DNA of 34,039 nucleotides from a virus: positions 1-34,039 of IMG/VR virus record IMGVR_UViG_3300037563_000264. One strand, 5' to 3'. Of the stretch, positions 1 to 34,039 are shown piece after piece. Each line of letters begins with the position of its first letter. The stretch's first letter is position 1. A program made the translations under genes and the position numbers. The notes below the pieces were generated by a model that saw only the letters and a list, made by a program, of their open reading frames with translations, was not told the origin of the DNA and searched no databases.

Positions 1-81
1 CATAAAAGAAAAATCACTAAGACTAAGTTCTGATACTTCCCACAGTTCAAGTAAGATATGAACGCCTTTTGTGCCTACCAT
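1..81 (-). CDS. Start of a possible SpeD-like (AdoMet decarboxylase family) protein, partial
   Basis: Only the first 27 codons are inside the window; the gene continues past base 1. The peptide begins MVGTKGVHILLELWEV, which resembles the N-terminus of S-adenosylmethionine decarboxylase proenzymes (a G-H-L-L-x-E-hydrophobic strand). An AAGGAG ribosome binding site sits just before the ATG, and a TAGTATAAT promoter-like motif lies about 20 bases upstream. SpeD enzymes self-cleave to form a pyruvoyl group and feed spermidine synthesis; phage SpeD homologues are known, and some have changed substrate to ornithine or arginine. The catalytic Ser and the cleavage site are outside the window, so the assignment rests on a short N-terminal resemblance and is tentative. 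Confidence 0.4.
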   Translation of the reverse strand, partial: MVGTKGVHILLELWEVSELSLSDFSFM

Positions 82-99
82 CTCACACTCCTTTTTTAT

Positions 100-108
100 A
101 TTATACTA
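100..108 (-). promoter_or_regulatory. Promoter-like TAGTATAAT motif
   Basis: The minus strand reads TAGTATAAT here, directly after the TAA stop of the upstream gene (109-111) and about 20 bases before the ATG at 81. The same 9-mer recurs at four other gene-block starts in the window. No convincing -35 box was found 17 bases upstream. Confidence 0.5.
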
Positions 109-747
109 TTAAGGAGCTGGTGCCGTAGCAGGAACAAGTATAAGGTAACTGACTTCACTAGTACCTGAAAAGGTTATAGTAATTGATGTAGCAGTAGTCT
201 TAGTGTAGGTACTTGCTACTTTTCCGCCAAGCAAAACAAGTGCTGTAGCATTATTACTTGTTAGTGTGTGTGTGTCAATCACAGTGGGGGTTGTTAATAT
301 ACCAGAAAGAGTTCCTCTGAAGTCAAACATAGACTCTACATAATTTAGGTCATTCTGTATATTATTGATAGTACTTGAGTGTACGGTATCGCCTACAGTA
401 CTATAACTTATGGTTACTGTCTGCCCAATTACTGTACTAAAAAAGTACAATTTCTTGTTAACAGAATCTGTAAAGAAGGCATTTGGTGTGTTTACAGATG
501 ATAGGTAGAACACTTCTGTAAATGTTACACCTCCATTAGAAACAGTTATAGTACTTGGAATAGAAGAACCGTTAGCTAACGTAGTTTGAGATCTTGGGGA
601 ATAACCCAGTACAACAGATCCGTAGGAAGGTTTAAGACCGTCCACTGTTACCGTATAAGTAACAGGATCCGTCGTACCTTGTCTTGGTATATTAACATTC
701 TGGTCAATTAAATTTGAAGTACCAATCAGTGATGCAGGAAAGGACAT
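109..747 (-). CDS. Ser/Thr-rich beta-type protein, possible virion surface protein
   Basis: A 212-residue protein, very rich in Ser, Thr, Val and Gly, with alternating short hydrophobic strands, no cysteine and no membrane segment or signal peptide. This composition is typical of all-beta phage proteins such as decoration, baseplate or fibre-tip proteins, but no specific family is recognised. The C-terminus ends in a low-complexity PATAPAP tail. The ATG at 747 has a GGAGG site (GTGGAGGCATAAG). The gene lies one base downstream of the 463-residue gene on the same strand and is the last of the 10.6-kb block of unknown genes. A virion role is inferred from composition and position only. Confidence 0.6.
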   Translation of the reverse strand: MSFPASLIGTSNLIDQNVNIPRQGTTDPVTYTVTVDGLKPSYGSVVLGYSPRSQTTLANGSSIPSTITVSNGGVTFTEVFYLSSVNTPNAFFTDSVNKKLYFFSTVIGQTVTISYSTVGDTVHSSTINNIQNDLNYVESMFDFRGTLSGILTTPTVIDTHTLTSNNATALVLLGGKVASTYTKTTATSITITFSGTSEVSYLILVPATAPAP

Positions 748-748
748 C

Positions 749-2140
749 TTATGCCTCCACTATTCTCAACATCATAGCAGTCCTTTTTAAGGCAGGTTTG
801 ATTGTATAAGCTGCCACATAGTTAATCGCAGGTTTCTGTGCAAGTTTAACAGCAGAGAAAGCCTTTGATAAATCAGATGCAACTGATTGAAGAACTGTGG
901 CAGCCGTTATTTGTTCATCCCTACTCTTAGCAGGTAACTGTTCTGTGATATAGGATTTAATACCTTTGATCGTATCGTTTATACTATCTACGTCATGAAG
1001 TATAACTGAATCACCGGCAGGAATAGTTTTTTGTATTTCTGCCACCTTACTGGAAATGTCCTCTACAGTCATTAAGGCATAAGCTAACAACTTCTCTGGA
1101 TTACCAATGGATTGCAATTTTACAATAGCATTCCCTTCTGTTGATGCAGCCTTAACTTTAATCATGTCCTTAAGAACATTTACCATGTTACCTAATCTGG
1201 TTCTCTCTTCAGGAGAAAGTTGAGTTGAAGTTTTGACCATCTCTTCTATAAACTGCTTTACAGAAAAGTATGCATTATCTTTTTCTGTTTGTTCAAAGTC
1301 TAACTCATTGTCCCTTTCCTTAAGTTTCTGTATAAACTTCTCAAGGTAGGTTACAAAGTTATCAAATGTAGACTTAACCATATTGTCACCTTGTATCGCA
1401 GTAACGTCAAGTCCTTGTACAGCACTTAGTACTTCATTTGCCTGTATAACTTGAGATAAGAACCTCTCGTGAAGTTGTTCCGCTTCTGATGGAGGGGTAA
1501 ATGCAGGTTTCTCAGCAAGTTGATCTGGTTCAACGGTCTGTTCAATACCCTCAGCAGTTTTTATTGTTATAAACATCTTTCCAGCCTTCTCAAAAACACT
1601 GATAGGTGTAACTGGTTTAAACGCATCATACTTTGCAGCATACCAGGCGGTTTTACTAACTAGTATGGATGCTGTCTTGAGTTCCTTGATCCTCTTTTCA
1701 GTATCCTCAACGCGTTCTAACATAGTTCTGTATGTGCTGGAGTGTGAATACTTATCCTTCTCAGCATCTTTAAGACGGTCCTTAAATGTTTTCAATGCTT
1801 CCTCTTGTTTCTTAATTTCCTCTTTATAATCTTCTGCCCTACTACCTTTACCACCTTTTTGCTTTGTCATCTCAACACTATGTTCATATTCGTGTGGTTT
1901 TACTTCCTCTTTCTCTTTTGTATCTATGTTCCAGTCATTTACACCAAAACCAAGTTCGGTCATGACCTGGTTGGTTACAGCTTTTATGTCCTCTTCAGAG
2001 AAACCCTTAGTTACTTCTTTTATAACAAATTCTGGGTCCTCTCCCCCGCGTATACTTCTCCTTGCAACTTCTTCTACAGCACCAAGAATGTGCTTTGCTG
2101 GAATAAAATCTACTGTACTTCCTGCGGTTTTCTTTTGCAT
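749..2140 (-). CDS. Unrecognised coiled-coil protein, 463 aa
   Basis: A charged, mostly helical protein of 463 residues. Residues about 95-155 form a strong Lys/Glu-rich coiled coil. A short beta-type patch follows around 165-205 (WYAAKYDAFKP, then ITIKTAEGIEQTV), and the C-terminal half (about 215-440) is again helical with regular hydrophobic spacing. There is no cysteine, membrane segment or enzyme motif. The ATG at 2140 has GAGGTGGC upstream and overlaps the end of the preceding small gene by 31 bases. It belongs to the string of unknown genes 109-10657, which read as one transcription unit. A structural or scaffold role is possible but unproven. Confidence 0.65.
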   Translation of the reverse strand: MQKKTAGSTVDFIPAKHILGAVEEVARRSIRGGEDPEFVIKEVTKGFSEEDIKAVTNQVMTELGFGVNDWNIDTKEKEEVKPHEYEHSVEMTKQKGGKGSRAEDYKEEIKKQEEALKTFKDRLKDAEKDKYSHSSTYRTMLERVEDTEKRIKELKTASILVSKTAWYAAKYDAFKPVTPISVFEKAGKMFITIKTAEGIEQTVEPDQLAEKPAFTPPSEAEQLHERFLSQVIQANEVLSAVQGLDVTAIQGDNMVKSTFDNFVTYLEKFIQKLKERDNELDFEQTEKDNAYFSVKQFIEEMVKTSTQLSPEERTRLGNMVNVLKDMIKVKAASTEGNAIVKLQSIGNPEKLLAYALMTVEDISSKVAEIQKTIPAGDSVILHDVDSINDTIKGIKSYITEQLPAKSRDEQITAATVLQSVASDLSKAFSAVKLAQKPAINYVAAYTIKPALKRTAMMLRIVEA

Positions 2141-2289
2141 AATTTTGCCACCTCTTTTTCTAATTTTTGAATTTTTTGTTCATACTCTAGAACCATATCT
2201 GTCACTAATGTGCTAACAACAGGTCCGATGGAAACCTCTTTTGTGAGTTCCTTTATTCTTTCCGCAATTATATTACTTTTTAGTTCCAT
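2110..2289 (-). CDS. Small coiled-coil protein, 59 aa
   Basis: A 59-residue protein starting MELKSNIIAERIKELTKEV, with a leucine/isoleucine heptad pattern in the second half (EYEQKIQKLEKEVAKL). The ATG at 2289 lies one base after the TAA stop of the gene 2291-3166, so translational coupling is likely; a longer in-frame form starting at 2346 would overlap that gene and is less likely. The ribosome binding site is weak (TTTGGGTT). Its 3' end overlaps the next gene by 31 bases. Function unknown. Confidence 0.55.
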   Translation of the reverse strand: MELKSNIIAERIKELTKEVSIGPVVSTLVTDMVLEYEQKIQKLEKEVAKLCKRKPQEVQ

Positions 2290-2290
2290 G

Positions 2291-3166
2291 TTATAACCCA
2301 AACATGTATTTTTGATAGATTCCGATTTCCTGCGGCGATGTACCATTTTGATTATTCGCAGGAATCAGATTATCTGCTGGCGGATACTCATCGTGTCCTG
2401 TCTCATTCTCTTTCTGTTCTGGTGAATCCTTCCTATCGGCTTTACTAGTGTCAAGTACATCTGTCTTCATTTCTAGATGTACTTTAGCTCCAGGCATTTT
2501 CTTCTTCTGTCTAGTATAAAATTTTTCAACTTCAGTTAAAATACCATCTACCTTATCAGTAACTTCTTTACTAAAGTTTGGTTGTCTCAGTTCTGTCAAA
2601 TTAAGGTTCACAGCAGATAATTTCTGTTGTACTGACCCTTCCTTAATCTTGTTACTAATATCGTGAATCATTTCCAACAGTGCATCATCCGGTAACGTAG
2701 TTATGTTGAACTCCTGTCCGTTATACTCAAAAGTAATTTGATAGGGTGCAGTTTTTATAATCTCTGAACTATAGGCAATATTAACTAACTGAGTTAAATA
2801 CTGTCTAAGATTAGTGGACTGTTCAGAACCCATTTCAGTCGTTTCTGCCTGCTGTCCATCATCTTTCTCTTCACTAGCATGTTTAATATAGTTATTGATT
2901 GAAAGCATACGTGCCTCCACAGGATATATTTGTTGGTACATTTCATTGTCTGGTTTAAAGAGTTTCCAACGATCAGGTGTAAACTGTCCTACTTCCATCT
3001 GTTTGTACCACTCACTCTTTTCCCAACGATTATCTCTAGCAGCATCTATATCCCGTGAGAATGTAGTTCTGTCATCCTCTTTAACATGGGATTCAATTCT
3101 ACCTTTATAATGGTCCCTGAATTGGTTAAAAGTCATATAAGGACGTTTCTCTTTATTCTGTGGCAT
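2291..3166 (-). CDS. Unrecognised helical protein, 291 aa
   Basis: A hydrophilic 291-residue protein with no recognised domain. The N-terminal 90 residues are rich in Asp, Arg, Trp and aromatic residues (several RDNRWEK- and DRWKLF-like patches), and the middle contains predicted helices. The last 60 residues are a polar, Pro/Asn/Gln-rich linker ending YQKYMFGL. The ATG at 3166 has GGAGAG 9 bases upstream and overlaps the previous gene by 14 bases. It sits in the same run of unknown genes as its neighbours. No function can be assigned. Confidence 0.6.
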   Translation of the reverse strand: MPQNKEKRPYMTFNQFRDHYKGRIESHVKEDDRTTFSRDIDAARDNRWEKSEWYKQMEVGQFTPDRWKLFKPDNEMYQQIYPVEARMLSINNYIKHASEEKDDGQQAETTEMGSEQSTNLRQYLTQLVNIAYSSEIIKTAPYQITFEYNGQEFNITTLPDDALLEMIHDISNKIKEGSVQQKLSAVNLNLTELRQPNFSKEVTDKVDGILTEVEKFYTRQKKKMPGAKVHLEMKTDVLDTSKADRKDSPEQKENETGHDEYPPADNLIPANNQNGTSPQEIGIYQKYMFGL

Positions 3167-3842
3167 CTAGTATACTCTCCAGTTTAAGAAGTACTTCTGG
3201 TATTCGGGAAGGGTTGACTTCCCCCAGTACGTCTTTTAACAGTTTTCTCAGTTCTGTCTTTGTCTTCTCACTCAGTTGAGTCTTAGCCTGAACTTGTCCC
3301 GCATTATTACCTAACTTTTGGTAAAAAGCTTCTAAACCAGATATTTTTGCATAGTCCTTCATCAGGTTTCTTAACTCACTTATATACTTCTGTAAAATTG
3401 ATTCTAAGTAAGGATTAGATGTCTTCTGTTCACTAATCTGTGCCGCTAACAGATCATACCGTTCCTGTACTCTGTTGAACGTATTAAGGAAGGTCTCATT
3501 CAAGTTTAAGATACGTTTCTCTGTGTCATGAACTACTAAGGAACTGGTTACTGTCCCTTTAGTGTCTGTTTCTACTGATGCTGTTCTTGTGTCAGACGGA
3601 ACTAAAGCATTCTCCTGTGCAGTAACAATCACAGAAGCAACTTCCTGTTGAAGCGTCCTTTTAAACTCTCCTATGTCTTGTTCCTTAATGTAGAAGTCAC
3701 TCTTCTTGTCAATTGCAATATTGTCGTCTTCATCAACAGTATTCCTTATCCAATTTGCAATCTTGACCAGAGTTTCATCCTCATATACCATGTCTTGAAT
3801 CTTCTTAAAATAAGGATGAGTTAAAATTTTCTCGTGTTGCAT
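3153..3842 (-). CDS. Unrecognised coiled-coil protein, 229 aa
   Basis: A mostly helical 229-residue protein with heptad-like stretches around residues 110-150 and 150-225. It has no cysteine and no enzyme motif. The ATG at 3842 shares a base with the end of the preceding zinc-ribbon gene, and the upstream GTGAGT is a weak binding site, so coupling to the upstream stop is likely. Its end overlaps the next gene by 14 bases. Function unknown. Confidence 0.6.
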   Translation of the reverse strand: MQHEKILTHPYFKKIQDMVYEDETLVKIANWIRNTVDEDDNIAIDKKSDFYIKEQDIGEFKRTLQQEVASVIVTAQENALVPSDTRTASVETDTKGTVTSSLVVHDTEKRILNLNETFLNTFNRVQERYDLLAAQISEQKTSNPYLESILQKYISELRNLMKDYAKISGLEAFYQKLGNNAGQVQAKTQLSEKTKTELRKLLKDVLGEVNPSRIPEVLLKLESILDATE

Positions 3843-4150
3843 TAGTGTGTACTCACTTTCTGCTCGAAGTATGTGGCTTTCTCACCTTCAAGACCTAAGT
3901 CACGTTTAACAATCTTTGCAGCATCCGCTTCCGACATACCCGTCCCTATAAGAGTGTTATATAATTGTTCATCCATTGGAGCCCAAAGATCATAATAGGC
4001 CTTTTTATGAATAAACTTCTCTGTAAAGGTTTCCGCATGTATTTGTTTTTTAGCGTAACCACATTTTAAACATTTATCCAAGTCCAATAAGGAGTCAGTT
4101 AAGTGTAACAACTGTTGGGCGCATACGGGACAACTTCTACTTATTGCCAT
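3842..4150 (-). CDS. Small zinc-ribbon protein
   Basis: A protein of about 102 residues starting MAISRSCPVCAQQ. Two CxxC knuckles (CPVC and CLKC, about 20 residues apart) make a four-cysteine zinc ribbon in the first 35 residues. The rest is helical and includes a UBA-like stretch (IGTGMSEADAAKIVKRDLG). I prefer the ATG at 4150 over the one at 4174 because GGAG lies 8 bases before it and the overlap with the upstream gene drops to 14 bases. Small zinc-ribbon proteins can bind nucleic acid or other proteins; the partner here is unknown. Confidence 0.6.
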   Translation of the reverse strand: MAISRSCPVCAQQLLHLTDSLLDLDKCLKCGYAKKQIHAETFTEKFIHKKAYYDLWAPMDEQLYNTLIGTGMSEADAAKIVKRDLGLEGEKATYFEQKVSTH

Positions 4151-5039
4151 TAGTTTTCTCCGGTGCTTCATCACCTTTGGATTGTCCTGCTACTCCTGAT
4201 TCGCCGTCGTTCCGGCTTCCCTCGTAAACGTATGTGTTGCCACAAACGGGACATTTATTTGTTTCTAATCCTGTCTTCCTATCCACTTCTAAGATAGTAA
4301 GAGACTCACACTTTGGACAAGAGTGAAACATCATTGGACTTAATCCGTAAGCACCTGTTTTAGTAGTTGTGGTATCGCTGGATGATGTAGTCTGTTTATT
4401 ACGTTTCTTCACCACAGTACCCTCTGCTGTAGTCATCCTGATTCCGTCTGGTTGTGGTAACAGATCACTTGTTTCAAAGTATTCATCTATTTGTTCAATG
4501 GATATTTCCATTGGTTGATTCCACTCAAGTACTAGTTTGGATACAGTACCAACCTCGTCATCAATAGTAATGAGATCTCCGCCTGTTGAAGCAGGACCTG
4601 CGGACTGAGGTGCTTTACCACCAAGAGGTTGTGCACCTGGAACAACAGTATCAAACCTTTCTTGCTTACCGTCGTTTGTATGATCTTTCGGGAGATCTTT
4701 TCCCATCCAGGCTTCTGCTGGAACTCCGGCGGCATAACGTATAAACTGTACAGTGTGTGCATCTATTGGAGTAACTATTGCTGAAAACTTGCGACCAGGA
4801 TAAATCTTCTCCTTAGCAGTCACATAATAAGGTTTTCTGCTTACTCCGCCTACAACTATTTGAATAAACTTCTCATCATAGTGTGCAGTAGGAACAAGGT
4901 CAATTTTAGCTTCTTTAAGAGAAGACTGTTTGACAGTTGAAACATTTCCTGAACTAGACATAACATGTACCTTGTTGGCATCCTTATTGTTCATTACACT
5001 TACTAAAGAACCTTCTTTTGTCTCATAAAGATTTCTCAT
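4137..5039 (-). CDS. Zinc-ribbon protein with beta-rich N-terminus, 300 aa
   Basis: Residues 1-115 are beta-rich. A low-complexity Gly/Pro/Ser linker follows, then a second folded part. Near the C-terminus, about residues 240-270, two knuckles (SCPKC and KCPVC) form a four-cysteine zinc ribbon, followed by a polar tail ending in NGNK. The ATG at 5039 has GGAGGTG upstream and touches the stop of the gene 5039-6055. It is one of two neighbouring genes with the same zinc-ribbon type. Function unknown. Confidence 0.6.
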   Translation of the reverse strand: MRNLYETKEGSLVSVMNNKDANKVHVMSSSGNVSTVKQSSLKEAKIDLVPTAHYDEKFIQIVVGGVSRKPYYVTAKEKIYPGRKFSAIVTPIDAHTVQFIRYAAGVPAEAWMGKDLPKDHTNDGKQERFDTVVPGAQPLGGKAPQSAGPASTGGDLITIDDEVGTVSKLVLEWNQPMEISIEQIDEYFETSDLLPQPDGIRMTTAEGTVVKKRNKQTTSSSDTTTTKTGAYGLSPMMFHSCPKCESLTILEVDRKTGLETNKCPVCGNTYVYEGSRNDGESGVAGQSKGDEAPEKTNGNK

Positions 5040-6055
5040 TACTTCACCTCCAAAATTTGTACATTAACCCTTGAATAAGGTGTGTCCTTGACTTGCTTAC
5101 CTAACTTTAAATTTCTTTGTGAATATGTCATAAATGCTTTGTAACCTTGGTCAGAACCCCAACGGTTTATAATCCTATTGAGAATAGCATTTGCTTGTAC
5201 TGGTGTAGCTGTTGATAAAAGATTATCCAGTTCCTTTTGATAGTCCCCTTGCCCTGATTGAGCGTGGTTATCAAGGTTAAAGGCGTTATCAAATGTAACC
5301 TTCTCAAACGCACCCAGTTCTTGTCCTTCTGCATCATAAAGAACTACAGGCGGCATCATCTTCCTCTTTGTGCCTTCTGTAAGTACAACAGCGGAAGCAT
5401 AGAGTTTAACATTAGGATCAGCTGGTGCAACAAAACAAAGATCCACCACGTATCCTTTATTGACCTTCTTTAATCCTTTAATTGAGATAGAAGGAACAAG
5501 TTTGGACTTGAATAGTTGGTTTACTAGTATTTCATCCAATGTAGTTAAAATATCTTCAGTTAACTTTGCTGCTTCGTTATTGTTCTGCATCGGTTTATTT
5601 TCCGCTTGCATACTGTGTTCCTTAAAAGGATTGTTAACAGGTTGTTCAGGAGTTGGTGCAGGTGGAAGTGATTCCATCTCATCCGCTGCATATACAGCAC
5701 GTAAGGAAGCAGTTAACTTAATACGATTACTCGGATCCCTGAAAGGAAATACCTCAATAAGTTTTTCTGTCTCATCCACTCTTAATGGATTTTGTTTAAA
5801 TGAGGTTTTAAAATTTCTGAGTTCTTGGTTAATACCTGATACTGCTTTAAATACAGTATCCATATTAACTACAGGATTAACTTCCTCTAATACAGCAGGT
5901 AAATTGTCTTCAATAATACCTGCAATATCCCCGCCTGCTACACTATCTAGTTCTGGAAAACTGCGTTTAAAGTCCAACAAAGCCTCTTTCGAAACCTTCG
6001 TCAAGCCCGTATGATACACATACGATTTAGTTAAGTTATAACCGAACTTTGCCAT
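5039..6055 (-). CDS. Unrecognised protein, 338 aa
   Basis: A 338-residue protein. An N-terminal helical part (1-120) is followed by a Pro/Asn/Gln-rich linker (about 135-165) and a mixed alpha/beta part (about 165-260) containing ISIKGLKKVNKGYVVDLCF. The C-terminal domain ends VNVQILEVK. There are no catalytic motifs. The ATG at 6055 has AAGGAGG 6 bases upstream and shares its last base position with the end of the 1390-residue gene. It probably works with its neighbours in the unknown block. Function not assigned. Confidence 0.6.
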   Translation of the reverse strand: MAKFGYNLTKSYVYHTGLTKVSKEALLDFKRSFPELDSVAGGDIAGIIEDNLPAVLEEVNPVVNMDTVFKAVSGINQELRNFKTSFKQNPLRVDETEKLIEVFPFRDPSNRIKLTASLRAVYAADEMESLPPAPTPEQPVNNPFKEHSMQAENKPMQNNNEAAKLTEDILTTLDEILVNQLFKSKLVPSISIKGLKKVNKGYVVDLCFVAPADPNVKLYASAVVLTEGTKRKMMPPVVLYDAEGQELGAFEKVTFDNAFNLDNHAQSGQGDYQKELDNLLSTATPVQANAILNRIINRWGSDQGYKAFMTYSQRNLKLGKQVKDTPYSRVNVQILEVK

Positions 6056-9000
6056 TATATGCCTCCTTGCTTTATTTTAGCTTTATTTTTTGCCGCTATT
6101 GCTAATGGTGCATCATTTGATGCAACCTGCGGAAATGTTTGTTCCATAGCTTGTGTCATGGTATCAACTGCACTTAGTAATCTGTCTAAATACTCATTTA
6201 TGTTCTGTAGTATAGAAAGTGCTCTTTCTGGTGTTGCCTCCTCACTACTAAGTTTAAGTATATCTAGGAACGATTGAGCACCAGTTCTCTTTTTTGTTCT
6301 GTGAACTTTAAGTTTCTTACCTTCCATTGGTGCTATTACTGGTTTGTCATCCGGATCCCTAGTAATGGAAATAGGCATAGTCTCCCTACGTTGTTGTTCC
6401 TGTTCCTGTGGTTTTAGAGATATCATATGTCTATACTCATCTTTCAGTTTAACCAATTCCTGTTGGAATCTAGAAGCTGGACCTGATTGTAACAAGGACT
6501 CTCTCTGAGTCTGTAACGCATCTAATTGTTTACCTAACTGTTTGACTTGTTCTCTTGGTAATGTGTTATTCTTAGTCTGTTCCACCAGCGAGTCTATCTG
6601 TGTATCTAATGCTGCTACTTGAGGAAGCATCTTTGATATAGCTGCTTCTCTTTCATCAATATCAAACTTAAGTTTTTGCAGACCGTCCAGATGAGCCCAT
6701 TCAGGTGTTTCATGAAACTTATAACCTGCTTTATCCGCAACTCTCTTTTTGGCATTTGTTAACACATCCTCAAAACCCCTTTCAGATAAAGACTGAAGGT
6801 ACTTCTGAGCTTTTTCTTTAGAACCTGCTTGTTGAATAATGTTCTGGTATGCGTTAGATACATCTTCAAGACCTGGTTTACTAAGATATTGTCTAATAAA
6901 CTTTTGTGTATCAGGTGTAACAGCATTCCATACAGAAGTTTTCTCCTCAGGAGACAAACTACCCATAAAGGACTTTAAGGCTGTTGAGTACACCATTCCT
7001 AATACTACGGGACTCTTTCCTGAGGCAGATTCGAATGCTTCAGGAAGTATTTGATCTGCAAATGCTTCTAATGCTTTTGCTTTGTCTGGTGCACCCTTTA
7101 GACTGTTAGCCATATTTTTTGCTTGGTCACTCCAACGAGCAAATATGGTTGGGTTTGTAAAAAGAAGTGCTGCTGTAGCACTACCAACGTCTGGTGCCAT
7201 ATGTTCTACCAGAACACCTTTTTGTGACGGATAGCGTTCTGTTGTTGTAGCTTTAAGTTTTGGGAAGGCATCTTTCAATACCTTAGAACTCTGTCCAATT
7301 CCTTTCACGGAACCCATTACGTCTTTTATAGTATTGCGAGATACATCAAAAAATGCGGCAATGTCTTGTGGTGTTGTTCCTAATATAGTTGTAAACAACT
7401 TGATTTGAGGTGTCATCTGATCAGAACCTAAACTATCGGTTTTAACTTGTACAGGTCCTCTGGAAATAGCTATGTCTAACTGATGATCTACTCCACCGAT
7501 AAGATCTGTCTTCATAGAAGAAATAACATCTTTCTTCTGAGAAAGATCTCGAACCTTCCTTGCAACAGCATATTCTAGTGCTCTGACTTTATCCTGTACT
7601 TCCATTGGTGTTGTGTTGGAAGAAAATCCCTCACCAAATATGGAAGAAAACTCTCCGGAGGTAAACTCCCTTAAAATTGGATCTTGTGTTTGCAATAAAG
7701 CAACCCCAATAAGTGTTTCTACACTGTTGAACATCTTTGAGAGTTTCTCAGTTGCTGCTACAACCTCTTTCAAGTCAGGTCTATTTTTTGGTGTAGCAAC
7801 ATCTTCTTTCTTTGCTGCTGTTTTTATAACAGACTGTAATTTTGCAGCCAAAGCAAAATCTCTTGAAGGGGATTGTTCATTTGATGTCTGGTGCTGTGCA
7901 TATTCAATAATTGTATTCAATTGATGCAACACTTCTTTATACTTCTGAGAAATCTCTAATAAGGATGCAGTGTTATCTGACTCCTCTGCAAACTTTATAC
8001 TACTCATCTTCCTTTTCTTTTGCATTGGTTCTGTCATCTTCTGAGAGTACTCTTTACCAGCAGGTTGTAAAAGAACAGCGGGAGTACCAGATTGTAGTTG
8101 TTTGAATAAGGAACCAAGAACCCAAGCAAAAGCCTGTCCCTCATCTGCAGTAATACTACCAGAGGAAATAGCACTTCTGATTCCCATTATAAGTTTTTTC
8201 TGATTATCTGGTGTTACAATTGTGGTGGTTAACTTCTTAATATTCTCTGCAACTGTTTTAAATGACCCAATAAGTTTATCAAACTCCTGAGTCACTCTTG
8301 GAATTATATCTGTTGCTTGAGCGTGAGTTAATCCTTGTACTGTCTGTTCCTTAATATCAAGAAGGTCGGATACTGAGGAAGTATACTCTGCTGGAGTCAA
8401 TAAAATCAACTTATCATTTAATATATGAGTAATAGACTCATTAACTGTTTCGGCAACAACCTTAAGTTGGTTTGGATCTGTTGCAGTCTTTGACGTGGTA
8501 ATAAGTCTCGGAATGGTAAGTACATCCTGCCTTGCGGAAATCTTATTAGTTGTGAGATCAGATAGGACCCTAAAACCATCCTGTAGGCCTAGTGACATAA
8601 ATAATTCTTTAAGGAACGTATTATTAAGAATGCCGGAGAAGTCTAATTGTGAAATCTTTGTAGTATCAAATTCTGCCTTACCAGACATTGAGTTTACACC
8701 CATTGTTGAAGAAGGTGCTACTTGTGTAGTGTAAGTTGCCGGTAAACCCGCTCTACTAAACGCTGCAGAAATAGAGGTTTGAAAAGCTGTTGTCTTAACA
8801 GAGATAAGACTAAGTATGTCCCACTGGGCGGGACTAAGTATGTTTAACTCTGTAATAATAACACCTAACTGTTTCGCTATACCTTCACCTTGTTGTGCCA
8901 AACTCATTTTAAGTAAAAATGACTTAGGGAGAGATGATAAATTCTTGAGTGTATCTTGCCCTTGAGAAAGATTTTCTGTTATGGTAGCAAATGCTTCTTT

Positions 9001-10227
9001 TACTGTTGTTGTGACTCTAGATAAGTCTTCCATGGTGTAGTGTGCAGGATCTCCTCCAAACGCGGACTTACCAGCAATCAGTTTCACTATAGCTGAAAAG
9101 GAAGTTATGGCTTTCAGTAGATTTGGATCTTCTATTGATACTGCATCCGCATCATACTCTTTAAACGCTGTCATAAGACTATCTATGTACCGCGGTATAA
9201 GGTTGGTAGCTGTTTGTATATAACCAAACACAGCAGCTTTTAACATTTGAGTTGTGGTAATAGTATAACGCATGTAATCAAATAAAATTGATGTTTGTTG
9301 ATCTGACGTTTGTACACTTGTGTTGGTTAATATTGACTTTATCTCTTTACCCATTTGTTGTAGTTTCTCTTTAGGGTATTTCTCACGAACACTTTTTACA
9401 GTATTAACAATACGTTTCATAATAGGTTCAAGAGCAGTACCCTTAACATCAGGGTTCTCTAAAAGTTTCTCTGGTGCAACATTGTTCATCTTATCAAGAA
9501 TTTCAGATAGCGGTACATTAGAGCTAGCAACATAATCATCCAGGTCGGTAAGGGAGCTAGATGAAAGAAGTTGTTCAGTAACATGAGATGCTAACTGTTC
9601 TCTTAATTGTTTTTGTCTTGTTTGTTCAGGTGTCAGCTCAACAGTGTCATCAAAACGGGAAGGTACAGGCTCACTCTCCGTATCTTGTTTACTGCTATCA
9701 GTCTTTTTTTTAGGTGAACGAGCGGCGGTTCTTATATTACCACCCATATTAGACTGCATCTTCAAAAACCTTGTTGATAGAGCTTGAGCTTCCTTTGTCA
9801 TTACGTCAACAAACAAGGAAACCGGAAGATGTTTGTAAGATGACATCCTACTTTTAAGTTCTGCTGTGACTGCTTTCGCATCTGTACTGGATGGAAGAGA
9901 TATGTTCCCTACCACCATATCGCCCTTATAAAGCATAGTACCTTGTGCTGCATCCCTAACGTCATATTGGTCTGAATGTACTACAATATTTTCATCCACT
10001 GCCACTATGTAGGGTTTACCCTCAATAGTTTCCACACGCCATTTACGTGCTAGGTCATCTCGTTCTACATAGGTGGAAAACCCAATCTTAACCATTTCCT
10101 TTTCTATCGCTGGAGTAAACTCTTTAATGTATGCCTTTTTTGTCTCTAATGGCGTCTCGACCTTTGGTGGTGTATGTCCCAACAGGTTTGACATCAGTTC
10201 CTGTGCTTGTGCCTGTCTCTTAAGCAT
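6055..10227 (-). CDS. Very large unrecognised protein, 1390 aa
   Basis: The largest gene in the window. It is soluble in character, with no signal peptide, membrane segment or cysteine cluster, and almost entirely helical by composition. Long coiled-coil stretches occur around residues 1195-1290 (Glu/Gln/Leu heptads). A charged, disordered Ser/Lys/Asp linker lies around 165-200, and basic Lys-rich patches (for example KKRKMSS and KVHRTKKRT) occur near 735 and 1315. It is not a typical tape measure (no hydrophobic segment) nor an RNA polymerase subunit (no NADFDGD or similar). The ATG at 10227 has GGAGGAG upstream and overlaps the previous gene by 8 bases. A large internal virion or ejected protein would fit its size and context, but this is inference. 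Confidence 0.6.
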   Translation of the reverse strand: MLKRQAQAQELMSNLLGHTPPKVETPLETKKAYIKEFTPAIEKEMVKIGFSTYVERDDLARKWRVETIEGKPYIVAVDENIVVHSDQYDVRDAAQGTMLYKGDMVVGNISLPSSTDAKAVTAELKSRMSSYKHLPVSLFVDVMTKEAQALSTRFLKMQSNMGGNIRTAARSPKKKTDSSKQDTESEPVPSRFDDTVELTPEQTRQKQLREQLASHVTEQLLSSSSLTDLDDYVASSNVPLSEILDKMNNVAPEKLLENPDVKGTALEPIMKRIVNTVKSVREKYPKEKLQQMGKEIKSILTNTSVQTSDQQTSILFDYMRYTITTTQMLKAAVFGYIQTATNLIPRYIDSLMTAFKEYDADAVSIEDPNLLKAITSFSAIVKLIAGKSAFGGDPAHYTMEDLSRVTTTVKEAFATITENLSQGQDTLKNLSSLPKSFLLKMSLAQQGEGIAKQLGVIITELNILSPAQWDILSLISVKTTAFQTSISAAFSRAGLPATYTTQVAPSSTMGVNSMSGKAEFDTTKISQLDFSGILNNTFLKELFMSLGLQDGFRVLSDLTTNKISARQDVLTIPRLITTSKTATDPNQLKVVAETVNESITHILNDKLILLTPAEYTSSVSDLLDIKEQTVQGLTHAQATDIIPRVTQEFDKLIGSFKTVAENIKKLTTTIVTPDNQKKLIMGIRSAISSGSITADEGQAFAWVLGSLFKQLQSGTPAVLLQPAGKEYSQKMTEPMQKKRKMSSIKFAEESDNTASLLEISQKYKEVLHQLNTIIEYAQHQTSNEQSPSRDFALAAKLQSVIKTAAKKEDVATPKNRPDLKEVVAATEKLSKMFNSVETLIGVALLQTQDPILREFTSGEFSSIFGEGFSSNTTPMEVQDKVRALEYAVARKVRDLSQKKDVISSMKTDLIGGVDHQLDIAISRGPVQVKTDSLGSDQMTPQIKLFTTILGTTPQDIAAFFDVSRNTIKDVMGSVKGIGQSSKVLKDAFPKLKATTTERYPSQKGVLVEHMAPDVGSATAALLFTNPTIFARWSDQAKNMANSLKGAPDKAKALEAFADQILPEAFESASGKSPVVLGMVYSTALKSFMGSLSPEEKTSVWNAVTPDTQKFIRQYLSKPGLEDVSNAYQNIIQQAGSKEKAQKYLQSLSERGFEDVLTNAKKRVADKAGYKFHETPEWAHLDGLQKLKFDIDEREAAISKMLPQVAALDTQIDSLVEQTKNNTLPREQVKQLGKQLDALQTQRESLLQSGPASRFQQELVKLKDEYRHMISLKPQEQEQQRRETMPISITRDPDDKPVIAPMEGKKLKVHRTKKRTGAQSFLDILKLSSEEATPERALSILQNINEYLDRLLSAVDTMTQAMEQTFPQVASNDAPLAIAAKNKAKIKQGGI

Positions 10228-10657
10228 GTGTACTCCTCCGTTTTAGTTCTTGGAATTGTGTTTTAGCTTCGTTGATTTTATCTGGGAAGCTGAGTATACC
10301 CTCAAACGCCCTTCTTTTGGTTACATCGAAGTTTTGATAACTAGCACGATACTCTACTATAAGTTTTTTCATATCTTCGCATTGTTCAAACAACTTGTCT
10401 AGTTTTGCTTTCATGTCAGTTACAGAAGAATACCGTTCTGTGTTCTGATATTTATGAAGAACAAAACCGTGTTCACTAGTGTACTTCTGAATTTTGTTGA
10501 TGTATTGTGTTTCCTCTGAAGCAGATTCTGCAATCTTGTGAAGTGTATCAAGAACAGTCTTGAGTTCGTGATAACGAGGGTCGGATTTGGTTTGGATTTT
10601 TTCCACAGTTGATATTACTTGTTTTAACCACTGAACATCTGTATTACTGAGTAACAT
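10220..10657 (-). CDS. Helical coiled-coil protein, 145 aa
   Basis: A hydrophilic, fully helical 145-residue protein with heptad-like leucine spacing through most of its length and a basic end (LKRRSTHA). No family is recognised. It is the first gene of the unknown block. AGGGAGG lies 6 bases before the ATG at 10657 and can pair with a CCTCC stretch upstream (see 10663-10698), so its translation may be controlled. It overlaps the next gene, the 1390-residue protein, by 8 bases. Confidence 0.6.
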   Translation of the reverse strand: MLLSNTDVQWLKQVISTVEKIQTKSDPRYHELKTVLDTLHKIAESASEETQYINKIQKYTSEHGFVLHKYQNTERYSSVTDMKAKLDKLFEQCEDMKKLIVEYRASYQNFDVTKRRAFEGILSFPDKINEAKTQFQELKRRSTHA

Positions 10658-10662
10658 TGAAA

Positions 10663-10698
10663 CCTCCCTATAAAGTGTCTTTAATTTTATATAGGAGG
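10663..10698 (-). promoter_or_regulatory. Hairpin that would hide the ribosome binding site of the 145-aa gene
   Basis: On the minus strand CCTCCTATA (10698-10690) can pair with TATAGGGAGG (10672-10663), giving nine base pairs with one bulged G and a 17-base loop. The 3' arm contains the ribosome binding site of the gene starting at 10657. No T-run follows, so it does not look like a terminator. A role in translational control is inferred. Confidence 0.35.
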
Positions 10699-10716
10699 CA
10701 ACGTCAGTGGATTTTT

Positions 10717-11232
10717 CTAGGGTTTGTAGAGTTTTTTAAGTAGCGGAAAATCGTCGGAATCTTCCAGTTGATTAAATAGTTCGACTGCGAAAGGATTATT
10801 TCTGAGTCGCATACGTAATGTAGCAAGAGCCCTATCCCGTCTGTCAATTACACTCTGCGAATTGATATGAAGTGCGCGTTCTATGTCAGCTACTTTTTGT
10901 TCCATAAGATAGTGACGTTCAATCACGTCTTGTTGAGGAGGTGTAAGTCTCTTTATTTCATGACATACAATATCCATAAGGGTGCGTACTATGTGTAATC
11001 TAAAGGCATCTTTATCCTCTACAAAGTAACTATCAGAAGTTGACAGTGCTATATGATCTGCAGCGGGTATCTCTTCCATTGATACCATATACACCCCGCA
11101 TGTACGTACTGTATCTGGTACCTCAACGACAATCTTTGGTATAGAAGTAGGCAGGTCGTCATCGTTATGAACAACAAGTGGATGCTCCTCTATTATAGGT
11201 TCTGATTCTTCGTCAGGTTTTGGTTCCTGCAT
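10717..11232 (-). CDS. Sigma-70 region-4-like transcription factor
   Basis: A protein of about 171 residues. The C-terminal part (about 90-150) matches sigma region 4: LTPPQQDVIERHY, then VADIERALHINSQSVIDRRDRALATLR, a helix-turn-helix of the kind that reads -35 boxes. The first 70 residues are acidic and no region 2 (-10 reading) is visible, so this may be a partial sigma or a sigma-like co-factor. I place the start at ATG 11232 because AGGAGGTGG lies 4 bases before it; an in-frame start at 11250 lacks this spacing. It overlaps the primase gene and precedes the block of unknown genes, as expected for a regulator of late or middle transcription. The specificity is unknown. Confidence 0.6.
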   Translation of the reverse strand: MQEPKPDEESEPIIEEHPLVVHNDDDLPTSIPKIVVEVPDTVRTCGVYMVSMEEIPAADHIALSTSDSYFVEDKDAFRLHIVRTLMDIVCHEIKRLTPPQQDVIERHYLMEQKVADIERALHINSQSVIDRRDRALATLRMRLRNNPFAVELFNQLEDSDDFPLLKKLYKP

Positions 11233-11843
11233 AGACCACCTCCTGTACAATAATCTGCAAAGTCCTTATAAGGGTAAGTAAACATTGTGTGACATGTGAC
11301 GTCCGGTGCAAGTTCTTGTATCAGTTTTGTTACAAGAGGAATTGAACGCATACCTGCACCGTCTGAATCAAGTACAAACGTAAAGTTATTAGTAAACGAA
11401 GCTAACAGGTATACTTGTTCCTTACTAATACGGGTTCCCATAATGGCTACTACGTTACGAACTCCGTTAGAAACAGGTAATAACACGTCAAAAAACCCCT
11501 CTACAATGTACACCATATCTTCCTTTATTATATACTCCTGTGCTTTATCCAGACCAAACAGGTGATGCATCTTAGAAAATGGGAGGTAATGATACTTGTG
11601 TCCTGAGTCACCTAACCTGAGGGCAAGAGATACCAAATTGCCATTCACATCGTTAATAGGCATCAGAGGTTTATGTTCATAAGGACCATACAAGTCGGAA
11701 GAGGGCATTGAGGACCCTAACTGATACGTGTCAAACACAACAGAACTTACACCGCGACTTTGAAAGTAACTACCCACATAAGTTCTGTCTGTTGAGGTCA
11801 CTATCCTCTCGTACTTAACTACTTGCTCGTCAACGTTACACAT
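11193..11843 (-). CDS. DnaG-like primase core (TOPRIM) without zinc domain
   Basis: A primase-type catalytic core that makes RNA primers for replication. Visible pieces are the DnaG-like start of the RNA-polymerase domain (YFQSRGVSSVVFDTYQLG), the core strand LMPINDVNGNLVSLALRLG, the TOPRIM motif VEGFFDVL with its Glu, GTRISKEQ, and the metal-binding DSDGAG. The protein ends soon after KDFADYC. Compared with DnaG (around 600 aa) it lacks both the N-terminal CHC2 zinc domain and the C-terminal helicase-binding domain. The start at 11843 has GGGAG 11 bases upstream; an ATG at 11861 in the same frame has no visible site. It overlaps queD and the sigma-like gene. The helicase and loader are encoded in the divergent block. 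Confidence 0.75.
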   Translation of the reverse strand: MCNVDEQVVKYERIVTSTDRTYVGSYFQSRGVSSVVFDTYQLGSSMPSSDLYGPYEHKPLMPINDVNGNLVSLALRLGDSGHKYHYLPFSKMHHLFGLDKAQEYIIKEDMVYIVEGFFDVLLPVSNGVRNVVAIMGTRISKEQVYLLASFTNNFTFVLDSDGAGMRSIPLVTKLIQELAPDVTCHTMFTYPYKDFADYCTGGGLCRNQNLTKNQNL

Positions 11844-12226
11844 GCGTTTTCTGTCTCCCATAGGTCAACTCGTACTACTCTGGCTCCGAACTTTTTCTTG
11901 AAAACTGCGTCAAGTGTATTAAAAATGTATACACTAAGATTCTCAGCTGTCGGTTGTTCAACAATATCGTTAAGGTATGCATGATCCAACTTATTAGTAA
12001 CAGTCTTTTCTATTGTTGCCTTCATAACCTTAAAGTCTATTCCGAATTCTACTTTCTCCTGCAGTTTCGGAACCAAAACAAACACTTCGAACCGCCATGT
12101 ATGTCCATGGAGGTGGGCACACCGACCTACATAATTGTTAAGTTTATGTGCGGAATCAAACTTCTGGGTTACCCTCAGGGTGTAATTGAACTCCTGCGGT
12201 ACTACTTCCTTTGTCACCTTCTCCAT
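11819..12226 (-). CDS. queD: 6-carboxy-tetrahydropterin synthase QueD
   Basis: Converts 7,8-dihydroneopterin triphosphate to 6-carboxy-5,6,7,8-tetrahydropterin, the second step of preQ0 synthesis. At 135 residues it has the family's usual size. Zinc ligands His27, His40 and His42 (FDSAH, then HLHGH) and the catalytic Cys36 of GRCAHLHGH are present, as are LDHAYLN and PTAENLSVYIF near the substrate site. The ATG at 12226 has AGGAGG 8 bases upstream, lying inside the end of recA; the two genes overlap by 71 bases in different frames. The other pathway genes (folE2, queE, queC) are also in the window, which makes QueD more likely than a biopterin enzyme. Confidence 0.9.
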   Translation of the reverse strand: MEKVTKEVVPQEFNYTLRVTQKFDSAHKLNNYVGRCAHLHGHTWRFEVFVLVPKLQEKVEFGIDFKVMKATIEKTVTNKLDHAYLNDIVEQPTAENLSVYIFNTLDAVFKKKFGARVVRVDLWETENACVTLTSK

Positions 12227-13274
12227 CTTTAATTCCTCCTGTGCGTATTAGTTTGGTTACAATGTTTACCAACTCTTGTCTAAGTTCTGGTTTACTTCTA
12301 ATATCCTCAATGAGTGCGTTCTGTCCGAACCATTTCTTATCTCCAAGAATGTAAGAGGGTCCTGACTGAGTCATTCCTCCTCTACCTCCGTAAGAGAGTA
12401 GTGTCTGCATAAGATCGTAATCTCTATCAATACCGTATTTATACCAAAGACGGAAGTGTGCCTCTTGAAAGTTGGCCCCACCTCTATGTTTAACAACTTT
12501 TACGTCAATGTCTAAACCCTCTACTTGGTCTTCAACCTTTAACTGTTTTGACGCTGGTGGTTTTTTTATATGTACCCTTGTAGAAGCAAAATGTTTAAGA
12601 GCCATGCCGCCCGGTGTGACAAATCCTGGATACATAGAGTTCATATCCTCGCGTACTTGGTTAATAAGTAAAAGAGAAGTGTTCGATGAAGAAAGTACTG
12701 GGTTGACTTGTTTAAGTACTCTAGATAGAGCTCCTGCCACTGGTGAGTAAATACGATTGTCCATATCAGCTTCGCTTTCTGCTTTTGACATCATAGCGGC
12801 GACACTATCAAGAACGATCAAGGCAACCTTTCCTGTAGAGGCATAAGACTTTATCATATCGAATATTTCCTCAACAACCACATTGGGACAAATGATAAGG
12901 TTATCAACGTCTACACCTAACTGTGCTGCCCAATCAGGATTCAGTGCCTGTTCTACATCAAACCAGACGCACTGCCCCCCTTTACGTTGTGTTTCTGCAA
13001 CAGTTAACATAGCTATCAAGGATTTACCACTCTGTTGTTCCCCATAGAACTCAGTAATTCTTCCAACAGGGAGTCCTCCTGTAAGAGCGCTATCCAAAGC
13101 AAGAATACCGGAAGAGTATAATTGAATACTGAGGTCAACTTCATCTCCAAACGCTGGTATACCTGTAGTATACTTTTTCTTAAAGTCCTTCTGAAGTGCA
13201 GAGAGAACAGAACGTACGTCCCCTCCTACTGATTTGTCAATCCCATCTGGTTCCTTAACAGGTTTCTTTGCCAT
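12156..13274 (-). CDS. recA: RecA recombinase
   Basis: An ATP-dependent strand-exchange protein for recombination-dependent replication and repair. It is 372 residues, close to the bacterial RecA length. Seen are the Walker A GEQQSGKS (about 78-85), Walker B LIVLDSVAA, the L1 region around MDNRIYSPVAGALSRVLK, the NQVRE motif, and the L2 region starting GFVTPGGMALKHFAS. The C-terminal tail is Gly/Glu-rich. The ATG at 13274 has AGGAGG upstream. It lies between the deoxyribosyltransferase-like gene and queD in the replication block. Confidence 0.95.
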   Translation of the reverse strand: MAKKPVKEPDGIDKSVGGDVRSVLSALQKDFKKKYTTGIPAFGDEVDLSIQLYSSGILALDSALTGGLPVGRITEFYGEQQSGKSLIAMLTVAETQRKGGQCVWFDVEQALNPDWAAQLGVDVDNLIICPNVVVEEIFDMIKSYASTGKVALIVLDSVAAMMSKAESEADMDNRIYSPVAGALSRVLKQVNPVLSSSNTSLLLINQVREDMNSMYPGFVTPGGMALKHFASTRVHIKKPPASKQLKVEDQVEGLDIDVKVVKHRGGANFQEAHFRLWYKYGIDRDYDLMQTLLSYGGRGGMTQSGPSYILGDKKWFGQNALIEDIRSKPELRQELVNIVTKLIRTGGIKDGEGDKGSSTAGVQLHPEGNPEV

Positions 13275-13282
13275 ACGTCCTC

Positions 13283-13735
13283 CTATATACCTTTACTAAG
13301 TTTTTTAAGATATAATAAAGCATCTGCTTCATTATTGAATACAACGTCTGCTGCTTCTAATACGAAAGCATGTTCGTGGATATTTCCAGGTTCAAGTACT
13401 ACTATTGTATGTTTGCCTTTGTCATGTGCCCAAGCCAACTCCATACAACAACCAATTGATGCCATTGTAGCACCAAGAAGATTCAGGTAAACTATGTCAG
13501 AAGAACTAACCATCCAACGGTCCCGTTCAGAAATAGCATGATTAGTAGTTACGGGTGACTGATCAAGTCCATGACTACGTAACTTCATGTCCGTTCTAAG
13601 CATTTCCTTTCCAGTCATGGGACATAGAACCTCATAACCGAACTTTTTAAGTAGTTTAGTAACTCTTGTATAGTAACTCATTACTGATACGTAACTCTGT
13701 CCGGAAATCGGATGTGCCATATAAATTTTGTGCAT
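13283..13735 (-). CDS. Nucleoside 2-deoxyribosyltransferase-like protein
   Basis: A protein of 150 residues in the fold that transfers 2-deoxyribose between bases or hydrolyses deoxynucleotides. Supporting motifs are MHKIYMAHPISGQ (first strand and loop), ERDRWMVSSSDIVYLNLLGA, and GCCMELAWA with the likely catalytic Glu. The C-terminal LEPGNIHEHAFVLEAAD is usual in phage members. I start it at ATG 13735: TTGGGGGTT lies just upstream and the gene then begins one base after the upstream stop; a longer frame from 13810 would overlap that gene. It could serve nucleotide salvage or supply of deoxynucleotides, with the phosphoribosyltransferase and kinase elsewhere in the window. The exact substrate is not visible. 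Confidence 0.7.
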   Translation of the reverse strand: MHKIYMAHPISGQSYVSVMSYYTRVTKLLKKFGYEVLCPMTGKEMLRTDMKLRSHGLDQSPVTTNHAISERDRWMVSSSDIVYLNLLGATMASIGCCMELAWAHDKGKHTIVVLEPGNIHEHAFVLEAADVVFNNEADALLYLKKLSKGI

Positions 13736-13736
13736 T

Positions 13737-14051
13737 TTAACCCCCAAGATTTGATTTTTTACAATTAACCCATTCGGATAACTTAGTGAACTTTCTTGAG
13801 TGCAGAGCACAAAGTCTACACTCTCTATGTTTCACTTGTTTCTGAAAATGTTTACAAAATCCGGCCCATATACGAATAGCTTCTGGTAGTGATGCAAAGA
13901 TTTCTCGCATATACATCTTCTTTGCTTCATCACTCATATTATGTAACTTACGTAAGTTCTCTTCAGGTATGAGTCCTATTGGAATCTCTATCGGTTCCCC
14001 TGTTTGAGGATCCTTGCCTACAAGATAACCAAGTCTATTTACAGTATCCAT
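13737..14051 (-). CDS. Small Cys/His-rich protein, 104 aa
   Basis: A 104-residue protein whose C-terminal half carries Cys66, Cys78, Cys81, Cys97 and His68, His75 and His84, a pattern that could bind zinc. The N-terminal half is helical (EENLRKLHNMSDEAKKMYMREIF would span about residues 31-52). Its ATG at 14051 lies inside the last codons of the resolvase gene (13-base overlap) with little ribosome binding site, so translation is probably coupled. Function unknown; its place among recombination and replication genes hints at a DNA role. Confidence 0.5.
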   Translation of the reverse strand: MDTVNRLGYLVGKDPQTGEPIEIPIGLIPEENLRKLHNMSDEAKKMYMREIFASLPEAIRIWAGFCKHFQKQVKHRECRLCALHSRKFTKLSEWVNCKKSNLGG

Positions 14052-14521
14052 TTTTTGTCCACTGTTTTTATGAACGGATAATGAGCGGAGGCAATAGCAT
14101 CTGTCACATCATCCTTAATGTCTTCCGGTAAACTATAACGTAACATCATTGCTGCTCTTATTGCTTTCTTATCAATTTTCTGTTTCGGATAAAGTGCAGC
14201 TCTGATTGATTGAGTTGTTAACATAGCTATCTCCGTTGTTGGTACTAAGGAGGCAATTGCTTCAATTGCTACCCCTGCAAATCTGCTAAGTTTTTTTGTT
14301 ACTGAAGGATCAAATTGTACGAATGTATCTTCAATAACAACCATAGTAGGTTCTGCTCTTTTAACTAGTCCTTTGACAACTTCACGAAACACTACTAAAC
14401 GTAACTTTTGAAGTGTGTCAGTACTAAATGGAATGAGACCGTAATCAACAAGGGTCGGACCATCTGAAAAGATGGCCCACCCTGTGCTGACTGTTGAAAT
14501 ATCTAAAGCTAGAATCTTCAT
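14039..14521 (-). CDS. RuvC-like Holliday-junction resolvase
   Basis: An RNase H-fold junction nuclease that would cut branched recombination or replication intermediates before packaging. It has 160 residues, as in RuvC. Acidic residues of the active site are visible: Asp7 (LALDISTVSTGWA), Glu64 (VVIEDTF) and Asp138/Asp141 (DDVTDAIASAH). The ATG at 14521 overlaps the stop of the SSB gene (ATGA), indicating translational coupling. RecA and SSB are its neighbours. Confidence 0.8.
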   Translation of the reverse strand: MKILALDISTVSTGWAIFSDGPTLVDYGLIPFSTDTLQKLRLVVFREVVKGLVKRAEPTMVVIEDTFVQFDPSVTKKLSRFAGVAIEAIASLVPTTEIAMLTTQSIRAALYPKQKIDKKAIRAAMMLRYSLPEDIKDDVTDAIASAHYPFIKTVDKKWIL

Positions 14522-15462
14522 CCAAAAATCTCTTTGTCAATTGCATTAGTTGTACCTGGATTGTATCCCGGTTGCACTCCCTGTTGTACTGGTTGTCCTG
14601 GACGTGCTACCCTTTGTGCTGTTGCTGGCGGCGGTGGTTGCATTGGTTGTTGTGGTGCCTGATTTACTGGATACATTGGTGCAGGTGGTGCAGTTGGTGT
14701 CTGGTACATTGGTTGTACTGGTTGCTGGTAAGCAGGTTGTGGAGGTGGTTGCATTGGTGCGTATGTATTAACCTGAGGTTGTTGCTGATACTGTGGCGGT
14801 TGTGGTTGATACATCGGTTGTGGTGGTTGAGCAACCGGTTGTTGATAAGTCTGTGGCGGTGGAGGCGGATTATAAGTAGTTGGTGCTTGATTATAACCAT
14901 AAGAAGCATTCTTCTGTTGGTTATTCTGTTTAATATCCTCTCCACGAAGAATAGCTGCAATCTCTGCTGGTGTGTTCGGTTGTACAAACTCCTTATAGTT
15001 AACCCTGCCAACAAATTCATTAACTAATGCCTGCTCCTGTGGTGTTGGAGGCATTATAGGATTCCTCGGTAGAACGGAATACCTTGTTTGGTTTCCTGCA
15101 GCTTCCCTTGAAATTGAGACATCGTAATTAAGTGGTGAACCCCAAGACGGATCAATAAACAACTGTTTAATAAGAACACCAGCTGTCCTTGGGATATCAA
15201 GCAACTTAGGAGTCAGTGTTGCACGATCAATAACTACAAACAGATGCCTCTCCTGCGGTCTCTCTCCTGCATTGCACAAAGGGCAATTTGGAGAACCTGG
15301 ACATTTAATTGGTCTTTTCTTACCTGCTACCTGGACCCAATGCTGTTTGTATACTTCTGGTTCTGACATTACACGGACGGCAGTATTCGTTCCATCTTTT
15401 AACTGAAGGAAGTTTCCAGGTCCGTTACTTGCTGATTCGTTCGAAACATCATTCCATCCCAT
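14518..15462 (-). CDS. Single-stranded DNA-binding protein, zinc-containing phage type
   Basis: A 314-residue protein with a folded N-terminal DNA-binding part (about 1-185) and a long Pro/Gln/Tyr-rich linker (about 195-300). It ends in a short acidic and aromatic tip, DKEIFG, like the protein-docking tip of SSBs. The N-terminal domain contains a zinc-like cluster KCPGSPNCPLC (Cys54, Cys60, Cys63, perhaps with His41). FLQLKDGTNTAVRV and the cluster resemble phage SSBs of the gp32-like type. The ATG at 15462 has AAGGAGG upstream. Overlap with ruvC by 4 bases supports a shared role in recombination and replication. Confidence 0.75.
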   Translation of the reverse strand: MGWNDVSNESASNGPGNFLQLKDGTNTAVRVMSEPEVYKQHWVQVAGKKRPIKCPGSPNCPLCNAGERPQERHLFVVIDRATLTPKLLDIPRTAGVLIKQLFIDPSWGSPLNYDVSISREAAGNQTRYSVLPRNPIMPPTPQEQALVNEFVGRVNYKEFVQPNTPAEIAAILRGEDIKQNNQQKNASYGYNQAPTTYNPPPPPQTYQQPVAQPPQPMYQPQPPQYQQQPQVNTYAPMQPPPQPAYQQPVQPMYQTPTAPPAPMYPVNQAPQQPMQPPPPATAQRVARPGQPVQQGVQPGYNPGTTNAIDKEIFG

Positions 15463-15483
15463 TACTTTGTACCTCCTTTCTTT

Positions 15484-15762
15484 TTAGGTTTTGTACTCTG
15501 TGTTTTCTTTTCCATTGTATGCTCCTTCTAAACTAAGTTTTTCATCAGATTTGTAAAATGCTTTAACCTGTGCTGCTAAGTTAGGAATACCTAAAGAGTC
15601 TCCTGTATCATCCAGAACAACAAACGCATTTTCCAAGGTGTCAGAAATTACTTGGATTGCTTGACCCTCGTGAGCGTAAGAAGTTTGTTCATATTTGTCA
15701 CCCCAGACTTGTATTTCCACAAGACTCGGTTCATTACGTACTACTACACTATAAATCTTCAT
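15484..15762 (-). CDS. Unknown 92-aa protein
   Basis: A 92-residue protein with beta strands at the N-terminus (KIYSVVVRNEPSLVEIQVWGD) and a helical C-terminus. No family is recognised. The ATG at 15762 has no ribosome binding site; instead a TAGTATAAT motif ends five bases before it, so a transcript from that promoter would be leaderless. The gene also overlaps the end of the PHP gene by 14 bases, so coupling is the alternative. Confidence 0.5.
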   Translation of the reverse strand: MKIYSVVVRNEPSLVEIQVWGDKYEQTSYAHEGQAIQVISDTLENAFVVLDDTGDSLGIPNLAAQVKAFYKSDEKLSLEGAYNGKENTEYKT

Positions 15763-16384
15763 GACTTATTATACTATACTTTTTCAATTTGCGGTAGATA
15801 GATACATTCTTAGGATCGTGAGCATCTGTACTTGGATACCATTTACAATAACTCTTTATATTATTATAGAAATCCACGTTGTAGTCTCTTGAGTAACGTT
15901 CATTGAGTTCTACACTTATATTGTTACTTTTAGTGATAGTAAAAAACCTTTGTTGAGTAGCATTATCAAGTTCCTCTTTATTATGGTGAAAAGGATGAGC
16001 AAGATGGTGAACACCTAGTCTTTGGAAGAAAGGAACGTTCTCGTCAAGTATCTGAAGATAATCTTCTGTATTTTTATAGGTGTGCACAGATAGTACTACT
16101 TGGTAACCATCAGTTATAATGCGGTCCAGATTTCGTTTCACTTTATCAGTATCATGGGATATACTCAGTTCTACTGCCTGGGGTATTTCAAAATGTTTTG
16201 CAATTTCTTGCATTCCACTTCGAAATCCGTCCATACTATACTGATTGTCATGAATCAGTATCATGGAGGGTTTAACAACACGGTTCTTAATATTTATATA
16301 ACCTTCGTGCAGATGAGGGAAATAATGAAAGTGAAAGTCCTCCCCTATAAGAAACTTTTTAGTCGTGTCTAACGTAAATGGCAT
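15749..16384 (-). CDS. PHP-family metal-dependent hydrolase
   Basis: A 211-residue protein with the full set of PHP-type metal ligands: DFHFH (Asp16, His18, His20), Glu72 (AVELSISHD), His101 (VLSVHTY), HHLAHPFHH (around 126-134), Glu159 (VELNERY) and STDAHD (Asp187, His189). PHP enzymes include histidinol-phosphatase, 3',5'-nucleotide phosphatases and polymerase proofreading domains; the stand-alone form here is most likely a small-molecule phosphatase or nucleotidase. The ATG at 16384 has AAGGAGG upstream and overlaps the aminotransferase gene by 26 bases. Tight coupling to the aminotransferase and the ArcS-like gene suggests a role in one pathway; the substrate is unknown. Confidence 0.75.
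   Translation of the reverse strand: MPFTLDTTKKFLIGEDFHFHYFPHLHEGYINIKNRVVKPSMILIHDNQYSMDGFRSGMQEIAKHFEIPQAVELSISHDTDKVKRNLDRIITDGYQVVLSVHTYKNTEDYLQILDENVPFFQRLGVHHLAHPFHHNKEELDNATQQRFFTITKSNNISVELNERYSRDYNVDFYNNIKSYCKWYPSTDAHDPKNVSIYRKLKKYSIISHEDL
15768..15776 (-). promoter_or_regulatory. Promoter-like TAGTATAAT motif
   Basis: The minus strand reads TAGTATAAT, followed by AAGTC and then the ATG at 15762. It lies just upstream of the PHP gene's stop region and is identical to the motif at four other block starts. With a normal start distance the mRNA would begin at or next to the ATG. Confidence 0.4.
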
Positions 16385-17522
16385 CTTTGATCCTCCTTGC
16401 TATCTTTTCTAAAATTGCCTTGTCTGTGAAGAGGGGGGGTGTTAACAGTAACCTACCATTTATAACTCTAACGATAACACCTATCTTTAAAAAGAATGAT
16501 GCAGGTTTGTCACAAGGTAAGGAAATAAGAAGACCTCGTCTTTTGTACAACTTCTCAGGAAAGATGCCTGCTAGTTCCATATCAAACACACAACCTTTTG
16601 ATTCTATCTCTGCCTCGAACTTGTTTATATTCCCTACATGACTTAATACTTGTAATGCCGCTGTGCCAGAAACATTATTAAACGCAAAGGTACTACTATA
16701 AAATCCTTTACTAAGAGTTGCAGGCATATCAGTTGCGTTAAAGAATGTACCGTATAAAGGAAGTCCTCCTGCAATACTTTTACCAAAGGCAACAGCAAAT
16801 GGATGAAGGAAACTGTAGTGTCTGTAAGCAAATACCTTTCCCGTTCTCCAAAATCCAGTCTGCACCTCATCTACTATAAGTTTAATCTTGTGTTTTAGCA
16901 GTATTTGGTGTAAGTAGGATACAACAGCGGAATCAAGCGGGATACCTCCTCCGTTAGCTATTGGTACAAGTTCTAAAAGTACTGCTGCTGTATTATTTGT
17001 GTATATTGAGTTATCTAAGAGTATATCAAATTGAGAAAGTACTTCTGTAGCTGTGTTTGCATCCAAAATAGAAGGAAGTACTACTATGTCCTCCCCTTTA
17101 ACATGTTGTTGCAAAATAACATTAGAGCGACCAGAAAGAGTACCATACTTTCCGTGGTATTGATTATTAAAGGTAAATACAAACCGTTTCTGTGAAGCCT
17201 GTCTTGCTAGATTGATTGCATTAGTCACTGCGTCAGTACCACTGGATGCATAGCATATTTGCATCTTATCAGGTTTACATAATGCCACCAATTTCTTTGT
17301 GACTTGATCTCTAAGACTGTTCGGGTACTCGTAGACAGTTGGTAATGTGTCAAATTGACTTTGAATGTCAATTCCTTTATACCACAATGACGTTGAACAC
17401 ACAAAGGATTGCATATCGTAGTACTTCTTTCCTGTAGTGTCTTTCAGAACACCCGGTTCTGTATAGGAAGTAAACTTAGGGTACCCTTTATATTGGAAAA
17501 GATAACTGCTTTGAATTTCCAC
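16359..17522 (-). CDS. Class III PLP-dependent aminotransferase
   Basis: A 387-residue fold-type I enzyme of the ornithine/acetylornithine/glutamate-semialdehyde group. Seen are the phosphate-binding SSGTDA (93-98), the pyridine-stacking region FNNQYHG, the Asp of VDEVQTGFWRTG (Asp218), and the PLP lysine in AFGKSIAGGLP (Lys248). The C-terminal small domain is present but short. The start is GTG at 17522 with GGGAG 9 bases upstream, overlapping the ArcS-like gene by 35 bases. Aminotransferases are uncommon in phages; lying between the ArcS-like and PHP genes, downstream of the polymerase, it may make an amine or amino sugar used in base modification. The amino acceptor cannot be read from the sequence. 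Confidence 0.85.
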   Translation of the reverse strand: MEIQSSYLFQYKGYPKFTSYTEPGVLKDTTGKKYYDMQSFVCSTSLWYKGIDIQSQFDTLPTVYEYPNSLRDQVTKKLVALCKPDKMQICYASSGTDAVTNAINLARQASQKRFVFTFNNQYHGKYGTLSGRSNVILQQHVKGEDIVVLPSILDANTATEVLSQFDILLDNSIYTNNTAAVLLELVPIANGGGIPLDSAVVSYLHQILLKHKIKLIVDEVQTGFWRTGKVFAYRHYSFLHPFAVAFGKSIAGGLPLYGTFFNATDMPATLSKGFYSSTFAFNNVSGTAALQVLSHVGNINKFEAEIESKGCVFDMELAGIFPEKLYKRRGLLISLPCDKPASFFLKIGVIVRVINGRLLLTPPLFTDKAILEKIARRIKDAIYVRHD

Positions 17523-18387
17523 TTTTCTTGACTCCCTTCTTTTTTCCGTACATTATTTCGTCAATCTCTTCACCTGTATGACCCTTGGCTTTAAGTTCCT
17601 GTCTTCTACCGCGTTGTAACTTCATCCGTGCACTTACTATTGCTTTAACCTCGGCAGGTGTAGGGGACTGTCTGCCACTTACAGTCTTACCATCATATAA
17701 ATCTTTAAGGACTTGATTGAGTTCTCCTAAGGTATCATTGTTAGTAAGTTGAAATGTATTCATCTTAACACAGTTATCTTTCATACCCTCAAAAGCTATT
17801 TTACTAGGAACCTCTATTACGTCCCGTCCAAGTAACTTTGTACCTATAAGTAATGCTTCCTTACCTTTACTACTTACACGAAATACTGCTATAATGTTCT
17901 TGTATGGAAACTTTTCTAGAAATCTCCTTATACGTTCACTATTAACCAGCATGAACTCAGCACGTACATCTTTAGGGGTGTTATGATTGTCATCCCATGC
18001 ATAATGAGAAAACGGATAGTACTTCTCAAACTGAGACGGTATAACACCAATGGAACTCAGAGTTACTAAATCGTATGTGTGCTCATAAGGGAATGTGCCC
18101 CCAATAATTGTCTTGTATGTCCTGCTGGTTGAATAAGGTTTCTTTGCAGTACAATTTGTAAATAAAACCGTTTCGTGTTTCATTGTGTGGTGATACATAA
18201 TGTGTTCAAACATCTGTACTGCGTGGGGATGGTGAAAATGTTCCTTACACGGTTTTAACAAAGCAGAATCAACACCAAGATCCCAACTTGCTTTTTTTAT
18301 TATTTCATTTCCTTCTCCCACTAAGGATTCTGTAGCAACTCTAGACGTTTTAATTGAACTCTCATACCCTTTAAGACTGAATGCCAT
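17488..18387 (-). CDS. ArcS-like (DUF5591) preQ0-modifying protein
   Basis: A 299-residue protein matching the core of archaeosine synthase ArcS. The ArcS signature PC-x3-KPY-x2-S-x2-H appears as NC-TAK-KPY-ST-S-RT-Y at about residues 78-91. It is followed by IGVIPSQFEKYYPFSHYAWDD (about 113-133), close to the ArcS GIVP-xx-E-xx-YP-xx-YD segment. ArcS uses the conserved core to add lysine to the nitrile of preQ0 in tRNA. The N-terminal TGT-like and C-terminal PUA parts are absent; the C-terminus is a basic Lys/Arg-rich tail. The terminal His is replaced by Tyr and the Pro by Asn, so activity may be altered. The ATG at 18387 has GGAGG and overlaps the polymerase gene by 17 bases, which argues for a DNA rather than tRNA target. 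Confidence 0.7.
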   Translation of the reverse strand: MAFSLKGYESSIKTSRVATESLVGEGNEIIKKASWDLGVDSALLKPCKEHFHHPHAVQMFEHIMYHHTMKHETVLFTNCTAKKPYSTSRTYKTIIGGTFPYEHTYDLVTLSSIGVIPSQFEKYYPFSHYAWDDNHNTPKDVRAEFMLVNSERIRRFLEKFPYKNIIAVFRVSSKGKEALLIGTKLLGRDVIEVPSKIAFEGMKDNCVKMNTFQLTNNDTLGELNQVLKDLYDGKTVSGRQSPTPAEVKAIVSARMKLQRGRRQELKAKGHTGEEIDEIMYGKKKGVKKSGNSKQLSFPI

Positions 18388-21013
18388 TTTTTATATCCTC
18401 CAATAAGGTTTCTTTACAACCGATACTTGCTAAATATCTTCTTTGTTCTGCTTCCTTCGGTTCTACCCACTTCGGATAAACGTACAAGTCAACATCCACA
18501 GGCACATTTAATGCTTCCTCTGCAGTTTCTTTCATAATAGAATATACTAGAGAAGCAACTTTTGGTACGTCTGCGTTCTTAACTTCAAAAACTAACTCAT
18601 CATGTATTGTTAATACTAACTTAGCATCAAGACCTATTTCCCTGAGTATAAAGTATATCTTAACTGCAGATAGATTGGCGCAATCAGCAGCGGTACCTTG
18701 TATTGGTGAATTCAATGCTTGTCTTTCAGCTGATGCAATTTCGTCCTCAAATTCACTATCTATCTCTGGAAGATGTCTAATGCGACCAAACATCGTTTTA
18801 ACCTGCTTCTCCCTATGTACAATAGATTTCTGTTGAGCCTGAAAAGCTGATATACCTGGATACATTTTTAAATATTCTCTGAGAAAGGTTTCAGCTACAG
18901 ATCTATCTATACCTAATTCTTCAGCTATTGAATTTGCACCTCTACCGTACATTATACCGAAGTTAATACCCTTTGCAATAATACGTTCTTCCTTTGTAAC
19001 CTCTTGTTTATGAAGGACACGTTTTGCTACTTCTGTGTGTATGTCTCGACCTTCATTAAATACTCTAAGAAGATCTGGATCTCTAGTTAATGCAGCCAGT
19101 ACACGTATTTCTATCTGAGAAAAGTCTGCCCCTACTAAACTGCAACCTGCTTCTGCAGTAAATAAGGAACGCATTTTGTTTCCACGCGGAATGTTTTGTA
19201 AGTTTGGTTTGGTGCAGGATAACCTACCTGTTTCTGTTCCGTGTTGTTTGAAGTTCGGATGTATACGATTTGATTCATCTAAACCCTTTTCTAACCCGAG
19301 TACATATGTTTTGTACTCCTTCATCGCTCCGCGGTAGTTTAAAATACTTCTTACTATCTTGTGTTTATGTTTTATTTCTGAAAGTGCTTCATCGTCAACT
19401 TTACGTTTGCCAGTTGGAGTCTTTGATGGATTCTTTGATAAGTTCAAATCATCATAAAGTACAGCACCTAATTGGTCTATAGAGTTAATGTTGAACTCCT
19501 TACCAGATCGTTTGAATATTAAACCTTTACGTTTTTCAATACGTCTTTCTAACTGTACCCTTAAGTAAGATATTGTGTCCCTATCAATCTTTGTACCATT
19601 GTATTCAGTTTCTGCAAGTGCAACTGCAAAAGGCATTATCAAACTGTGGAATAGGTGATTCCTTACTGGGTCCTGTTCTAATTCAGCTGAAAAGATTTTA
19701 TATAACCTGAGTGTAGCATCTGCATCTCCTGCAGCGTACTTATACATAATATGCATTGGGATGTCACCGTAGTCAGTTGTCTTATTAGCTTTTTTGTAAG
19801 TATCAAGTTCTCCCTCATAAGAAGCTAGGTCAGGAAACCTTCGTGCAAGATGTTTTAAGTCGTGAGGCGGTCTTTCCCATATTAAGTGGTGAGCTAACAT
19901 AGTATCAAAGTAGAAAGGTGTCCGTATTTCACCGTCCTTGATTACGCAACGGGACAGGTCTACACCTACTTTCTTTAAAAATTTGTAGTCAAACTTACCA
20001 TTGTGCATCACAAGTTTTTTCTTACTTGGGTCAGTCAGTAGTTCCCTATAACTATTGAGTATGTATGTTTCTGTTGCAGGGTCCCATATCTTCTTATGAT
20101 TTTCCCAAAGAGGAATGTATAATCCTGTCTTCTCTTGCCATGAAAAGGATGTCCCTAACATATGATCGTGTACAAAGTCAGGGTCGTCTCCAATAACGGA
20201 TGTTTCTAAGTCTACTGATAGTTCCTCTACCTCTGAGATGCGGTGAAACACGGAATCCAACTTACTTCTCTCATCGATACAAACGTACTTACCAAAGTCT
20301 ATTGTGCCTGATGCCTTTTGTTTTGCTAATTGTAAGTCACTGATCAGTAGGGGTCTTAGATTTATGTTGCGAAGAATTGCAGCAGGATGCAAAGTAGGAA
20401 TACATGACTTACCCTGGTATGCTATTAAGGAACCTCTACGTTCCATAATCTTTTGTAACTTGAGAACAGCAAAGAGTGCGGTGGCTCCGCAAAGTATTAT
20501 AACTTTAAGTTGTGGCATACTTTTTATCAACCAGTTCAAATAAGGTATACAAGTACTCATTTCTTCCTTTGATGGTTGTCTATTGGATGGAGGTCTACAC
20601 ATGCATACATTAGCAATACAAACCTGCTCCCTAGTAAGACCTACTTCCTTAAGAGCATCAATAAGTAATCTACCTGAGGAACCAACAAAAGGTTTACCGC
20701 AAGCATCTTCCTCTGCTCCAGGCGCTTCACCAACTAAAAGGATATCCGCATTTTTATCACCGTCAGGAAGTACATAATTTCTTTTTGATTTGCAAAGAGA
20801 ACAGAGGGTACAGGAAAAGGGGTCATCAATAACTCTTGATTCTTGGGCATTGGGTCCTGACCTAGTAAGTTTCTTTTCCTTAGCCTGAGAGTCATATTCT
20901 TTCTGAGCTTCTTCAACTTGTTTAATGCGCTCAAGAACATCAGGAAGAATTTCACCATTGACTGTGTCAAATAGATTTAATTTAACTTCCGGACGTGTTG
21001 GTCGTTTGGCCAT
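18371..21013 (-). CDS. DNA polymerase I family with N-terminal uracil-DNA-glycosylase-like domain
   Basis: The replicative polymerase, about 880 residues. Domain order is as follows. A family 4/5-type UDG-like domain (about 65-220) shows CxxCxxC at 68-74, GEAPGAEEDACGKPFVG, NVCMCRPPSNRQP and TLHPAAILRN. A 3'-5' exonuclease (about 250-440) shows SVDLETS with Asp268/Glu270, HNGKFDYKF and YAAGDADATLRLY. A palm-fingers domain (about 470-860) shows motif A GADFSQIEIRVLA (Asp630), motif B KGINFGIMYG (Lys681, Phe685) and motif C IHDELVFEV (Asp805). Phe rather than Tyr in motif B is the E. coli-type residue. UDG-PolA fusions are known in SPO1-type phages. I start at ATG 21013 with GGGAGAG 8 bases upstream; a frame-extended ATG at 21073 lies deep in the upstream gene. 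Confidence 0.93.
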   Translation of the reverse strand: MAKRPTRPEVKLNLFDTVNGEILPDVLERIKQVEEAQKEYDSQAKEKKLTRSGPNAQESRVIDDPFSCTLCSLCKSKRNYVLPDGDKNADILLVGEAPGAEEDACGKPFVGSSGRLLIDALKEVGLTREQVCIANVCMCRPPSNRQPSKEEMSTCIPYLNWLIKSMPQLKVIILCGATALFAVLKLQKIMERRGSLIAYQGKSCIPTLHPAAILRNINLRPLLISDLQLAKQKASGTIDFGKYVCIDERSKLDSVFHRISEVEELSVDLETSVIGDDPDFVHDHMLGTSFSWQEKTGLYIPLWENHKKIWDPATETYILNSYRELLTDPSKKKLVMHNGKFDYKFLKKVGVDLSRCVIKDGEIRTPFYFDTMLAHHLIWERPPHDLKHLARRFPDLASYEGELDTYKKANKTTDYGDIPMHIMYKYAAGDADATLRLYKIFSAELEQDPVRNHLFHSLIMPFAVALAETEYNGTKIDRDTISYLRVQLERRIEKRKGLIFKRSGKEFNINSIDQLGAVLYDDLNLSKNPSKTPTGKRKVDDEALSEIKHKHKIVRSILNYRGAMKEYKTYVLGLEKGLDESNRIHPNFKQHGTETGRLSCTKPNLQNIPRGNKMRSLFTAEAGCSLVGADFSQIEIRVLAALTRDPDLLRVFNEGRDIHTEVAKRVLHKQEVTKEERIIAKGINFGIMYGRGANSIAEELGIDRSVAETFLREYLKMYPGISAFQAQQKSIVHREKQVKTMFGRIRHLPEIDSEFEDEIASAERQALNSPIQGTAADCANLSAVKIYFILREIGLDAKLVLTIHDELVFEVKNADVPKVASLVYSIMKETAEEALNVPVDVDLYVYPKWVEPKEAEQRRYLASIGCKETLLEDIKNGIQS

Positions 21014-21479
21014 GCAGCTCACTCTCCCAAGGAAATACGATATAGGCTGTAGTCTCAATTGTGCACGCGGCAAAGGTATTTTGAGGTACAGGTTGTTTCG
21101 CTACAAGAAATATCCAGTTAACAGTCGGTTGATCACAACCTATGGATGCTTCTGTGTAGTTGTCAAATGTAGTTCCTGTATCATAAATATCATCCACCAC
21201 AATAACCTTTTTGTACCTGCCTTTAAATGTTTTTAGTAATGCAACAAACTCCATAGCGTTGTTAACACTATAAATCGGTAGTTCCATGTTTCTTGTAATA
21301 TAGTGTGCAACAGGGAGGGCATCATGTGCCAGAGCTACAACAGCAATTTTAGCTTCTTCTGCTCCGTCCGGAAGGTGCTCAACCCACAAATAATCTATCA
21401 AAAGATCTTCTAACTGGGTAACAAAAGTAGTATCTAGTTTAAGTTGTATTCCTTCTAAGTACGGTTTTGGTTCTTTCAT
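20982..21479 (-). CDS. Phosphoribosyltransferase
   Basis: A 165-residue type I phosphoribosyltransferase. The PRPP-binding loop VIVVDDIYDTGTT (about 93-105) has both acidic residues, and an upstream strand IAVVALAHDALPVAHYI gives the usual fold core. Small members act on hypoxanthine, guanine, xanthine or adenine; the hood residues that set specificity are not readable by eye. The ATG at 21479 has GAGGT 5 bases upstream. It sits between folE2 and the polymerase gene (31-base overlap), so it may recycle the guanine released when a deazaguanine is exchanged into DNA. That role is inference. Confidence 0.75.
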   Translation of the reverse strand: MKEPKPYLEGIQLKLDTTFVTQLEDLLIDYLWVEHLPDGAEEAKIAVVALAHDALPVAHYITRNMELPIYSVNNAMEFVALLKTFKGRYKKVIVVDDIYDTGTTFDNYTEASIGCDQPTVNWIFLVAKQPVPQNTFAACTIETTAYIVFPWESELHGQTTNTSGS

Positions 21480-21481
21480 GG

Positions 21482-22327
21482 TTACCTCAAGTACTTTCCG
21501 GCATTAACTATCGCCACTGCATTATGGTAGTGTATACTCTCCTCGTGGTCAACAACTACTACATAATCAATTATTTCTGGTTTACTATCAAGCATCATCG
21601 TTATGTTTCTTGCAGCATCTTCACTAAACTGTGGATGTTCCCATGTCAATTTTGCTATTGCTTGTTCATCCGGCCTCTTAATAAGAGTGTACGGAATTGT
21701 TACCACTGACTTTTCTATATCAAGTATCAGTTGTTGTAAATCCACATTCTCAGGAGAATCAAATTCCACAGTCACATTTGCAAAACTACGTTGCATGTGT
21801 GGCGCTCCCCTTCCAGTACCTGCTTCTTCTAAAGCACAACCAAGTGCCTGTGAACAAGGACAAGTGGAAATGTATTGTACTATAGGTGTGACATAAAGTT
21901 TACCACTTGAATGCGCTTCAAATATAACTTCATAAGGAGACTTACTATAAAGTTTAGAAACAGGTGATTGCTTTTCTATGTACACAGTAGTACGTACTTT
22001 TAAAAAAGCTGTTTCGCTTTCATTCCTTTTTTGTAATTCTTTCACAGCATCAATAAACGCAGAAGGTTTCAAGGTATACTGAGTTAAATGCTGATCAAAC
22101 ACCTGCGCGAATCTAGACATGTTAACACCTTTCACATGTGCAGGCAGGTCAACATATCCAGAAACCTTTGCTATTGTATGTTGTTCATTAACCTCGGTAT
22201 GCTCCTTACTGACATACAGGGTTATTGGTAAGGATACACCACTAATACCAACCTTGTTGATTTTTACACCGCGTGTGTCCGGTGCGTTCTGTGTGTCTGG
22301 TAAGTGCAAAACTATTTCCTCACTCAT
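21482..22327 (-). CDS. folE2: GTP cyclohydrolase IB (FolE2)
   Basis: Converts GTP to 7,8-dihydroneopterin triphosphate, the first step towards preQ0 and folate. At 281 residues it fits the FolE2 family (250-320). Family marks are the opening DTQNAPDTRGVKINKVGI, the STCPCSQAL cysteine motif (Cys156/Cys158), GTGRGAPHMQRS with its His, and the C-terminal ESIHYHNAVAIV. FolE2 can use metals other than zinc, unlike the common FolE. The ATG at 22327 has AGGAGG 6 bases upstream. It is followed two bases after its stop by the phosphoribosyltransferase gene. With queD, queE and queC it completes the preQ0 pathway. Confidence 0.92.
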   Translation of the reverse strand: MSEEIVLHLPDTQNAPDTRGVKINKVGISGVSLPITLYVSKEHTEVNEQHTIAKVSGYVDLPAHVKGVNMSRFAQVFDQHLTQYTLKPSAFIDAVKELQKRNESETAFLKVRTTVYIEKQSPVSKLYSKSPYEVIFEAHSSGKLYVTPIVQYISTCPCSQALGCALEEAGTGRGAPHMQRSFANVTVEFDSPENVDLQQLILDIEKSVVTIPYTLIKRPDEQAIAKLTWEHPQFSEDAARNITMMLDSKPEIIDYVVVVDHEESIHYHNAVAIVNAGKYLR

Positions 22328-22336
22328 TACAACCTC

Positions 22337-22882
22337 CTATGATAGTTCTGTTAGTATTTTATTTACTATGGTAGTTGCTTTCTTTTTATCAGTAGCATAC
22401 TTCAATACCTTTGTTGGAACAAAAACAAACATATCTTGAAAACTCTGATTCACTTGTTTCTGCTTTGTTGCATCCTGCTCATAAGTAGCATCTATCTTTT
22501 TGACTTTACTTCTTTTTATGATCCTCTCTGCAATAATGTCATGGTGGTCTGCATAAAGAAACACTGTAAGGTCAACTAATTGTTTATACCTCTGTAGATG
22601 TCTTTCTATGTCCAAAACTGACCAGGTGTGGTTACTAAAGATATGGTCATAAATTATGGTTGTAAATATACTTCTATCTACAAGTACATATGAGTACAAC
22701 GTACCCAACTCTTTAGCTATTTCTAACTTCTTGAATTCAAAAGTTAAACTAGCTTCAAAGGTTGGGCATCGTTTATGATCGAATTTAGGACAAATAGCAG
22801 TTGAGTTAGGAAGTTTTGCAAGTAGACCCTGTATAGTAGTACTCTTTCCTACTCCGTCCGCTCCATCGATCACTATGATCAT
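22337..22882 (-). CDS. Thymidylate-kinase-like nucleotide kinase
   Basis: A 181-residue P-loop kinase. DGADGVGKSTT (about 6-16) is the ATP-binding loop, LVDRSIF around residues 67-73 is the DRS/DRx motif of thymidylate kinases, and a lid region rich in Arg and Lys follows (RIIKRSKVKK). It would phosphorylate a deoxynucleoside monophosphate, probably dTMP. The ATG overlaps the stop of the previous gene (ATGA), so translation is coupled. Next downstream is folE2. Other deoxynucleotide kinases share these motifs, so the base preference is uncertain. Confidence 0.75.
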   Translation of the reverse strand: MIIVIDGADGVGKSTTIQGLLAKLPNSTAICPKFDHKRCPTFEASLTFEFKKLEIAKELGTLYSYVLVDRSIFTTIIYDHIFSNHTWSVLDIERHLQRYKQLVDLTVFLYADHHDIIAERIIKRSKVKKIDATYEQDATKQKQVNQSFQDMFVFVPTKVLKYATDKKKATTIVNKILTELS

Positions 22883-23220
22883 TTTACAACTCCAGGTACA
22901 GTTGGTGTGGGTGTAACTTGTTCTTTTGGTTCGTTCTCAGGAGTGATACTAGACACTACTGCAACTTTTCCGTCTTCAAAAGATTTACTCTGTACAATCT
23001 GAAGTACAATCCTCTGATTTGTTCCAAGTGCCATCCTTGGGAGTGACATCTCGCCTGACTCTACTTTTTTCATATCATCAGGAGTTAAATTAAAAGCTAC
23101 TACGACAGGAATCCTTGTATTAGGATTCATTGGGTTGTTTCCCACCCAATCAACTATTGCATAGTTACCTGGTGTGACAACAGAGTCAATAGTCATTAAG
23201 GTTACTGGTTGTTCAAACAT
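22879..23220 (-). CDS. Unknown beta-rich protein, 113 aa
   Basis: A 113-residue protein made largely of short beta strands (TPGNYAIVDWVG, IPVVVAFNLTPDD, RIVLQIVQSK), with a Pro/Thr-rich tail (EQVTPTPTVPGVVK). No family is recognised. AGGAGGGG lies 5 bases before the ATG at 23220. It overlaps the previous gene by 8 bases and the kinase gene by 4. Function unknown. Confidence 0.55.
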   Translation of the reverse strand: MFEQPVTLMTIDSVVTPGNYAIVDWVGNNPMNPNTRIPVVVAFNLTPDDMKKVESGEMSLPRMALGTNQRIVLQIVQSKSFEDGKVAVVSSITPENEPKEQVTPTPTVPGVVK

Positions 23221-23581
23221 TTTTTCCCCTCCTTTCTTTTTTTTGGTTTTGTTCTAACCATATGTGTACATCTACACATTCAGCGGTAACAAACCCTTTC
23301 TTTGAGCTGAACTGAAGAAATAAGTCTTCTTTTGTTTTGTAAACTAATTGAGGACGAACTTTAGAAGGCGGACAAAATACAATGTAATTGTAATGCAGTT
23401 TACTGGCAAGTTTTCTAACTAACCGAGGAACTTGTTTTAGAGTCACAGTATCAGCAAAGGAAACAATAGGAACTATGTGTCTCTCTTCATCCTCTGTTAT
23501 ATCAATTGGAATAATGTCTAAAAAGTGTTCTGTAATCATCGCACGTGTTGTTACTCTTTTGTCTAAACGTTTAGCAAGCAT
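23213..23581 (-). CDS. Unknown 122-aa protein
   Basis: A basic 122-residue protein with alternating strands and helices (VPRLVRKLASKLHYNYIVFC around residues 51-70) and a Lys/Arg-rich end (QKKERRGKNV). No motif is recognised. AAAGGAG lies 8 bases before the ATG at 23581. It is downstream of the DUF366-like gene in the same operon and could be an accessory of that group, but nothing in the sequence shows this. Confidence 0.5.
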   Translation of the reverse strand: MLAKRLDKRVTTRAMITEHFLDIIPIDITEDEERHIVPIVSFADTVTLKQVPRLVRKLASKLHYNYIVFCPPSKVRPQLVYKTKEDLFLQFSSKKGFVTAECVDVHIWLEQNQKKERRGKNV

Positions 23582-23593
23582 TAGTTGGCTCCT

Positions 23594-24208
23594 TTACTTT
23601 GGTAACACTTTTAGTGTTGCGGAATAGATACTATTAAGTTCTTCCTTAATAGCATAAGCTATCATTGACATTATTGCAGCTTCATGAGTCTTTTCAACTT
23701 CGCAATTAGATGGAAAACATAGATGTAGATCGTTCAGATTCCCTGCAAACTTTGGAGCTTTTTTTCCTGCGTACAAGTTCAACCCTATATGAATTAAACT
23801 TGAATGAGCTGTTTGGGTAGCTATTGATACAGAATACTTTTTTCTATTATCCCCTGCTCCCGAAAGGATATCATCCCCATCAACATAAAGGTTGATCGAT
23901 TTGTTCTCTTTAAAGCTGCTAAGTTTATCAGCTATCGTGTGAATAAGCACCCTCTGTAAGGCTACAGCACCTACAATGTTGGTGAACGGGAGTTCTAATA
24001 CAATGTTAAGTGCATCGGAACTCCAAATTGGGTCATTCAGTACTACATCTTCAGAATCTATCATTTCACCTATCTTTACATCCATCGGTCCTCTAAAAAT
24101 TACAATGTTAGCCACTCCCCTTGATAACTTATAAGGAAAGGTAGAGGTTAACTGAGTCCCATTGTACTTCAACTTCTTGCTGTACTCATACACATTAAAA
24201 TTTATCAT
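23594..24208 (-). CDS. DUF366-family-like protein
   Basis: A 204-residue protein that follows the pattern of DUF366, a family known mainly from archaea. Matching pieces, in order, are KYNGTQLTSTFPY, VIFRGPMDV, GEMIDSEDV, VALQRVLIHTI, YVDGDDIL, and YSVSIATQTAHSSLIHIGLN. No biochemical role is established for this family to my knowledge. A TAGTATAAT promoter-like site lies about 35 bases upstream and GGGAG precedes the ATG at 24208. It heads the run leading through folE2 to polA and the ArcS-like gene, and the divergent HgdB-like gene upstream and queE lie just before it. A part in deazaguanine chemistry is possible from position only. Confidence 0.6.
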   Translation of the reverse strand: MINFNVYEYSKKLKYNGTQLTSTFPYKLSRGVANIVIFRGPMDVKIGEMIDSEDVVLNDPIWSSDALNIVLELPFTNIVGAVALQRVLIHTIADKLSSFKENKSINLYVDGDDILSGAGDNRKKYSVSIATQTAHSSLIHIGLNLYAGKKAPKFAGNLNDLHLCFPSNCEVEKTHEAAIMSMIAYAIKEELNSIYSATLKVLPK

Positions 24209-24240
24209 GAATCATTATCTCCCTTCTTCGGTCTTAAATT

Positions 24241-24249
24241 ATTATACTA
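24241..24249 (-). promoter_or_regulatory. Promoter-like TAGTATAAT motif
   Basis: The minus strand reads TAGTATAAT; its TAG is also the stop codon of the upstream gene (24247-24249). It sits about 35 bases before the ATG at 24208, giving a normal leader with GGGAG. It would start the transcript carrying the DUF366-like, folE2 and polA genes. Confidence 0.5.
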
Positions 24250-25125
24250 GAGACCTAATGTAACGTTTGTGAACTGATCAGGTAATATGTATTGTTCAAG
24301 ATCCAACATGTTTGTACTGTAGTATTCCGCCTCATCTTGTGTTAAATATATACCACGAGGATTCATAATCAGGTGGGACACATTGATACCGTGTATATTT
24401 CCTTGGTCCTGCGCATACATAGTGATTATCCTTCTTATCTCAATCAGAGTAGCTAAAGGGGATTGGAATAATGGACTTGATGAATAAAACTCTGCTAAGT
24501 CAGTTACAGGTTGTGAGAAGTATGAATAAGGTAAGAAGGCTATTGTCTTAATACCTACTGACTCAAGGTAGGTAAAGAATTCTGGATCAACAGGGTCCCC
24601 GAGAAATATGGCAAATTTAGAGTACGTTTGCCTATCAGAAGGAATATTTTGAATGAATTTTTCAAACTGACCAAAATTGCCTCCATTTAAATCAGAGAGA
24701 AGCGACATAGCGTTAAACAAACCTGCACTAGAAAGTAGTGAGTTATTCATGTGCAAGTTAAGTGTTGCCCTTGCGGAGTTTAAGGAGGTTTGATAGTTCA
24801 TTAACAAATTACCTTCACTGATGTACTGACCCAATGCATTGAATAAATTTGTGACCTCTCTTTTTTGGGGACTATAACTAGGGTCAAATATGAACGTGTG
24901 TGGATAGTGACAATAAGGAAGAATTCCTCTTCCGTATCTAGAGTTAACAAGTAGGTAATCTTCCTTGTTCATCTTTAACTCAGAAAGTGTCTTAAGAAGA
25001 GCTGGACGCAACTGAGAAAGGTTTGGTGTACTAGTAACTTTATTAAGAAGGTCAGTTACCTCATAGCGTTTACTAACAATGTCTAAAGGTTGAATACCAA
25101 TAGTGTATAACTTAGGTTGTTCCAA
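24247..25125 (-). CDS. Protein resembling 2-hydroxyacyl-CoA dehydratase subunits, cysteines missing
   Basis: A 292-residue protein. The layout recalls the HgdB/BcrC family: an N-terminal strand region (LLVNSRYGRGILPYC, then HTFIFDPSYSPQKREVTN), a helical block with repeated Asn and Leu, and IFLGDPVDPEFFTYLESVGI, like the 'Gsp-hxp-hhxhhExxG' step of that family. The C-terminal end also follows (HGINVSHLIMNPRG). Only one cysteine is present, in LPYCHYP, so the iron-sulphur cluster of true dehydratases cannot form. The start is TTG at 25125 with GGAG 7 bases upstream. It follows queE by one base, so the two are likely co-translated. The resemblance is weak and by eye; it may simply be a new family. 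Confidence 0.45.
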   Translation of the reverse strand: MEQPKLYTIGIQPLDIVSKRYEVTDLLNKVTSTPNLSQLRPALLKTLSELKMNKEDYLLVNSRYGRGILPYCHYPHTFIFDPSYSPQKREVTNLFNALGQYISEGNLLMNYQTSLNSARATLNLHMNNSLLSSAGLFNAMSLLSDLNGGNFGQFEKFIQNIPSDRQTYSKFAIFLGDPVDPEFFTYLESVGIKTIAFLPYSYFSQPVTDLAEFYSSSPLFQSPLATLIEIRRIITMYAQDQGNIHGINVSHLIMNPRGIYLTQDEAEYYSTNMLDLEQYILPDQFTNVTLGL

Positions 25126-25126
25126 G

Positions 25127-25798
25127 TTAAACTCCTCTCTTAATACCCCACACTCTTAAGTGGAGTCTGTCTGTATAGTTAAAACCGTGATTCAATGCAA
25201 AATTCCATGCTTCTTTTTCGTTTGTAAACGTATCTAGGTCTGTAAGAGGCATTACCCATATTCTATCCCGTACTGTTACCAAACTTATATCGTATGAAAA
25301 AAGTAGTGTGGATAAATAGGAACTATAAACATTTGCTTCTTCTTCTGTTTTAGCGGTGTAAGGAAATTTGATAATATAATCTGTCATGTTATCAACCTGT
25401 GTAAGTAGTACTGGTGCTGTAGAACGACCGTCTAATTGGTCCTCAACTCTTTTGGGTGATATGTTCCACAGATCAATAAAGTCAAAGAACGCTTCATTGT
25501 GTACTAAGTGTGTTCCTGATGTTTCTAATTCTATCCAAAGAGGTTCATACTTCACAATCAGGTCTTGAATTTCCTGTTGGTAAAGTAGGGGTTCTCCACC
25601 TGTGATCATCCAAAAAGGATACTTACGAAGGAGGTCTGCTACTTCACTTTCATCAATAAGTTCCTTTGGTGACCAAGAATATTTAGTGTCACACCATTTA
25701 CATTTCAAATTACATTCTGGGACTCGGAGTATCAGTCTCGGTTGTCCTGCCGTTTTTCCTTCACCTTGAATTGAATAAAATACTTCCACGAATTTCAT
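25127..25798 (-). CDS. queE: 7-carboxy-7-deazaguanine synthase QueE
   Basis: A radical-SAM enzyme that contracts 6-carboxy-tetrahydropterin to 7-carboxy-7-deazaguanine, the third step of preQ0 synthesis. Its 223 residues match the QueE length. Visible are the QueE opening EVFYSIQGEGKTAGQPRLILR, the cluster motif CNLKCKWC (Cys29, Cys33, Cys36), and the SAM-binding TGGEPLLY. I choose ATG 25798: GAGGTG lies just before it, while the in-frame GTG at 25804 is part of that site. QueC, the next enzyme, is encoded at the far right of the window. Confidence 0.93.
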   Translation of the reverse strand: MKFVEVFYSIQGEGKTAGQPRLILRVPECNLKCKWCDTKYSWSPKELIDESEVADLLRKYPFWMITGGEPLLYQQEIQDLIVKYEPLWIELETSGTHLVHNEAFFDFIDLWNISPKRVEDQLDGRSTAPVLLTQVDNMTDYIIKFPYTAKTEEEANVYSSYLSTLLFSYDISLVTVRDRIWVMPLTDLDTFTNEKEAWNFALNHGFNYTDRLHLRVWGIKRGV

Positions 25799-25807
25799 AG
25801 TCACCTC

Positions 25808-26578
25808 TTATATGTGAAAATTTTGTTGAGGAGCAACAGCAGGTGTTGATGCTATTGGTGTCCCAGGACTACCATTTATTGGTTTAAGAGCTTTTGTCAT
25901 CTGGGCAGCTGCCATAGGATCCATCATGGCAATTGATCTTACTGTATCTGCAGGATCAAATAAACCTACATCACCATTTCCAGTTGTGGCAGAAGCTAAA
26001 AAGTTTGCAATGTTGTCAGACTTAGGAGAAGATGCAACGGCATTGTTAATTTGGTTTCCGGCAACAAAGGCTTGCATTCCAGTAACCTCTGCATCCGACA
26101 CCTTTACAAAGGCAGGTTTCTTTGGTCCTCCTGTTGTATGAGGTTCATCCTGTTGTCCGTCTGTCTGTTTTCTTGGTCCTTGTTTGCTCTGTACATTTGC
26201 AAGTACCTGGTCAACAGTCATATCATCCTCAACAGGTTGCTGTTGTTGAACAGAAGCAACTTTTGGAGGAGGAATGTGTTGAAGGGCTTTCTTTGCTTCT
26301 CTAAGCATACTAACATTTGGATCTTCCTCTATGTGCACCTCGGGAAATTTAAAACCTATCTTCCCAAAGAATGTAGTTGCAAATCCTTTAAGTTCCTGCG
26401 GTGTTAACTTCTGGTCTAGTGTCAATTCAGCAGCTGTAGCAAGGAACAAAAAGATAGTGGGAGTTTGTCCTAAGTCTATATCCGTTCCGCAAGAAGGACA
26501 TTTTTTGTTCTCTAGTGTGAAAGACATCTCTGGTGTAATTTTAAAATTACACTTTGGACAAGAAACTGAAATTATCAT
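25808..26578 (-). CDS. Zinc-ribbon protein with long disordered tail, 256 aa
   Basis: The first 40 residues hold two zinc knuckles (SCPKC, then KCPSCG about 20 residues on). A short helical part follows, then a low-complexity Pro/Gln/Ala-rich region from about residue 90 to the end. No family is recognised. AAAGGAG lies 7 bases before the ATG at 26578. It separates the lysozyme-like gene from queE on one strand. It may be a small DNA- or RNA-binding or scaffold protein; nothing more can be said. Confidence 0.55.
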   Translation of the reverse strand: MIISVSCPKCNFKITPEMSFTLENKKCPSCGTDIDLGQTPTIFLFLATAAELTLDQKLTPQELKGFATTFFGKIGFKFPEVHIEEDPNVSMLREAKKALQHIPPPKVASVQQQQPVEDDMTVDQVLANVQSKQGPRKQTDGQQDEPHTTGGPKKPAFVKVSDAEVTGMQAFVAGNQINNAVASSPKSDNIANFLASATTGNGDVGLFDPADTVRSIAMMDPMAAAQMTKALKPINGSPGTPIASTPAVAPQQNFHI

Positions 26579-26593
26579 CTGTAACTCCTTTCG

Positions 26594-27193
26594 TTAACCT
26601 ATGTGTGTATAAGCTTTTAAATCACTTAACCAATAAACTGTCCAAATGTCCCAAAACAGATACACTCCGTGAATTCCCCATTTTTTAGAAAACACAGAAT
26701 CCGGTGAACCTGTCCAAGGTGTGTACTCATAACTTGTTGAAGTAAATGCGTTAAGAGGAAGAACTGAAAGTGTACCGTTGTCTACTAACTGAGGTGGTTG
26801 GGTTGACATAGCTTTATACTTAATGAAGTCCTTTGTCATATCAGCAATAGCACAACTGTTCTGTTTGTCAAAACCATAGAACTGAGGTTCATCACCAGCA
26901 TCTGTCATACCATAACCCAAACAACGATTCATAACTCTGTCTGGTGGTACAGCTTTGGCTGAAATGATACTTTGCTCTTTCTGTAATTGAATTAGTATTA
27001 CCTTTGGATTGAGATTAACTGCCTTGCATGCAGCTATCAACCAATCGGAATAAAGAACATCTCCGATTTTGTAGTCTGCAAGAAAACATTTCTTATCCTC
27101 CAAAAATCCCTGTACGTCATAATCTGCATAATAAAACAGATTATCAGGGACTACATCATTCATTACCCATACTGTGTAATCTAAATTAGACAT
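26594..27193 (-). CDS. Lysozyme-like (SLT/glucosaminidase-type) peptidoglycan hydrolase
   Basis: A protein of about 199 residues resembling a lysozyme-fold domain common in Gram-positive bacteria and their phages. The key stretch is NPKVILIQLQKEQSIIS, where the Glu of LQKEQS (about residue 73) is the expected catalytic acid. It is followed by CLGYGMTDAGDEPQFYGFDKQ, typical of that group. The C-terminal 60 residues are aromatic (GVYLFWDIWTVYWLSDL). I prefer the ATG at 27193, with AAAGG 9 bases upstream, over 27202. It overlaps its upstream neighbour by 8 bases. Its place among early-type genes is unusual for an endolysin. Confidence 0.6.
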   Translation of the reverse strand: MSNLDYTVWVMNDVVPDNLFYYADYDVQGFLEDKKCFLADYKIGDVLYSDWLIAACKAVNLNPKVILIQLQKEQSIISAKAVPPDRVMNRCLGYGMTDAGDEPQFYGFDKQNSCAIADMTKDFIKYKAMSTQPPQLVDNGTLSVLPLNAFTSTSYEYTPWTGSPDSVFSKKWGIHGVYLFWDIWTVYWLSDLKAYTHIG

Positions 27194-27728
27194 CGTACAC
27201 ATCCTTTATACCGTACTGTTGAACTAACAAGTATGCTGAACGCACAACTTGAAGATGACCCAAAACATTGCTAAGGTGGGAAGGTGACTTGAGGTATGGG
27301 TACCGAGAGAAAACTTCGTGTATAAATTGGAGGTCAAATTTTTCGTAGGGGTACTTCATGGTTGCCCTGATTGATTTCCAGACCTGATGAGTTACACGAT
27401 AGTTGTCATAAAATAGTACCGCGAATGCTTCGTCTTTTTCTGTCCCTGCAGTTTGGGTCTTTAACAATATTTGTTCTTTTAACTCTGTCATCCGAAGGCG
27501 GTAAGCAAGGTTTAGGAGTTCTGGTCGTTTAGTCAACAACAGTGCTACCTCTAATGGTGGGATTGATTTCTTTACCCAGAGGAAATTCAGCAGTTGATAA
27601 AGTTTGACCTGATATAACCCATAGTTTGCTAAGGGCGCGGTGGATGACAGAGTTCTCATAACACTTTGGACGACATCTCTTAATTCACGTTTTGAACTAC
27701 TTATTGTCTTAACATCGGTCCAAGCCAT
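27186..27728 (-). CDS. Unknown helical protein, 180 aa
   Basis: First gene of the minus-strand block beside the divergent region. The ATG at 27728 (MAWTDVKTISSSKRE) has GAGAGGAG 7 bases upstream and a -10-like AGTATAAT about 80 bases upstream. A longer in-frame form from a TTG at 27851 has no good binding site and would run over decayed TnpB sequence, so I do not use it. The protein is helical with a basic middle (RATMKYPYEKFDL) and no known motif. A regulatory or replication role would fit its position but is not shown. Confidence 0.6.
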   Translation of the reverse strand: MAWTDVKTISSSKRELRDVVQSVMRTLSSTAPLANYGLYQVKLYQLLNFLWVKKSIPPLEVALLLTKRPELLNLAYRLRMTELKEQILLKTQTAGTEKDEAFAVLFYDNYRVTHQVWKSIRATMKYPYEKFDLQFIHEVFSRYPYLKSPSHLSNVLGHLQVVRSAYLLVQQYGIKDVYDV

Positions 27729-27833
27729 TAAGAACTCCTCTCTAATTGTGTATAAAGTTATATACCAGGTCTTGTCAGTGCTAAAACAACCTAATAGGGT
27801 CTTAATTGAATTATACTCCAATGAGCGTAAATC

Positions 27834-28000
27834 CTGCTCTTCTTGTTTCAACGTCCGTCTTTAGTACGACTGAACTCCACAAGCGTTAATTAAGTTGTTG
27901 GTCAACTTATTTTATTATACTATCAAGTTACGGATTGTATTGCTATGTCTCTTATGTTCTTTGCAGCATTGATGTCTCTGTCGTGTGTCAGTGGGTAATA
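27834..28000 (-). mobile_element. Decayed 3' end of an IS200/IS605 TnpB gene
   Basis: Reading the minus strand from 28000, the frame gives YYPLTHDRDINAAKNIRDIAIQS and ends at TGA 27925-27923. HDRDINAAKNI is the last RuvC motif of TnpB nucleases, with its catalytic Asp. Downstream, in another frame, ACGVQS (27884 onward) and LKQEE (27851 onward) resemble the C-terminal ACG and KQE segments many TnpBs carry. The zinc finger, the other catalytic residues and TnpA are absent, and AT repeats and phage repeats lie upstream, so this is a remnant. In IS200/IS605 elements this 3' end is also the scaffold of the guide RNA, so an RNA could still be made. The promoter at 27914-27922 is inside it. Confidence 0.6.
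27914..27922 (-). promoter_or_regulatory. Promoter-like TAGTATAAT motif at the head of the minus block
   Basis: Minus strand TAGTATAAT, starting directly after the TGA that ends the TnpB-like frame (27923-27925). A second partial match, AGTATAAT, lies at 27817-27810, closer to the ATG at 27728. The leader between them contains a 7-bp inverted repeat (TAAGTTG, then CAACTTA). Confidence 0.5.
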
Positions 28001-28040
28001 TATATATATATTATATATTTATATATTCAAATATTTTTGG
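27998..28040. repeat. AT-rich tract beside the tandem repeats
   Basis: A run of about 40 bases made almost only of A and T (TA repeats, then TTATATATTTATATATTCA), between the TnpB remnant and the 40-bp repeats. It is the least stable stretch in the window and would be a natural unwinding site. Confidence 0.6.
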
Positions 28041-28050
28041 ACCATATAGC

Positions 28051-28180
28051 GTATACGTCCATATAATAACGTCCTATTGGCTATATGGGCCTATACGTCC
28101 ATATAATAACGTCCTATTGGCTATATGGGCCTATACGTCCATATAATAACGTCCTATTGGCTATATGGGCCTATACGTCC
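28051..28180. repeat. Three tandem 40-bp repeats plus a 10-bp partial copy
   Basis: Units start at 28051, 28091 and 28131 and are identical apart from the first base of the first copy; 28171-28180 is a partial fourth. Each unit contains ACGTCC twice, a TATAAT hexamer, and inverted arms CCATATA and TATATGG. Just before the array, CCATATAGC (28042-28050) pairs with GCTATATGG (28080-28088). There are no spacers, so it is not a CRISPR array. Iteron-like organisation next to an AT tract and replication genes suggests origin or operator function. Confidence 0.85.
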
Positions 28181-28193
28181 TATGTATATAGGC

Positions 28194-28220
28194 TATAGAC
28201 AATATAGACAATATAGATAA
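28194..28220. repeat. Three 9-bp direct repeats (TATAGACAA)
   Basis: TATAGACAA at 28194-28202 and 28203-28211, then TATAGATAA at 28212-28220, in perfect 9-base phase. They follow the 40-bp array by 13 bases. Short iterons of this kind often bind an initiator or repressor; none has been identified here. Confidence 0.65.
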
Positions 28221-28256
28221 TATTATAAATTTAATATCCTGTTGATGGACTGAGGG

Positions 28257-28282
28257 TATATAATAGCTAAAGCTATTATATA
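28257..28282. repeat. Perfect 12-bp inverted repeat with 2-base centre
   Basis: TATATAATAGCT, then AA, then AGCTATTATATA. A second, shorter inverted repeat (ATTCAT, 6-base gap, ATGAAT) follows at 28289-28306. Both lie upstream of the plus-strand promoter-like site and could be operators or cruciform sites. Confidence 0.6.
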
Positions 28283-28332
28283 TGCACAATTCATTTTCAG
28301 ATGAATCTCTTTAGTTGTGGTTGAGGTTTCTT

Positions 28333-28341
28333 TAGTATAAT
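28333..28341 (+). promoter_or_regulatory. Promoter-like TAGTATAAT motif for the plus block
   Basis: TAGTATAAT on the plus strand, the same 9-mer seen on the minus strand at four sites. A weak TTGTGG lies 15 bases before its TATAAT. It would give a leader of about 85 bases before the TTG start at 28436. Confidence 0.55.
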
Positions 28342-28435
28342 TGTTTGTAGCAATAAAGAGATGAAGGTAACGCCGCCTTGCCCACTGACGTGAGCAGGAT
28401 ATAGATATATAGGCAAAAAAAGAAGGGAGTTCGTT

Positions 28436-30244
28436 TTGACAAACATAACCACATCAATAAGTGAATCGTTAGTTTACATCATGTCTGACAGCACCCTTAT
28501 AAACAAATGGATAGGTAGTAGTGTTTCTCGTGTATGGGCGCAAAATCATTGGGCCTACCCGCTCACGGAATTGCAGGAGTTTTTTGACTTTGCAAAACTA
28601 GTTGAGGAACCTGTCCGTATTGACCCTGCAATAGATGCACAATTTAGTGTCTTCAAAGAAAAAGTCGTTCGGTTGATGTCTATAAAAGAGACCATCAAAA
28701 ATAATTGTGACTTTAAGATATGGGACCCAGTTATGCAGGTTAAAGCCCCGCCCACATTTACGTCCACCTTGAAGTTTTACCAACCCGGTATCATAGCACA
28801 GATGTTACTCATGCATAGATACATGGTAGCTATTGAAATGGGACTTGGTAAAACAGTTGTATCTTTGTTCGGTGCTCTGAAAGTTAAGAGTATAAAACCG
28901 AACGCTAAAATCCTATTAGTGTGTGAAGCAAATGCAATACACAAACCCTGGATAGAGAACGTGCAACAACACACTACCATAATGCCTTTCGTTCATATTG
29001 TGAGCGGTTGTGAATCACCTGAGGACAGAAAAAGAAAAATTCAGGAAGGGTTGCGTAATCCTGATAAGTGGTTCTGGGTTGTATCTTATGACACCTTCCG
29101 TACAGACTTCCATAATGACGTCCAGTCCCGCAAGGATGGAGATGACCTTATGGGTTTCCCAATGAAGTGGGATGTCATAATTTATGACGAAATAACCAAG
29201 GCAAAAAATATCGGGTCTAAGACGTCGAAGGCCCTCGTGAATTTAATGAGTGATTACATTTGGGGACTGTCCGGTACACCTATTATTAACACATACTTTG
29301 ACCTCTACGGAGTAATGAAATTGATAAATCCTCAAGTCTTTACAACTAAACAGAACTTTACGGAGAAGTATCTTACACTCGACTTTTTCAAGAGACCGGT
29401 CGGTTTGAGGAAGTCAATGATAGGTGAACTGAAAAAGAAACTTGAACCTTGGTATTGTGAAGCAGTCAAGGCAGATTTCGGACTAGAGAAGAAATGGAAC
29501 TTGCAGACAATACGTGTTCCTTTAACTAAGATACAGACTGACCAATTAAACTTAATAAGTGAAAAGATTGAAAATCAGGAAACGTCCTTATTCGAAAATG
29601 CTACAAACATTAGACGGTTGTGTAATACTGCAAAGGTATTTGATAAGTGGAAGGACTGTCCAATTACCGAGACTACAAATAAGTTTACTGCCTTAGTCAA
29701 TCTGCTGGATGATGTTATTACCAAACAAGGCAAGAAGGTATTAGTGTTTAGTTTCTTTAAGACTGTTATAGACCTTCTCGCGGAAGAACTCAAAGATAGG
29801 TATGTACTTAAAACAGTGACAGGTGATATAAAGAAGAGTTGTCCCGAAGCAGAGATAGAACATTGTATAGATTGTGCTAGATACAAGAAATGTAGTAGCA
29901 TTAAAAAAGTTACGTATGACTTCGAGTCACAGGACACTAAATTGTTACTCGGGACGGACACATTGCAAAAAGCACACAATTTTCCTAGTTGTGACACTAT
30001 TATCAATTTTGACCTACCCTGGACATCAGCAGAACTCAAACAGAGAATAGGTCGTATAGATAGGATAACAAGTAAGTTCGATGTGTTAAATATATACAAC
30101 ATCATTACAGAAGCCACTATTGAGGACAAGGTTATGAAGGTAATAGAACAGAAAGAAAAGGATGCTGGAAAAGTTCTAGTAAAATATTCTGTACAGCTAA
30201 CTAAGTTATCTAAGACAATACGAGTTAGAACAACGGAGGAGTAA
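28436..30244 (+). CDS. SNF2-type DNA helicase/translocase with cysteine insert
   Basis: A 602-residue superfamily 2 ATPase. Motifs are a Q-like FYQPGIIAQML, Walker A EMGLGKT (134-140), Walker B DEIT (251-254), motif III WGLSGTP (277-282), VLVFSFFKTVIDLLAEEL in the second domain, and GTDTLQKAHNFPSCDTIINFDLPW with QRIGRIDR (536-543). Between the second-domain strand TGDIKK and the next motif is an insert with Cys469, Cys477, Cys480 and Cys486, a possible zinc or iron-sulphur site. Phage relatives (UvsW- or SNF2-type) remodel replication forks. The start is TTG at 28436 with AGAAGGGAG 6 bases upstream; the next ATG (28481) has no binding site. It is the first gene to the right of the candidate origin. 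Confidence 0.85.
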   Translation: MTNITTSISESLVYIMSDSTLINKWIGSSVSRVWAQNHWAYPLTELQEFFDFAKLVEEPVRIDPAIDAQFSVFKEKVVRLMSIKETIKNNCDFKIWDPVMQVKAPPTFTSTLKFYQPGIIAQMLLMHRYMVAIEMGLGKTVVSLFGALKVKSIKPNAKILLVCEANAIHKPWIENVQQHTTIMPFVHIVSGCESPEDRKRKIQEGLRNPDKWFWVVSYDTFRTDFHNDVQSRKDGDDLMGFPMKWDVIIYDEITKAKNIGSKTSKALVNLMSDYIWGLSGTPIINTYFDLYGVMKLINPQVFTTKQNFTEKYLTLDFFKRPVGLRKSMIGELKKKLEPWYCEAVKADFGLEKKWNLQTIRVPLTKIQTDQLNLISEKIENQETSLFENATNIRRLCNTAKVFDKWKDCPITETTNKFTALVNLLDDVITKQGKKVLVFSFFKTVIDLLAEELKDRYVLKTVTGDIKKSCPEAEIEHCIDCARYKKCSSIKKVTYDFESQDTKLLLGTDTLQKAHNFPSCDTIINFDLPWTSAELKQRIGRIDRITSKFDVLNIYNIITEATIEDKVMKVIEQKEKDAGKVLVKYSVQLTKLSKTIRVRTTEE

Positions 30245-30915
30245 TGAAATATTTAGAATTGTACCTAGCATTTACGAACCTAGATAAAAAACTGCACGCT
30301 AAGTCAATTACCTCTTTGCATCTTGCTACACTTGATAATATAGCTGTGGAGACGCTCTTTTTAGACTACACGTATTTTAATCGCAGGTTGAGTGCAAAAG
30401 AAAATAAAATGGTCAAGTTGAAAGCAGCAAAACAAATCGGATACCCAGACGTAATTAACATAGGCGATATAAAGGACAACTACTTGTACCTAGCCGAAAC
30501 TTGGAAAGACGGCACTTGTACACAACTTATTGGTCCAGACAGCCTCCCAACAAACATTATGGGTTACAGAACAGTCTACGACTTAAAATTCCCCATCGTA
30601 AAAAGTACACTCTACTACGGGCTAAAAAAAGTCACCGACAAAGTGGAACCATTTAAGAATCAACATTTCTTTGCTAAGTTGTATCATGAGAATGAGAAGT
30701 TCTTTACAAAAGCAGTAGTGCAAAGCAAATGGGTAACTGACAGCACTGTAATCCTTTATTTGAAGTCTAGCTTTATGGACTACAAAAAGTTAGATGACTA
30801 CATGAAAAAGGACTATGTCAAAGTTTATAAACAATTAGACGGTGTGCAATTACAAGTGCAGTTTGTCACCACTGAGGAGTATTTAAGATGCCACCCATTA
30901 TCAAACAAAGAGTAG
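30244..30915 (+). CDS. Unknown protein, 223 aa
   Basis: A 223-residue, mixed alpha/beta, basic protein with aromatic-rich strands (for example YFNRRLSAKENKM and STLYYGLKKVTDK). No motif is recognised. GGAGGAG precedes the ATG, which overlaps the helicase stop (TAATG), so the two are translationally coupled. Its end overlaps the next gene by 28 bases. Being locked between helicase genes, it may act in replication, but this is inference. Confidence 0.55.
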   Translation: MKYLELYLAFTNLDKKLHAKSITSLHLATLDNIAVETLFLDYTYFNRRLSAKENKMVKLKAAKQIGYPDVINIGDIKDNYLYLAETWKDGTCTQLIGPDSLPTNIMGYRTVYDLKFPIVKSTLYYGLKKVTDKVEPFKNQHFFAKLYHENEKFFTKAVVQSKWVTDSTVILYLKSSFMDYKKLDDYMKKDYVKVYKQLDGVQLQVQFVTTEEYLRCHPLSNKE

Positions 30916-31562
30916 CTATATACTTTAACGCAAAGTATAAACAGTTCTACAAAAGTAGATATAGGGCATATCACATAAACAAACTCCTTGCGGAAATGCA
31001 CGGAACGTATTCAATCAAATGGTACACACCCAAGAAGGATTATAAACTGGAGTTGAAGGACTTTACACCGCTGGAACACGATCTCGTTATTGTATTCTTT
31101 CCTACACAAGGACATTATATTGACTTGCTTGTACATGCGCAAAAGATAATTATAGGAGTTCCCTTTGAAGCATCTAATGCAGACTACCATGCCATGCCGA
31201 GGAGAGTAAGATACTATCTCTCCGGCGGGCAAATGGACGTAAAAGGTTTTTTCAAAAGGGGATCGCCGGAAGCACGTATAGTTGACCTTGCGACCATGAG
31301 AGATATCAAGGATGTAAAAATGTTTAGTATATTATATAAGTCGGTGTTAGGTTGGAAGTTAGACAGAGCAATGCAAATGAAACTATGGAAGGTAATTAGG
31401 ATAAAGAAGACTTTGTTCTTTCTTCACGCAACAACAGAGGAAGTAAAGGAAAGAAATATGGAGATACGGTTTCGGAAGAAGTTATACAAACCAACTACAG
31501 GAGGAATATTTAACGATGCTCGCAAAAGAGGCATTGATGGGCGTTCAGTACGAGTTATGTAA
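30888..31562 (+). CDS. Unknown basic protein, 224 aa
   Basis: A 224-residue protein, very rich in Lys, Arg and Tyr. It has a possible Rossmann-like middle (DLVIVFFPTQGHYIDLLVHA, then KIIIGVPFEASNA) and a basic C-terminus (RFRKKLYKPTTGG, RKRGIDGRSVRVM). No known motif. The ATG at 30888 has GAGGAG 8 bases upstream. It overlaps both neighbours. A nucleic-acid-binding role is possible from charge alone. Confidence 0.55.
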   Translation: MPPIIKQRVAIYFNAKYKQFYKSRYRAYHINKLLAEMHGTYSIKWYTPKKDYKLELKDFTPLEHDLVIVFFPTQGHYIDLLVHAQKIIIGVPFEASNADYHAMPRRVRYYLSGGQMDVKGFFKRGSPEARIVDLATMRDIKDVKMFSILYKSVLGWKLDRAMQMKLWKVIRIKKTLFFLHATTEEVKERNMEIRFRKKLYKPTTGGIFNDARKRGIDGRSVRVM

Positions 31563-31713
31563 TAAAAGTAGGGCAAAGTTCAAGGCAGTTGGTTTCGAAT
31601 TAGAAACAGCAAGTTTACTTGGTAAGGTTGATTCCGGTACCTGTTTTGCAACAATAAGAATACCACTCCAAATGGAGATAAGAGAGGTAGTAGATGTCGT
31701 GTCAGAACTGTGA
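31516..31713 (+). CDS. Small unknown protein, 65 aa
   Basis: A 65-residue protein, MLAKEALMGVQYELCNK at the start, then strands (TCFATIRIPLQM) and a short helical end. CAGGAGG lies about 11 bases before the ATG, and the gene overlaps its upstream neighbour by 47 bases and the loader gene by 20. No family is recognised. It may be a small partner of the loader or helicase. Confidence 0.5.
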   Translation: MLAKEALMGVQYELCNKSRAKFKAVGFELETASLLGKVDSGTCFATIRIPLQMEIREVVDVVSEL

Positions 31714-32341
31714 TGACAGAGGCTATTTAACAGGATTTGATCCTGCAGGGTATGAAGTAGTTTCCTCCTTTTGTACTTGTCAAAAAGGACAAGAGGTTAA
31801 AAAACAGGTATGGGATTCAAAAATGGAAAACGCTAATATCTTCCGTCACTATTTTAATTATGAACTGCAAGGTATTCAAGAAAACACTGTAAATGCCAAA
31901 ACCAATTACTTTGTCAGCACAATGAAACAATACTCAATAGACCTCTCACATCATAAGTCAAAAGGAACAAGTTACGTAATTACAGGACCGACAAACACAG
32001 GCAAAACTTTACTTTCTTCCCTCGTATTAAAAGAGGCACTCAAAAAGAATTACACAGCCTACTATATGTTATGGTCCGACATACTTGACAAAAAATTTGA
32101 TGATGACGAAGTGATGGAAAAAGTTAAAACATCTGACTTCCTTGTAATTGATGACCTGGGTATTGATAATGTTAACAAGGAATCCCGGTACCCTGCAGTT
32201 ACGTTAGAGAACATAATTAAGACACGTTATGGAAATTTACTTCCCACATTTGTTGTTTCTAGGCTTAGTTACTCGGAACTAGTTTTAAGATTCTCAATGT
32301 TGACGACATACATTCCTACAACGAATGTAATCACTTTATAA
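31694..32341 (+). CDS. DnaC-like helicase loader (AAA+ ATPase)
   Basis: A 215-residue loader that would deliver the DnaB-like helicase to DNA. The N-terminus has a four-cysteine zinc site (Cys3, Cys6, Cys27, Cys29: CQNCDDRGY, then FCTCQKG), as in many DnaC/DnaI proteins. Walker A is GPTNTGKT (98-105) and Walker B FLVIDDLG (149-156), followed by LENIIKTRYG and sensor-like VVSRLSYSELVLRF. AGAGAGG lies 8 bases before the ATG at 31694. The DnaB-like helicase follows nine bases later, the usual loader-helicase order. Confidence 0.85.
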   Translation: MSCQNCDDRGYLTGFDPAGYEVVSSFCTCQKGQEVKKQVWDSKMENANIFRHYFNYELQGIQENTVNAKTNYFVSTMKQYSIDLSHHKSKGTSYVITGPTNTGKTLLSSLVLKEALKKNYTAYYMLWSDILDKKFDDDEVMEKVKTSDFLVIDDLGIDNVNKESRYPAVTLENIIKTRYGNLLPTFVVSRLSYSELVLRFSMLTTYIPTTNVITL

Positions 32342-32350
32342 GGCGGTACT

Positions 32351-33658
32351 ATGGATATAGAAAAAGTAGCAATTCAATATCTTTTAGTTAACCCAGATGC
32401 TATCCAAGAGTTACTTAAAAAGAATATAGGTCCGACATTTTTTGGTAATAAGAGTGCCTTCGATCTTGCAAAGATTATTTTTGACTACTACAAGAAGTAC
32501 AACAGTCTTATCACAAAGACAGTGTTAGAAACCGCATTAGACCAGATGCAAGCAGACAGAAGTATATATGATGAGTATTTTCAACCTAACGAAGAGGTAA
32601 TTGACTTAGATGTAACCTGGTTGGTTGATCAATTGCTTAACCATAAGAAGAAACTAGTTATCACACACGGTCTGACCAAGGTAATAGAAGTTATTGATGA
32701 AAAGAATATTGCGGAAGCACACAACCGGTTACTTAAAATTGTAAAAGCATTGAGTACGTTGAAGTCAAAAGATGATATGACAGTTGACTTTAATAATGAT
32801 GCAGACAGTTTGGTTCAGGAAATGTTAACAGTACGTACTGAGAAAAGAATAGAACTCGGTTTTCCAGAATTTGATGATGCCATACATGGATTAAAACCCG
32901 GTTGGTTAGTACTTCTTACCGCACGTCCTAAGGTAGGTAAGTCCCGAACACTGGTTAACTTTGCGTATAACATGGTAAAAAAGAAATGTAATGTGTTGAT
33001 CTTTAGTTTAGAAATGCCGAGAGAACAATATATAGAGATGGTTTACAGTTGTGCAGGCAAGTTAGACGCTAAACGAATAGAGACAAGAACACTTAGTGAG
33101 AAGGAGATAGAAAAGTTACGTGCCGTTAATGTTGAAATAAAAACAGAATGGGGAAAACTTACTGTTGTGGATACCATGGGTAGGGTCAATCCGAACTACA
33201 TAAAAACACGAATAGAGGAATTAGAGTTAGCAAATGGTTTGGAGTATGATGTAGTAATTGTTGACCATGCAAGTATGATGAATGCTAACTACAGGTTAGA
33301 AAGAGACGATTTAACTCAAGGAAGTATTGCTGAGGATCTTCGGGAGATTGCGAGGGAGAAAAAGAAAGTATTACTGACTGCAGTACAACGTAAACAAGAA
33401 GCCGTAAAGAAGAAAGATAGAGGTGATGACCTCTCAGGAGCAGGAGAAGATGTAGCAAGATCTGACATATGGTTTCAGACAGCAGATATACTTGTTATTC
33501 TTCACAAACCGGAAGACACCGCAAAATCTTTGAATCTGTTGCAGTACAAGATTATTTCCCGGTATTGTGATTTAGTTTCCTTCGAGTTACTTAAAGATTT
33601 TTCAATAACTAGATTGTTCTCTATGACCACATCTGGGGAACTAGACTTATGGAAATAA
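32351..33658 (+). CDS. Replicative DNA helicase, DnaB type
   Basis: A 435-residue hexameric fork helicase. The N-terminal helical domain (about 1-130) matches DnaB (AIQYLLVNPDAIQELL). The RecA-like ATPase domain follows: GFPEFDDAIHGLKPGWLVLLTA, Walker A RPKVGKS (about residue 200), FSLEMPREQ, and Walker B VVIVDHASMM. LTAVQR and the C-terminal GAGEDVARSDIWFQTADILV correspond to the later DnaB motifs. The start at 32351 has GGCGGT just upstream, a weak site, so coupling to the loader stop is likely. The primase-like gene lies in the opposite block. Confidence 0.9.
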   Translation: MDIEKVAIQYLLVNPDAIQELLKKNIGPTFFGNKSAFDLAKIIFDYYKKYNSLITKTVLETALDQMQADRSIYDEYFQPNEEVIDLDVTWLVDQLLNHKKKLVITHGLTKVIEVIDEKNIAEAHNRLLKIVKALSTLKSKDDMTVDFNNDADSLVQEMLTVRTEKRIELGFPEFDDAIHGLKPGWLVLLTARPKVGKSRTLVNFAYNMVKKKCNVLIFSLEMPREQYIEMVYSCAGKLDAKRIETRTLSEKEIEKLRAVNVEIKTEWGKLTVVDTMGRVNPNYIKTRIEELELANGLEYDVVIVDHASMMNANYRLERDDLTQGSIAEDLREIAREKKKVLLTAVQRKQEAVKKKDRGDDLSGAGEDVARSDIWFQTADILVILHKPEDTAKSLNLLQYKIISRYCDLVSFELLKDFSITRLFSMTTSGELDLWK

Positions 33659-33683
33659 AAATCTGTTTTACGAAGGGAGATGT

Positions 33684-33950
33684 ATGGAAATATTGAAAAA
33701 GTGTGCGTTTTGCGATCACCAGTTTGATCTTGAACAGGGAGGCAGACAGGTACAAACAGCTGTACACAAAACAGACAAGGTGTCATTCGACAAGTTAATG
33801 GTCTGGCAGTGTCAGGATTGTAAGACAGCAGGAAAGACAGTTACTAAGTTCGGTGCAGAGATATTTGTATCTGGAGGAACTATGGCACCTCTAGAAGACG
33901 ATTATGTAGAACACGAAGCCAAAATGAAAACTAAGGAGGTAGTAAAATGA
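33684..33950 (+). CDS. Small zinc-ribbon protein, 88 aa
   Basis: An 88-residue protein with two CxxC knuckles (KCAFC near the start, QCQDC about 35 residues later), a zinc ribbon with a 30-residue beta insert, and an acidic tail. GGGAG lies 6 bases before the ATG at 33684. Its TGA overlaps the queC start (ATGA), and the queC ribosome binding site lies in its last codons. Zinc-ribbon proteins of this size are found next to various phage genes; function unknown. Confidence 0.55.
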   Translation: MEILKKCAFCDHQFDLEQGGRQVQTAVHKTDKVSFDKLMVWQCQDCKTAGKTVTKFGAEIFVSGGTMAPLEDDYVEHEAKMKTKEVVK

Positions 33951-34039
33951 AAGTTGTAACACTTATTTCTGGAGGAGCGGATTCCAGCACACTTCTCTAC
34001 TATTTAATGTACCAACCCGAAGTAACAGAAATTGCACCG
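33947..34039 (+). CDS. queC: 7-cyano-7-deazaguanine synthase QueC, partial
   Basis: Only the first 31 codons are inside the window. They read MKVVTLISGGADSSTLLYYL, the PP-loop SGGxDS motif of QueC, which turns 7-carboxy-7-deazaguanine into preQ0 with ATP and ammonia. AAGGAGGT lies 7 bases before the ATG, and the start overlaps the stop of the zinc-ribbon gene. The motif alone also fits other PP-loop ATPases, but folE2, queD and queE in the same window make QueC the best call. A GAT-QueC fusion is excluded at the N-terminus. Confidence 0.85.
   Translation, partial: MKVVTLISGGADSSTLLYYLMYQPEVTEIAP

Follow-up and report, generated by a model that had tools for sequence, protein, structure and literature searches.

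What use might a phage have for a relative of the archaeosine synthase ArcS that lies beside an aminotransferase gene, a gene with the motifs of PHP hydrolases, and genes of preQ0 synthesis? The window, meaning the whole stretch of DNA analysed here, is a 34 kb (34,039 nt) fragment of an uncultivated phage genome. Its minus strand carries the gene for DNA polymerase I (polA, 18371..21073), followed by the ArcS-like gene (17488..18387, 299 aa), the gene for a class III PLP-dependent aminotransferase (AT; 16359..17522, 387 aa), and that for the PHP-motif protein (15749..16384, 211 aa); we refer to the last three as the triad. The overlaps of 17, 35, and 26 bases that an earlier note on this DNA gave for the four genes match the minus-strand reading frames exactly, and the GTG start of the AT gene is backed by alignment to a relative (MEIQSSY/MEITSSY). 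We do not take the overlaps as proof of a functional unit, since 20 of the 32 adjacent gene pairs in the window overlap, so that in this genome overlap proves little.

The earlier note had also placed preQ0 genes near the triad, and we find three complete ones, all on the minus strand: the FolE2-type GTP cyclohydrolase I of the first preQ0 synthesis step (21482..22327; Pfam GCHY-1, 1e-65), the 6-carboxytetrahydropterin synthase QueD (11819..12226; PTPS, 5.5e-29; NCBIfam QueD, 1.8e-23), and the radical SAM 7-carboxy-7-deazaguanine synthase QueE (25127..25804; NCBIfam QueE, 6.6e-20; Radical_SAM, 4.7e-7). A fourth, queC, begins on the plus strand at the right edge of the window, which truncates it after 31 codons (33947..34039; MKVVTLISGGADSSTLLYYL...). 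This fragment matches positions 1–22 of the QueC profile at E 5.4e-4, a weak score (16–17 bits) from 31 codons only; its position, PP-loop motif, and upstream ribosome-binding site all fit QueC. With FolE2, QueD, and QueE complete and the start of queC present, the preQ0 route of the window phage is probably complete.

Further minus-strand neighbors include a phosphoribosyltransferase resembling purine PRTs (20982..21479; Pfam 8.6e-5, below cut-off; phrog_8995, 1.8e-6; NCBIfam XPRT, 1.2e-5) and a thymidylate-kinase-like (d)NMP kinase (22337..22882; phrog_761, 1.1e-19), which we considered as closest to DpdA-linked kinases and rejected as such, the similarity not being significant. A nucleoside 2-deoxyribosyltransferase-like protein (13283..13810; Nuc_deoxyrib_tr, 6.3e-8) might bring the base into the nucleotide pool. 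The product of polA combines UDG (2.3e-29), 3'-5' exonuclease (DNA_pol_A_exo1, 1e-19), and polymerase (DNA_pol_A, 4.3e-112) domains recognized by Pfam, and its true start is probably ∼60 bases inside the reading frame. The same run as the preQ0 genes also contains a member of the mainly archaeal family DUF366 (23594..24208; Pfam DUF366, 6.8e-32; PDB 2ddz, 8.7e-13); a search for DUF366 beside preQ0 genes elsewhere gave a single phage match (Microcystis phage MaAM05), among unrelated annotated genes.

The ArcS-like protein, which we propose couples an amine to the preQ0 nitrile, matches Pfam DUF5591 over residues 65–168 (E 2.6e-12; 47.3 bits, above the cut-off of 26), as does its counterpart in the relatives described below (E 2e-12). 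Archaeal AF0587 (PDB 2q07) is a sequence match (4.5e-8) and the sole fold match at E < 0.001. The NCBIfam model for archaeosine synthase alpha is matched at E 9e-12, with both full-length ArcS equivalog scores below cut-off (44 bits versus 600 for this model, 41 versus 440 for the other). Motif alignment shows that the C-x3-[KR]PY-x2-[ST] motif is retained, here as NCTAKKPYSTS; it is also present in G002, nt-1, Ssp-JY38, and AF0587, and all phage members retain it. Pfam and NCBIfam detect no TGT-like or PUA domain in the 299 aa, DUF5591 being the sole match. The euryarchaeal archaeosine synthase, such as that of Thermococcus kodakarensis, which works with RaSEA, thus has DUF5591 and a C-x3-KPY-type motif in common with the phage protein, and preQ0 is the expected substrate of both. 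The phage protein differs in being only ∼300 aa long, in its lack of a detected TGT-like or PUA domain, in scoring far under the equivalog cut-off, and in its partners, an AT and a PHP-motif protein where archaeal ArcS has RaSEA; we saw no RaSEA. The T. kodakarensis enzyme uses lysine as donor for coupling to preQ0 and can work on preQ0 nucleoside 5'-phosphate in the absence of tRNA (PMC11298593); a DUF5591 enzyme therefore need not bind tRNA.

The AT is clearly a class III enzyme by sequence (Pfam Aminotran_3, E 1.8e-35). Alignments show that it keeps the PLP lysine, K248, and the DE pair at 218–219, of which D218 is the PLP aspartate. It reads HGK where acetylornithine aminotransferase has HGR, and in both phages, window and relative, the C-terminal Arg before PPL has moved by two positions in the alignment. 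The AT fits no substrate-specific model, the best NCBIfam score being 127.6 bits versus the acetylornithine cut-off of 616. An aminotransferase followed by a phosphatase is a familiar route from a phosphorylated carbonyl to an amine, as in HisC followed by a PHP- or HAD-type histidinol phosphatase, or SerC followed by SerB.

The third triad protein is a probable metal-dependent phosphatase or hydrolase, as judged by its motifs. The Pfam PHP profile gives no match to it at E ≤ 10, hhalign against YcdX alone gave no useful alignment, and no homolog was found among 50,697 phage records. Yet it has counterparts, all in order, of eight conserved His/Glu/Asp residues of the PHP phosphatase YcdX (DxHxH, H, E, H, HP, ExN, DxH), and both phage versions, window and relative, retain all eight positions. 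The ordered pattern was composed with generous spacers after the sequence had been seen. None of 300,000 shuffled sequences contains it, and the only ones of 214 ORFs that do are the PHP genes in the window, in its near-copy, and in the relative; YcdX has it as well. A low-confidence structure model (pLDDT 65) is barrel-like and resembles other TIM barrels, with no PHP structure among the 50 matches listed. Bacterial DNA polymerases can contain PHP domains, and polA is nearby in the window; the protein could on those grounds serve the polymerase as a nuclease in proofreading or repair, with the AT as an unrelated auxiliary metabolic gene. We consider this very improbable: the window polA already includes a 3'-5' exonuclease domain, and in relatives the PHP gene comes after the AT gene, not polA.

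Those relatives came from pattern scans of IMG/VR with the ArcS, AT, and PHP proteins as queries, which retrieved only three contigs beyond the window. One is a 27.8 kb near-copy of the window; the other two (129 and 133 kb) are near-identical to each other and carry the triad contiguously in unchanged ArcS-AT-PHP order, at 54/44/36% identity. The earlier note had named rarity of joint occurrence in related phages as something that would refute its reading; all four contigs with any triad gene carry all three, though the set is rare overall, and the same scanning method found no triad member in bacterial and archaeal genomes. Most triad neighbors changed between the window phage and the relatives, and the ArcS-AT-PHP order stayed. 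FolE2, QueD, QueE, and QueC are encoded in the 129–133 kb relatives as well, with a class II glutamine amidotransferase near QueC.

The relatives also bear on the target of the modification, for which the earlier note had suggested DNA on account of the linkage to polA. That adjacency is not conserved, polA lying ∼4 kb downstream of the triad in the relatives, where it is abutted by DpdA, and we reject it as evidence. The DNA target itself gains support from a different gene: a DpdA-family (TGT-like) gene of the relatives stops 6 bases before polA. Its matches are the gene annotated as DNA guanine transglycosylase in Flavobacterium phage immuto (E 1e-13) and genes from Campylobacter phage CP220 and from Cellulophaga phage phiST, all of them annotated or candidate enzymes of this kind. 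DpdA is the likely route into DNA in the 129–133 kb relatives, and DNA the likely target of the modified base. We accept no DpdA in the 34 kb window fragment, where the best hit of a home-made HMM had E 0.04, and the Pfam TGT profile has no match in the window, the near-copy, the relative, or nt-1. This negative result, together with the membership of ArcS in a tRNA-modifying family, would suit a product destined for tRNA or for a small molecule; given the DpdA-family gene before polA in the relatives and a phage ArcS-like protein in which no PUA or TGT domain is detected, we regard that outcome as improbable. The relatives' DpdA-family gene matches those of the 7-deazaguanine clusters of immuto, CP220, and phiST, and the immuto cluster likewise contains a phosphoribosyltransferase, a thymidylate-kinase-like gene, and polA. 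The tailoring genes differ: QueF and a formyltransferase-like gene in immuto, versus ArcS, AT, and PHP in the window and its relatives.

In the search of 50,697 phage records, proteins related to the DUF5591 protein of the window form two further groups, from Synechococcus phages and Vibrio phages. In the cultured Synechococcus phages Ssp-JY38 and Yong-L2-223, the latter with Synechococcus sp. PCC 7002 as its listed host, a class III AT goes together with a protein in which DUF5591 is fused to a domain resembling HAD phosphatases; the tblastn link from the window protein is weak (E 4e-3), and Pfam confirms DUF5591 at 7.3e-10. In Ssp-JY38 the AT gene (Pfam 2.1e-33) overlaps the DUF5591 gene, an RpiB isomerase gene is next, and upstream of the AT are FolE, QueD, QueC, QueE, a queuine-tRNA-ribosyltransferase (TGT)/DpdA-like gene, a clamp gene, and polA. 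The HAD phosphatase domain of Ssp-JY38 is putative, resting on an N-terminal DLDGTL motif and a match to a polynucleotide-kinase PHROG. The cyanophages thus resemble the window phage in that a class III AT adjoins DUF5591 and, for Ssp-JY38, in the preQ0 genes, the TGT/DpdA-like gene, and polA; they differ in that the phosphatase-like domain is of HAD type and fused to DUF5591 and in the order AT then ArcS, and Ssp-JY38 further in the added RpiB isomerase. The two ATs show only remote similarity (35% over 91 aa for Ssp-JY38 versus the window), and the two kinds of phosphatase have no relationship to each other; AT, phosphatase, and DUF5591 thus look to have been brought together more than once. 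Two such different assemblies argue for a shared chemical logic. The cyanophage module is known from annotated records, and we found no description of it in the literature searched.

This recurrence, now with another phosphatase type, bears on the order of the steps. The ArcS-like enzyme might instead act first and, like archaeal ArcS on tRNA, link preQ0 in DNA to lysine or to some other amino acid. The PLP enzyme would then modify this amino acid at its free amine, and the PHP-motif protein would cleave or trim the product, perhaps replacing the archaeal radical-SAM enzyme RaSEA. Lysine is indeed the donor of T. kodakarensis ArcS (PMC11298593), and the window AT is nearest to omega-aminotransferases of amino acids (acetylornithine, GABA). 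A precedent exists in the thymidine hypermodification phages, where PLP enzymes act on amino acids bound to DNA bases. Such a sequence leaves unexplained both the two unrelated phosphatase types and the sugar-phosphate isomerase beside AT and DUF5591 in Ssp-JY38, and we find it possible but doubtful.

Vibrio phages nt-1 and CZ01 also carry a DUF5591 protein. The ArcS/DpdA2 system of nt-1 is like that of the relatives: its DUF5591 protein is short, and preQ0 genes lie beside it together with a gene of class II amidotransferase type, which follows QueC and has the same MCG start as the relatives' class II amidotransferase. Unlike the window, nt-1 yielded neither a class III AT nor a credible PHP match. 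In nt-1 DNA, dPreQ0 and dADG occur along with a small amount of dG+ (PMC6884629), and an AT and a phosphatase are therefore not needed by every DUF5591 enzyme. By a simpler account, the ArcS-like enzyme of the window phage turns preQ0 into dG+ or dADG, with AT and PHP merely co-transcribed for nucleotide or amino-acid metabolism; the bases measured in nt-1 and the amidotransferase genes near QueC in both the relatives and nt-1 are in its favor. We think it unlikely, however, because the ArcS-AT-PHP order was retained in divergent phages while most neighbors changed, and because DUF5591 has a class III AT as its neighbor in the cyanophages too.

The same two observations, the conserved order and the parallel cyanophage assembly, give good support to the view that the triad acts together in a 7-deazaguanine pathway, and they make plausible the earlier note's idea that AT and hydrolase make or process an amine donor. 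Our preferred reading, to which we give slightly less than an even chance, is that the cassette serves as the decorating part of a 7-deazaguanine hypermodification pathway in the phage, in which an amine is made, dephosphorylated, and coupled to preQ0. The sequences themselves show the family of each gene, the conserved order, the preQ0 set, and the recurrence with a second phosphatase type; what each enzyme does, in which order, with which amine, and that the base ends up in DNA is what we infer. FolE2, QueD, QueE, and QueC would supply preQ0, which would enter DNA by transglycosylation (DpdA-family) or via the nucleotide pool. The AT would aminate a phosphorylated aldehyde or ketone, for example a sugar phosphate or triose phosphate, and the PHP-motif enzyme would strip the phosphate from the resulting amino-phosphate; the ArcS-like enzyme would then join the free amine to the preQ0 nitrile, yielding an N-substituted amidine, that is, a substituted archaeosine. 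The amine used by DUF5591 would be set by its gene partners: the product of transamination and dephosphorylation in the window phage, and possibly ammonia in nt-1, because dG+ was measured there (PMC6884629) and an amidotransferase-like gene follows QueC.

Modification of DNA with 7-deazaguanines is already known, and there is a fair chance of an undescribed base here. The earlier note knew of no described DNA modification that uses this combination of genes, and we also met none in the literature searched, the scope of which leaves out a 2023 study on further phage 7-deazaguanines. A wider and more tentative proposal, somewhat less probable than the reading for this cassette, is that N-substituted archaeosines are a new class of base that phages make and put into DNA through recurrent transamination and PHP- or HAD-type dephosphorylation of sugar or triose phosphates, with stand-alone DUF5591 proteins as general amine:nitrile couplers.

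The side groups of the known phage 7-deazaguanines are small: cyano, amido, aminomethyl, and amidine. From the cassette one would expect a larger side chain, built from an amine by enzymes that had no earlier tie to DNA modification, and the parallel module makes this prediction open to testing in the cultured cyanophages Ssp-JY38 and Yong-L2-223. DUF5591 would be recast as a family whose amine donor is set by the gene partners of each member.

A parallel module is carried by the cultured cyanophage Ssp-JY38 (PP438428), in which genes for a class III aminotransferase, a HAD-like and DUF5591 fusion, and RpiB lie at L042:4481-6938; the record annotates the fusion as 'acid phosphatase', and the preQ0 genes, a TGT/DpdA-like gene and polA are all found upstream of these three. 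In the window, the 5' end of queC (first 31 codons) occupies the right edge at 33947-34039 (+ strand) with a good ribosome-binding site; it was overlooked at first because it is shorter than our ORF length cut-off. Genes whose products start with MCG are found by QueC in G002, the relative with the same triad order (L015:5571-6233, close to QueC; assigned by Pfam to the class II glutamine amidotransferases), and in Vibrio phage nt-1 (L020:13546-14154, immediately after QueC; no match in a Pfam search). Both products may supply ammonia for archaeosine formation.

PolA (18371-21073) bears a uracil-DNA-glycosylase-superfamily domain at its N-terminus, and a similar N-terminal segment opens the relative's PolA. 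A sigma-70 region 4-like protein, recognized by a weak match (10717-11250), may be a transcription factor of the phage. A member of the mostly archaeal DUF366 family (23594-24208) is surrounded by preQ0 and nucleotide genes; it is absent from the 129-133 kb relatives and nt-1 and has one phage match, in Microcystis phage MaAM05. Between QueE and DUF366, a 292-aa protein (24247-25125) has no Pfam, NCBIfam or PHROG match. In the near-identical contig L002, transposase-like ORFs similar to IS200/IS605 TnpA and TnpB (L002:587-2260) directly precede DUF366; other genes take that place in the window.

The window additionally encodes nucleoside deoxyribosyltransferase-like (13283-13810), phosphoribosyltransferase (20982-21479) and thymidylate-kinase-like (22337-22882) proteins, the latter two recalling the Flavobacterium immuto phages, where a phosphoribosyltransferase and a kinase are encoded close to DpdA. 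These three products could provide a route by which a modified base joins the dNTPs of the cell.
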